A program made the position numbers and the translations under genes. Positions 1 through 42,876 of a stretch of DNA of 42,876 nucleotides are shown piece by piece. The notes under the pieces are model-generated. The model did no database searches and had not been told where the DNA came from. It saw only the letters and a list, made by a program, of their open reading frames with translations. The DNA lies in assembly GCA_012838275.1 (NCBI GenBank), contig DUPO01000003.1:1-42876 (forward strand), written 5' to 3'. How positions within the stretch are numbered: position 1 is the first letter of the stretch; every line of letters starts with the position of its first letter. The DNA is from Spirochaetales bacterium. Lineage in GTDB: Bacteria > Spirochaetota > Spirochaetia > Sphaerochaetales > Sphaerochaetaceae.

Positions 1-514
1 CTTTAGATGTAGGGTCTTTCGGATCGGGGTTTTCTGTAACCCACTCCTTAATGTCCCGACCTACAATCCGCTCTTCACTGTTCATGTAGGTGATGGAGCT
101 CCGCAGAAGCGCATCCACTCCCTGCGCCCTGAGCATGCCGTACGCATCTTTGCCGCTCTTGCCCAAAGTGAGATATGCATCAGTGGTCTCATGCGGCATA
201 ATGGTGAAGTAATCGGTGTTTACCATCGCATCCACGAGATAAGCGGTGCTGGTCGCAGCTACTTTGGCATTGAGGTCCGAATTGAACCCGCTGTTGAGTG
301 TAAAAAAAGTATCATTGTAACCCCGTATCCAAGGGGGAAGCATCCCGCTGCGAGGATATAGGTACATATCCGTGGAAGCGATCGCTATGTTTCGGTGATT
401 GCTTACATCAACATCACTGGGAACGAGGTGACGTACCCTGATGGATGTAGCACATGAAGTGACAAGCAAAACCGAAACCAGACCCAAAACACCTAAAACT
501 GCACGCTTTCTCAT
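1..514 (-). CDS. Putative lipoprotein, cut by window edge (N-terminal 171 residues)
   Basis: The reading frame opens with ATG at 514 and runs without a stop off the left end. The N-terminus is a classical lipoprotein signal: MRKR, a hydrophobic stretch, then a lipobox LVTSC with Cys at about residue 21. The mature part starts ATSIRVRHLVPSDVDV and includes an IAIAST strand and a later LRAQGVDALL segment. This loosely recalls envelope lipoproteins of the CsgG/TolB N-domain kind, but I do not recognise the family. The start overlaps the pdxA stop as ATGA, so it is translationally coupled to pdxA and probably in the same operon. The C-terminus lies outside the window. Confidence 0.7.
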   Translation of the reverse strand, partial: MRKRAVLGVLGLVSVLLVTSCATSIRVRHLVPSDVDVSNHRNIAIASTDMYLYPRSGMLPPWIRGYNDTFFTLNSGFNSDLNAKVAATSTAYLVDAMVNTDYFTIMPHETTDAYLTLGKSGKDAYGMLRAQGVDALLRSSITYMNSEERIVGRDIKEWVTENPDPKDPTSK

Positions 515-1533
515 GAGAGCCCCTCCTCAGAAGCCAGATACTCAGAAGCCACCAGTATCGCACGGGCCATGCCTTGGTTATCCGCCATGCCTTTGCCTGC
601 GATGTCGAATGCCGTCCCATGGTCCACGCTGGTACGTAAAAAGGGCAGACCCCAGGTAATCGAGATGGTCTGGTGAAAATCCAGGGTTTTGGCAGCGATA
701 TGTCCCTGGTCATGATAGAGGGAGATCGCTGCCCTATACTTCCCTATTTTTGTCTGGTGAAATACCGAGTCGGCTCCGATAGGCCCTACAACATCGATGC
801 CTTTAGACCTAGCCTCTTCAATTGCAGGTTCGATGGCAAGAGCCTCCTCATCGCCAAACAGGCCGTGCTCCCCGCAGTGGGGGTTGAGTCCGGCAACAGC
901 CAGAGGCAAGGTCCGGTCAAAAAGGGCATTGGAGGAGCTTATGGCTTCACATTGGAGAATGGTCTCCAACAGGCTCTCCTTTGTGACAGCCTTACATGCA
1001 TCGGAAAGGGAGAGATGTCTGGTATGGAAGAATATCTTCATACCCAGGGTATCAAACATGGTCACAGCACTTTTAGCTCCCGTTAGAGAGGCCAGAATTT
1101 CCGTATATCCGATATGCTCAATCCCTGCAGCTTGCAACGCTTCCTTATGCAATGGCGGGGTCACTATCGCCTTGCAGTACCCTTCGTCGACCAAAGAGAC
1201 ACAACGCTTGACCGATTCGTAGGCAGCCTCACCACACATGGCACTGACCTCTCCATAGGCAAACCTGGCAAGGTCCACCCCTCCAATATCATAGAGGATA
1301 CGTCCCGAGCCCTCCTGCTGGGCACTCAGTAAGGCGGCAAGGCTCGTTACCTGAGCATCAAAGGCTCCCTCAAGCTGAAGGTCCTTAGCTGTCTGTGCGA
1401 ACAGGGGTGCGGACCCTATGACCACCACGTTCAGCGATTTCGATCCGCCGACAAGCGTTTTAAGGACTATCTCAGGGCCGATACCTGCAGGATCACCCAT
1501 AGGAACAGCCAAATAACCATCTCTGTTTCTCAT
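511..1533 (-). CDS. pdxA: 4-hydroxythreonine-4-phosphate dehydrogenase PdxA
   Basis: PdxA oxidises 4-phosphohydroxy-L-threonine with NAD in the DXP-dependent branch of pyridoxal phosphate synthesis. The 340-residue protein opens with the family signature PMGDPAGIGPEI. It carries the three expected metal-binding histidine regions: PLHKEAL, FFHTRHLSLSDA and SLYHDQGH. Length fits the family (about 330). ATG at 1533 is chosen over an in-frame TTG at 1542, because the TTG overlaps the -10 element of the only good promoter and would not be in the transcript. No Shine-Dalgarno is visible, so the mRNA may be nearly leaderless. No other vitamin B6 gene is in the window, so its partner in substrate supply is elsewhere. 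The paralogue PdxA2 is possible, but the generic assignment is firm. Confidence 0.93.
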   Translation of the reverse strand: MRNRDGYLAVPMGDPAGIGPEIVLKTLVGGSKSLNVVVIGSAPLFAQTAKDLQLEGAFDAQVTSLAALLSAQQEGSGRILYDIGGVDLARFAYGEVSAMCGEAAYESVKRCVSLVDEGYCKAIVTPPLHKEALQAAGIEHIGYTEILASLTGAKSAVTMFDTLGMKIFFHTRHLSLSDACKAVTKESLLETILQCEAISSSNALFDRTLPLAVAGLNPHCGEHGLFGDEEALAIEPAIEEARSKGIDVVGPIGADSVFHQTKIGKYRAAISLYHDQGHIAAKTLDFHQTISITWGLPFLRTSVDHGTAFDIAGKGMADNQGMARAILVASEYLASEEGLS

Positions 1534-1541
1534 ATGGGCCA

Positions 1542-1570
1542 ATCATAACAGTGGTAAACATGGCTGTCCA
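1542..1570 (-). promoter_or_regulatory. Promoter of pdxA
   Basis: On the minus strand TGGACA (1570-1565) is followed by a 17-bp spacer and TATGAT (1547-1542), with an extended -10 TG just upstream. The expected transcription start is near 1535, only about two bases before the pdxA ATG. Confidence 0.6.
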
Positions 1571-1607
1571 GAGTAGCTGTAACTATCCGGGAATGACTCA
1601 TAACCAA

Positions 1608-1636
1608 TTGACAAGAGAATGAGCTTCTTTTACTGT
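1608..1636 (+). promoter_or_regulatory. Promoter of the acidic-protein gene
   Basis: A consensus TTGACA (1608-1613) is followed by exactly 17 bp and TACTGT (1631-1636). Expected start is near 1643, giving a leader of about 35 bases that contains the GGAG ribosome binding site. The same -35/-10 hexamers and spacing recur at 31613-31641. Confidence 0.65.
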
Positions 1637-1677
1637 TGTACTCATAAGGGAAGAGATGTTTTGCAAGGAGTATTACC

Positions 1678-1962
1678 ATGGCTAAATACCGTGATGAAGA
1701 AGATCTCGATGACGAAGAAGAACGATACTTCCGTACACTCGAGGACGAGGAAGATGCTTATTTGGCTGACCTGTATGATGCGCCGGAAGTCATTGAATTC
1801 GGCGATGACGATGACGAACCCCTCGACGATGTAGAGGATGAAGAGGATCTTATCGACGATGCATTCATGATCGAGGGTGATGAATCATACGAGGAGATTG
1901 TCTTTGACGATGAGGATGAAGACTTTGCTTTCGATGAACTCGATGATGACGAGGAATTGTAA
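1678..1962 (+). CDS. Hyperacidic small protein of unknown function
   Basis: This 94-residue protein contains about 27 Asp and 23 Glu, so roughly half its residues are acidic, against only four Lys/Arg. There is no signal peptide, membrane segment or cysteine. Short hydrophobic or aromatic islands (RYFRTL, AYLADLY, VIEF, AFMIEG, EIVFDD) are spaced through the acidic background, which suggests a partner-binding or partly folded protein rather than pure low complexity. A good AAGGAG ribosome binding site lies 7-8 bases before ATG. It has its own consensus promoter and its own strong terminator, so it is a single-gene unit and probably well expressed. Family not recognised. A nucleic-acid mimic, chaperone or basic-protein partner would fit the charge, but this is speculation. 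Confidence 0.85.
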   Translation: MAKYRDEEDLDDEEERYFRTLEDEEDAYLADLYDAPEVIEFGDDDDEPLDDVEDEEDLIDDAFMIEGDESYEEIVFDDEDEDFAFDELDDDEEL

Positions 1963-1985
1963 GGCATAGGCCCTCTTCTGAGATG

Positions 1986-2046
1986 CCTCCCTACTGAACC
2001 GACCCACCTATATGATAGGGTTTGTTCTCTAGGGAGGTTTTTTTTT
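1986..2046 (+). terminator. Rho-independent terminator after the acidic-protein gene
   Basis: CCTCCCTA (1986-1993) pairs with TAGGGAGG (2030-2037), followed by nine T residues. An inner CCTA/TAGG hairpin fills the loop. Confidence 0.85.
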
Positions 2047-2147
2047 GTCCGAATGCAGAGGGGAGAACCAATAACCACAAGCCAGAAAAACACAATCCAG
2101 CCGAGAATACCGTAATGAAAATGTTTCATGTTTCTATGCAAAGATAC

Positions 2148-2176
2148 TTGCATACGAATAAGTTTCTATGTATAGT
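2148..2176 (+). promoter_or_regulatory. Promoter of the first binding-protein gene, with overlapping inverted repeat
   Basis: TTGCAT (2148-2153), a 17-bp spacer, then TATAGT (2171-2176). The -35 is also the right arm of an inverted repeat ATGCAA (2136-2141) / TTGCAT (2148-2153) with a 6-base gap. TTTCTATG is directly repeated at 2131-2138 and 2163-2170. These could be an operator; the regulator is unknown. Confidence 0.55.
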
Positions 2177-2200
2177 AACAAAACCTTAAGGAGAAACGCC

Positions 2201-3196
2201 ATGAAAAAACTTACATTCCTACTCATCTTGCTGATCCCCACCCTCTTATTCAGCCAACCGGCCCAAGAAACACCACAGGGAGAAGTTGCGATCGGCATCT
2301 CCAAGATGGTAGCACACCCCGCACTCGACGCCATCGAGCAAGGGATACAAGACTACCTCAACTCCACTGACATAAAAGCGTCCTTCGACCTGCAGAACTG
2401 CAATGCAGAGATTGGTACCGCAATAGCCATAGCCCAGAAATTCAAGAGCGACAAGAAAGACCTGGTCATTGGGATAGCCACCCCACCGGCTCAAGCCCTG
2501 GCTCAGGTAATCACCGACAAGCCGGTAGTCTTTGGAGCGATAACCGACCCCTTGGCAGCTGGTCTGGTAGCAAATTACGATAGGATTGAACCTACCAACA
2601 TCGCAGGAATCTCAGACCTCAATCCTGTCGAATTGCAGTTGGATACCTTTTTCTCCATAACAGGAGTCAAGAGGCTGGGGATGATCTACACCAGCGGGGA
2701 GGCAAACGGGGTGGCCATGATGGAGCTTGCAAGGGATATCTGCAAGGCACGTGACATTGAGTTTGTCGCTGCAGCCATCAGCAACTCCAGCGAGGTGAAG
2801 ATGGCTGCCCAGTCCATAGTCGGTCGCATTGACGGGATGTATGTCGCCATCGACAATACTGTCGTAAGTGCCATAGCAGGAGTCAGTGACGTGTGCAAGA
2901 AAGCCGGCATCCCTCTCTTCAACACAGACACCACCAGCAGTGAGAATATTGATTTTCTGATGAGCTGGGGCTTCAATTACTACACCGTGGGCATTGAGAC
3001 GGGCAAGCTGGTGGAACGGATCATCAACGGGGAGGACCCCAAGGACATCGGAGCTGTCTTCTTTGAAGATCCCACCCAATTCGAACTCTGGTTCAACCTT
3101 GATGTTGCCAAGAAGCTGGGAATCAACATAGATGAGAGGTTACTCTCCTCAGCTGCAGTTCTGTTCAAGGATGGGAAGAAAATACAGCGCAAGTAA
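2201..3196 (+). CDS. ABC transporter substrate-binding protein, TrpX-like (paralogue 1)
   Basis: A 331-residue periplasmic binding protein of the ABC_sub_bind family (Pfam PF04392), the group containing the tryptophan-binding TrpX of Gram-positive TrpXYZ importers. It starts with a signal peptide (MKKLTFLLILLIPTLLFS) without a lipobox Cys, so it is probably soluble in the periplasm. Family landmarks are ISKMVAHPALDAIEQG, IGIATPPAQALAQ, NPVEQ-like NPVELQLD and SNSSEVKMAAQ followed by VAIDNTVVSA. ATG at 2201 follows TAAGGAGA by 6 bases. It has its own promoter and terminator, apart from the permease and ATPase genes, and is closely related to the protein at 3835-4839. The ligand is likely an aromatic amino acid or related compound by family; specificity cannot be read from the sequence. 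Confidence 0.88.
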   Translation: MKKLTFLLILLIPTLLFSQPAQETPQGEVAIGISKMVAHPALDAIEQGIQDYLNSTDIKASFDLQNCNAEIGTAIAIAQKFKSDKKDLVIGIATPPAQALAQVITDKPVVFGAITDPLAAGLVANYDRIEPTNIAGISDLNPVELQLDTFFSITGVKRLGMIYTSGEANGVAMMELARDICKARDIEFVAAAISNSSEVKMAAQSIVGRIDGMYVAIDNTVVSAIAGVSDVCKKAGIPLFNTDTTSSENIDFLMSWGFNYYTVGIETGKLVERIINGEDPKDIGAVFFEDPTQFELWFNLDVAKKLGINIDERLLSSAAVLFKDGKKIQRK

Positions 3197-3223
3197 GAGT
3201 ACCTTACCGTACGCAGTAGCATT

Positions 3224-3256
3224 GGGAATCTGGTCTGAAAGCCAGGTTCCCTTTTT
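3224..3256 (+). terminator. Rho-independent terminator after binding protein 1
   Basis: GGGAATCTGG (3224-3233) pairs with CCAGGTTCCC (3242-3251) across an 8-base loop, followed by five T residues. Confidence 0.85.
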
Positions 3257-3281
3257 GTCCGCCAGAAGAAATACTGAAACA

Positions 3282-3312
3282 TTGAAAAAGGTACAAAAGA
3301 TTGTGTTATAAT
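3282..3312 (+). promoter_or_regulatory. Extended -10 promoter of the small membrane protein gene
   Basis: A perfect TATAAT (3307-3312) preceded by an extended TGT, with TTGAAA (3282-3287) 19 bp upstream. The long spacer is compensated by the extended -10. Confidence 0.65.
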
Positions 3313-3335
3313 CACATACGTAGAAAGGAGGCCTT

Positions 3336-3650
3336 ATGGTACATTCTAGACAAAGAAAAATCTGGGGAACAATAATTCTGCTGCTCACTCTCGTATGCGT
3401 GCTCACCGCTTGCCTTCCAGGCACTCTCATTATAACCGAAAAAAAACCTGCCGGGTTCTTTTTCGGTATCTGGCACGGGTGGATCGCCCCCATATCCCTT
3501 ATTGTTGGCATATTCGACCCTCAAGTACGAATATATGAACAGTTCAATACGGGCTGGCTCTATGATTTCGGTTTTTACATTGCCATAATAAGTGGTTTCG
3601 GTGGCATCTCGCTGGCTAGGAAAACAGGACGGAAAGGCAAGCGTAATTGA
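3336..3650 (+). CDS. Small membrane protein, possible lipoprotein
   Basis: A 104-residue protein with an N-terminal hydrophobic segment ending in a lipobox-like VLTAC, a second hydrophobic stretch around GWIAPISLIVGIF, and a third near FYIAIISGFGGISLA. The tail is basic (RKTGRKGKRN). The core KKPAGFFFGIWHGWIAPISLI resembles a small conserved bacterial membrane protein of unknown function. The AAAGGAGG ribosome binding site lies just before ATG at 3336. It sits between the two binding-protein genes but has its own promoter, so a link to the transporter is only positional. I do not recognise a named family. Confidence 0.8.
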   Translation: MVHSRQRKIWGTIILLLTLVCVLTACLPGTLIITEKKPAGFFFGIWHGWIAPISLIVGIFDPQVRIYEQFNTGWLYDFGFYIAIISGFGGISLARKTGRKGKRN

Positions 3651-3713
3651 ACAAGGAAAGTCGAAATACATAACCGGTGTCTTACAACACCATACCATCC
3701 ACTGCAGAGGATT

Positions 3714-3762
3714 TTATATTCATATGCATAACTTATGAATTTATATTCATTAATATGCATAA
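3714..3762 (+). repeat. AT-rich repeated motif upstream of binding protein 2
   Basis: TTATATTCAT occurs at 3714-3723 and 3741-3750, and ATGCATAA at 3724-3731 and 3755-3762, so a two-part motif is repeated with the second copy opened by a few bases. ATGAAT (3735-3740) and ATTCAT (3745-3750) also form an inverted repeat. This is the promoter region of the gene at 3835 and a plausible operator. CATAAT at 3758-3763 could be a -10. Confidence 0.45.
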
Positions 3763-3834
3763 TACGATTTACAAAAGCCAAGAATAGAGCTATAGTTGCG
3801 CAAACACAGTTTTCATTATCTGGAGGATACTTAC

Positions 3835-4839
3835 ATGAGAATCAAACTTCGCACTACAGTGCTGTTGCTAGTTTTACTACTTACAACCATCTCTTTCACC
3901 TTTGCAGGGGGTGCGGCTGAAAAGCCAACACCTTCAGGCTATAAGATTGGAGTTTCGAAACTTTTGGCTCACCCGGCCCTAGACGCAGCAGAAAAGGGGA
4001 TGATGGACTACCTTGCTACAACAGGCCTGGAAATTACCTTCGACCTTCAGAATGCCAATGGTGACATCTCCACAGCATCCTCCATTGCCCAAAAGTTCAA
4101 AAGCGACAAGGTCAATGTGGCTGTCGGTATCGCAACCCCGTCTGCCCAGGCCCTTGCCCAGGTATTCCCTATCACCTCCTCCACCCCAGTGGTATTCAGT
4201 GCAGTGACTGATGCCGCTGAAGCCGGCCTCGTCGCTGCTAACGTAGCAGGTGTATCAGACAAGAACCCGGTCGAAGAGCAGATCAAGCTTCTTGTAGATA
4301 TTACAGGAGCCAAGACGATTGGAAACATCTACGCTTCGGGGGAGGCCAATGGCGTCATTCTGATGGAGATGGCGAAAGCGGCTTGCGAGAAACTCGGTGT
4401 TGACTTTGTCGCTGCAGCTATCAGCAACTCCAGCGAGGTTAAGATGGCAGCCCAGTCCATCATCGGTCGGGTTGATGCCATTTACATTGCAACCGACAAT
4501 GCAGTCATCAGCGCCCTCTCTTCTGTTGATGATGTCACTACCAAAGCCTCCAAGCCGCTGATGTGTGCAGACCCCTCCGGTGTAGACGGCCTCAATGCCA
4601 TGATCGCATGGGGTTTTGACTACTACAGTATCGGACAGGAAACTGGAAAAGTGGTAGAAAGGCTGCTCAAGGGTGAGGATGCCGGATCCATCGGGACCGT
4701 CTACATCACCGACCCTACCAAATTTGAACTTTGGTTCAATCTTGATACGGCAAAGAAGCTTGGATATACTATTCCGCAGTCACTGCAAGACAGTGCGGCT
4801 GTGCTCATCAAGGACGGAAAGACTGTCAGACAGAAATAG
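3835..4839 (+). CDS. ABC transporter substrate-binding protein, TrpX-like (paralogue 2)
   Basis: A 334-residue binding protein of the same PF04392 family as the protein at 2201-3196. It shares GVSKLLAHPALDAAEKG, VGIATPSAQALAQVF, KNPVEEQIKLL and SNSSEVKMAAQ. Around the last motif the DNA of the two genes is also nearly identical. The signal peptide runs to about TTISFTFAG, with no lipobox Cys. ATG at 3835 follows TGGAGGAT by 6 bases; an in-frame start at 3796 lacks a ribosome binding site and would spoil the signal peptide. It is directly upstream of the permease and ATPase and is the likely dedicated binding protein of that importer. A hairpin terminator separates it from the permease gene. 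Confidence 0.9.
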   Translation: MRIKLRTTVLLLVLLLTTISFTFAGGAAEKPTPSGYKIGVSKLLAHPALDAAEKGMMDYLATTGLEITFDLQNANGDISTASSIAQKFKSDKVNVAVGIATPSAQALAQVFPITSSTPVVFSAVTDAAEAGLVAANVAGVSDKNPVEEQIKLLVDITGAKTIGNIYASGEANGVILMEMAKAACEKLGVDFVAAAISNSSEVKMAAQSIIGRVDAIYIATDNAVISALSSVDDVTTKASKPLMCADPSGVDGLNAMIAWGFDYYSIGQETGKVVERLLKGEDAGSIGTVYITDPTKFELWFNLDTAKKLGYTIPQSLQDSAAVLIKDGKTVRQK

Positions 4840-4854
4840 TCTGAGTCATTGCAG

Positions 4855-4890
4855 AACCGCCGCTCCTGTTTGAGTGCGGCGGTTTTTTTT
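4855..4890 (+). terminator. Intra-operon terminator between binding protein and permease genes
   Basis: AACCGCCGC (4855-4863) and GCGGCGGTT (4876-4884) form a 9-bp perfect stem with a 12-base loop, followed by a T run to 4890. The permease ATG is only 20 bases further on and no promoter is evident between them, so read-through probably feeds the permease and ATPase genes at a reduced level. Confidence 0.85.
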
Positions 4891-4909
4891 CTTGTTAAGG
4901 GGTTTTTAC

Positions 4910-5857
4910 ATGTTAGAAGGAATTTTCGTAGATGGCCTGGTCTTTTCACTTATGGTCATAGGCATTCTCATCTCCTATAGGATTTTGGACTTTGCTGACC
5001 TTACGTGCGACGGCTCTGTCGCTACAGGAGCGGCAGTGGCGACGATGGCCATTGTAAACGGTCTGCCTATAGCACTAGCCCTGTTGCTCTCCTTTATAGC
5101 AGGAGTCCTCGCAGGTATGGTTACGGCGGCCATTCACAACAAGCTCAAAATCCCGGGACTTTTGGCAGGGATTCTCACCATGACGATGCTCTACTCGATC
5201 AACTTGCGCATACTTGGCAACAAGGCTAACGTACCGCTGTTGCGAGTCGAGACGATCTACACAAAGCTTCCCCAGTTCTTTACCGTCTTTTCTCCGGAGT
5301 GGGCATCCCTTATAGGGACCCTTCTGGTAGTCCTGTTTGTAAAGGTGCTCATAGACATCTTCTTCCGCACCGACTTGGGAGTCTCCATGGGAGCCATGGG
5401 AGGCAACGAGCAGATGGTCATAAGCCAGGGCATCAACCCTGAGGCGCTCAAGCTCATGGGTATCGGCCTCTCCAACGGGCTCATTGCGCTCTCTGGCGGC
5501 ATGCTTGCCCAGTACCAGGGATTTGCTGATGCAAACCTCGGCCAGGGGATGATTGTCCAGGGCTTGGCCGCGATCATGCTCGGAGAGTTCCTCTTTTCCA
5601 CCAACAGGATATCCCTGCTCACCTTGCGGGCGATCTTTGGAGCCATCATGTACAAGGCCCTGATGTTCTTTGGCCGGAAGTACGGCTACTTGATCCACAT
5701 CACCCCCAACGACTTCAAGATGCTTACGGGTATCCTGGTTATAGTCTCCCTATTCATAGCACAAGGCAGAAGCCTCGCTTCCTCCAAGGGAGCCAAGAAA
5801 AAAGCCATCGCACGCTCGATAGCGAGACACGAAGCCACCCTGAAGGAGGAGAACTGA
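4910..5857 (+). CDS. ABC transporter permease, TrpY-like
   Basis: A 315-residue inner-membrane protein of the branched-chain amino acid/ribose permease superfamily (BPD_transp_2), with about eight to nine hydrophobic segments. Recognisable parts are ISYRILDFADLTCDGS near the N-terminus, PGLLAGILTMTMLYSINLRI in the middle, and GLSNGLIALSGGMLAQYQGFADANLGQGM, which includes the EAA-like coupling region. ATG at 4910 is preceded by AAGGGG; an in-frame start at 4874 lies in the terminator hairpin and is rejected. The stop overlaps the ATPase start as TGATG, so the two are coupled. With the upstream binding protein it completes an importer of TrpXYZ type. Confidence 0.9.
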   Translation: MLEGIFVDGLVFSLMVIGILISYRILDFADLTCDGSVATGAAVATMAIVNGLPIALALLLSFIAGVLAGMVTAAIHNKLKIPGLLAGILTMTMLYSINLRILGNKANVPLLRVETIYTKLPQFFTVFSPEWASLIGTLLVVLFVKVLIDIFFRTDLGVSMGAMGGNEQMVISQGINPEALKLMGIGLSNGLIALSGGMLAQYQGFADANLGQGMIVQGLAAIMLGEFLFSTNRISLLTLRAIFGAIMYKALMFFGRKYGYLIHITPNDFKMLTGILVIVSLFIAQGRSLASSKGAKKKAIARSIARHEATLKEEN

Positions 5858-6648
5858 TGCTAGACATAACCAATATGACCAAGGTCTTCTACCCGGGGAC
5901 TGTCAATGAAAAGATGGCCATCGATGATGTGAGCCTCCATGTGAACAAGGAAGACGTAGTATGTGTGGTAGGGTCCAACGGATCAGGAAAATCCACCCTG
6001 TTCAACCTTGTAAGCGGAACCTACCCCCTTACAAGCGGCAAGATAATCTTTGATGGCACTGACGTAACAAACAGCGCCGAGTACAAACGGGCGATGACCA
6101 TCGGAAGGATCTTCCAGGACCCTACCAAGGGGACCGCTGCAAACATGTCCATCGAAGATAACATGATCACTGCCGCAACGAAAGGCATGAAGGGCCTTCG
6201 TATCAGCCTAAACAACGAAAAACGTGAGATGTTCAGACGCCTTTTGGAACCAATAGGGTTGCAAGACAGGCTGAAGGACAACGTAGGACTGCTTTCTGGC
6301 GGCCAGAGACAGGCCCTGACCCTGTTGATGACAGTCATGAGCAAACCCAAGATGGTCCTCCTCGATGAGCATACAGCCGCGCTGGATCCCCGAAACGCAC
6401 AGATAGTCATGGACCTGACCGAGCGCTATATCAAGGAGTACAAGCTTACAGCACTGATGGTGACTCACAACATGCAGTTTGCCATTGATTTCGGCACTCG
6501 TCTTATCATGATGGATGAAGGGAACATCATCCTTGACGTCTCAGGGGAGGAAAAATCCAAGCTGACTGTCAACAAGCTGGTCAGGCTCTTCAAAAGCCTC
6601 AGGAACAAGACCTTCGATAGTGACCAGGGCCTTCTTACAAAGGGCTAG
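5857..6648 (+). CDS. ABC transporter ATP-binding protein, TrpZ-like
   Basis: A 263-residue ABC ATPase that powers the importer. Visible motifs: Walker A GSNGSGKST at residues 39-47, Q-loop in RIFQDP, signature LSGGQRQ, Walker B MVLLDEH and the switch His in VTHNM. The Walker B ends in DEH rather than the common DEP/DEA, followed by a normal D-loop (ALDPRNA). The AAGGAGGA ribosome binding site lies inside the end of the permease gene. There is no second permease or ATPase in the cluster, so two copies of each probably assemble as a homodimeric transporter, perhaps served by both binding proteins. Confidence 0.93.
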   Translation: MLDITNMTKVFYPGTVNEKMAIDDVSLHVNKEDVVCVVGSNGSGKSTLFNLVSGTYPLTSGKIIFDGTDVTNSAEYKRAMTIGRIFQDPTKGTAANMSIEDNMITAATKGMKGLRISLNNEKREMFRRLLEPIGLQDRLKDNVGLLSGGQRQALTLLMTVMSKPKMVLLDEHTAALDPRNAQIVMDLTERYIKEYKLTALMVTHNMQFAIDFGTRLIMMDEGNIILDVSGEEKSKLTVNKLVRLFKSLRNKTFDSDQGLLTKG

Positions 6649-6746
6649 CATAGCTTTGCAGATACGGAGGGTCCCATCAGGAGGCCCTCCTACCCTTACT
6701 AGTGTTCGGCCCGAAAATCGGGCAAAGGTTTCTGGTAGTGAAAAAA

Positions 6747-8099
6747 ATGAAGAATCGGCCTTTGGGAGAACTGATGTTCTCCCGTCAGTTTCTTTTCAGG
6801 CTCATACTGCCTCTGATCGCAGAGCAGTTCCTTGCCGTGACCATCGGCATGGCCGACACCATGATGGTGGCGTCAGTAGGGGAAGCGGCAGTAAGTGCCG
6901 TCAGTATTGTTGACGGCATATCCTTTCTCATCATCCAGCTCTTTGCCGCCTTCGCCACAGGAGGAGCTGTCGTGGCGAGCCAGTACCTGGGAAGAAGAGA
7001 CCACGCTTCAGCCAATGATGCGGCCAAACAGCTATTCATCCTATCCACGGTCGTCTCCACCCTACTGCTAGTCTTATGCATACCTGTGCGCAAGAATATC
7101 ATCATCCTCATATTCGGCTCCCTGGAAGCGGATGTCCTCGCCTACAGCACGACATACTTCCTCTTTCTCCTCCTATCGCTACCATTTCTTGCCTCGTACA
7201 ACTCCTGTGCCGCACTTTTTCGCACCATGGGGAACAGCAAGGTTTCACTTGTCGTCAGCACCCTGATGAACATAACCAACATAGCCGGTAACGCCTACTT
7301 CATATTTGGACTGCACCTGGGAGTCACCGGGGCGGGTCTGGCCACCCTGATCAGCAGAATGGTCGCATCCGTCATCATGATCATACTGATCAGCAACAAG
7401 AACAACATCATATTCATTCATAAGATCTGGAAGTTCGAATGGCATTGGGAAAGGGTGAAAAAGATTCTCCAGATAGGTATTCCCACAGGTATTGAGGGTA
7501 GCATGTTCCATATCGGAAGGCTGATGGTACAAGGCTTCATCGCATCGTTCGGAACCGCAGCACTCGCAGCGAATGCCATAGCCGGTTCGGTCTCATCCCT
7601 CGCAAACATTCCCGGAGGAGCCATCAACATGGCTTCCATAACCATCATAGGCCAGAGCATAGGAGCGAAGAAACCGGAGCAGGCCGTTCACTACGGCAAG
7701 AGACTGCTACTCTTCGCATATATCGCCATGGCCATCATAGCCATCCCCATCTTCATCTTCGCCCCCCAGATAGTTTCTATCTTCAACCTGTCACTTGAAG
7801 CCACTGTCATGGCAAGCAACATTATCAGGACAGCGATGATAGCGACAACCCTTATCTGGCCGATAGCTTTCACCATCCCCAACTTCCTCAGGGCCGCTGG
7901 AGACGTGAAGTACACCATGCTCGTCTCGATGTTCACCATGTGGGTCTTCCGTGTCGGATCCAGCTACGTCCTCTCCTTTCATTTTGGCTTCGGGGTCTAT
8001 GGGGTATGGTTTGGCATGTATATCGACTGGATCTTCCGAGGACTGCTCTTCGTCATCCGTTTCGTACGGGGCAAATGGAGATTGATAAAGGTCATTTAG
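6747..8099 (+). CDS. MATE family efflux transporter (tandem copy 1)
   Basis: A roughly 450-residue polytopic protein of the multidrug and toxin extrusion family, probably an Na+- or H+-driven exporter. Typical features are VPLI/LPLIAEQFLAVTIGMADTMMVASVGEAAVSAVS at the first helices and repeated helical halves with a charged linker HKIWKFEWHW between them. The start is uncertain. I use ATG at 6747; GTG at 6702 lies in a perfect hairpin (GCCCGA/TCGGGC, 6709-6723), and ATG at 6774 has the better GGGAGA ribosome binding site but removes nine residues. The next gene is a close paralogue. About 100 bases separate it from the ABC ATPase gene, with no strong terminator. The substrate is unknown. Confidence 0.88.
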   Translation: MKNRPLGELMFSRQFLFRLILPLIAEQFLAVTIGMADTMMVASVGEAAVSAVSIVDGISFLIIQLFAAFATGGAVVASQYLGRRDHASANDAAKQLFILSTVVSTLLLVLCIPVRKNIIILIFGSLEADVLAYSTTYFLFLLLSLPFLASYNSCAALFRTMGNSKVSLVVSTLMNITNIAGNAYFIFGLHLGVTGAGLATLISRMVASVIMIILISNKNNIIFIHKIWKFEWHWERVKKILQIGIPTGIEGSMFHIGRLMVQGFIASFGTAALAANAIAGSVSSLANIPGGAINMASITIIGQSIGAKKPEQAVHYGKRLLLFAYIAMAIIAIPIFIFAPQIVSIFNLSLEATVMASNIIRTAMIATTLIWPIAFTIPNFLRAAGDVKYTMLVSMFTMWVFRVGSSYVLSFHFGFGVYGVWFGMYIDWIFRGLLFVIRFVRGKWRLIKVI

Positions 8100-8222
8100 G
8101 AAAACAAACTCTTCTGCCCACACAAAGATCTGTCGGGAAAAAGACAACCTACGCTGTAAGTGCTGAATTTATGCCCTTGTTATATCCTCGGTTCGCCCCT
8201 AAGATAGAGAAGAGGTTTTTTA

Positions 8223-9584
8223 GTGTCCAGATCATCACACCATTCCCTTAGGGAACCTTTGTTCTCCCGCAAGTTTCTCTTTATGCTCATAGTCCCCCTG
8301 ATAGCAGAGCAATTCCTTGCCATAACCATCGGCATGGTCGATACGATGATGGTTGCCTCAGTGGGAGAAGCAGCGGTAGGAGCGGTCAGCATCGTCGACA
8401 GCATCTCCCATCTCATGGTCCAGCTTTTCGCTTCCTTTGCCACCGGAGGTGCTGTCGTAGCCAGCCAATACCTTGGAAGGAAGGACCAGGTCTCAGCCAA
8501 CGAATCCGCCAAACAGCTATTTATACTCTCTTTGAGCGTCGCTACCCTGTTGCTCATCCTCTGCATGCCGATACGAAAGAACATCATATCCTTCATATTC
8601 GGCTCGATCGAGGCTGATGTGCTCCAAAACAGCACTGTCTACTTCAGTTATATCCTGCTCTCGCTGCCATTTCTCGCCTCCTACAATGCATGTGCGGCAC
8701 TGTTCCGTTCGATGGGAAACAGCAAAGTATCCCTTATAGTCAGCACTCTGATGAACATCACCAATATAGTGGGTAACGCCTACTTCATCTTCACCCTTAA
8801 GATGGGTGTTGCAGGTGCAGGCCTTGCTACGCTGCTCAGCAGAATGCTCGCAGCTACCATCATGATCATACTGATCAGCAACAAGAACAACATCATATTC
8901 ATTCATAAGATATGGAAGTTCGAATGGCATTGGCACAAAGTGAAGAAGATCCTCCAAATCGGCATCCCAACAGGGATAGAGGGAAGTATTTTCCACATCG
9001 GAAGGCTGATGGTGCAGAGCTTCATCGCATCCTTCGGAACGGTTGCCCTGGCAGCCAATGCCATCTCCAACTCAGTGGCCTCCCTGGCAAATATACCAGG
9101 CAGAGGGATAAACATGGCATCGATTACCATCATAGGGCAGAGCTTGGGTGCCAAAAGACCGGAAATGGCAACATTCTACGGGAAAAGGCTCCTCTTCATG
9201 GCGTATGTCTCCATAGCTTTGATCACCATCCCCCTATTCATACTGGCTCCTTCTGTAGTGCAGATCTTCAACCTTTCTGCAGAAGCGACCATATTGGCAA
9301 GCAATATCATCAGGACTGCAATGGTTGCAAGCACCTTGATCTGGCCTTTTTCCTTTACCATCCCCAACTTTCTCAGAGCGGCAGGCGACGTAAAGTATAC
9401 GATGGTTGTCTCTATGTTCAGCATGTGGGTGTTCAGGGTAGGTTCGAGTTACGTGCTCTCTTTCTACCTAGGTTTCGGTGTCTATGGGGTCTGGTTCGGT
9501 ATGTATATCGACTGGTTGTGTCGGGGAATTTTCTATATCATCCGATTCTCACGGGGCAAATGGAAAACAAAAAAGGTGATCTGA
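8223..9584 (+). CDS. MATE family efflux transporter (tandem copy 2)
   Basis: A 453-residue MATE transporter highly similar to copy 1 along its whole length, starting VPLIAEQFLAITIGMVDTMMVASVGEAAVGAVS. It starts at GTG 8223, preceded by AGAAGAGG at good spacing. Copy 1 has FSRQFLFRLILPLIAEQ where this one has FSRKFLFMLIVPLIAEQ, so both are probably functional after a tandem duplication. A 76-base stretch encoding the loop between the two halves differs at one base from copy 1. Its last codons overlap the terminator of the convergent rplU operon. The 120 bases between the two MATE genes hold no clear promoter or terminator. Confidence 0.9.
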   Translation: MSRSSHHSLREPLFSRKFLFMLIVPLIAEQFLAITIGMVDTMMVASVGEAAVGAVSIVDSISHLMVQLFASFATGGAVVASQYLGRKDQVSANESAKQLFILSLSVATLLLILCMPIRKNIISFIFGSIEADVLQNSTVYFSYILLSLPFLASYNACAALFRSMGNSKVSLIVSTLMNITNIVGNAYFIFTLKMGVAGAGLATLLSRMLAATIMIILISNKNNIIFIHKIWKFEWHWHKVKKILQIGIPTGIEGSIFHIGRLMVQSFIASFGTVALAANAISNSVASLANIPGRGINMASITIIGQSLGAKRPEMATFYGKRLLFMAYVSIALITIPLFILAPSVVQIFNLSAEATILASNIIRTAMVASTLIWPFSFTIPNFLRAAGDVKYTMVVSMFSMWVFRVGSSYVLSFYLGFGVYGVWFGMYIDWLCRGIFYIIRFSRGKWKTKKVI

Positions 9585-9600
9585 CGAACAGAACACCTTT
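9572..9600 (-). terminator. Terminator of the rplU-rsfS operon
   Basis: On the minus strand AAAGGTG (9600-9594) pairs with CACCTTT (9578-9572), with inner TCTG/CAGA pairs, followed by TTT then GTTTT. It overlaps the last codons of the convergent MATE gene and could act in both directions. Confidence 0.75.
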
Positions 9601-9623
9601 GATGATTGAAGGGAGGCTTGTTG

Positions 9624-10013
9624 TTACAGGTCCTCTTCCTCTTCCTGTGACTCCTCTGTTTCCGTATCTGTATCAACGGATGCGCGGCTCTGCCAGAGTT
9701 TCTCCAGGGAGTAGAATTCCCTCAGCTCCTCACTCATCAGGTGGATCACAATATCCCCACAATCCACCAGCTCCCATCCGTCACCTTGGGGTGACTTGTG
9801 GCGATTGGCGACAGTGAGTCCAAGGTCGTTGATTTCGCCCCACAACTCATGGGCGACACCCTTGAGATGCCCCACGCTGTTTACCGTTGCTATGATAAAG
9901 CAATCGGCCCAGGAACACTCTCCTGCAATATCCAGGATATTGACATCTGTGCACCTGTGGTCTTCCAAAAACTGGCCAAGCTTTTCCGCATTGGCCGCTA
10001 CCGTCTTATTCAT
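9624..10013 (-). CDS. rsfS: Ribosomal silencing factor RsfS
   Basis: RsfS (formerly YbeB/Iojap) binds L14 on the 50S subunit and blocks joining with 30S when nutrients are scarce. The 129-residue protein has the family core: NILDIAGECSWADCFIIATVNSVGHLKGVAHEL, then SPQGDGWELVDCGDIVIHLMSEELREFYSLEKLW. The C-terminus carries an extra acidic tail (TETEESQEEEEDL). ATG at 10013 follows AAGGAGA by about 8 bases; a start further upstream would run into the previous gene. It is last in the rplU-rpmA-obgE-nadD-yqeK operon, the usual neighbourhood of rsfS after nadD and yqeK. Confidence 0.95.
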   Translation of the reverse strand: MNKTVAANAEKLGQFLEDHRCTDVNILDIAGECSWADCFIIATVNSVGHLKGVAHELWGEINDLGLTVANRHKSPQGDGWELVDCGDIVIHLMSEELREFYSLEKLWQSRASVDTDTETEESQEEEEDL

Positions 10014-10027
10014 CAAATCATTCTCCT

Positions 10028-10600
10028 TCACTCGAGAAGCAAGGCACCGTCGAGCCATTGGCCCAGGTAACCCTTCAATAACTTCCAATCAGTGTCTGAA
10101 TCTATCGTAACGAACTGCCCCACATCATAGGTGTGGCAAGTTTTCATTTTCTGCAGCAAGGTCAAGCCGTCAGGGAGACCTGTCAACATCTGCAGTGTAC
10201 TGACGAATGGGGTTTTCCTCAAGTCGCCGGCTTTGCTTTGCAGCACAGCTAAAGCCAGTTCGCCAGTCACTTCAGACCGTGCGATACCAAGGCTTTCACT
10301 GGCCACTGTGGTGATCAGGGAGCGAACTTCGGCCAAAGAGGCCTCATCCGTTCCAAAATAAGCTTTGGCAGGGATTCCCAAGAGGTCAGCCGGAGCTTCC
10401 GTGCTCTTTAAGTCCTTTGCTTTGGCATACCCTTCCAGCAGGGAAGCATGCATGGATATCACCACCAAGTGTTTGCCCTCTATGACAAGGGCTATACTCT
10501 CGGAACCGAAAAACCCATAGTATGCCTCACGCTTCTGTGAGGTACAGCCCGCCGTCAATAAAAAAATAAGCACAAGCAGTGCTGCAAGAACCCTCTTCAT
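10028..10600 (-). CDS. Lipoprotein of unknown function in the nadD-rsfS operon
   Basis: A 190-residue protein with a lipoprotein signal: KR, hydrophobic ALLVLIFLL, then lipobox LTAGC at about residues 15-19. The mature part mixes alpha and beta predictions and contains a VEGK-like IEGKHLVVISMHASLLEGY and a C-terminal YDVGQFVTIDSDTDWKLLKGYLGQWLDG. The start overlaps the yqeK stop (ATGA), so it is coupled. In many bacteria the slot between yqeK and rsfS holds a LytR-CpsA-Psr protein; this protein is much shorter and lacks an obvious LCP motif, so it may be a diverged remnant or an unrelated replacement. Family not recognised. Confidence 0.8.
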   Translation of the reverse strand: MKRVLAALLVLIFLLTAGCTSQKREAYYGFFGSESIALVIEGKHLVVISMHASLLEGYAKAKDLKSTEAPADLLGIPAKAYFGTDEASLAEVRSLITTVASESLGIARSEVTGELALAVLQSKAGDLRKTPFVSTLQMLTGLPDGLTLLQKMKTCHTYDVGQFVTIDSDTDWKLLKGYLGQWLDGALLLE

Positions 10601-11181
10601 AAGCGCCCGTCAGCAAGCAGGAAATGTTTCAGCTCCACCGAGCACCGTGCAGGGAGTTTTCCTTTCTTATGCAGGTGGAGCTCCTGCATCCCAAGAATCT
10701 CCAAGCAGACCATTTCCAGCGAGGGCAATGATCGCAGGTCCTTCCTTGTCGTTTCATTCAGGTGAGTCCTTCTCTCCTCGATGTAGTCAGCGATGAACAA
10801 CACCAGCCCGAGACGGCCCATGGCTATGCTTCCCAGCGTATGATATCTCACAGCGAGGCAGAGGGAGCTCTCATAGCCTTTTTCACCCAACAGATGGGCC
10901 CCTACCGGAGCGTGCAGAAGAACAGGGTCCTCCCTCTCCTCCTCCTCAAGAAGCAAAGAAAATTTCTCTGCATAGGCTTGAAGCTCAAAATCGCTCCACT
11001 CCCTCGCAATATCATGCAAGAGAGCTGTTTTGTAGCAGAGTTCAGGATCGAGCTGTTCTTTAAACTGGCACACAAGGCTTAGGGAACTTTCGGCTGTCGC
11101 CTTGCTGTGCAGAAACCTAGCTTCGCTCATTATGGAGGAGAGATCCTCCTCAAGAGCGATAAAGCCTGTTCTGCTGGACAT
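10597..11181 (-). CDS. yqeK: HD-domain hydrolase YqeK, predicted symmetrical Ap4A hydrolase
   Basis: YqeK proteins are HD-superfamily enzymes that split diadenosine tetraphosphate into two ADP. The 194-residue protein has the expected metal-site order: RFLHSKATAES, LLHDIA (the HD pair), LHAPVGA and RYHTLGS, then FIADYIEE. ATG at 11181 follows AGGAGG by 9 bases. An ATG 18 bases earlier forms part of that ribosome binding site and is rejected. It overlaps the end of nadD by 32 bases. The nadD-yqeK pairing is conserved across many bacteria. The first motif has Leu where the family more often has Glu (RFEHS). Confidence 0.9.
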   Translation of the reverse strand: MSSRTGFIALEEDLSSIMSEARFLHSKATAESSLSLVCQFKEQLDPELCYKTALLHDIAREWSDFELQAYAEKFSLLLEEEEREDPVLLHAPVGAHLLGEKGYESSLCLAVRYHTLGSIAMGRLGLVLFIADYIEERRTHLNETTRKDLRSLPSLEMVCLEILGMQELHLHKKGKLPARCSVELKHFLLADGRL

Positions 11182-11788
11182 AGGCAGCGACCTCCTCATT
11201 CATCAGGGAACGGATTTTCAAGGGGAGCTGATCATCCCCTTTCAAGGCTGCACAAGCCTCCCGGATGGTTGTGGAAGATTCCTCAACCAGGACATTGTCA
11301 ATGTATTCAAGATCCACGGCACTATCATGAAAAGCTGTAGCTTCCTTGTCACGACGGATCACCACAAAGGAGACCAGCTGCTTCAAGGCATCATACTCAT
11401 GCCACTTATCCAAGGATCCGAGCAGGTCATCACCCATCACCAGTCCCAATCTGCCTTTGATCCCATACTTCAGATAGAGGTGTCTTACCGTATCGTAGGT
11501 ATAGGAAACCCCACCTCTTTCTATCTCACAAGGGTCGCTCAAAAGCTCAAGTGGAGGATCATCCGGGTAGAGTTTTTCATAGGAGGCAAAGCTGAGATGA
11601 AGCATGGTAAGGCGATGATGCGCATCAGCAAGGTCAGCATCACGCTTAAAATTGTTCTGAGCTACAGGAATGAATATGAACCGGCGGTACCTGGTTGTGG
11701 TAGCCACCGTGTGGATCAGGTGCAGATGACCAAGATGTACCGGATTGAAACTTCCGCCGAACATTGCTGTGGCGACTCTCTTGACCAC
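11150..11788 (-). CDS. nadD: Nicotinate-nucleotide adenylyltransferase NadD
   Basis: NadD joins nicotinate mononucleotide and ATP to give deamido-NAD, the step before NAD synthase. The protein has the nucleotidyltransferase signature GGSFNPVHLGHL near residue 10, the conserved KWHEY region and the closing SSTTIREA motif that binds phosphate. Length (212) is near the usual 190-215. It starts with GTG at 11788 close behind GGAAGAG; there is no ATG before the GGSFNP motif except one at its edge. It lies 9 bases after obgE and overlaps yqeK. Confidence 0.94.
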   Translation of the reverse strand: MVKRVATAMFGGSFNPVHLGHLHLIHTVATTTRYRRFIFIPVAQNNFKRDADLADAHHRLTMLHLSFASYEKLYPDDPPLELLSDPCEIERGGVSYTYDTVRHLYLKYGIKGRLGLVMGDDLLGSLDKWHEYDALKQLVSFVVIRRDKEATAFHDSAVDLEYIDNVLVEESSTTIREACAALKGDDQLPLKIRSLMNEEVAAYVQQNRLYRS

Positions 11789-11797
11789 CTCTTCCCC

Positions 11798-12880
11798 CTA
11801 GAGTTCGAAAGGCTCGTCAGGATACTCGGCATCCATATCCACAGTGGTTGAAAACCCACCGACGGAGCTGTCTCCGAGTGCCTGGAGTGTCGGGTTTTCC
11901 GTGTCCCCTACCATCTTGATGAAGGAACGTTTGACCTCATCGAGGCCGATGTCCAAGTAGACACACAATCCAATCACCTCTTTATCAGGGTACTTAGCCT
12001 GCAGTTCCGCAAGCCTTTCTTCAGTTCCCGGCTCATCGAGCTTTGTTCCCAGAATAACCTGTTTCTTCTCCAAAAGCAAAGGCTCGAAGGCCGCAAGCTC
12101 ATTACAGAGGATATCGTAGGCATCGAGATAACGGTCGTCACTGAGGTCAATGAGGAAAGCGAGACCTGTAGTGCGGTTGATGTGCCTGAGGAATTTGATC
12201 CCCATGCCCGCGCCTTCACTCGCCCCTTCCAGAAGTCCGGGAATGTCAGCAAGAACAATGTCGTGATCGTCATAGCGGAACATACCCAACTGGGGAATTT
12301 TTGTCGTAAAAGGATACCCGGCCACTTTTGTGCGGGCATTTGTCAGCATATTGAGCAGGGAAGATTTTCCAGCGTTGGGAAATCCTACAAAGCCTATATC
12401 GGCAAGTACCAGGAGTTCTACGCCGATGCGCACCTCCACACCCTTTTCACCCGGCTGGGCATAACGGGGGGCCTGCCTTACTGAGCTCTTGAAATGATAG
12501 TTTCCCTGGCCACCGCGGCCACCGGTAAGATAAACCCAACGCTCCTCACCTGTGAGGTCCTTGATGAGTTCTCCGGTATTGGGGTCCTTCAGCACTGTCC
12601 CGGGAGGAACGGGAATCTCTATATCGTTGCCATCGCGTCCATAGCATCGATCCCCAGAGCCATTACGGCCGTTTTCTGCCCGATAGGTGCGCACCATCTT
12701 CAGATGGCCAAGGGTCCTCAAGTTGTTTTTTACAACAAAGACAACATTGCCGCCACGTCCGCCATCGCCGCCGTCCGGCCCACCCTTGGGTACATATTTT
12801 TCCCTGCGGAAGGAAACACAACCGTTGCCTCCGTTTCCGGAGGCAACATCAATATAGGTCTCATCTGAAAATCCAAACAT
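11798..12880 (-). CDS. obgE: GTPase ObgE/CgtA
   Basis: Obg is an essential GTPase that acts in late 50S assembly and links to (p)ppGpp. The 360-residue protein has the Gly-rich Obg fold (VASGNGGNGCVSFRREKYVPKG, then GGDGGRGG), followed by the G domain: G1 GFPNAGKSS, the switch region with TTKIPQLG, G3 DIPGLLEGASEG and a G4-like GTKLDEPG. G4 reads TKLD in place of the more common NKxD. The C-terminal tail is acidic (VDMDAEYPDEPFEL). The start ATG at 12880 has only a weak ribosome binding site, and a GGCC-TTAT-GGCC hairpin lies just upstream, after rpmA. Confidence 0.95.
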   Translation of the reverse strand: MFGFSDETYIDVASGNGGNGCVSFRREKYVPKGGPDGGDGGRGGNVVFVVKNNLRTLGHLKMVRTYRAENGRNGSGDRCYGRDGNDIEIPVPPGTVLKDPNTGELIKDLTGEERWVYLTGGRGGQGNYHFKSSVRQAPRYAQPGEKGVEVRIGVELLVLADIGFVGFPNAGKSSLLNMLTNARTKVAGYPFTTKIPQLGMFRYDDHDIVLADIPGLLEGASEGAGMGIKFLRHINRTTGLAFLIDLSDDRYLDAYDILCNELAAFEPLLLEKKQVILGTKLDEPGTEERLAELQAKYPDKEVIGLCVYLDIGLDEVKRSFIKMVGDTENPTLQALGDSSVGGFSTTVDMDAEYPDEPFEL

Positions 12881-12925
12881 GCGTTCGTCTACTCAGGCCA
12901 TAAGGCCAATATTCGGTAGGTAAAT

Positions 12926-13177
12926 CTACTCAGTTATGATGCTGATGTACTTACGATTGTTCCTTACGTGGAACAGTACAGTACCTGCAGCCTTTGCAAA
13001 AAGGGTATAATCAGAACCCAGTCCTGCATTCTGCCCAGGATGGAATTTTGTCCCATGCTGACGCACGATGATCTCACCGGCCTTTACCTGCTGACCGCCG
13101 AAGCGTTTGACGCCAAGGCGCTGTGAGTTGGAATCGCGACCATTGCGGGTGCTACCACCACCTTTCTTTGTTGCCAT
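12926..13177 (-). CDS. rpmA: 50S ribosomal protein L27
   Basis: L27 sits at the peptidyl transferase centre, where its N-terminal tail contacts tRNA. The 83-residue sequence begins [20 protein letters not shown] and contains GVKRFGGQ and [10 protein letters not shown], all diagnostic. There is no N-terminal extension needing Prp protease, and no prp gene lies between rplU and rpmA. The ribosome binding site is a near-perfect AAGGAGG. It is 12 bases after rplU. Confidence 0.98.
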
Positions 13178-13189
13178 ATTCCTTCCTCC

Positions 13190-13504
13190 TTAAGCGATAA
13201 TCTGATCAATGGAGATCAGTGAATACTTCTGTCTATGACCCTGGGTCCTAGTGTATCCTTTGCGGCGTTTCTTTTTGTACACCCGAATCTTGTCACCCTT
13301 GAGACTTCCCTGAAGGGTTGCCTTGACCTTAGCATCTGCTACATAGGGGGTGCCAAACTTTGCATTGTCCTCATCCACAATGGCGAGAACTGTTTCGTAC
13401 TCGAGGGAAGAGCCTTCCTCTTTCTGGCTGATATAATCAACCCGAACGGTCTGGCCTTCGACTGCTTTGTACTGTTTACCGAGAATTTCTACAAGTGCAT
13501 ACAT
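13190..13504 (-). CDS. rplU: 50S ribosomal protein L21
   Basis: L21 binds 23S rRNA in the 50S subunit. The 104-residue sequence MYALVEILGKQYKAVEGQ, ending in VYKKKRRKGYTRTQGHRQ, is diagnostic. ATG at 13504 gives the usual family length; earlier in-frame starts would add an unrelated extension over the promoter. It is the first gene of the seven-gene operon that ends in rsfS. Its promoter faces that of the TetR gene. Confidence 0.98.
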   Translation of the reverse strand: MYALVEILGKQYKAVEGQTVRVDYISQKEEGSSLEYETVLAIVDEDNAKFGTPYVADAKVKATLQGSLKGDKIRVYKKKRRKGYTRTQGHRQKYSLISIDQIIA

Positions 13505-13541
13505 ATCGATTTGCATCCTTACGTTTAGTTTGTGCCTTACC

Positions 13542-13571
13542 CTTATACCATGCATCAAATATAAACTTCAA
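13542..13571 (-). promoter_or_regulatory. Promoter of the rplU operon
   Basis: On the minus strand TTGAAG (13571-13566), an 18-bp spacer and TATAAG (13547-13542). Expected start near 13535 gives a leader of about 30 bases before the rplU ATG. Confidence 0.6.
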
Positions 13572-13613
13572 GGTTATTCTCGAATAAATGATTGAAAAGT
13601 AACAAAAAGGGAG

Positions 13614-13643
13614 TTGAAAACCTACCGACCGATAGGTTAGTAT
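13614..13643 (+). promoter_or_regulatory. Promoter and autoregulatory operator of the TetR gene
   Basis: TTGAAA (13614-13619) and TAGTAT (13638-13643) are 18 bp apart. Between them, at 13619-13638, lies a near-perfect palindrome, AACCTAcCG and its complement around the centre ending GATAGGTT. A TetR dimer bound there would block the promoter. The ATG lies 5 bases after the -10, so the transcript may be leaderless. Confidence 0.6.
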
Positions 13644-13648
13644 AAGGT

Positions 13649-14224
13649 ATGAATACCACATCAACCAAACAAAAACTGATCTTATCCCTATTGGAACTCG
13701 GCTCTAAAATGGGAATAGACAATGTCTCCACCGCCATGCTTGCAAAGGAGAACGGCATATCCAAAGCATCCGTCTTTCATCATTTCTCAAGCCGTGATGC
13801 CATGGTCTCGTCCCTATTCGGCTACTGCAAGAAGCTCGCCTACTCACAGCAGATAACCATCTCCTTCACGGGAAAAGCCAGTGATGTCCTCTTCAGGGCA
13901 ATGGATCACTGGCACGATGTCTACACAACCGAACCGCTCTGCTGGTTCTACAGCATCATAGAGGCGGAGAAACTGATCCATGCGGAAGCCTCTTCCATTG
14001 CAAGGACCCTATCACAGATGTTCGACGCGCAGAGCAGGGTCCTCATCGAGGAGCTCGCTGAGACCGGTCGGCTGGAAGTTGAGGATTTGGATCTGGCTAT
14101 CGAGATGTTCAGTGCAATGGTGCAGAATCTCCTCACCAAGACACTGATCGGCAAGGAGACCGACCTGCCTTGGAGAGAGGAGAGGTTCATCAATAGTTTT
14201 TGCACCCTTTACAAGGGGCAATAG
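13649..14224 (+). CDS. TetR/AcrR family transcriptional regulator
   Basis: A 191-residue one-domain-plus-ligand-domain repressor. The helix-turn-helix is visible at about residues 28-48: VSTAMLAKENGISKASVFHHF. The C-terminal half is helical and without recognisable ligand residues. A palindrome in its own promoter suggests autorepression. Its neighbours are rplU (divergent) and argS (convergent, stops two bases apart), neither a typical target, so it probably controls genes elsewhere. An exporter would be usual for the family; the MATE genes in this window are candidates only. No Shine-Dalgarno precedes the ATG. Confidence 0.9.
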   Translation: MNTTSTKQKLILSLLELGSKMGIDNVSTAMLAKENGISKASVFHHFSSRDAMVSSLFGYCKKLAYSQQITISFTGKASDVLFRAMDHWHDVYTTEPLCWFYSIIEAEKLIHAEASSIARTLSQMFDAQSRVLIEELAETGRLEVEDLDLAIEMFSAMVQNLLTKTLIGKETDLPWREERFINSFCTLYKGQ

Positions 14225-14226
14225 CC

Positions 14227-15990
14227 CTACATTGAATGCAGGAAAGGAATGCCTACCAAGGCGAACGCATTTTTAAGGACCTGCATCACCATGTAAGAGA
14301 GTTCAATCCTTGCGCGGACAAGGCTCTCGCTCCCTGCCTTGAGCACCGGGTTGTCATGGTACCAGCGGGAGAACAGGCGGGAAAGTTCATACAAGAATGC
14401 ACAAATGAGAGAAGGGTCGAATTCTGCTCCGCTGCGAGCGACCACCTCAGGGTACAGGGCTATCTGCTTGATCAGTTCACGTTCGTCACTGAGGGTAAGC
14501 AGGCTGCTGTCGAAGGTGAGCTTGGTCCTGTCTCCCCCCTCATTTTTATACCTCTCCAGCATGCTGGAGATCCTTGCTCCCATATACTGCAGGTAGGGTC
14601 CCGTATTTCCATTGAATGAGATGGACTCCGCTGGGTTGAATATCATGTCCTTGAGAGGATTTACCTGTAGCAGATAGTAGTTCAAGGCTCCCAAGGCTAT
14701 TGAGGAGGAGGTTTTTGCTACATCACCCACCTGATCTTCACGTTGTTTTGCACGAATTTCACCGGCAGCAAGTTCCGTCAGCTGGGCAACAAGCTCATCT
14801 GCATCGACTACCGTACCTTCACGGCTCTTCATCTTTCCGTCAGGGAGGTTGACCATGCCATAGGAGAGATGGTGCAGGTCCTCAGCCCAGGTGTAGCCAA
14901 GCAGGGCCAGGACATGAAACAACACCTTGAAGTGGTACTGCTGTTCGCTGGCAACCACATAGATCAGGGAATCAAACGGCCAGTCCTTGTGCCGCATGAT
15001 GGCGGTCCCCACATCCTGGGTCATGTACAGGCTCGTACCATCCTTGCGGAGGAGCACCTTCTTATCAAGTTTGACCGCCTCGAGGTTGACCCAGACAGAG
15101 CCGTCCTCCTCGCGGTAGAAGACGCCCTTCTCCAAACCTTTGAGAATTTCATCCTTACCATATTTGTAGGTCTCAGACTCATAATAGTAATGGTCAAAAC
15201 TGATGCCCATCGTCTCATAGCTCTCAGCAAGACCGTCGAGGGTCCACTTGTTCATCCTGTGCCAGAGATCCATCACTACAGGATCATCCTCTTCCCATCT
15301 CTGCAACATCTGCTGAGCCTGCTGTTCGGCACTCGGATCCTCTTTTGCCCAAGCGGCAAACTTCACATAGTACTTGCCTACAAAATGATCGCCTTTCATG
15401 CCAGTCGATTCTGGTGTCTCACCATTGCCGAACTTCTGGTAGGCAAGCATCGATTTACAGATGTGCACCCCACGGTTGTTGATCAGGTTCACCTTGCGGA
15501 CCGTTGCCCCATTCGCTTTCAGGATGGCGCTGACGCTTTCACCTATACTGTCATTGCGCATGTGCCCCAAGTGCAGCGGCTTGTTGGTATTCGGGCAGCT
15601 GAACTCAACGGTAATACGTTTCTCACCAAGGCTTTTGTTCGTCCCATAGAGGGAGCCCTGCTCTTTTATAGCTGAAGAGAGGGAGGTGGCCAAAGCCGCC
15701 ATATCAATGCGGATATTTAGATACGGCCCTGCGACTAGCAGATCGCCCAAAGGACGGTCCTCCAGTTTTTCCAGGCGGCTTTTGAGCTCTGCTGCAAGCA
15801 TAGGAGGTGCTGTTTTAAGGATTTTCGCATAGGCGAACAGGGGGAAGGCCAGATCTCCCAACTCCGGTTTGGGAGGGGTCTGAACGGCCAAGGGGGGCAG
15901 ATCGACCTCTTTTCCAAGGATTGTAAGGGCATATGAAGCAAGCTCCTTTTCAACAAGGGCTTTCCAGGATTGTCGTACCGTATCAAGCAT
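14227..15990 (-). CDS. argS: Arginyl-tRNA synthetase
   Basis: ArgRS charges tRNA-Arg. The 587-residue class I enzyme has an N-terminal Add1-type domain, the HIGH motif as PNTNKPLHLGHMRN, the second signature GKMKSREGTVVDADEL, and a C-terminal DALR anticodon-binding domain ending ALVGIPFLHSM. ATG at 15990 follows AAAAGGAA by about 7 bases; an in-frame start at 16011 adds seven residues without a ribosome binding site. It is 49 bases after birA and probably co-transcribed. The 3' end stops two bases from the convergent TetR gene. Confidence 0.97.
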   Translation of the reverse strand: MLDTVRQSWKALVEKELASYALTILGKEVDLPPLAVQTPPKPELGDLAFPLFAYAKILKTAPPMLAAELKSRLEKLEDRPLGDLLVAGPYLNIRIDMAALATSLSSAIKEQGSLYGTNKSLGEKRITVEFSCPNTNKPLHLGHMRNDSIGESVSAILKANGATVRKVNLINNRGVHICKSMLAYQKFGNGETPESTGMKGDHFVGKYYVKFAAWAKEDPSAEQQAQQMLQRWEEDDPVVMDLWHRMNKWTLDGLAESYETMGISFDHYYYESETYKYGKDEILKGLEKGVFYREEDGSVWVNLEAVKLDKKVLLRKDGTSLYMTQDVGTAIMRHKDWPFDSLIYVVASEQQYHFKVLFHVLALLGYTWAEDLHHLSYGMVNLPDGKMKSREGTVVDADELVAQLTELAAGEIRAKQREDQVGDVAKTSSSIALGALNYYLLQVNPLKDMIFNPAESISFNGNTGPYLQYMGARISSMLERYKNEGGDRTKLTFDSSLLTLSDERELIKQIALYPEVVARSGAEFDPSLICAFLYELSRLFSRWYHDNPVLKAGSESLVRARIELSYMVMQVLKNAFALVGIPFLHSM

Positions 15991-16039
15991 AGTATATTCC
16001 TTTTCGTGCAAGTAGAAGAAACTATACTATAAACCAAAC

Positions 16040-17014
16040 TCATGCATCAAGGCCGATGCTGATCTCCCCGCTACTGAGTATTTCCTCTTTCCCCTCTTCT
16101 GTAACCACCACCAGGTGAGCATCCTCATCGATCGAGACAGCTCGTGCTTTGCGTTGTTTCTTCTGTGTCCTGATGAGAATATCCCTACCCAGAACAATGG
16201 AACGGGAGCGATATTCAGAAAGGAATGCACGCTCAGAAAGAGCAGAGGAGTAGCCGATAAGCTTCTGAACCAGGCGAGCCACCAACAAAGAAGGGTCGAC
16301 ATCTTCAGGGACAAGGGAGCTTTTTTCATAGAGGGACTTTACGATAGGACGAAGAGCAGGGGGATAGGCCTGGTGGGGAGTGGAGAAATTGATACCGATA
16401 CCGACTACCATTGATGAGAGTTTTCCGCTCTCAACATCCATCACACCTTCGGTAAGTATTCCACCAACCTTGCAGCCGTCAAGGAACAGGTCATTGACCC
16501 ACTTGATGCCACAAGAGAAGCCGCAAGTCTCCTCGATCGCCTGAGCGGCGGCAACGGCCGCGGCTGAGGTGATAAGGGAAGCTTCCGTGACTGACGCGGG
16601 AGGAGAGAGTATCAGACTGAGATAGATACCACCCTTGGGGCTTGAGAAAGAGCGTCCCAGCCTCCCCCTACCTCCGCTCTGGCTGTGGGCCAGTACCAGC
16701 GCAGGAGTCAAGCACCCTTCACTGGAAAGTTGCTTGGCATAGCGGTTGGTGGAGTCTATGGTATCGAAGAGGTGGATAGGGACAGACGGCAAGAGCTTTT
16801 CTAGCATCCCCTTGTCAAACAGTTCGCCCTGATGTACCAGGCAGTAGCCCCGGTTGGTGACTGCATCGATGAGATGCCCTTCATCACGAAGGCTTTCGAT
16901 CGCTTTCCAGATGGCCGATCGGCTGACGCCAAATTCAGAGGCAAGCTTCTGCCCTGACACATACCTGTCTTGGTGGCGGCTCAGGTAGGAGAGCACCGCT
17001 AGGGAAGTATTCAT
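16040..17014 (-). CDS. birA: Bifunctional biotin ligase / biotin operon repressor BirA
   Basis: BirA activates biotin with ATP, transfers it to carboxylase carrier proteins, and in the bifunctional class represses biotin genes. The 324-residue protein begins with a winged helix-turn-helix (VSGQKLASEFGVSRSAIWKAIESLR, about residues 18-42). The ligase domain follows: DSTN, SGGRGRLGRSFSSPKGGIY and KWVNDLFLDGCKVGGILTE. It ends in a small SH3-like domain. The DNA-binding domain and the divergent bioY gene across a palindrome strongly suggest it regulates bioY and itself. No Shine-Dalgarno precedes the ATG, and a TATAAA lies 8 bases upstream. Confidence 0.95.
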   Translation of the reverse strand: MNTSLAVLSYLSRHQDRYVSGQKLASEFGVSRSAIWKAIESLRDEGHLIDAVTNRGYCLVHQGELFDKGMLEKLLPSVPIHLFDTIDSTNRYAKQLSSEGCLTPALVLAHSQSGGRGRLGRSFSSPKGGIYLSLILSPPASVTEASLITSAAAVAAAQAIEETCGFSCGIKWVNDLFLDGCKVGGILTEGVMDVESGKLSSMVVGIGINFSTPHQAYPPALRPIVKSLYEKSSLVPEDVDPSLLVARLVQKLIGYSSALSERAFLSEYRSRSIVLGRDILIRTQKKQRKARAVSIDEDAHLVVVTEEGKEEILSSGEISIGLDA

Positions 17015-17031
17015 GGGGGAAGTTTATATTG

Positions 17032-17058
17032 ATTGTCAACCAAATGCAAGTTTACAAT
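17032..17058. promoter_or_regulatory. Probable BirA operator between birA and bioY
   Basis: ATTGTCAAC (17032-17040) and GTTTACAAT (17050-17058) form a 9-base inverted repeat with one mismatch, 9 bases apart. The half-site resembles the known BirA half-site TTGTAAAC, though the gap is shorter than in the Escherichia coli operator. It overlaps TTGTCA (17033-17038) and touches TATAAG (17058-17063) facing bioY, and lies next to the -10 of birA (TATAAA, 17028-17023). Confidence 0.65.
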
Positions 17059-17086
17059 ATAAGAACTGTTGTGATAGGCTCCCCTT

Positions 17087-17665
17087 ATGAACACAAGAAA
17101 AACAGTCCTTACAGCCCTTTTCGCTTCACTGATAATAGTCGGGGCATACATTCGCTTCCCCCTTCCCCCTGTACCCATCACACTGCAGACGCTCTTTGTC
17201 ATCAGTGCAGCTCTGCTTGGCGGGACAGCGATCGGGATCGGCAGTGTCTCCATCTACCTGCTGCTGGGCGCCGTAGGACTGCCGGTCTTTACTGCAGGAG
17301 GCGGCCTTGGCATCCTCCTGGGACCCACAGGAGGCTTCCTGTTCGGCTTGCTTCCTGCCGCACTCCTTGCAGGCATCGCCGGCAACTATGTCAAGAATTT
17401 GCAACCCGGGCAAACAGACAATCCAAAACATACAAGGACCTATCTGATCCTCTCTATCTTTTTTGGGATAATGGCAACCCTTGCCATCTACGCAGTTGGT
17501 GTTCCTTTCCTGAAATACAACCGCTCCCTGTCATGGAAAGTCGCAATCCAAGTGGGAATGCTTCCCTTTCTCATCGGCGACACAATAAAACTAATAGTCT
17601 CCGTACAGCTTTCCCAGATGTTTGCTCCCAGGGTCAAGGAATTTCTTCAAGGAGATAATCAGTAA
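17087..17665 (+). CDS. bioY: Biotin uptake protein BioY
   Basis: BioY is the substrate-binding membrane component of biotin ECF transporters. The 192-residue protein has about six hydrophobic segments and the family pattern: PVPITLQTLFV, LLLGAVGLPVFTAGGGLGILLGPTGGFLFG and a C-terminal FLIGDTIKLIVS. No ECF ATPase or transmembrane partner is adjacent, so it uses a shared module or works alone. The ribosome binding site is weak (GATAGG). The divergent position from birA and the shared palindrome point to control by biotin. Confidence 0.95.
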   Translation: MNTRKTVLTALFASLIIVGAYIRFPLPPVPITLQTLFVISAALLGGTAIGIGSVSIYLLLGAVGLPVFTAGGGLGILLGPTGGFLFGLLPAALLAGIAGNYVKNLQPGQTDNPKHTRTYLILSIFFGIMATLAIYAVGVPFLKYNRSLSWKVAIQVGMLPFLIGDTIKLIVSVQLSQMFAPRVKEFLQGDNQ

Positions 17666-17671
17666 CACACA

Positions 17672-17706
17672 CTGCCTTGTTTTCTGGCAGGGATTATCCC
17701 TTTTTT
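17672..17706 (+). terminator. Terminator after bioY
   Basis: CTGCC/GGCAG (17672-17676 with 17686-17690) and an overlapping GGGA-TTA-TCCC hairpin (17690-17700) precede six T residues. Confidence 0.6.
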
Positions 17707-17756
17707 CCTACACACTGGAAATTGCATCCTATATACTGAGCGCTAAGGAGTACCCA

Positions 17757-18731
17757 ATGAAATCCATCACAGCAGCTTCAGTACAATTCAACCACAAGCC
17801 TGGTGACAAAGCATATAACCTTTCAGTCATTGAAAAATTCGTCCGGGAAGCATCCTTGAAAAATGCAGACCTGATCATATTCCCTGAAATGTGCATCACC
17901 GGCTACTGGCATGTACGTAACCTCTCTGAGCCTGAGGTCAGGAATTTGGCAGAGAGCGTTCCTTCAGGCCCCTCTTCCCAAGCTCTCATCGCCCTTGCAA
18001 TAAAGCATCAGATGACCATCGGAGCAGGCCTCATTGAGATATCTGAAGAGGGTGATCTGTACAATACCTATATAGTAGCGATGGGTGACGGCTCCTATGC
18101 CAAACATCGCAAGCTGCACTGTTTCATCTCTAGTCATATGAAGAGCGGCAATTCGTATACGGTCTTCGATTCGCCCCATGGCGTGCGCATGGGCATCCTC
18201 ATCTGTTATGACAACAACATCATTGAAAATGCAAGAATAACGGCTCTGATGGGAGCCGAGGTTCTCCTTGCCCCTCACCAGACCGGCGGATGCAAATCCG
18301 CCAGCCCCAAAGCCATGGGACTGATAGATCCCCAGCTATGGGAAGAGAGGGAGGAACGCCTACCGGAACTTACCCAGGAGTTCCTAGGGCCTAAGGGCAG
18401 GGGCTGGCTGATGCGATGGCTACCTTCCAGAGCGCATGACAATGGGATGTTCCTTATTTTCAGCAACGGGGTAGGTCGTGACGACAATGAAGTGCGCACA
18501 GGGGGAGCCATGATCCTAGATCCCTACGGAGAGATACTCAGTGAGACAACAAAGGCAGGCGATGACATGGTGGTTGCTCGCTTGGACGCCTCATTGTTGC
18601 CGTTCTCCAGCGGCCAAAGGTGGATGAAGAGCCGCAGACCAAATTTATACGGCCTAATCACCCAATGGACAGGCATGGAAGAGGATACCAGGAAGGTAAG
18701 GTTCACCTTCGAAGAGGATATAAACAAGTAG
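17757..18731 (+). CDS. Carbon-nitrogen hydrolase (nitrilase superfamily)
   Basis: A 324-residue enzyme of the nitrilase superfamily, which cleaves amide or carbamoyl C-N bonds through a Glu-Lys-Cys triad. The triad is visible: Glu44 in FPEMCITGY, Lys119 in HRKLH and Cys150 in ILICYDN. A long insert after the catalytic Cys (LLAPHQTGGCKSA through LTQEFLGPKGRGW) sets it apart from the short N-carbamoylputrescine amidases. ATG at 17757 follows AAGGAG by 6 bases; upstream in-frame sequence runs through the bioY terminator. The substrate cannot be inferred. The next gene is 84 bases downstream with its own ribosome binding site. Confidence 0.88.
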   Translation: MKSITAASVQFNHKPGDKAYNLSVIEKFVREASLKNADLIIFPEMCITGYWHVRNLSEPEVRNLAESVPSGPSSQALIALAIKHQMTIGAGLIEISEEGDLYNTYIVAMGDGSYAKHRKLHCFISSHMKSGNSYTVFDSPHGVRMGILICYDNNIIENARITALMGAEVLLAPHQTGGCKSASPKAMGLIDPQLWEEREERLPELTQEFLGPKGRGWLMRWLPSRAHDNGMFLIFSNGVGRDDNEVRTGGAMILDPYGEILSETTKAGDDMVVARLDASLLPFSSGQRWMKSRRPNLYGLITQWTGMEEDTRKVRFTFEEDINK

Positions 18732-18815
18732 AGTCCGCCCTGTATTGTGACAAGATGCATCATCACTGCCTCATATACCTTGAACATCACACCAAAATAA
18801 CCGTATGGTAGGAGT

Positions 18816-19736
18816 ATGAAAGAGTGTAAAGAACAAAACTTTGATGCCACAGGCTTTCTTCCCTCTTTTTTGGGAACTTTTGAAAGAGTTAAAGGCAACG
18901 CCAATTTTTATGGCATGAAGCAACTTCCCCAGATGCTTGAGCTCGGGGAGATCGCCAATGAATATATCGAGCTGATGTTTCCTGGCCGCTGCGGACGCGA
19001 GCGAGTGGGCCTCAGCTTGCAAGAGATACTCCTTGACCAGCTGAACCTGGTCTCATCCGGTTTGATGAACCAGATTTTCCTCGCCCTTAAATACGAACAT
19101 CCTGAAGAGGAGGAGGAAAAACTCAAGGAGAAAAGCAGGCATATCATCAATAGCATCAATGCTTTGCTTCCCCAGATCCGCCTCAACCTGAAACTCGATG
19201 CGAAGGCAGGATTTGAAGGGGACCCCGCAGCAAGGAATATTCGGGAAGTGATCCTCTCCTACCCCTATATGAAGACCTTGGTCATCCACCGTATCGCCCA
19301 TGAACTGTTCAGGATGGAAGTTCCCCTCATCCCACGCATGCTTAACGAGTATGCGCACAAGGAAACAGGAATAGACATCCATCCGGGCGCACAAATTGGA
19401 AAGTCATTCTTCATCGACCATGGTACGGGAGTGGTGATCGGGGAGACTGCAGTCATCGGGGACAATGTGAAGATTTACCAGGGAGTCACTTTGGGAGCAC
19501 TAAGTTTTCCCAAGGATGCCTGTGGTGAGCTTATCAGAGGGGCCCGAAGACATCCCACCATTGAGGACAATGTCACCATCTACTCAAACGCTACTATCTT
19601 GGGAGACATCACCATAGGAAAGAACGCCATCATCGGATCCAACGTCTGGATCAAGGAAGATGTGGCTGCTGACACCATGGCCGTAATCCAGGAACCCAAG
19701 CTCACCTTCAGGGAACTGAACGGACGCAGGCGTTAG
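18816..19736 (+). CDS. cysE: Serine O-acetyltransferase (EpsC/CysE-like)
   Basis: The enzyme acetylates serine with acetyl-CoA to give O-acetylserine, the precursor of cysteine. The 306-residue protein has a helical N-terminal domain with an acidic run (HPEEEEEKLKEK), then the left-handed beta helix: GIDIHPGAQIGKSFFIDHGTGVVIGETAVIGDNVKIYQ and TIEDNVTIYSNATILG. The catalytic His is in IDHGTG. The extended N-terminal helices match the EpsC-type long form. A GGAG ribosome binding site precedes ATG at 18816. No cysK is adjacent. The stop overlaps the stop of the convergent GNAT gene in a shared TTAG. Confidence 0.92.
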   Translation: MKECKEQNFDATGFLPSFLGTFERVKGNANFYGMKQLPQMLELGEIANEYIELMFPGRCGRERVGLSLQEILLDQLNLVSSGLMNQIFLALKYEHPEEEEEKLKEKSRHIINSINALLPQIRLNLKLDAKAGFEGDPAARNIREVILSYPYMKTLVIHRIAHELFRMEVPLIPRMLNEYAHKETGIDIHPGAQIGKSFFIDHGTGVVIGETAVIGDNVKIYQGVTLGALSFPKDACGELIRGARRHPTIEDNVTIYSNATILGDITIGKNAIIGSNVWIKEDVAADTMAVIQEPKLTFRELNGRRR

Positions 19737-20299
19737 CCTTTTGTACCTAGCGGGTGCTGCTCGTTGAGCAGCGCCAGCTGGTAGTAATCCTCCCACCTTC
19801 CCTGCACAAGCAAATACTCCCGGCTTATCCCCTCTTGGACAAATCCCAATGAGGTTGCAAACTCAAGGCTAGCCTGGTTTTTTATCATGATGGTCGCCTC
19901 GAGCCTGTGAAGCTTAAGCTTCTCAAACCCATACTCCACCACAGCCTTCACCGCCTCACTACCAAACCCCTGCCTCTGCCACCTTTTGGCAGTGCTGTAC
20001 CCTATGCGTGCACTGTAGGAGGCACCGTAGGTGATCTCGCTCAGATAGACCTGGGCAACAATGGCAGAGTAGCCTTTTCTGGAAAAAACCAGGGGCAGCT
20101 TTCGCCTCTGTTCATAGAGAGACACCTGCTTGTCACAGATATGTTGGAAGTTGGCCAGTGTATAGTAGCTGGCGTTGCGCTGCGGTGCGTACTGGTCAAA
20201 ACACTCTCTGTTCTCCATCTCATAGGCAAATAGCTGCCGTGCAGACGATTCATCCACAACGAAGGCACAGAGCCTCTCGGTCTCAAAAAGCTTAAGCAT
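19733..20299 (-). CDS. GNAT family N-acetyltransferase, RimJ/RimL-type
   Basis: A 188-residue acetyltransferase. It opens with LFETERLCAF, typical of the RimJ/RimL/SpeG group, and has the acetyl-CoA loop region RIGYSTAKRWQRQGFGSEAVKAVVEY, followed by KLHRLEATIMIKNQASLEFATSLGF. Such enzymes modify ribosomal protein N-termini, polyamines or small molecules; the substrate is unknown. ATG at 20299 overlaps the end of mtaB by 8 bases. An ATG at 20335 lies deeper inside mtaB and would add an unconserved extension. Confidence 0.87.
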   Translation of the reverse strand: MLKLFETERLCAFVVDESSARQLFAYEMENRECFDQYAPQRNASYYTLANFQHICDKQVSLYEQRRKLPLVFSRKGYSAIVAQVYLSEITYGASYSARIGYSTAKRWQRQGFGSEAVKAVVEYGFEKLKLHRLEATIMIKNQASLEFATSLGFVQEGISREYLLVQGRWEDYYQLALLNEQHPLGTKG

Positions 20300-21596
20300 G
20301 GCATAGGACGAGAGGTTTCCCTCCCTTCTCGTCATACGGTGCGAAATGTCCCTGCACCAGAAGCCCTTCACGTGCAAACAAGGGAGCATTGAGGAGTTTC
20401 ACTTCAAGGTAGTTGCCAGTAAGGCCATACCATGCCCCACCCTTGCGATTCTGCAGAACCACCTCTGTTTCCTTACCGCTTTGCCGTTTCACATACGCAC
20501 GGAAGAGTTCGTCGGAAAGGTCCCTGAGCCTCTTTGCCCGTTCGTCACGCACGCTCTCCGCCACTCTATCCTTAGCCTTGAACAAAGGGGTGTCAGGGCG
20601 GGGCGAGAAGGGAAACACATGCATCTGGGCAAACTTCTGGTCCTGGAAATATCGGAAAGTCGCCTCGAACTCCTCTTCCCCCTCACCGGGGAGGCCGGTG
20701 ATGACATCACCAGCGATGAAAGGATCGTCCTTGGCTTCACGCAAACGGTCGAGGATGGTAGAGAGCCCTTCAATATCATAGTGACGGTTGACCCTAGCCA
20801 ATACCTTGTTGCTGGCACTCTGCACCGGGATATGAAAGTGCGGTTGCATCCTAGGGTCAGCGAGAGCCTTGAGCAACCTGTCATCAATATGGTCAGGTTC
20901 CAGGGAGCTAAGTCGCAAGCGGATACCGCCCCCTAAAGAGGCAAGCAACTTTTCAAGAAGACCTCCCAAGCCTTCCCTGGTATGGTCATACATGGTGAGG
21001 TTGACTCCGGTCAACATGATCTCGCTGAAACCGGCAGCCTCCAGGGCCAAGGCCCTCTCCACCACAGTGGCACTCTCAAGGGAGACCGCCTTTCCCCTGG
21101 CAATGTGCACCCTGCAGTAGGAGCACTCATTGTCACAGCCATCCTGCACCTTCAGGTACGCACGGCTATGATAGGAAAATGAGGCGGCATCATAATCAAA
21201 GACGGAAGCAGTCCCATCGCTGAAGGAGAGACAACCACTTTTCAAGTCAAACCCTGCGACAAGCGAGGCTTTCAGATGTTTTGCCAACTTCAAAAGATGG
21301 GCCTTCTTCTCAAGAGGGACCACGATCACCTGATCGGAGAGGGTCTTGAGCTCCTCCTCATTGACCTGGGCATAACACCCCGTGGCCAAGGTAGGGGCTG
21401 AAGATGCGAACTTACGGATCATCCTGCGGGCTTTCTGCTCTGCCTTTGAAGTGACCGTACAAGTATTCACTATATAAAGATCGGCCTGTTCACGCTCACC
21501 TACTATGGTAAACCCCTCTTGGGAGAAGGAGTCAGCGATAGCTTCACTTTCGCACTGGTTAAGCCGACAGCCCAAGGTATATACACAAACGTTCAA
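20292..21596 (-). CDS. mtaB: tRNA (t6A37) 2-methylthiotransferase MtaB
   Basis: MtaB is a radical SAM enzyme that converts t6A37 to ms2t6A in tRNAs reading ANN codons. The 434-residue protein has the UPF0004 domain (YTLGCRLNQCESEAI, NTCTVTSKAEQKARR, ATGCYAQV), giving three Cys for the second cluster. The radical SAM motif is CDNECSYC in KVQDGCDNECSYCRV, and a C-terminal TRAM-like part follows. CRLNQCE rather than MiaB CQMN places it in the MtaB group. It starts with TTG at 21596 behind GGAGG, in a TTGA overlap with the upstream dehydrogenase stop. Confidence 0.93.
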   Translation of the reverse strand: MNVCVYTLGCRLNQCESEAIADSFSQEGFTIVGEREQADLYIVNTCTVTSKAEQKARRMIRKFASSAPTLATGCYAQVNEEELKTLSDQVIVVPLEKKAHLLKLAKHLKASLVAGFDLKSGCLSFSDGTASVFDYDAASFSYHSRAYLKVQDGCDNECSYCRVHIARGKAVSLESATVVERALALEAAGFSEIMLTGVNLTMYDHTREGLGGLLEKLLASLGGGIRLRLSSLEPDHIDDRLLKALADPRMQPHFHIPVQSASNKVLARVNRHYDIEGLSTILDRLREAKDDPFIAGDVITGLPGEGEEEFEATFRYFQDQKFAQMHVFPFSPRPDTPLFKAKDRVAESVRDERAKRLRDLSDELFRAYVKRQSGKETEVVLQNRKGGAWYGLTGNYLEVKLLNAPLFAREGLLVQGHFAPYDEKGGKPLVLCHA

Positions 21597-22342
21597 AATC
21601 CACCCTCCTGGTCTTTCAAGGTCTGCATTATCGTATCGACAGCACCCTTGAGCCCCATACGCATCTGTCTGGCGTAGGGATTGTATCTTTGCAAATCATA
21701 AAATAGCTGAAGCGGATCGTTACAGGTCTGCTCCACTATGGAGGTGAGGCTACGGTAGCCTGTAGTGGCCAATTGGGTCTCCCCAAGGGAGAGTTCAGAC
21801 AGGGTCCTCCCCACAAAGTGGGTTATTCCCTGAGACCATGCCGCCTCACGGTCATGTTGGTCACAACTCATCCGGTGTACTTGGAGGCCCCAGCGTGCAA
21901 ACTCCTCAACCCACTGCTGGACAACACTGTCATGAGCATTGACTGCACAGATAACCAGAGGCAAGCCGGTGATCCCATCCTTGCCTGAGTCAGGACCGAA
22001 CATTGGGTGGGTGGCAATACAAGGGACATCCGCACCAAGATGTTCGCGCATGAGCTTCGCTGGATAAAGCTTGACCGAACAGGTATCCATCACCAGGGTT
22101 TTGGCTGTGATCCTAGGAGCTGTTCGCTTCAGCACCTCTTCAAAGGCACTGATAGCGACACAGTAAAAAAGCACGTCGCAGTCGAGGACGTCGTCCTCGG
22201 ATACGAGCGACACACCCTCTGGAGCCTGTTTGGCAGAGCGCCCATATCCATAGACCTGGTAACCATGTCTAGCGAGTTCCCTTGCCCAAAAAGAGCCAAA
22301 ACGACCCAGGCCGTATACACCAATCTTTATAGAAGTATTCAT
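21593..22342 (-). CDS. Prephenate dehydrogenase-like protein (TyrA family)
   Basis: A 249-residue NAD(P)-dependent dehydrogenase of the TyrA/PDH family, which oxidatively decarboxylates prephenate or arogenate on the way to tyrosine. The dinucleotide-binding site is GVYGLGRFGSFWA at the N-terminus, followed by VMDTCSVK and the conserved HPMFGPDSG active-site segment and a SQGITHFVGRTL helix. There is no ACT regulatory domain. ATG at 22342 starts just before the Rossmann fold; the upstream in-frame extension is hydrophobic and atypical. It lies 29 bases after the MFS gene. No other aromatic pathway gene is in the window, so prephenate versus arogenate use is open. Confidence 0.85.
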   Translation of the reverse strand: MNTSIKIGVYGLGRFGSFWARELARHGYQVYGYGRSAKQAPEGVSLVSEDDVLDCDVLFYCVAISAFEEVLKRTAPRITAKTLVMDTCSVKLYPAKLMREHLGADVPCIATHPMFGPDSGKDGITGLPLVICAVNAHDSVVQQWVEEFARWGLQVHRMSCDQHDREAAWSQGITHFVGRTLSELSLGETQLATTGYRSLTSIVEQTCNDPLQLFYDLQRYNPYARQMRMGLKGAVDTIMQTLKDQEGGF

Positions 22343-22371
22343 TGCCGGCATTGTACAGAATATGAGCATTG

Positions 22372-23535
22372 CTAGCAAGAACGTGAGGTTGAACGGATAA
22401 AGAGCAGCAAGGAGGCCAAAGCGATGGCCATGCTGAAAACAAGTACCAAAAGCCCGCCACGCAAGGTGTAACGCAAACTTACAACTCCAATGAGAGCCGG
22501 CAGGGTAAGCCGCCCAAAAACCATACTCACTGAGTGCATGTTCGCTATCTGAGTCATATCATGGGGCCAGGTATGAACCTCAAGCAATTGCGCCGCAGGA
22601 TTGAGAGCTCCAAAGGAAAATCCCAGGAGGACCATTGCGACAAACGCAAGGAAGAGGGTCGGAGCGGCTACCAACAGGGCCGCTGAGAAGATACCCAAGA
22701 TCGTCAGGGAGAGCAACAGAGGCAAAGGATTCTTCGCCCTGTTGGCAAGAGGTATGACCAGGAACCTGCTGGCAGTACTGCCGGCAAAAAGCAATGACAG
22801 GGAAAACCCTACCTGGGTGGCACTAGCTCCCCTGTTTTGTTGCAGATAGAGCAAAGGATAGACAGTGCAACAGTATTCGACAGCATTGAAAAGGATGAGG
22901 TAGAGGAAAAAGAATCTGAAACTTTTCTGCCTCAGAAGGGAAAAACTCTGGAGGAAGGAACCGCTGACGCCCTTATTGCTGAATAGTTGGGGCATCTTTT
23001 TCGCCCTTGGAATATAGGCGACAAAGATGATGCACATCACCAGATAGACACCGGCTACCTGATAGTATCCAAGATACCATCGCTCTCCCTTGACGAGAGA
23101 GATATAAAAACCCGCAACGATACTCGCCAGACTCCAGATAAGATGCATCAAGGGAATGTTTGTCTTTTTTCTTTCGGGGTCGGAAAGAACCAGAACACTA
23201 AAGCTGTTAGTGCCATAGAAATACCCTAGCCAAGCTTGCACGAGAAAGAAGACAGTTAAGGAGAGCGCGCTACGGGAGAGGCCCATTCCCAAGAGTCCCA
23301 AAGCCGCACCGAGAATTCCTACGATCATCAGCAGATAGGGACCCAAGCGCTTAACCAGAAAAGGAAGCAGCATGAACGAGATTAAAGTACCCACCTGACT
23401 CAGACTCATTAGGGCGCTGAGCTGGCTCAAGTTCAATGAGCAGGCCTGTTGGATCTCCGCGCTCAGTCCACCGAAGAGATTTGAACCAATTGCAGTTATC
23501 CCGATCATGACGAATAACAAGACTCGGATGTGCAT
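22372..23535 (-). CDS. MFS transporter
   Basis: A 387-residue membrane protein with about twelve hydrophobic segments and a major facilitator layout. A FLVKRLGPYLLM loop follows helix 2, and a charged loop (RAKKMPQLFSNK) lies between the two halves. FGALNPAAQLLEVHTW in the second half is the sort of helix 10-11 region seen in sugar and small-molecule MFS proteins. ATG at 23535 is used; an in-frame TTG at 23568 is possible. The ribosome binding site is weak. It heads the operon with the TyrA-like gene, mtaB and the GNAT gene. The substrate is unknown. Confidence 0.87.
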   Translation of the reverse strand: MHIRVLLFVMIGITAIGSNLFGGLSAEIQQACSLNLSQLSALMSLSQVGTLISFMLLPFLVKRLGPYLLMIVGILGAALGLLGMGLSRSALSLTVFFLVQAWLGYFYGTNSFSVLVLSDPERKKTNIPLMHLIWSLASIVAGFYISLVKGERWYLGYYQVAGVYLVMCIIFVAYIPRAKKMPQLFSNKGVSGSFLQSFSLLRQKSFRFFFLYLILFNAVEYCCTVYPLLYLQQNRGASATQVGFSLSLLFAGSTASRFLVIPLANRAKNPLPLLLSLTILGIFSAALLVAAPTLFLAFVAMVLLGFSFGALNPAAQLLEVHTWPHDMTQIANMHSVSMVFGRLTLPALIGVVSLRYTLRGGLLVLVFSMAIALASLLLFIRSTSRSC

Positions 23536-23587
23536 ACGGTCTTTAGAATACCATATCCGGGATGCCAAACCCAGTCTTTGCTTGTAC

Positions 23588-23616
23588 TTTCACAACCCGG
23601 GCAATCGTGGTATCCT
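23588..23616 (+). promoter_or_regulatory. Possible promoter of pta
   Basis: TTTCAC (23588-23593), 17-bp spacer, TATCCT (23611-23616). Expected start near 23623 gives a leader of about 34 bases. Moderate match only. Confidence 0.4.
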
Positions 23617-23656
23617 AAGGAAGATATCAATACATTTACAGTCAAGGAGCATGACC

Positions 23657-24658
23657 ATGACGTTTGCTGAAAAAATGAAGGCCCAAGCCATTGAGGCCAA
23701 CAAGAATCTTGTACTTGCGGAGGGAACAGAGAGCCGCACTATCCAAGCCGCACGAAAGATAATTGACGAGAAGATTGCCAAATCAGTCACCTTGGTAGGA
23801 CAAGAAGATGCCATTAGAAAAGCTGCTGAAGCAGTAGGGACCTCACTGGATGGAATCATCCTGGAAGATCCGCTTACCAATGCCGACAGGAAAAGCTTCG
23901 GACGTGCCTACTATGAGCTGAGAAAACATAAGGGAATGACAGAAGAAGAGGCTTTTGAAGGGATTGCAGACCCCTTACGTTGGGCAGCCATGATGGTTCG
24001 TCTGGGCAAGGCCGATGCTATGGTAGCCGGAGCTGAAAACACCACCGGCAGTGTGCTGGTTGCAGCGTTCAACATCATCAAATGCAAACCGGGGATCAAA
24101 TTCGCCTCCTCTTGCTTTGTGATGGCGACAGACAAGACAGATCTTGGCGCAAACGGCTCCTTCATATTTGCCGACTGTGCCACCATTCCCAACCCCACAG
24201 CCGAACAGCTTGCTGAAATTGCAGAAGCCTCAGCACTCTCCTGCAAGACATTCTTGCAAGCTGAACCCAAGGTGGCGATGCTCTCCTATTCGACTAAGGG
24301 CTCTGCCAAGGGAGACCTGGTGGACAAGGTGGTAAAGGCAACAGAACTCATCAAGGCCAAGCTACCCGAGCTTGCAGTCGACGGCGAGCTGCAGCTTGAT
24401 GCGGCCATCATCGGAAGCGTAGCCAAGAGCAAAGCTCCCGACTCAAAGGTTGCAGGTTCTGCAAACACTCTTATCTTCCCAGACCTGCAAGCTGGAAACA
24501 TCGGATACAAACTGGTGCAGAGACTCGCAGGAGCTGAGGCATATGGACCTATCCTTCAGGGATTCGCCAAACCTATCAGCGACCTTTCTCGAGGCTGTTC
24601 GATCGAGGACATCATAATCACCTCTTCGATTACCCTCGCCCAGGCAGCAAGTATCTGA
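23657..24658 (+). CDS. pta: Phosphate acetyltransferase
   Basis: Pta interconverts acetyl-CoA and acetyl phosphate, the first half of the fermentative acetate/ATP pathway. The 333-residue protein is the short single-domain form: LVLAEGTESRTIQAA, LGKADAMVAGAENTTGSV, the GSFIFADCATIPNPTAEQLA strand and the C-terminal ISDLSRGCSIEDII. ATG at 23657 is chosen because AAGGAG lies 7 bases upstream; an ATG at 23651 is too close to it. No acetate kinase gene is adjacent. It is followed by a GGGCCC hairpin. Confidence 0.96.
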   Translation: MTFAEKMKAQAIEANKNLVLAEGTESRTIQAARKIIDEKIAKSVTLVGQEDAIRKAAEAVGTSLDGIILEDPLTNADRKSFGRAYYELRKHKGMTEEEAFEGIADPLRWAAMMVRLGKADAMVAGAENTTGSVLVAAFNIIKCKPGIKFASSCFVMATDKTDLGANGSFIFADCATIPNPTAEQLAEIAEASALSCKTFLQAEPKVAMLSYSTKGSAKGDLVDKVVKATELIKAKLPELAVDGELQLDAAIIGSVAKSKAPDSKVAGSANTLIFPDLQAGNIGYKLVQRLAGAEAYGPILQGFAKPISDLSRGCSIEDIIITSSITLAQAASI

Positions 24659-24683
24659 GACAAATGAATTCCTAAATTTTGTT

Positions 24684-24703
24684 AGGGCCCGCAAGGGCCC
24701 TTT
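24684..24703 (+). terminator. Hairpin terminator after pta
   Basis: AGGGCCC (24684-24690), GCAA tetraloop, GGGCCCT (24695-24701), followed by a short, interrupted T-rich tail. Strong stem, weak U-tract. Confidence 0.6.
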
Positions 24704-24762
24704 GCTATATATTGTCTTGAGTATTTGTTAGTATGTGCGCATTTCCAAGGAGCTTGCCAACC

Positions 24763-26160
24763 ATGGGCCTTTCCAAAAGACCACTTGACCTATTCGACCC
24801 CACCCTCTCTCCAGGGACCATTATCTGGGCCTTGGCCTGGCCGACCATCGTCGAACAGATCCTTCAAGTCACCGTAACATTTGCGGACTCTGCAATGGTA
24901 GGCGCCTTGGGCGAGCAGGCCACGGCAGCCATCTCGGTTACCAGCTCGACTATCTGGCTGGTGAACGGTTGGATGAACGCCCTAGCCCTAGGGTTCGGTG
25001 TCCTGATGGCAAGAGATCTTGGAGCGGGAAAACAGGATCGTGCGAAGCTTGTCGTTCGTCAGGCATTGCTAACTGCAATGGGATTCGGGCTCTTTCTCGC
25101 TCTGATTTTCATGCAGATTTCACGCATCCTTCCCTCTTGGATAGGGGCAGAGGAAGCTGTAAGACCCTTGTCGCAGAGGTATCTCTTTATCATCGCTTTG
25201 GGGTATGTACCCAACCTGCTGATGATTACAGTCAGCACCCTCTTGCGTCTCAGCGGGGACACCAAGCGGCCTCTCTACCTAAACGCCTTCAACAATGCTT
25301 GTAACATCCTTTTCAATCTCTTCTTTATATTCCCCTCCATACGGATAGGGAGGCTGCTGTTGCCCGGTCTCGGCCTTGGGGTCAGCGGTGCGGCTATGGC
25401 CACCACTCTTGCTTGTTCCCTGACAGCAATCCTCTTGCTGCTTGTCCTTTTCAAGGGCAACCATAAGATAAGAATTTCATTCAGACAGCGATGGGCATTT
25501 GACGGACAAATCCAGAAACAGGCCCTTAAGCTGGGAGTTCCCATCGCCTTGGAACGATCCACACTCTCCTTTGGGCAAATAGCCCTCACAAAGATGGTCG
25601 GAGCCCTGGGAACCACAGCCCTTGCAGCCCATTTCTTGGCCATCAGCGCCGAGTCGATAACCTACCTGCCAGCCTCGGGCTTTTCCACCGCCGCAACAAC
25701 CTTGGTGGCCCAGTCCCTGGGGAGGGAAGACAAGGTCCTAGCCAAGCGCTACGCCAACCTCTGCGTACTCTGGGGTACGGTGATGATGAGTCTGATGGGT
25801 CTGGTGTTATATCTGTTTGCCCCATTTCTTATGATGCTCTTTACCCGGGTGGAGCCTGTCATAATCCTGGGGGCACAGGTGTTGAGAATAGAGGCTTTTG
25901 CACAACCGGCATTCGGCCTCTCAATCCTTGTCTTCGGCGTTATGAGAGGGGGTGGGGATACAAAAGGGCCGTTTCTCATCTCACTTGTCGGGATGTGGCT
26001 TCTGCGTCTGCCCCTAGCCTGGATACTGCTCAGGCTGACGAGTCTTGGTCTGGCGGCAGTCTGGCTAGCCATGATGAGCGACCTCATGCTCAGAGGGGTA
26101 ATCTGTCTGTACAGTTACAAGAAAGGCTCCTGGCTCAGGAGTTGGCAACAGCCTCACTGA
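24763..26160 (+). CDS. MATE family efflux transporter (distinct from the tandem pair)
   Basis: A 465-residue polytopic MATE protein. The N-terminus reads LFDPTLSPGTIIWALAWPTIVEQILQVTVTFADSAMVGALG, with further landmarks LGASGAAMAT-like LGVSGAAMATTLACSL, ERSTLSFGQIALTKMVGALGTTALAAH and FGVMRGGGDTKGP. It belongs to a different MATE branch from the genes at 6747-9584, which have VASVGEAAV at the same place. ATG at 24763 follows AAGGAG by 10 bases; an ATG at 24733 has no ribosome binding site. The end overlaps the convergent rsmA by 26 bases. Confidence 0.9.
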   Translation: MGLSKRPLDLFDPTLSPGTIIWALAWPTIVEQILQVTVTFADSAMVGALGEQATAAISVTSSTIWLVNGWMNALALGFGVLMARDLGAGKQDRAKLVVRQALLTAMGFGLFLALIFMQISRILPSWIGAEEAVRPLSQRYLFIIALGYVPNLLMITVSTLLRLSGDTKRPLYLNAFNNACNILFNLFFIFPSIRIGRLLLPGLGLGVSGAAMATTLACSLTAILLLLVLFKGNHKIRISFRQRWAFDGQIQKQALKLGVPIALERSTLSFGQIALTKMVGALGTTALAAHFLAISAESITYLPASGFSTAATTLVAQSLGREDKVLAKRYANLCVLWGTVMMSLMGLVLYLFAPFLMMLFTRVEPVIILGAQVLRIEAFAQPAFGLSILVFGVMRGGGDTKGPFLISLVGMWLLRLPLAWILLRLTSLGLAAVWLAMMSDLMLRGVICLYSYKKGSWLRSWQQPH

Positions 26161-27004
26161 TCGAGATGAACTGGGCCCATCCCAGCTGTTCCGCCCGCAA
26201 TCCTGCAGCGACTCCGCTCTGTTCCAGGATAAGGGCGACCCCATCCTTTCCAACAAGCGATCCGGTCTTTCCTCCCAAGAGGTTGTTCTTTATGGTCTTT
26301 CTCCTTTGGGCAAAAAGGTCGCGTACAACCATGAGAAAGACCGTCCGGAGAGCCGGGTCTACCAGAGGGGTATCGCGCTTCTCCATCGTGATGACAGTAC
26401 TGCTGACATTGGGTTCGGGAAAGAAACTGCTGCCGCTGATGTTGAAGACGCTCTTCACCACATAATCCATCTGAGCGAGCAGACTGAAGGATGACCAGGC
26501 CTTCTCCCCAGGCTTTGCACTAAGACGCAAGGCGACCTCGGTCTGCAAGGTATAGACCATTTTGGGCGGGAGACACCCCGCTTCAAGTAACTTTGCAATG
26601 ACAACAGAGCCCACATTATAGGGAAGATTGCCACAAATCCTCTCAGGAGTACCGTCCTCTTTCCAAACCTTCTCCCATGTTTTCAGGGCATCCCCTTCGA
26701 TAAGGCGAAAGTTCTCATCATCACCAAAAGCCTGCTCGCTGAGGATGCGACAAAATCCGTGGTCTATCTCAAAGGCTGTTACAGCGCAACCCGCTTCCAG
26801 AAGATGGGCGGTCAGTGACCCGATGCCAGGGCCCACTTCCCAGACCTTCATCGGAGGATCAAGGGTAAGTTCCTTTACAATATTCTCACGAACATGACGG
26901 CTAATCAGAAAATTCTGTCCAAATTTCTTGCTCAAGGCGAGCCCTTCCTTGTCGAGCAGGCTCTGAATGGCCTTCGGTGAATCGTAAGCGAATTTCCAAC
27001 TCAT
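26135..27004 (-). CDS. rsmA: 16S rRNA (A1518/A1519-N6) dimethyltransferase RsmA/KsgA
   Basis: RsmA dimethylates two adjacent adenines in helix 45 of 16S rRNA during 30S maturation; loss gives kasugamycin resistance. The 289-residue protein has the family start LSKKFGQNFLI, SAM motif I VWEVGPGIGSLT, acidic ligand in FEIDHGF, and catalytic motif IV GNLPYNVGS. The C-terminal helical domain has FAQRRKTIKNNL. ATG at 27004 follows AAGGAG by 8 bases. The first 104 bases lie inside the 3' end of comEC in another frame, an unusually long same-strand overlap. Confidence 0.96.
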   Translation of the reverse strand: MSWKFAYDSPKAIQSLLDKEGLALSKKFGQNFLISRHVRENIVKELTLDPPMKVWEVGPGIGSLTAHLLEAGCAVTAFEIDHGFCRILSEQAFGDDENFRLIEGDALKTWEKVWKEDGTPERICGNLPYNVGSVVIAKLLEAGCLPPKMVYTLQTEVALRLSAKPGEKAWSSFSLLAQMDYVVKSVFNISGSSFFPEPNVSSTVITMEKRDTPLVDPALRTVFLMVVRDLFAQRRKTIKNNLLGGKTGSLVGKDGVALILEQSGVAAGLRAEQLGWAQFISISEAVANS

Positions 27005-28397
27005 AGGAGTCTCTCCTTCTTTTTTGCAAAGCCCGTTCAGCATAGCCAATTGAGGCAAGGAGCGTCAACACAAGAAAGAGATAGAGACCGAAACCACCTA
27101 GGGAGAGGGCGCCACCTAAAAGGATGCTGCCAAATCCTAAAACAGTCTGGAGCAACCATTGGAGAGTTACTACCAGAGGTGCGAAAACCTGACCGCCTAC
27201 AAAGGCTAGCAGGGAGCACCCCATTAGGGAAAACATCAAAAGTGAGGCAAAAGGAGCCACAACCAACGCTCCTATCTGCCATGTTCCCCAAATCACCAGG
27301 GTAGGGATTGCAGTAAAGAGTATGGCAAAGGCGGAAGCGATAAACGGCTCAAAAACCTTGGGGCGATAAAAGGCGAAGAGGGTGTTGCACAAGAGCCCCC
27401 CATAGGCCGCATAACTCAGGAGACTTCCCATACTTGTAACGGCAGAGGGAAATAGGAACGTCTGGATAGTTGCTGCCGCAAGAAAAGAGTAGTACGAGGC
27501 CATCGCACCCTTCAGGAACAAGGAGAGTACAGCCATCCCCATAGCTCGCACCAAAGAGGGTTTGGGCCCCACCAGCAAGACATAAAAAAGCGCCAGGATT
27601 ACCGAAACAGACCTCCCTCTCCTCTTGCCAAACAGGGGGATCAGCGCACTCGAGAGCAGAGCAATGAAAAACTGCAGATGCATACCTGAAAGGGCTAGCA
27701 GGTGGGCACATCCGCTCTTCAGACTCATCTCCTTCAGTGGAAAGGCGCTGTCGCTGCTCCTTCCCAGCAGAAGCATCATAGCAAGGGAACGGCTCTGTTC
27801 GTCTTTCAGCACCACAGTAAAACGCCTCTCTGCCAGCGAGAGGAGCTTACGTCTGAAAGCTCTATATCTGGAGATTGAGAGAACCTGCAGGGTATCGGCA
27901 AAGAACAACGAACCATCAGGGGCAAATTTCCCTTGCATCAGGACCCTGCTCCCGCTCACCATAACCTCATCCACCTTCACCAGGGCGGTCAATACCCCTT
28001 CAGCACTCCCCTTCGCCTCATCCCCTGTCCCACAGGAAGCCAAACGCAAACGCAACAGTTGCTTGCCACTTTTGCAAAGCAGGGAGTCCTCACCAAGGGA
28101 CCCCTCCACCTCTGTTATGCGCGTATGTTCGAAAGCCATCTCCACCTGTGTACCTGCCGCTGCCCATCCGAAGAGGGTGTAACAAAAAAAACAGAGGGTT
28201 GAAATCTTAATAATTGTTATTTGTATATTCTTGTTGTAAAAAAAAATCCCCAAGCAGTGGAGGGAAAAACCAGAAACAAGCAATATCACTGCTACAAGAA
28301 GGGGATAACCCAGCAGGGAACTCTCCGTTGCAGCGAGAAAAAACAACAGGGGAACTGCTGTGATGATACCGAGACGCACCCAAAAACGACCACGCAT
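26901..28397 (-). CDS. comEC: ComEC/Rec2 family DNA-uptake channel protein
   Basis: ComEC forms the inner-membrane channel for single-stranded DNA in natural competence. The 498-residue protein has N-terminal membrane helices, a soluble OB-like part around VEGSLGEDSLLC to LFFADTLQVL, and the competence domain with its diagnostic HLLALSGMHLQFF motif and many helices. The C-terminal metallo-beta-lactamase domain of full-length ComEC is absent; the protein ends in a charged tail that overlaps rsmA. The start ATG at 28397 is only one base from its AGGAGG, and both sit in a strong hairpin. No other competence gene is in the window. Function in DNA uptake is by family only. Confidence 0.88.
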   Translation of the reverse strand: MRGRFWVRLGIITAVPLLFFLAATESSLLGYPLLVAVILLVSGFSLHCLGIFFYNKNIQITIIKISTLCFFCYTLFGWAAAGTQVEMAFEHTRITEVEGSLGEDSLLCKSGKQLLRLRLASCGTGDEAKGSAEGVLTALVKVDEVMVSGSRVLMQGKFAPDGSLFFADTLQVLSISRYRAFRRKLLSLAERRFTVVLKDEQSRSLAMMLLLGRSSDSAFPLKEMSLKSGCAHLLALSGMHLQFFIALLSSALIPLFGKRRGRSVSVILALFYVLLVGPKPSLVRAMGMAVLSLFLKGAMASYYSFLAAATIQTFLFPSAVTSMGSLLSYAAYGGLLCNTLFAFYRPKVFEPFIASAFAILFTAIPTLVIWGTWQIGALVVAPFASLLMFSLMGCSLLAFVGGQVFAPLVVTLQWLLQTVLGFGSILLGGALSLGGFGLYLFLVLTLLASIGYAERALQKRRRDSYELEIRLRFTEGHSEPARQGRARLEQEIWTEFSD

Positions 28398-28426
28398 GCC
28401 TCCTAAGGCAGGGACGCGGTCGTTTT
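28382..28426 (-). promoter_or_regulatory. Hairpin covering the comEC ribosome binding site and start codon
   Basis: On the minus strand AAAACGACCGCG (28426-28415) pairs with CGTGGTCGTTTT (28394-28383), 12 pairs with one G-U in RNA. Inside, TGCC/GGCA folds around TTAGGA, placing AGGAGG in stem and loop. The comEC ATG (28397-28395) sits at the base of the loop. Five T residues end the 3' arm, and the hairpin starts four bases after the upstream stop codon, so it could be a terminator, a translation block, or both. Confidence 0.7.
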
Positions 28427-28429
28427 GCT

Positions 28430-29209
28430 TCAGTTCACCTGTTCTGAAAGCAGTACGGCAAGGGCTATCAAGGGGAGATCGATCCTCTGTTGCATGCTGA
28501 GATGGAACAGGCGCTGGGAAAGTCTCAAGTTCGGCTTCCGGGACTCCCTGACAGCGCGTACCCTACGCACCATACGCCAGAGGTTCTTCTGTCTCACCTT
28601 CAAGTGCAGAAGCAACAGTTCGAGGAACTCCTCAGCCCAAGGCCCCCTCTGTCCTTCAGGTAGCAATGTAAACTCTTTCTTCTCAACCAGGCAGATAGCG
28701 TCACTGAGATCCTGCATGTCCAGATTCGAAACATCCTGAAGGAATGACTCCAAGGCAAAGATGCCCTCCTGTTCCTGATAGTCCGGACTTCCCGCCTTCC
28801 CCTTGAGTTCGTACCTTCTCTGCAGGGCGAGAGAGGAACGGGTATCACGTCTGGCCAAGGCTACCCAGCAAAATATGCTCAGCCCTGAAGAGACGAGTAT
28901 CTCGTCGATCATCGGCAGCGGATCGCGAATAGCGAGCGACATGAAAAAATACGTGACTAAAAAGACTACTGCGCATATAAGGAGCCTCGGGACATACTGT
29001 TTGTCCTGGATCCATCGATCGACAGAAAAATCTATTGCCCGATAGAGTGCAAAGGAAGCTTCATCCTTCTGATTCTTTGTCAGCATACCGCTACTCTTGA
29101 GCACCACCGGGGTGTCAGCGTCCAGCAGGGTTACCTTATCCGTCTTCAGATAAGGGCTGAGATAGAGGTTCGCTCCGACTTTCCTGAGCAGTGCATAGCA
29201 AGTTATCAT
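28430..29209 (-). CDS. Conserved-looking membrane protein of unknown function
   Basis: A 259-residue protein with a soluble N-terminal part (about 70 residues), a membrane hairpin (LLICAVVFLVTYFFMSLAI and ILVSSGLSIFCWVALA) and a mainly helical cytoplasmic C-terminal region rich in Leu, Arg and Glu (EEFLELLLLHLKVRQKNLWRMVRRVRAVRE). I do not recognise the family. ATG at 29209 directly abuts the TAG of the phosphohexomutase gene, so it is almost certainly translated from the same mRNA. The ComEC hairpin follows its stop. Confidence 0.75.
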   Translation of the reverse strand: MITCYALLRKVGANLYLSPYLKTDKVTLLDADTPVVLKSSGMLTKNQKDEASFALYRAIDFSVDRWIQDKQYVPRLLICAVVFLVTYFFMSLAIRDPLPMIDEILVSSGLSIFCWVALARRDTRSSLALQRRYELKGKAGSPDYQEQEGIFALESFLQDVSNLDMQDLSDAICLVEKKEFTLLPEGQRGPWAEEFLELLLLHLKVRQKNLWRMVRRVRAVRESRKPNLRLSQRLFHLSMQQRIDLPLIALAVLLSEQVN

Positions 29210-30904
29210 CTATAGGGCCGCCTTAAACATTTCTACAAGGTCCGGAAGGGATTCTTCCAGTTCCTGCCTACCCCCTTTTTCCGCTTTGACAAAGAGGTAG
29301 TATTTGATTTTTGGTTCTGTCCCGCTGGGACGAACCACCAGTTTCTCTCCAGAGGTGAAATGCATGATCAGGACATCTGAAGGAGGAAAACCTGTATCCT
29401 TGCCAGCAAGCAAGTCCTTGGTGGAAAGAAGCGTCTTGCTTCCCAGAACATCTTCAGCCTTGAGATCTCTCAAAGAGGCCATGATCTGTTCCATCTTCCG
29501 CTTACCAGCAGAACCTTCATAGTCACGGGCAAAGACCACCTCAGTGCTATACCCATATTCATCATAGATGGCATCGAGGCGCTGTTGCAAGGTCAGCCCG
29601 CGCGTAGCATAGTAGCTCATCATCTCTACAGCTACCAGGGCTGAACTTACAGCGTCCTTATCCCTGACTGAGGGGACGGTAAGATAGCCATAGCTCTCTT
29701 CACATCCAAAGAGGAAATACTCCTCCTCACTCTTCTCCAGAGCTGCAATCTCCTCTGCTATGTATTTGAAACCGGTCAGGACATCCTTACATCTGCCTCC
29801 ATGGTCCTCCACAATCTGTCTGACAAGGTCGGTCGTGACCAGGCTTTTCACACATACAGGCCTCTTCTCACCCTCAGATGCGTTGACCAGGTAGTCACAC
29901 AGCAACACAGCTATCTGATTACCACTCAAAAGCTGGTATGCATCCTTCTGAGGGGTCACCGGTATCGCTATGCCCAGACGATCGGCATCGGGATCAGTAC
30001 CCAATACAATGTCGGCTTTGCTCTTCTTTGCCAGATCGAGCACCATTTTCATTGCATCAGCACTCTCAGGATTGGGAAGGCTCACTGTGGGAAAGGAGCC
30101 ATCGGGCTGTTCCTGCTCCGGTACGACCACACACTTGATGCCCACCTCTTTCAGAAGATGCCGGATGGGGACATTCCCTGTCCCGTGCAAAGGAGTATAG
30201 GCTACTGTTATGGGGCTTCCATAGACGAGGGATGGCCTCTTCAGGGATGCGAGCACCATTGCATAGTAGGCCTGGTCCACCTTATCGGGAACCGGGACCA
30301 ACAACCCTTTGGAGCGGGCACTCTGTTCGCTGATGCTCTGGATATCCTCGACCCTAACCGAATTCGCGCGTTCTGCGATGCTGAAATCATGAGGAGGGGT
30401 TACCTGCCCCCCTGAACGCCAATAGACCTTATACCCATTGTATTGGGAAGGGTTATGGCTTGCGGTAATGACGATTCCTGCGGTGGTATTGAGATAGCGA
30501 ACAGCAAAGCTCAGCATCGGGACCGGATGCAGCGTATTGTACAGGAATACGGAAATACCATTGGCAGCAAGTACCAGCGAGGCTTCCATGGCGAATTGCT
30601 CGCTGTAGTGACGACTATCGTAGGCTATGGCCACAGAGGGATTGCTGGACTCCTCGTTGAGGTAGTCGCTCAAGCCTTGGGTGACCTTGCGTATGATGAA
30701 GGTATTCATCCTGTTGGTTCCCCCGCCAAGAATCCCCCTGAGCCCTGCAGTCCCAAAGGAGAGGCTGGTATAGAACCTGTCGTACAGGCCCTCCCAGTTC
30801 TCATTTGCAAGTTCCAACTCCACTTCCTGGCGAAAAGCACTCTCCTGTTCGCTTCGGATGTAAGCTTCAGCTTTAATTCTCAGGTCTTTTTCATTGTAGG
30901 TCAT
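29210..30904 (-). CDS. Phosphoglucomutase/phosphomannomutase family protein
   Basis: A 564-residue alpha-D-phosphohexomutase that shifts phosphate between C1 and C6 of a hexose. Family motifs: SFGTAGLRGILGGGTNRMN at the N-terminus, the phosphoserine loop ITASHNPSQYNGYKVY, the metal loop GTDPDADRLG, the sugar-binding GCEESYGYL and the phosphate-binding VVRPSGTEPKIKYY. The long form with FGTAGLRG and TASHNPSQYNGYK is the PgcA/PGM2 type. The start overlaps the end of the HAD phosphatase by 14 bases. Glucose 1-phosphate is the likely substrate; a pentose role is possible in this subgroup. Confidence 0.93.
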   Translation of the reverse strand: MTYNEKDLRIKAEAYIRSEQESAFRQEVELELANENWEGLYDRFYTSLSFGTAGLRGILGGGTNRMNTFIIRKVTQGLSDYLNEESSNPSVAIAYDSRHYSEQFAMEASLVLAANGISVFLYNTLHPVPMLSFAVRYLNTTAGIVITASHNPSQYNGYKVYWRSGGQVTPPHDFSIAERANSVRVEDIQSISEQSARSKGLLVPVPDKVDQAYYAMVLASLKRPSLVYGSPITVAYTPLHGTGNVPIRHLLKEVGIKCVVVPEQEQPDGSFPTVSLPNPESADAMKMVLDLAKKSKADIVLGTDPDADRLGIAIPVTPQKDAYQLLSGNQIAVLLCDYLVNASEGEKRPVCVKSLVTTDLVRQIVEDHGGRCKDVLTGFKYIAEEIAALEKSEEEYFLFGCEESYGYLTVPSVRDKDAVSSALVAVEMMSYYATRGLTLQQRLDAIYDEYGYSTEVVFARDYEGSAGKRKMEQIMASLRDLKAEDVLGSKTLLSTKDLLAGKDTGFPPSDVLIMHFTSGEKLVVRPSGTEPKIKYYLFVKAEKGGRQELEESLPDLVEMFKAAL

Positions 30905-31568
30905 TGATAGCCTCCTGTAGCTCCTCTACTGAATCCACCAGGTTGGATGCACTCAGCATGGCTAGGTCCTCTCTTGGTCTGAATCCCCACGATACCAGAA
31001 TATGTTGGCAACCAGCATTCACTGCTGTCTGATAGTCAACTTCAGAATCACCTACATAGAGCAAATTTTCAACAGGAAGTTGCTCTTTATTTGCAAAATA
31101 CAGAATACCTGCCCTATCCGGCTTCCTTGGGAAGTCATTTCGCATCCCCCTCACCCAGGCAAACCGGATATGGGGAAACAGGGTGCGGACAACCTTTCCT
31201 GTCAGCCCGTCCTCCTTATTGGAAAACACTGCGATAGGAATCTCTTGACGATCCAGGCCTTCCAACAGGGGAAGAATCCCTTCATACGGCTTGCTTTTGA
31301 CACAAGGGTTCTCGCGATAATACTCCATCATCGCAGCATACATCCGGTCGATCTGATCGGAGGGAAGGTTTTTTCCCTTGAGTTCTACAGCTCCCATCAA
31401 AGCATTTCTCAAGCCCCTGCCTACAACCTTTTGTGTCATCTGAGCATCCAAAGGAGATAAACCTTCAAGTTCAAGGGCCCTGTTCAGGGCATTTTGTATG
31501 TCTTCTATCGTATCGACAAGCGTTCCATCTAGATCAAACAGGATAGCCTGCACTGTTTTTTTCTGCAT
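30891..31568 (-). CDS. HAD family hydrolase, phosphoglycolate phosphatase-like
   Basis: A 225-residue haloacid dehalogenase-type phosphatase with motif I LFDLDGTLVDT, motif II VFSNKE, the motif III Lys in RKPDRAG and motif IV VGDSEVDYQTAVNAG. A helical cap (NALNRALELEGLSPLD) follows motif I, as in Gph and PpaX. The exact substrate is unknown. I take ATG at 31568, six bases after a GATAAT -10, over an in-frame ATG at 31586 that lies within the promoter spacer and would not be transcribed. It heads the operon of phosphohexomutase and the membrane protein. Confidence 0.88.
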   Translation of the reverse strand: MQKKTVQAILFDLDGTLVDTIEDIQNALNRALELEGLSPLDAQMTQKVVGRGLRNALMGAVELKGKNLPSDQIDRMYAAMMEYYRENPCVKSKPYEGILPLLEGLDRQEIPIAVFSNKEDGLTGKVVRTLFPHIRFAWVRGMRNDFPRKPDRAGILYFANKEQLPVENLLYVGDSEVDYQTAVNAGCQHILVSWGFRPREDLAMLSASNLVDSVEELQEAINDLQ

Positions 31569-31574
31569 AATGCC

Positions 31575-31604
31575 ATTATCGGACATCGAAGAGGTACAAG
31601 TCAA
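31575..31604 (-). promoter_or_regulatory. Promoter of the HAD phosphatase operon
   Basis: On the minus strand TTGACT (31604-31599), 18-bp spacer, GATAAT (31580-31575). Expected start falls on the A of the ATG at 31568. Confidence 0.65.
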
Positions 31605-31612
31605 TAAACGTT

Positions 31613-31641
31613 TTGACAAAACTCCGGCGTTCCGCTACTGT
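31613..31641 (+). promoter_or_regulatory. Promoter of the RlmI-like gene
   Basis: TTGACA (31613-31618), exact 17-bp spacer, TACTGT (31636-31641). Expected start is the A of ATG at 31648. Its -35 is 8 bp from that of the divergent promoter. Confidence 0.7.
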
Positions 31642-31647
31642 TAAACC

Positions 31648-32874
31648 ATGCAAACAATTACAATTAAAGATGGAAAGGAAAAACAACTCTTACGTCACCA
31701 CCCATGGGTTTTCTCCGGTGCGATAGACTCGATTGCCAATAAGGATGAAGTGGGGATTGCAAAGAGTGTAACACATGATGGCTCCTTCATTGCCTGGGGC
31801 TGGTACGATCCCAAAAGTCATATTCCCCTCAGGCTTCTCAGCTGGAAGGAAGATGAAGAGGTCAATGACAAGTGGTGGGCAAGGACCATCACAGCAAGCG
31901 TGCTCAGGCGAAGCTTTTTTTTCAGGGACAAAAGCACCCCAACAACCGCCTTCCGCATAATTTTCGGTGAGGCGGACATGCTTCCCGGTCTTGTAGCTGA
32001 TGTGTATGGAACGCTTATCCGCATCGATATCAGTGCAAGGGTAGCTTGGGACCATAAGGACCTTATCGTCTCCACGCTTGAGAGACTTTTACAACCTGCA
32101 ATGATCATCGTCAACACAGACCCGGCCTTTTGTGCGGTCGAAGGACTCAGCGAAACAGTGCTTTTCTATCAGAATGGCGGATATTTCACCCCGAGCAAGC
32201 GACTGCCGCCCATTAGATTCCGTGAAGACGGCCTCTTGTATGAGGTAGTCCCGGGCAAAGGGAAAACGGGTAAGTTCTACTGTGGGCAAAGGGATAACCG
32301 TACGGCCATCGAGCCCTACTGCAAGGATGCCGTCGTCCTGGACGGATGCTCCCATACCGGAGCCTTTACCCTGCATGCCCTGCGTAGCGGTGCAGCATGG
32401 GTAGACCTCATCGACAGCAGTTCCACCTCCCTTAAGCAGAGTCTGGCCCATGTCCACATCAACCAGGATGCAGACATCATCCCCAAGGGGAGCAGAGAGA
32501 GGGTAAACATCATCAAGGCGGATATTTTCAGGCAGATGAGGATCATTGAGAAGAACAAGTATGATGTCATCATTCTCGACCCCCCTAAACTTGCCCAGAA
32601 AAAATCCCAGGCAGACAAGGCGGCCCAGGATTGCAAGGACTTGAACAGACTCGCCATGGAGAAGATAAAGAATGAAGGCATCATTGCCACATTCTCCAAT
32701 TCAGAGGCGATATCCAGTGAGATGCTACGGACAATCCTAGCTTGGAGCGCCGAGGATGCAGGGGTAGAGATCCAGATACTTAAAACCTTGCTGCAGGCAG
32801 AGGACCACCCTATTCGCTTGTCTTTCCCCGAATCGGAATACCTCAACGGCTACCTCATCAGGGTGATACGCTAG
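31648..32874 (+). CDS. RlmI-like class I SAM-dependent RNA methyltransferase
   Basis: A 408-residue protein of the RlmI/YccW family, whose studied member makes m5C1962 in 23S rRNA. It has an N-terminal PUA domain (HPWVFSGAIDSI), a central domain with GKTGKFYCGQRDNR, the SAM site VLDGCSHTGAFTLHAL and motif IV ILDPPKLAQKK. Where the family has Cys in the FSCS motif near the C-terminus, this protein has TFSNSEAIS, so Asn replaces Cys; the same region is otherwise well conserved (AEDHPIRLSFPESEYL). It may therefore have lost or changed its activity. No Shine-Dalgarno is present and the start codon is at the expected transcription start. Confidence 0.88.
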   Translation: MQTITIKDGKEKQLLRHHPWVFSGAIDSIANKDEVGIAKSVTHDGSFIAWGWYDPKSHIPLRLLSWKEDEEVNDKWWARTITASVLRRSFFFRDKSTPTTAFRIIFGEADMLPGLVADVYGTLIRIDISARVAWDHKDLIVSTLERLLQPAMIIVNTDPAFCAVEGLSETVLFYQNGGYFTPSKRLPPIRFREDGLLYEVVPGKGKTGKFYCGQRDNRTAIEPYCKDAVVLDGCSHTGAFTLHALRSGAAWVDLIDSSSTSLKQSLAHVHINQDADIIPKGSRERVNIIKADIFRQMRIIEKNKYDVIILDPPKLAQKKSQADKAAQDCKDLNRLAMEKIKNEGIIATFSNSEAISSEMLRTILAWSAEDAGVEIQILKTLLQAEDHPIRLSFPESEYLNGYLIRVIR

Positions 32875-33512
32875 CTCGCCTGAGGAGTCGGGCTGTCGTC
32901 AGGATTGGTGTTTCCACCCTTCTCGACCATAGCTGCCAAAAAGCTTAGCTGCTCCATCTGCTCAAGGATGGCATCGGGGAGCAAGGCAACCTTGGCCGCA
33001 CTGCTGTCCAGAGCACGCAGTGCATACGAATAGTCTTGCATCACGACAACTTCAGGACCAAAAGTGAGGTGCAGGGGCATGGTCTCTTCCCTGTTGTAAC
33101 GACAACGGCGGAAGACGCCATTACCCTCCTTGTCCCCGCTAGCACACGCACCGAAGAGGCGGCAGATCAGAGGCCTGACAGGATAGACGCTACAGTGAAA
33201 GGGAGATTCAGCACTATAGAGAGGACAAGGCCCTGAGGTGTTCTTGCGGGCATCGGCCATCGAATCGACCAGATGAGCGTCCTTCTTGAGAAGGAGCAGG
33301 TATGCTGCGACGAGCCTCGCTTCCAAGGCGGTGATGTCCGGCATGAAATGTTCGCAGCACGAGCCACATCCGTTTCCACAAGCGATGGCATATTCTGTGC
33401 AGAACAGGGTTGTCTCTCGCTCAATCTGTTCATACAGTCCGGCAAGCAAGGCCATGCCTTCCCCTGCATACGTTCCACTGAAAGCTGTACATATCTCTTC
33501 GATCCCACCCAT
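32871..33512 (-). CDS. YkgJ family cysteine-cluster protein
   Basis: A 213-residue cytoplasmic protein with the Cys pattern of the YkgJ/Fli-B-like zinc- or iron-chelating family: CGNGCGSCCEHF, then CPLY, then HCSVYPVRPLICRLFG, later RRCRY. The function of the family is poorly known. ATG at 33512 follows GGGAG by 7 bases. It lies 48 bases after corA and is probably co-transcribed. Its stop and the RlmI-like stop are the two strands of one CTAG. Confidence 0.85.
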   Translation of the reverse strand: MGGIEEICTAFSGTYAGEGMALLAGLYEQIERETTLFCTEYAIACGNGCGSCCEHFMPDITALEARLVAAYLLLLKKDAHLVDSMADARKNTSGPCPLYSAESPFHCSVYPVRPLICRLFGACASGDKEGNGVFRRCRYNREETMPLHLTFGPEVVVMQDYSYALRALDSSAAKVALLPDAILEQMEQLSFLAAMVEKGGNTNPDDSPTPQAS

Positions 33513-33560
33513 CTTTTTCTCCCGACAGGGAGAGATATTACCACCGGAAAAACAGGTTAA

Positions 33561-34586
33561 TCAATCATGTAAGGATATTTTTTTTCGTTTTTTATTCTTG
33601 GGTTTCTTCTCTTTTATCCGTTTGGCCTGTACCGAACGCTGTACGAGGCGCTGATTGCGCCGGTCAGAGAGCATCCAGCCACCGAAGAATGCGCTTAGAC
33701 AACAGAGTGTCAGAGCCCCGATCCATGCATATGGTTGGTGCATATAGGGCAGTTCGATATTCATACCGTAGAAACTGACAATAAGGGTAGGAAACATCAG
33801 GGCTATGGAGATGATGGTGAGCCTTTTCATGATGACGTTCATATTGTTGCCGATTACAGAGGCAAAGGCATCCATCGTACCGGTAAGGATAGTGGTGTAG
33901 ATGTTGGCCATCTCGATGGCCTGCTTGTTGTCGGTGATGGTATCTTCCAGAAAGTCCCTCTCCTCTTCAGAAGAGAACTTGAAATAGGAAATTTTCAGCA
34001 GCTTCTCCATCAAAGCCTCGTTGGTACTCAGGCTTGTGGAAAAATATACCAAGGACTTCTGGATCTGCAACAACTGGATCAGCTCATAGTTCATGATGCT
34101 TTTCTGCAACTGCTCCTCCACCTGCGACTTCTGCCTGTTGATATACTTAAGCAGGCGGATGTAGACCATGGTTGCACGTCCCAGGATGCTGATGACAAAT
34201 CCTTCCTTGGTCTGTACGGGGTACTGACGGAACCGGTTCTTGGAAAAATCCTCAAGCACGATGCTGTCACCCTGGCAGATGGTGATGACCGTATCCTTGT
34301 ACAGTACGATGCCCAAAGGGACTGCGTACTGGTTGATACCCTTGCTTTCGTCAGCGAGAGCCGGCAAACGTACGATGAGAGCGACAAAGTCGTCCTCGCG
34401 TTCAATGCGGGCCTGTTCATCCTGGTCCATGATGTCTGCAAGCAGTTCGCTGGAGATGTTGTACTGCTCTTCCAGCAGGGTTATATCGTCCCGGTTGATA
34501 TTACGGGCATCCACCCAGGTGTAGGATGCCTCTACTGGTGTGTCACCTGGATTGGTGCTCACTACATTGTTTCTTATGGTAATCAT
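33561..34586 (-). CDS. corA: CorA-type divalent cation (Mg2+) transporter
   Basis: CorA is a homopentameric channel that lets Mg2+ (also Co2+, Ni2+) into the cell. The 341-residue protein has the large cytoplasmic N-domain, the long stalk helix and two C-terminal membrane helices. The first helix ends in the signature YGMN. The loop then has IELPYMHQ where Escherichia coli CorA has the MPEL type acidic loop. The end is a strongly basic tail (KRIKEKKPKNKKRKK). GGAGA precedes ATG at 34586. Upstream lies a short ORF with a strong ribosome binding site, which may be a leader peptide. Confidence 0.93.
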   Translation of the reverse strand: MITIRNNVVSTNPGDTPVEASYTWVDARNINRDDITLLEEQYNISSELLADIMDQDEQARIEREDDFVALIVRLPALADESKGINQYAVPLGIVLYKDTVITICQGDSIVLEDFSKNRFRQYPVQTKEGFVISILGRATMVYIRLLKYINRQKSQVEEQLQKSIMNYELIQLLQIQKSLVYFSTSLSTNEALMEKLLKISYFKFSSEEERDFLEDTITDNKQAIEMANIYTTILTGTMDAFASVIGNNMNVIMKRLTIISIALMFPTLIVSFYGMNIELPYMHQPYAWIGALTLCCLSAFFGGWMLSDRRNQRLVQRSVQAKRIKEKKPKNKKRKKISLHD

Positions 34587-34652
34587 ATGTTCTCCGTGGA
34601 TTGGTTGGTAAGGCGTACCTCAGTAATCCATAGGAACAAACCCAAAACAGGT

Positions 34653-34733
34653 TCAGAACACAGGAAAAGAGGACGCCCAGGATAAATGACTGGGCAGGGG
34701 TGTTATACTGCCACCTTCGTCTGAAACAGACAT
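34653..34733 (-). CDS. Short ORF before corA, possible leader peptide
   Basis: ATG at 34733 follows an unusually strong AGGAGGAGGA by 5 bases and opens a 26-codon frame (MSVSDEGGSITPLPSHLSW...) ending in TGA at 34653, 66 bases before corA. The ribosome binding site is better than that of corA. In Salmonella a short ORF (corL) in the corA leader controls corA; a similar role is inferred only. In a neighbouring frame the same DNA encodes a hydrophobic stretch (FILGVLFSCVLNLFWVCSYGL), so a frameshifted small membrane protein is another reading. Confidence 0.4.
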   Translation of the reverse strand: MSVSDEGGSITPLPSHLSWASSFPVF

Positions 34734-34759
34734 GGGATCCTCCTCCTCTTACAGAATAC

Positions 34760-34775
34760 TTTCCAATACTGGAAA
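34760..34775. promoter_or_regulatory. Palindrome upstream of the corA leader ORF
   Basis: TTTCCA (34760-34765) and TGGAAA (34770-34775) form a perfect 6-bp inverted repeat with ATAC between. It lies about 16 bases before the leader ribosome binding site on the minus strand, beside a TATTCT that could be the -10. It may be an operator or a small hairpin. Confidence 0.4.
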
Positions 34776-34898
34776 TACCAGTCCATCCTACCATACCTGT
34801 TAAAAAATAATAAAGGGGGATACGGCAAAACAGACCGTTTATTTTAACCCTTCCCTAACAGGAATAAAAAAAATATACTCATAATCAGGAGGAAACAG

Positions 34899-35450
34899 AT
34901 GTTCAACAGAGATGAAGCACTGCAATTGCTGAAGAAATACAATACCAACGAGGCTTTGATACTGCACGCCTACTGTGTCGAAGAGACCATGAGGAAATTT
35001 GCAAACCACTTTGGAGAAGATGAGACTTACTGGTCTCTGGTAGGTCTGCTGCATGATGTCGATTATGGCAGCTTTCCAGAGGAACACTGCGCGAAGGCCC
35101 CTTCTCTCTTGAAGGAAATTGGTGCAGACCAGGCATTCATCAATTCGGTGTGCAGCCATGGCTGGGGCATCTGCAGCGACATAGAACCCACCCATAGGAT
35201 GGAAAAGGTCCTCTTCACGATAGATGAACTCACCGGACTCATTTACGCCACGGCGCTGATGAGACCTGAAAGGATGCAAGGGATGAGCGTGAAATCGGTC
35301 AAGAAGAAATGGGCATCAAAAGGTTTTGCCGCCGGCGTGAACCGGGACATCATCACCCGGGGAGCGTCCATGCTGGATATGGAGATCAACACCATCATCC
35401 AGATGACTGTGGATGCCATGCGGGAATCACAGGAAAAGATTGGCCTTTAG
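34899..35450 (+). CDS. HD-domain (HDIG-type) hydrolase
   Basis: A 183-residue cytoplasmic protein of the HD phosphohydrolase superfamily. Metal-site landmarks are ALILHAYCVEETM, LLHDVDYG (the HD pair), and a downstream SHGWGICSD and FTIDELTGLI. Short HDIG-related proteins of this length are widespread and mostly uncharacterised; nucleotide or phosphate ester hydrolysis is likely. CAGGAGG lies 6 bases before ATG. Its stop shares TTAG with the convergent 494-residue gene. Confidence 0.88.
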   Translation: MFNRDEALQLLKKYNTNEALILHAYCVEETMRKFANHFGEDETYWSLVGLLHDVDYGSFPEEHCAKAPSLLKEIGADQAFINSVCSHGWGICSDIEPTHRMEKVLFTIDELTGLIYATALMRPERMQGMSVKSVKKKWASKGFAAGVNRDIITRGASMLDMEINTIIQMTVDAMRESQEKIGL

Positions 35451-36931
35451 GCATCGTTCATCTGTTCGATCCTGACGATTCCCGCCTTGTTCAGGACTAT
35501 GGTATAGTGGCTGTAGATATCAAGGGACTCCTTGGCTGACAACTCACGGATGACCAGATGCAGATGATAGACCCGCTCGCTGTTGAGCTGGTCGAGTTCG
35601 TCGGCATTAGGATCCATCCTAAAGACAATATCCTTAGGATCATCCATCTCCTTGAGAAAGTCATCGAGACGTATGCGGGTCACCAGGGTAAAGTTGTTTT
35701 CCCTGGGAAACTTTTCCCGTTCTATCTTATGGTTGGTCAGGGGATGCATAACCAGGTTGCGCACATAGTGCAGGACATTCTCCTCAGGCAGCATATCCTT
35801 GAAGGGGTTTGTCTTGTCCATGCGGATTTCCTTGATTTTGGCCGGGAGATCCTTTGCCTGTTCATAATGGAGCCTTATCCGGCTTGAGCAGATTTTTGAG
35901 TTGCTTTTGGGCGAGAGGAACGAAGATATCTCATCAGCCATCATTTTCGGCAGGACCGCGTTGAAAAATGTGCGGAGCCACTCCTTAATCCTATCCTTAA
36001 ACACATATGCAATAATGACGATCAGTACCCATTGGGTGCTGTTCTTAAGATATGTCTTCTCCGCAAAGATGGATGCGAAGGTCGCAAAGGCCATAGCAAC
36101 GGCTGCAGCTGTACCTGCAAGTATCTGTGAGACCCTCATCGGCCAACGGGATACCTGAGGAACCAGATAGAGGGCGGACTGGGTCCACTTCTTGAGTGCA
36201 GCTTTCCTGTATTGGATAAGCTCGGGATTATCACCTCCGCTCACATAGTTCTGGTGATTGCGGTATTCTGCCTCATCACGGGAAAAGGAGAGCAAGAGGG
36301 CCAGAATGTCATGAAGCTCCTCACCCAGATGGGAACACGCCATATACAGGTCGATGGCCTGCTTCTCATTGAGCAGGCTCACCGCCTCATCAGCCCAAAG
36401 ATAGGCAACGAGCAGGCGGTCTTCCTCTGCAAGTTTCCCCCGCATCGCCTCCAGCATGCCGCGTATCGTATCCTGGATGACCAGGGTGTTCCTGTACCAA
36501 TCCTCTAGAGTTGAATTAAGGTCTGTCTTCATACCCAGCCTGGCCATATCCTTGCAATCCTGCAACGCTGCCTTATTCTCATGCCTTACTGCGTTGGCAA
36601 CAGTCTGAAGCTCATGGATGACCGTGCGCTCCGACACTGAAGCTATGTCCTTATGCAGACTCTCCGTATACCTTTTGAGCAAGGTCAGGGGACTGATCAG
36701 ATTGTCCTCGTCAAGCAACTCCTCCAGTGTGAGCTCAGGGGAGGAGTACCTTCCATGGCTCTGGAATTTATGCAACATCCTCTCTTCGGAGTAGGTGCTC
36801 TTGTTCACATAAAGTTGGGGAGGGGAAAAGAGGTAATAATGAATTTCGCGTTCGTACTTATGCGTTTCTGGTATAGGAAGGACCAGTTTGGTCTCCAGAT
36901 GTCTGCTGGAGTGTTTTCGTAAATCTATCAA
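35447..36931 (-). CDS. Membrane protein of unknown function downstream of the pyr operon
   Basis: A 494-residue protein with a predicted soluble helical N-terminal region of about 260 residues, two membrane segments (ILAGTAAAVAMAFATFASIFA and STQWVLIVIIAYVF) and a C-terminal cytoplasmic domain of about 190 residues (IRLHYEQAKDLPAKIKEIRMDKTNPFKDMLP). I do not recognise the family, and no enzyme motif is visible. It starts at TTG 36931 behind GGAGG with no nearby ATG. It lies 58 bases after pyrC on the same strand and may be the last gene of the operon. Confidence 0.8.
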   Translation of the reverse strand: MIDLRKHSSRHLETKLVLPIPETHKYEREIHYYLFSPPQLYVNKSTYSEERMLHKFQSHGRYSSPELTLEELLDEDNLISPLTLLKRYTESLHKDIASVSERTVIHELQTVANAVRHENKAALQDCKDMARLGMKTDLNSTLEDWYRNTLVIQDTIRGMLEAMRGKLAEEDRLLVAYLWADEAVSLLNEKQAIDLYMACSHLGEELHDILALLLSFSRDEAEYRNHQNYVSGGDNPELIQYRKAALKKWTQSALYLVPQVSRWPMRVSQILAGTAAAVAMAFATFASIFAEKTYLKNSTQWVLIVIIAYVFKDRIKEWLRTFFNAVLPKMMADEISSFLSPKSNSKICSSRIRLHYEQAKDLPAKIKEIRMDKTNPFKDMLPEENVLHYVRNLVMHPLTNHKIEREKFPRENNFTLVTRIRLDDFLKEMDDPKDIVFRMDPNADELDQLNSERVYHLHLVIRELSAKESLDIYSHYTIVLNKAGIVRIEQMNDA

Positions 36932-36989
36932 GGTGCCTCGCCTCCGGGTTGCAGTAGTATAGCATGCCTCGCAAAAACCTCAATAGAGA

Positions 36990-38030
36990 TCAACGGAGGA
37001 TTGAAAAAGAGTCGAACGGATATGCTTTTGCCGAAAATAAAGAACTCTGATCTAAACCGTCGAAGGGGGGTATGAACACCTCTCTCTCTTCAAGTCCAAA
37101 CACCTGTTGGACCCGCTCTCCCAAGAGCGAGCGCATAAGAGGGAGAGGACACCCTACCTCATAAAGCCTCTTTACCAGAAGAAGCAAGCCGCTGAAACCG
37201 GGGATCCCACTGGCCCCACCCTCCTTGTCTGCGAGTGTATGCGGGGCATGGTCGGTCTCGATCCAATCGATCCTACCTGCAAGCAGGGCGCTGAAAAGCG
37301 CCTCACGCTCGGCTTCGCTACGCAAGGGGGGATTCATCTTAGCATACAAGAAATGGTCAGAAGCATTCTCACTGTTGAGCAGGAGGTGGTGAGGAGTTGC
37401 AGCACAGCTGATACGGCGCCCCTTTTTTCTCGCCTCTTCCACCAGAATCAGGGAGGAGACAGAACTGAGGTGGCAGATATGCAGATGTCCCTTAAATCCC
37501 GCTTCCTCACTATATTTGATCTGGTCGGCTACCGATGCGGCCTCCGCCTCCACAGGTCTGGCAAGGGAGTGCGACGAATAATCAGAAGCATCCTCAAGTT
37601 CGGGGAGAAGCAGGCTCTCCTTCTCACAATGAAGGGCGATCACCCCCTCGTAGCCCAAGGCTGCAAGGGTGCGGTACACCTCCCTCTGAGTCTCTCCCTC
37701 GATTAGACCCATCTGGCCGGTGGAGTGGCCGGCAAACATCTTCAGCCCGATGACCTCGCGGGAGTACTCCCGGCTCAAGGCGACCATCTGCTCTATCTGC
37801 TTCGCCTCGCTGGTCACTCCAGCATAGAGGTGATAGCGCACAGGAAGGCCACATCGCTTGGCATCGGAGATTCGCTTCTCGATGCTTGCGCGGTCTGTGA
37901 GTGGAGGCGAGGTGTTCGGCATGTCGAAAAGCTCATCCACCCCACTATGCAGGGCTACGGACATCCCGTGCAGGAGCGTCTCCTTCTCCGACTGTCCCCA
38001 ATCCCTGAGGTGTACGTGTGCATCAATCAT
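36990..38030 (-). CDS. pyrC: Dihydroorotase
   Basis: PyrC closes N-carbamoyl-aspartate to dihydroorotate. The 346-residue protein of the amidohydrolase superfamily has the metal motif DAHVHLRD at residues 3-10, a Lys in IGLKMFAGHSTG that may be carbamylated, HCEKES and HICHLSS for the later metal His, and the catalytic Asp in ETDHAPHT. It begins right at the metal motif, so it lacks the N-terminal beta-sandwich of class I enzymes; the length is like class II. The start overlaps the pyrDK stop as ATGA. Confidence 0.95.
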   Translation of the reverse strand: MIDAHVHLRDWGQSEKETLLHGMSVALHSGVDELFDMPNTSPPLTDRASIEKRISDAKRCGLPVRYHLYAGVTSEAKQIEQMVALSREYSREVIGLKMFAGHSTGQMGLIEGETQREVYRTLAALGYEGVIALHCEKESLLLPELEDASDYSSHSLARPVEAEAASVADQIKYSEEAGFKGHLHICHLSSVSSLILVEEARKKGRRISCAATPHHLLLNSENASDHFLYAKMNPPLRSEAEREALFSALLAGRIDWIETDHAPHTLADKEGGASGIPGFSGLLLLVKRLYEVGCPLPLMRSLLGERVQQVFGLEEREVFIPPFDGLDQSSLFSAKAYPFDSFSILR

Positions 38031-39754
38031 AAGCCCACCATTTCAGGTGCGTTAAGGGCGAGATAGTCATACCGCATGAAAGTCCCCCACCTGCAAGTCA
38101 GCCTGTCCCCACAAGCACACTCACCGCACATGCCAATGCCGCAGAGTGTCAGCTTCTCCATGGAAAGATAGAGGCGATCTTCACGAATGCCCCGTGCTAT
38201 AAGCTTCCTGGCGGCTATCTCCATGAATTTTTCCGGACCTACCAGATAGCACCCCTGGTTGGGGTCCAGACTCAAGGTATCCAGCAGGTCGAGCACCCTG
38301 CCCGGCTTTCCATCATCTGCAACACAGCTGAAAGACCCGAAGGAGCTGAGACGATCCTCAAGCAGAGCCTTGCCGGTATAGGTCTCACTGGTCCCGATCA
38401 GAATGGTCATCTCCGTCTTCTGGCTTTTCAGTTGCTCAGCCAGCGAGGGCAGCACAGCCACCCCGGTTCCCCCTGCGACCAACAAAGCCTTGCGGGTCCT
38501 TGTATTCTCCAAAGGTGCCCCATACAAGCCACGGACATAGAGCTTTGATCCGCTCTCAAGGCGACAGAGTTCTGCAGAGAGTGCTCCCCTATTCTTTACA
38601 ATAAAAGTGAGAGGGTCATTATGCGCCACGCTGAAGGGTTTCTCCCCTAGGCCAGGCATCCAAAGAAAAGCATACTCGCCCGCCTTGCAGGGAAGGGCCC
38701 CGTCAAGAGATATGATGACCGTATCCTTGGCATACTGTTCGACTTTGGTGACAGTGTGTTCGGAGTATGCCATCTGCCTCTCAGCGATGATAAAGGAAGA
38801 GCTATCCTTTTCGGATTCAAGTGTTTTTTCTTGCAACAGGGTCTCAGCCTCAGTTTTGACGCTCGCTACGTAGGCTCCCCAGTGGCGCTGGTCCACCATA
38901 CCGAATGCCGAGCCGATACCTACAGCATCCGCTCCGGCCCTGATCATCGCAGCAGCCTCCGCACCTGTAGTCACGCCCCCCATACCTATGAGAGGGATTG
39001 TTGGCCCAACAGCCTTCCTCACCTCGGATACGGAGCGCAAGGCATCCTCATGCACCCATTTACCGCTGCATCCACCCTTGCCGGAGAGCTTGTTTTGCAA
39101 GATCGGTTGCTGAGCAACCGGATCGATATGTTGGATCGGTCCGACAGTGTTGATGGCCACCAGGCCATCAGCACCTGCTTCGACCACCGCCTTGGCTATC
39201 GCGCCGATATCATCAGTGTTTGGAGTGAGCTTTACAAACAAGGGTGCATCACACCCCTTGGTGGCGTCCTTGATCGAGCGGACATACTCGCTGGCTATTG
39301 CCATGTCACACCCTATCGAGGAGCCGTATCCTACAGAGGCATGAGGGCAGGAGAAGTTGAGTTCCACCAGGTCTGCCACCTTGTCGAAGGCTTTAACAAG
39401 GACGATGAAGTCCTCGATGGAGTTAGCCGAAAGGGAGACGTTGATCAGTGCACGAAAATCATGTTCTTTCCTGAGGAGCTCAAGTTCAGCGAGCGCTACC
39501 TTGAGTCCGGGGTTCCGCAGGCCAACTGAATTCCCAAAGTTACCCGCACTTGTCTCACAGATAATGGGCTCACGGTTGCCTGGATTAACCTCAACCTGAA
39601 AGCTCTTGGTGGTAATGATTCCAAGGGATGGCACATCCACATCAAAATACCTGATGAGCGCTGGCTTGGTCGAGGCAACTCCGCTTACCGTAGTCAGAAC
39701 CACCTCTTCCTGGCTTCTCAGATGGCGCCCTTGCAGAAGCTGGATTACATTCAT
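38027..39754 (-). CDS. pyrD: Fused dihydroorotate dehydrogenase PyrD-PyrK
   Basis: One 575-residue chain joins the two subunits of class 1B dihydroorotate dehydrogenase. Residues about 1-310 are the FMN barrel: LNFSCPHASVGYG with the catalytic Cys, FVKLTPNTDD, and IGMGGVTTGAEAAAMIRAGADAVGIG. Residues about 335-575 are the PyrK reductase: FAD site KPFSVA, NAD site LLVAGGTGVAVLPSL, and a [2Fe-2S] site CGIGMCGEC with a further Cys in DRLTC. Electrons would pass from dihydroorotate through FMN, the cluster and FAD to NAD. Both ends overlap neighbours as ATGA (pyrF, pyrC). The N-terminus (LTTVSGVASTK) is diverged from the usual NPVMPASG. Confidence 0.93.
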   Translation of the reverse strand: MNVIQLLQGRHLRSQEEVVLTTVSGVASTKPALIRYFDVDVPSLGIITTKSFQVEVNPGNREPIICETSAGNFGNSVGLRNPGLKVALAELELLRKEHDFRALINVSLSANSIEDFIVLVKAFDKVADLVELNFSCPHASVGYGSSIGCDMAIASEYVRSIKDATKGCDAPLFVKLTPNTDDIGAIAKAVVEAGADGLVAINTVGPIQHIDPVAQQPILQNKLSGKGGCSGKWVHEDALRSVSEVRKAVGPTIPLIGMGGVTTGAEAAAMIRAGADAVGIGSAFGMVDQRHWGAYVASVKTEAETLLQEKTLESEKDSSSFIIAERQMAYSEHTVTKVEQYAKDTVIISLDGALPCKAGEYAFLWMPGLGEKPFSVAHNDPLTFIVKNRGALSAELCRLESGSKLYVRGLYGAPLENTRTRKALLVAGGTGVAVLPSLAEQLKSQKTEMTILIGTSETYTGKALLEDRLSSFGSFSCVADDGKPGRVLDLLDTLSLDPNQGCYLVGPEKFMEIAARKLIARGIREDRLYLSMEKLTLCGIGMCGECACGDRLTCRWGTFMRYDYLALNAPEMVGL

Positions 39755-40632
39755 ACTTTGGTTTCCTCAAGGAGCTTTCTCAGGGAAGTCTCGCACATCT
39801 TTAGCCACTCTTCAGGAGCCTCGCCTTTTTTCCAAGGATGAGTCAGACCGCTTGAGCTGTTTATCCTAGCCAGTTCTACAGGATAGCCGCTCTTGCGCAA
39901 GGCGTTCATGACAGAGGGAGCACTGCCTCCCTGGCTACCGACTCCGGGGATGAGCATAGGCACAGAGCGCTCGGCATAAAGCGTAGCTATGTCCTTCAGC
40001 TCATCCATATTGGTAGCACCTACGACAGCACCTACAGAGCCTGTGTTGTCATTGTAGGAAATTATCTGGCGTGCAACTTCCTGGTAGAGCAAGGACGGTC
40101 CCTTACTGCCGGAAATTTCCAGGTTCTGAAGGTCCTTACCTCCAGGATTGCTGGTCCTGTTGAGGATATACACACCCTTTTCAAGAGGAGTGTGATCTAT
40201 GAAGGGCCGGACGGAGTCACTGCCCATATAGGGTGCGACGGTTACCGCATCGGAACCCCAGAGGCTGAATGCCTCATTGGCGTAATTGAGACTGCTGCGT
40301 GCTATATCCCCGCGTTTGCTGTCCAAGATGATCGGGATGCCGGGAAAGAAATTCTCCACCATGTCCATGACATCCGCTAGAGCCAGGCTACCGGAAAAAT
40401 CTTCGTCCCGAGGACGGTCCAAAGCCTGGTAATATCCGATATTCGGCTTAAAAGCTGCCGGAATGAGACCGGAAAGGACCATCCTCCTGAAGAGCACCTG
40501 AAAAAACTGGTTCAGCACTGTCCGCACGTCTCCGTCCTGAAACGGGAGCACTTCCAGCTGGGGATCGAGGCCCATACAGGTAATGTTGCCCACTTGGGCG
40601 GCACTTGCAATCAACTTCTCGCTATAGGTCAT
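39751..40632 (-). CDS. pyrF: Orotidine 5'-phosphate decarboxylase, type 2
   Basis: PyrF decarboxylates OMP to UMP. The 293-residue length and layout match the type 2 family of actinobacteria and relatives: CMGLDPQLEVLP, FKPNIGYYQALD, the catalytic ILDSKRGDIARSS, PYMGSDSVRPF and the late phosphate loop LIPGVGSQGG. TAGGAG precedes ATG at 40632 by 7 bases. It lies 29 bases after pyrE and overlaps pyrDK by 4 bases. Confidence 0.96.
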   Translation of the reverse strand: MTYSEKLIASAAQVGNITCMGLDPQLEVLPFQDGDVRTVLNQFFQVLFRRMVLSGLIPAAFKPNIGYYQALDRPRDEDFSGSLALADVMDMVENFFPGIPIILDSKRGDIARSSLNYANEAFSLWGSDAVTVAPYMGSDSVRPFIDHTPLEKGVYILNRTSNPGGKDLQNLEISGSKGPSLLYQEVARQIISYNDNTGSVGAVVGATNMDELKDIATLYAERSVPMLIPGVGSQGGSAPSVMNALRKSGYPVELARINSSSGLTHPWKKGEAPEEWLKMCETSLRKLLEETKV

Positions 40633-40661
40633 TATCTACTCCTACCCTGACTTTATTCTAT

Positions 40662-41360
40662 TTATTTCTTGAGAGGAGGAAACCCGTGCTTCTCTCCCCA
40701 TCCAAACGGGTCTTCCCTCCACTCCTTGAGCAGAGCGGCCCCCGTCTCATCCACATACCCACCCTTCAAGGCCACTGCCACCATGCTGTCATACTCCAGG
40801 ATGGTATGACAAGCACAAGAGGGATCCAGACTTGCAAAGGCATCGCTGGAGGCCTTTAGCCCATAGGTGAAGATGGCAAGGGTGTATGGGCATACTCCCC
40901 CAGCTGAAACGATGGCATCGACTGCCTTGATCGAAGAGCCTCCTGTCGAAATGAGGTCCTCTATCAGGAGCACCTTCGCTCCCTCATAGGTTCCGCTTGG
41001 TCCCAAGCCCTCTATCTGCTGATGCAGACCGTGGTCCTTCCCTGAACTGCGCACATACGAGAGGCTTTTTCCCATCATGTCGGCAAGCGTTGTCGCATGG
41101 GGGATACCGGCTGTTGCAGTCCCTGCAATATTGTCGGGATCAAAACCTAGGGCGTCGAGCATTCCAGAGAAAGCCTCCGCCACCAGAGCCCGCGCCCTTG
41201 GCAAGGCGAGCAGCTTACGGTTGTCATTATAGATCGGCATGCGAAAGCCACTTGCCCAGGTGAATGGGTCTTCGGGTCTGAGCCTGATGGCTCCTAACTG
41301 TAAAGCCTCTTTGGCCAACAACAACCCGTAATGATCCGTTATTTTTCTTAGTTCTTTCAT
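40662..41360 (-). CDS. pyrE: Orotate phosphoribosyltransferase
   Basis: PyrE joins orotate and PRPP to give OMP. The 232-residue protein has FTWASGFRMPIYNDNR, GTATAGIPHATTLADMM with SYVRSSGKDHG, and the PRPP loop VLLIEDLISTGGSS. Length is near the usual 210-230. GGAG lies 8 bases before ATG at 41360. It is 18 bases after pyrBI. Confidence 0.97.
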   Translation of the reverse strand: MKELRKITDHYGLLLAKEALQLGAIRLRPEDPFTWASGFRMPIYNDNRKLLALPRARALVAEAFSGMLDALGFDPDNIAGTATAGIPHATTLADMMGKSLSYVRSSGKDHGLHQQIEGLGPSGTYEGAKVLLIEDLISTGGSSIKAVDAIVSAGGVCPYTLAIFTYGLKASSDAFASLDPSCACHTILEYDSMVAVALKGGYVDETGAALLKEWREDPFGWGEKHGFPPLKK

Positions 41361-41378
41361 AGTGTTCTCCAGTCTATC

Positions 41379-42876
41379 CTATTTATTCCTGCTCTGCCAG
41401 ATTTCCTTGAAGGAGTGGGTCTTGTCACAGTAGGCACAGGCAAACAGGCTCTCCTTGTTTCGGGTGAAGTGCGCGGGCACCCCCTCATTCTGTAGAGGGT
41501 GAGAGATACAAGCCTCGTTAGTGCAGGACAGATCATCAAAGTTATAGATTCTCGGCGGCATATGCAACCGGTACTTTTTCAGAATTTTCCCATCTCTTAT
41601 GATATTCAGCGTACAGCCCGGAGAGACTGCAGCAAGCCTCTTGAGGTTCTTCCGAGTCAGGTCAGAAGCATCAGGTCGGAAGATGATGCCTTTGTAGGAT
41701 TTTTCCCCCTTATGACCCGAACTGACCCACTCCCCGCCTTTACCCTCATCAAGGCCGAGCACACTGCTTATCAGACGCATATGGTCGCGTATCTCAGAAG
41801 GGGTGTCCCCTCTGCAGATATGGTCTATGACCAGACCGTTGCGAATTGGCTTCACCCCTTCGCTGACAACCTTCTCTTTAGGTGGCATCTTGGCAAGGTC
41901 CACCTCAAAGATGTACTCAGCACGCTCCTTTTTCGCAGGCGTCTCCTTCGGGATGAAATTCTGACCAATCTTACCACCGATGAGAGCGAGCAGGATGATC
42001 CTTACATACATGCCGTTGATGGACTGTCTCTCCCATCCGTTGAGCGGGGTGTCGTCGAGGAATGTCGGGATGGTAGGGGTGACCTTATGCCGGGGCAGAG
42101 GGTGATAGAACTTGGTACCTTCCTTGAGCAGGGGTATAAAGGATCGGTTGAAGGTGATGGCCGCCCGCAACTCCTCCTGGCGATTGAGGATGCGATCTCC
42201 CATCCTTTCCAGCTGAGGCCGGGTGAAGTACCACTTGTCTGCAATATCCTTCTGTGCGAGATACTCCTCGATCGACTGGAATATCCGTACCTCATACCCG
42301 TTTTCGCGCATCTTCAGCACATAGGTTTCAGGCATGGCGAGCTCGACGGGGGCTATGAGGTCAACCTTGACCGTATCAAAGAGCTTGAGCCCAGAAGCCT
42401 TGGAGTGTACCGTCCTGCCATGATAGAGGTCTCCTACCAAAGCGAGATGGATAAAGTCTGTCTTCCAGTTGTTATCCTCGATGAAGGTAAACTCATCAAG
42501 CAACTCCTGTGTAGGGTGTTCGTGTTTGCCGTCACCTGCATTGATGAAAGCAGGTTTTCTGTAGAGCTTGTTTCGCTGTGCGTAGGCCGAACATTCGTCT
42601 TCAAGCCAGCGACATACCCCTTCAATCTTGCTGCGTATGATGAATACTGCGTTGGAGTAACCGCTGAGCGTATTGAATGTGTCGGCATAGCTTTCGCCCT
42701 TGTTAAAGGAGGAACTGTCACTGTTCAGCTCGGAGACCTTCACATGATGAAAGTTGGCGGCATTCCTGAAAGACTCCTTAGTCCTGGTACTGTCTTCCAG
42801 GAAGACTTCATAGACTCCGAAGTCCTTGTCATCAATCCGGTAGCTCTCCATCTTCGGAAGATCATTCTCTTCCATC
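41379..42876 (-). CDS. pyrB: Fused aspartate carbamoyltransferase PyrB-PyrI (5' end outside window)
   Basis: Aspartate transcarbamoylase makes N-carbamoyl-aspartate, the committed step. The catalytic part shows STRTKESF (carbamoyl phosphate loop), SSSFNKGES, HEHPTQELLDEF and FYHPLPRHK. The regulatory (PyrI-like) part fused to it, from about residue 330, ends in a four-Cys zinc site: CTNEACISHP and CAYCDKTH. Nucleotide effectors may therefore act within one chain. An ATG stands at 42875, but STRT then falls at residue 29 against about 52 in Escherichia coli, so the first helix is missing and the true start is probably beyond the edge. This is the first pyr gene seen; any leader or PyrR site is outside. 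Confidence 0.93.
   Translation of the reverse strand, partial: MEENDLPKMESYRIDDKDFGVYEVFLEDSTRTKESFRNAANFHHVKVSELNSDSSSFNKGESYADTFNTLSGYSNAVFIIRSKIEGVCRWLEDECSAYAQRNKLYRKPAFINAGDGKHEHPTQELLDEFTFIEDNNWKTDFIHLALVGDLYHGRTVHSKASGLKLFDTVKVDLIAPVELAMPETYVLKMRENGYEVRIFQSIEEYLAQKDIADKWYFTRPQLERMGDRILNRQEELRAAITFNRSFIPLLKEGTKFYHPLPRHKVTPTIPTFLDDTPLNGWERQSINGMYVRIILLALIGGKIGQNFIPKETPAKKERAEYIFEVDLAKMPPKEKVVSEGVKPIRNGLVIDHICRGDTPSEIRDHMRLISSVLGLDEGKGGEWVSSGHKGEKSYKGIIFRPDASDLTRKNLKRLAAVSPGCTLNIIRDGKILKKYRLHMPPRIYNFDDLSCTNEACISHPLQNEGVPAHFTRNKESLFACAYCDKTHSFKEIWQSRNK

Follow-up and report, generated by a model that had tools for sequence, protein, structure and literature searches.

A divergent HAD phosphatase and RlmI-like gene pair in a Sphaerochaeta bacterium carries two conserved, probably leaderless promoters of the sigma-70 type

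The window, meaning the whole 42,876-nucleotide stretch of DNA analysed here, belongs to a 2.36-Mb assembly; among named genomes, Sphaerochaeta MAGs and isolates are the closest to this assembly. Genes for a HAD-superfamily phosphatase and an RlmI-like methyltransferase are arranged divergently in it, with an ATG-to-ATG interval of 79 bp (Table 1). The HAD protein matches the NCBIfam phosphoglycolate phosphatase models and the RlmI-like protein the NCBIfam RlmI model (1e-62), in each case below the cut-offs of those models. At positions 28430-31568 the HAD gene comes first in an apparent operon that also contains genes for a phosphohexomutase and an unassigned 259-aa protein, with overlapping or adjacent gene ends; Shine-Dalgarno (SD)-like motifs are present at the later genes of this apparent operon and none at its first gene.

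Table 1. Genes, start codons and predicted promoter elements at the HAD/RlmI locus, in window coordinates
Feature	Position	Strand	Basis and remarks
HAD-superfamily phosphatase gene, phosphoglycolate-phosphatase-like, 225 aa	30891-31568	-	ORF; Pfam HAD_2 2.7e-28
HAD ATG	31568-31566	-	Predicted mRNA +1 at 31568; sole start codon before FDxDGT common to congeners having the gene
HAD -10, GATAAT	31580-31575	-	6 nt (GGCATT) before ATG; promoter scan; GATACT in 1/20 genus sequences
HAD -35, TTGACT	31604-31599	-	18-nt spacer; promoter scan; unchanged in 20/20 distinct genus sequences
Inter--35 segment, TAAACGTT	31605-31612		8 bp; longer in one subgroup through a 24-bp tandem duplication
RlmI -35, TTGACA	31613-31618	+	17-nt spacer; unchanged in 20/20 distinct genus sequences
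RlmI -10, TACTGT	31636-31641	+	6 nt (TAAACC) before ATG
In-frame TAA	31642-31644	+	Two codons 5' of the RlmI-like ATG
RlmI-like ATG	31648-31650	+	mRNA predicted to begin at 31648, the A of this codon
RlmI-like class I rRNA methyltransferase gene, 408 aa, PUA-like N-terminus	31648-32874	+	ORF; Pfam PUA_3 and Methyltrans_SAM

Direct reading of the sequence gave TTGACT-18 nt-GATAAT-GGCATT-ATG on the minus strand for the HAD side and TTGACA-17 nt-TACTGT-TAAACC-ATG on the plus strand for the RlmI side, with a -10 to ATG distance of exactly 6 nt at both genes. No SD was found at either gene when GGAG, GAGG, AGGA, AGGG and AAGG were searched 5-18 nt 5' of each ATG. This reading confirmed the layout and coordinates of the original prediction, along with its -10 elements exactly six bases from both ATGs and the missing SD sequences. 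The prediction had also called each promoter a good one, which is fitting for the HAD promoter, at 10/12 in a generic promoter scan, and overstates the RlmI -10, since TACTGT matches TATAAT at only 3/6 positions; the whole plus-strand promoter reaches 9/12 and is absent from the matches listed by the generic scan. On the RlmI side, the in-frame TAA excludes a longer N-terminus, and between this stop and the conserved HHPWVFS motif there is no start codon other than this ATG at 31648.

Orthologous intergenic regions were compared within the genus, represented by 20 distinct sequences and 40 starts, and beyond it. The -10 to ATG gap is 6 at RlmI in 20/20 of the distinct genus sequences and at HAD in 19/20 (5 in G097), these being related species whose conserved gaps do not represent independent events; the comparison across orthologous loci that had been proposed as a check came out in favour of a held distance. 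Both -35 hexamers are invariant throughout, the base before the ATG is C or T at 40/40 starts, and an SD is absent at 40/40. The RlmI -10 occurs as TACTGT, TACTCT, TATTGT, TACCGT or TAGAGT with a gap of 6 in every case. The hexanucleotide between the -10 and the ATG varies in sequence (GGCATT, GGCACT, ATCCCT, GACCCT, GGCGAT; TAAACC, TAACCC, GTAGCC, GTACCC, TTACCT), indicating that its length is what is held.

In one subgroup (G093, G107-G110 and G113-G115), the intergenic region measures 103 bp rather than 79 bp through a 24-bp tandem duplication around ACGTTTTGACAAAA, and both gaps nevertheless stay at 6. This result indicates that the distance between the promoters is free to change while each -10 to ATG distance is not. 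In most members of the subgroup, decay has affected the copy that no -10 faces any longer, and both copies are intact in G093. Loci L009-L014, L016 and L019 are those with the 103-bp intergenic region, where the duplication lies between the divergent -35s. Further out, both starts of the related genomes G078, G079 and G081 have a gap of 6 or 7 with recognisable -35s, and in G116 and G077 the HAD gap is still 6, with the RlmI gene having its own long, SD-bearing leader. As judged from these comparisons, the layout of the locus is real and conserved in the genus, and not a chance match.

The same spacing was examined genome-wide in G101, a closed Sphaerochaeta genome of which 2.0 Mb was analysed, using 1679 genes from a purpose-written simple coding-potential caller. 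Starts were retained if their intergenic space was 40 nt or more, and duplicate upstream regions were removed, leaving 395 starts without and 516 with an SD. TANNNT is found at gap 6 in 64 of the 395 SD-less starts, against a background at gaps 12-40 that averages 5.6 and never exceeds 11 per gap, an excess of ~11-fold (Poisson P about 2e-44), while the SD-bearing starts have 9/516 at that gap and no peak. A pyrimidine stands at -1 in 59/64 gap-6 starts as compared to 367/516 SD genes (Fisher P 1.3e-4), and starts at gaps 6-7 are enriched in -35-like hexamers. The excess over gaps 5-9 comes to ~107 genes, or ~6% of called genes, and a small sample from the window's own genome points the same way (gap 6 in 6/52). 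Predicted leaderless starts are, by these counts, an ordinary class in Sphaerochaeta, making up ~6% of genes in G101. Four 552-aa genes of G101 (L091:16688-18343, L061:14212-15867, L061:10692-12347 and L053:6041-7696) share TATAAT/GTGACA hexamers with a gap of 7 to the ATG, and resemble copies of a single mobile-element gene whose start is leaderless.

A different pattern was seen at rsgA, for which the upstream regions L166-L189 were compared, together with that of the window's own genome (G000:C49 near 35203). The rsgA promoter (TACAGT) is retained throughout the genus. In eight genomes, the window's own included, it lies at gap 6 without an SD, whereas in the remaining genomes the gap is about 15-23 nt and a purine-rich, GGGAG-like SD motif is present. 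This contrast supports reading a gap of 6 as leaderless, and rsgA would appear to have switched between leaderless and leadered states within the genus. We think it fairly probable that Sphaerochaeta has a sizeable class of leaderless genes constrained by promoter spacing, in which loci such as rsgA switch states and rlmI/HAD stays leaderless on both sides. If so, rsgA-type switching and the stable rlmI/HAD locus would form a natural set of cases in which to test why a gene remains leaderless.

From the sequence, we infer where transcription starts, that translation is leaderless and that the main sigma factor is used at this locus, which probably consists of two sigma-70-type, leaderless promoters. 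Very likely, the two promoters are separate, both mRNAs are leaderless, and the locus is one instance of the ordinary Sphaerochaeta class with spacing selected for each gene. Two housekeeping-sigma promoters would stand back to back with their -35s 8 bp apart. Because each -10 ends 6 nt before the ATG and transcription usually starts 7 nt after the -10, +1 is expected on the A, preceded by a pyrimidine, with a start 1-2 nt off this A also possible. The HAD and RlmI mRNAs would then be translated through direct recognition of the 5'-terminal AUG, not through an SD, and selection on the -10 to ATG distance, acting on each gene separately, would maintain the leaderless starts. The original prediction that both mRNAs start at AUG is supported, at the sequence level, by the conserved 6-nt gap, the pyrimidine at -1 with A at +1, the missing SD, the in-frame TAA of RlmI and the genome-wide peak.

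Other promoters, lying further upstream, might instead give rise to both mRNAs, which would be leadered but translated independently of an SD, with the nearby -10 matches incidental, given that AT-rich DNA upstream of starts yields chance -10 matches and that leaders exist on other spirochaete mRNAs (PMC5243855). We regard this as very unlikely in view of the gap-6 peak in G101 with its -1 pyrimidine and -35 enrichment, the orthologues in which the gap is fixed while the sequence varies, and the 79 bp common to HAD and RlmI, which the two predicted promoters largely fill. Less probable still, to the point that we give it hardly any weight, is that HAD translation begins upstream, at ATG 31586 or TTG 31619, which would make the HAD promoter not leaderless. 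The HAD frame is indeed open upstream to the TTG at 31619 in the window, and ATG 31586 is the start picked by a simple coding-potential caller, but neither codon has an SD and both are missing in many congeners; the upstream frame meets an in-frame stop 2-10 codons away in G097, G098, G106 and G111, and the HAD ATG ~10 codons before FDxDGT is the start common to congeners. A conserved longer N-terminus with its own ribosome binding site, named beforehand as a finding that would count against leaderless starts, was looked for on both sides, being blocked by the TAA in RlmI and meeting stops or lacking shared starts upstream of HAD in congeners.

The divergent pairing could also be one functional device, with the overlapping -35 region acting as a shared regulatory site or a point of polymerase competition, so that expression of both genes is coupled, in a stress-selective or a coordinated manner. 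The strong conservation in the genus of AGTCAACAAACGTTTTGACA, the block containing both -35s, speaks for this reading. We consider it unlikely, since both promoters persist though the duplication separates them in one subgroup, with one copy decayed in most members, since the HAD gap-6 layout is kept in G116 and G077 where RlmI has a long SD leader, and since pairs of this kind are as frequent as independence would predict. With gap 6 or 7, a -35 of at least 4/6 and no SD as the leaderless criteria, and alternative ATG starts taken in, 26 left and 33 right genes at the 218 divergent junctions of G101 qualify, and 4 junctions qualify on both sides against 3.9 expected under independence. These four include rlmI/HAD; rsgA opposite a pentapeptide-repeat-like gene, the two promoters overlapping within 62 bp; and a peptidase gene opposite one for an aldo-keto reductase. 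The last pair (G101:C1:83785-83850) has a 64-bp intergenic region with both -10s 6-7 nt from the ATG. The view that a paired, symmetric case is unusual was therefore given up and the pairing rejected as a special arrangement: it is the outcome expected when two leaderless genes, each independent of the other, lie head to head, and no special mechanism is needed.

The suggestion that the arrangement could mean stress-selective translation found nothing in its support and was likewise rejected. Twenty other predicted leaderless genes sampled from G101 are of mixed function (PdxA, an AraC-type regulator, a Zip transporter, UbiA, a U32 peptidase, an RsmB/F methyltransferase, a glycosyltransferase, a histidine kinase and others), and no stress theme was found among these 20, which also argues against a coupled device.

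The preferred reading, two separate leaderless promoters, points to leaderless starts as a routine feature of gene expression in Sphaerochaeta, a spirochaete genus with cultured members, so an SD should not be the only guide when start codons are annotated there. Both conserved (rlmI/HAD) and switching loci also become available as test cases for leaderless initiation. A literature search returned nothing relevant on Sphaerochaeta start mapping, on RlmI and leaderless mRNA, or on paired leaderless divergent promoters.

The original prediction noted that leaderless starts are known in other phyla; its view that the present case is unusual for a spirochaete is not supported by published work. 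In Leptospira interrogans, dRNA-seq detected about 440 mRNAs with leaders of <10 nt, about half of these <2 nt (PMC5243855). That organism is likewise a spirochaete with leaderless mRNAs, although it belongs to another order and its starts were measured, while those of HAD and RlmI are predicted from promoter spacing. The available part of Zheng et al. 2011 (PMC3160421), which makes no mention of the HAD/RlmI locus or of Sphaerochaeta, reports TANNNT-led leaderless signals in 6/18 spirochaete genomes, at an average of 3.9% of genes as compared to about 6% of called genes in G101. The signal described there, a -10-like TANNNT about 12 bp 5' of the start codon with no SD, resembles the present one, and both genes show the -10 placement, the absence of an SD and a correct start codon, with a genome-wide TANNNT peak in the congener G101. 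In Deinococcus-Thermus, leaderless expression is driven by a -10 motif that lies only a few bp from the ORF, and it becomes stronger when a -35 is added (PMC12340547); ~30% of ORFs are of this kind there, in contrast to a minority class in Sphaerochaeta, and the HAD and RlmI promoters both have clear -35s. Set against these systems, the HAD/RlmI locus is a well-conserved further case of an already known leaderless promoter type.
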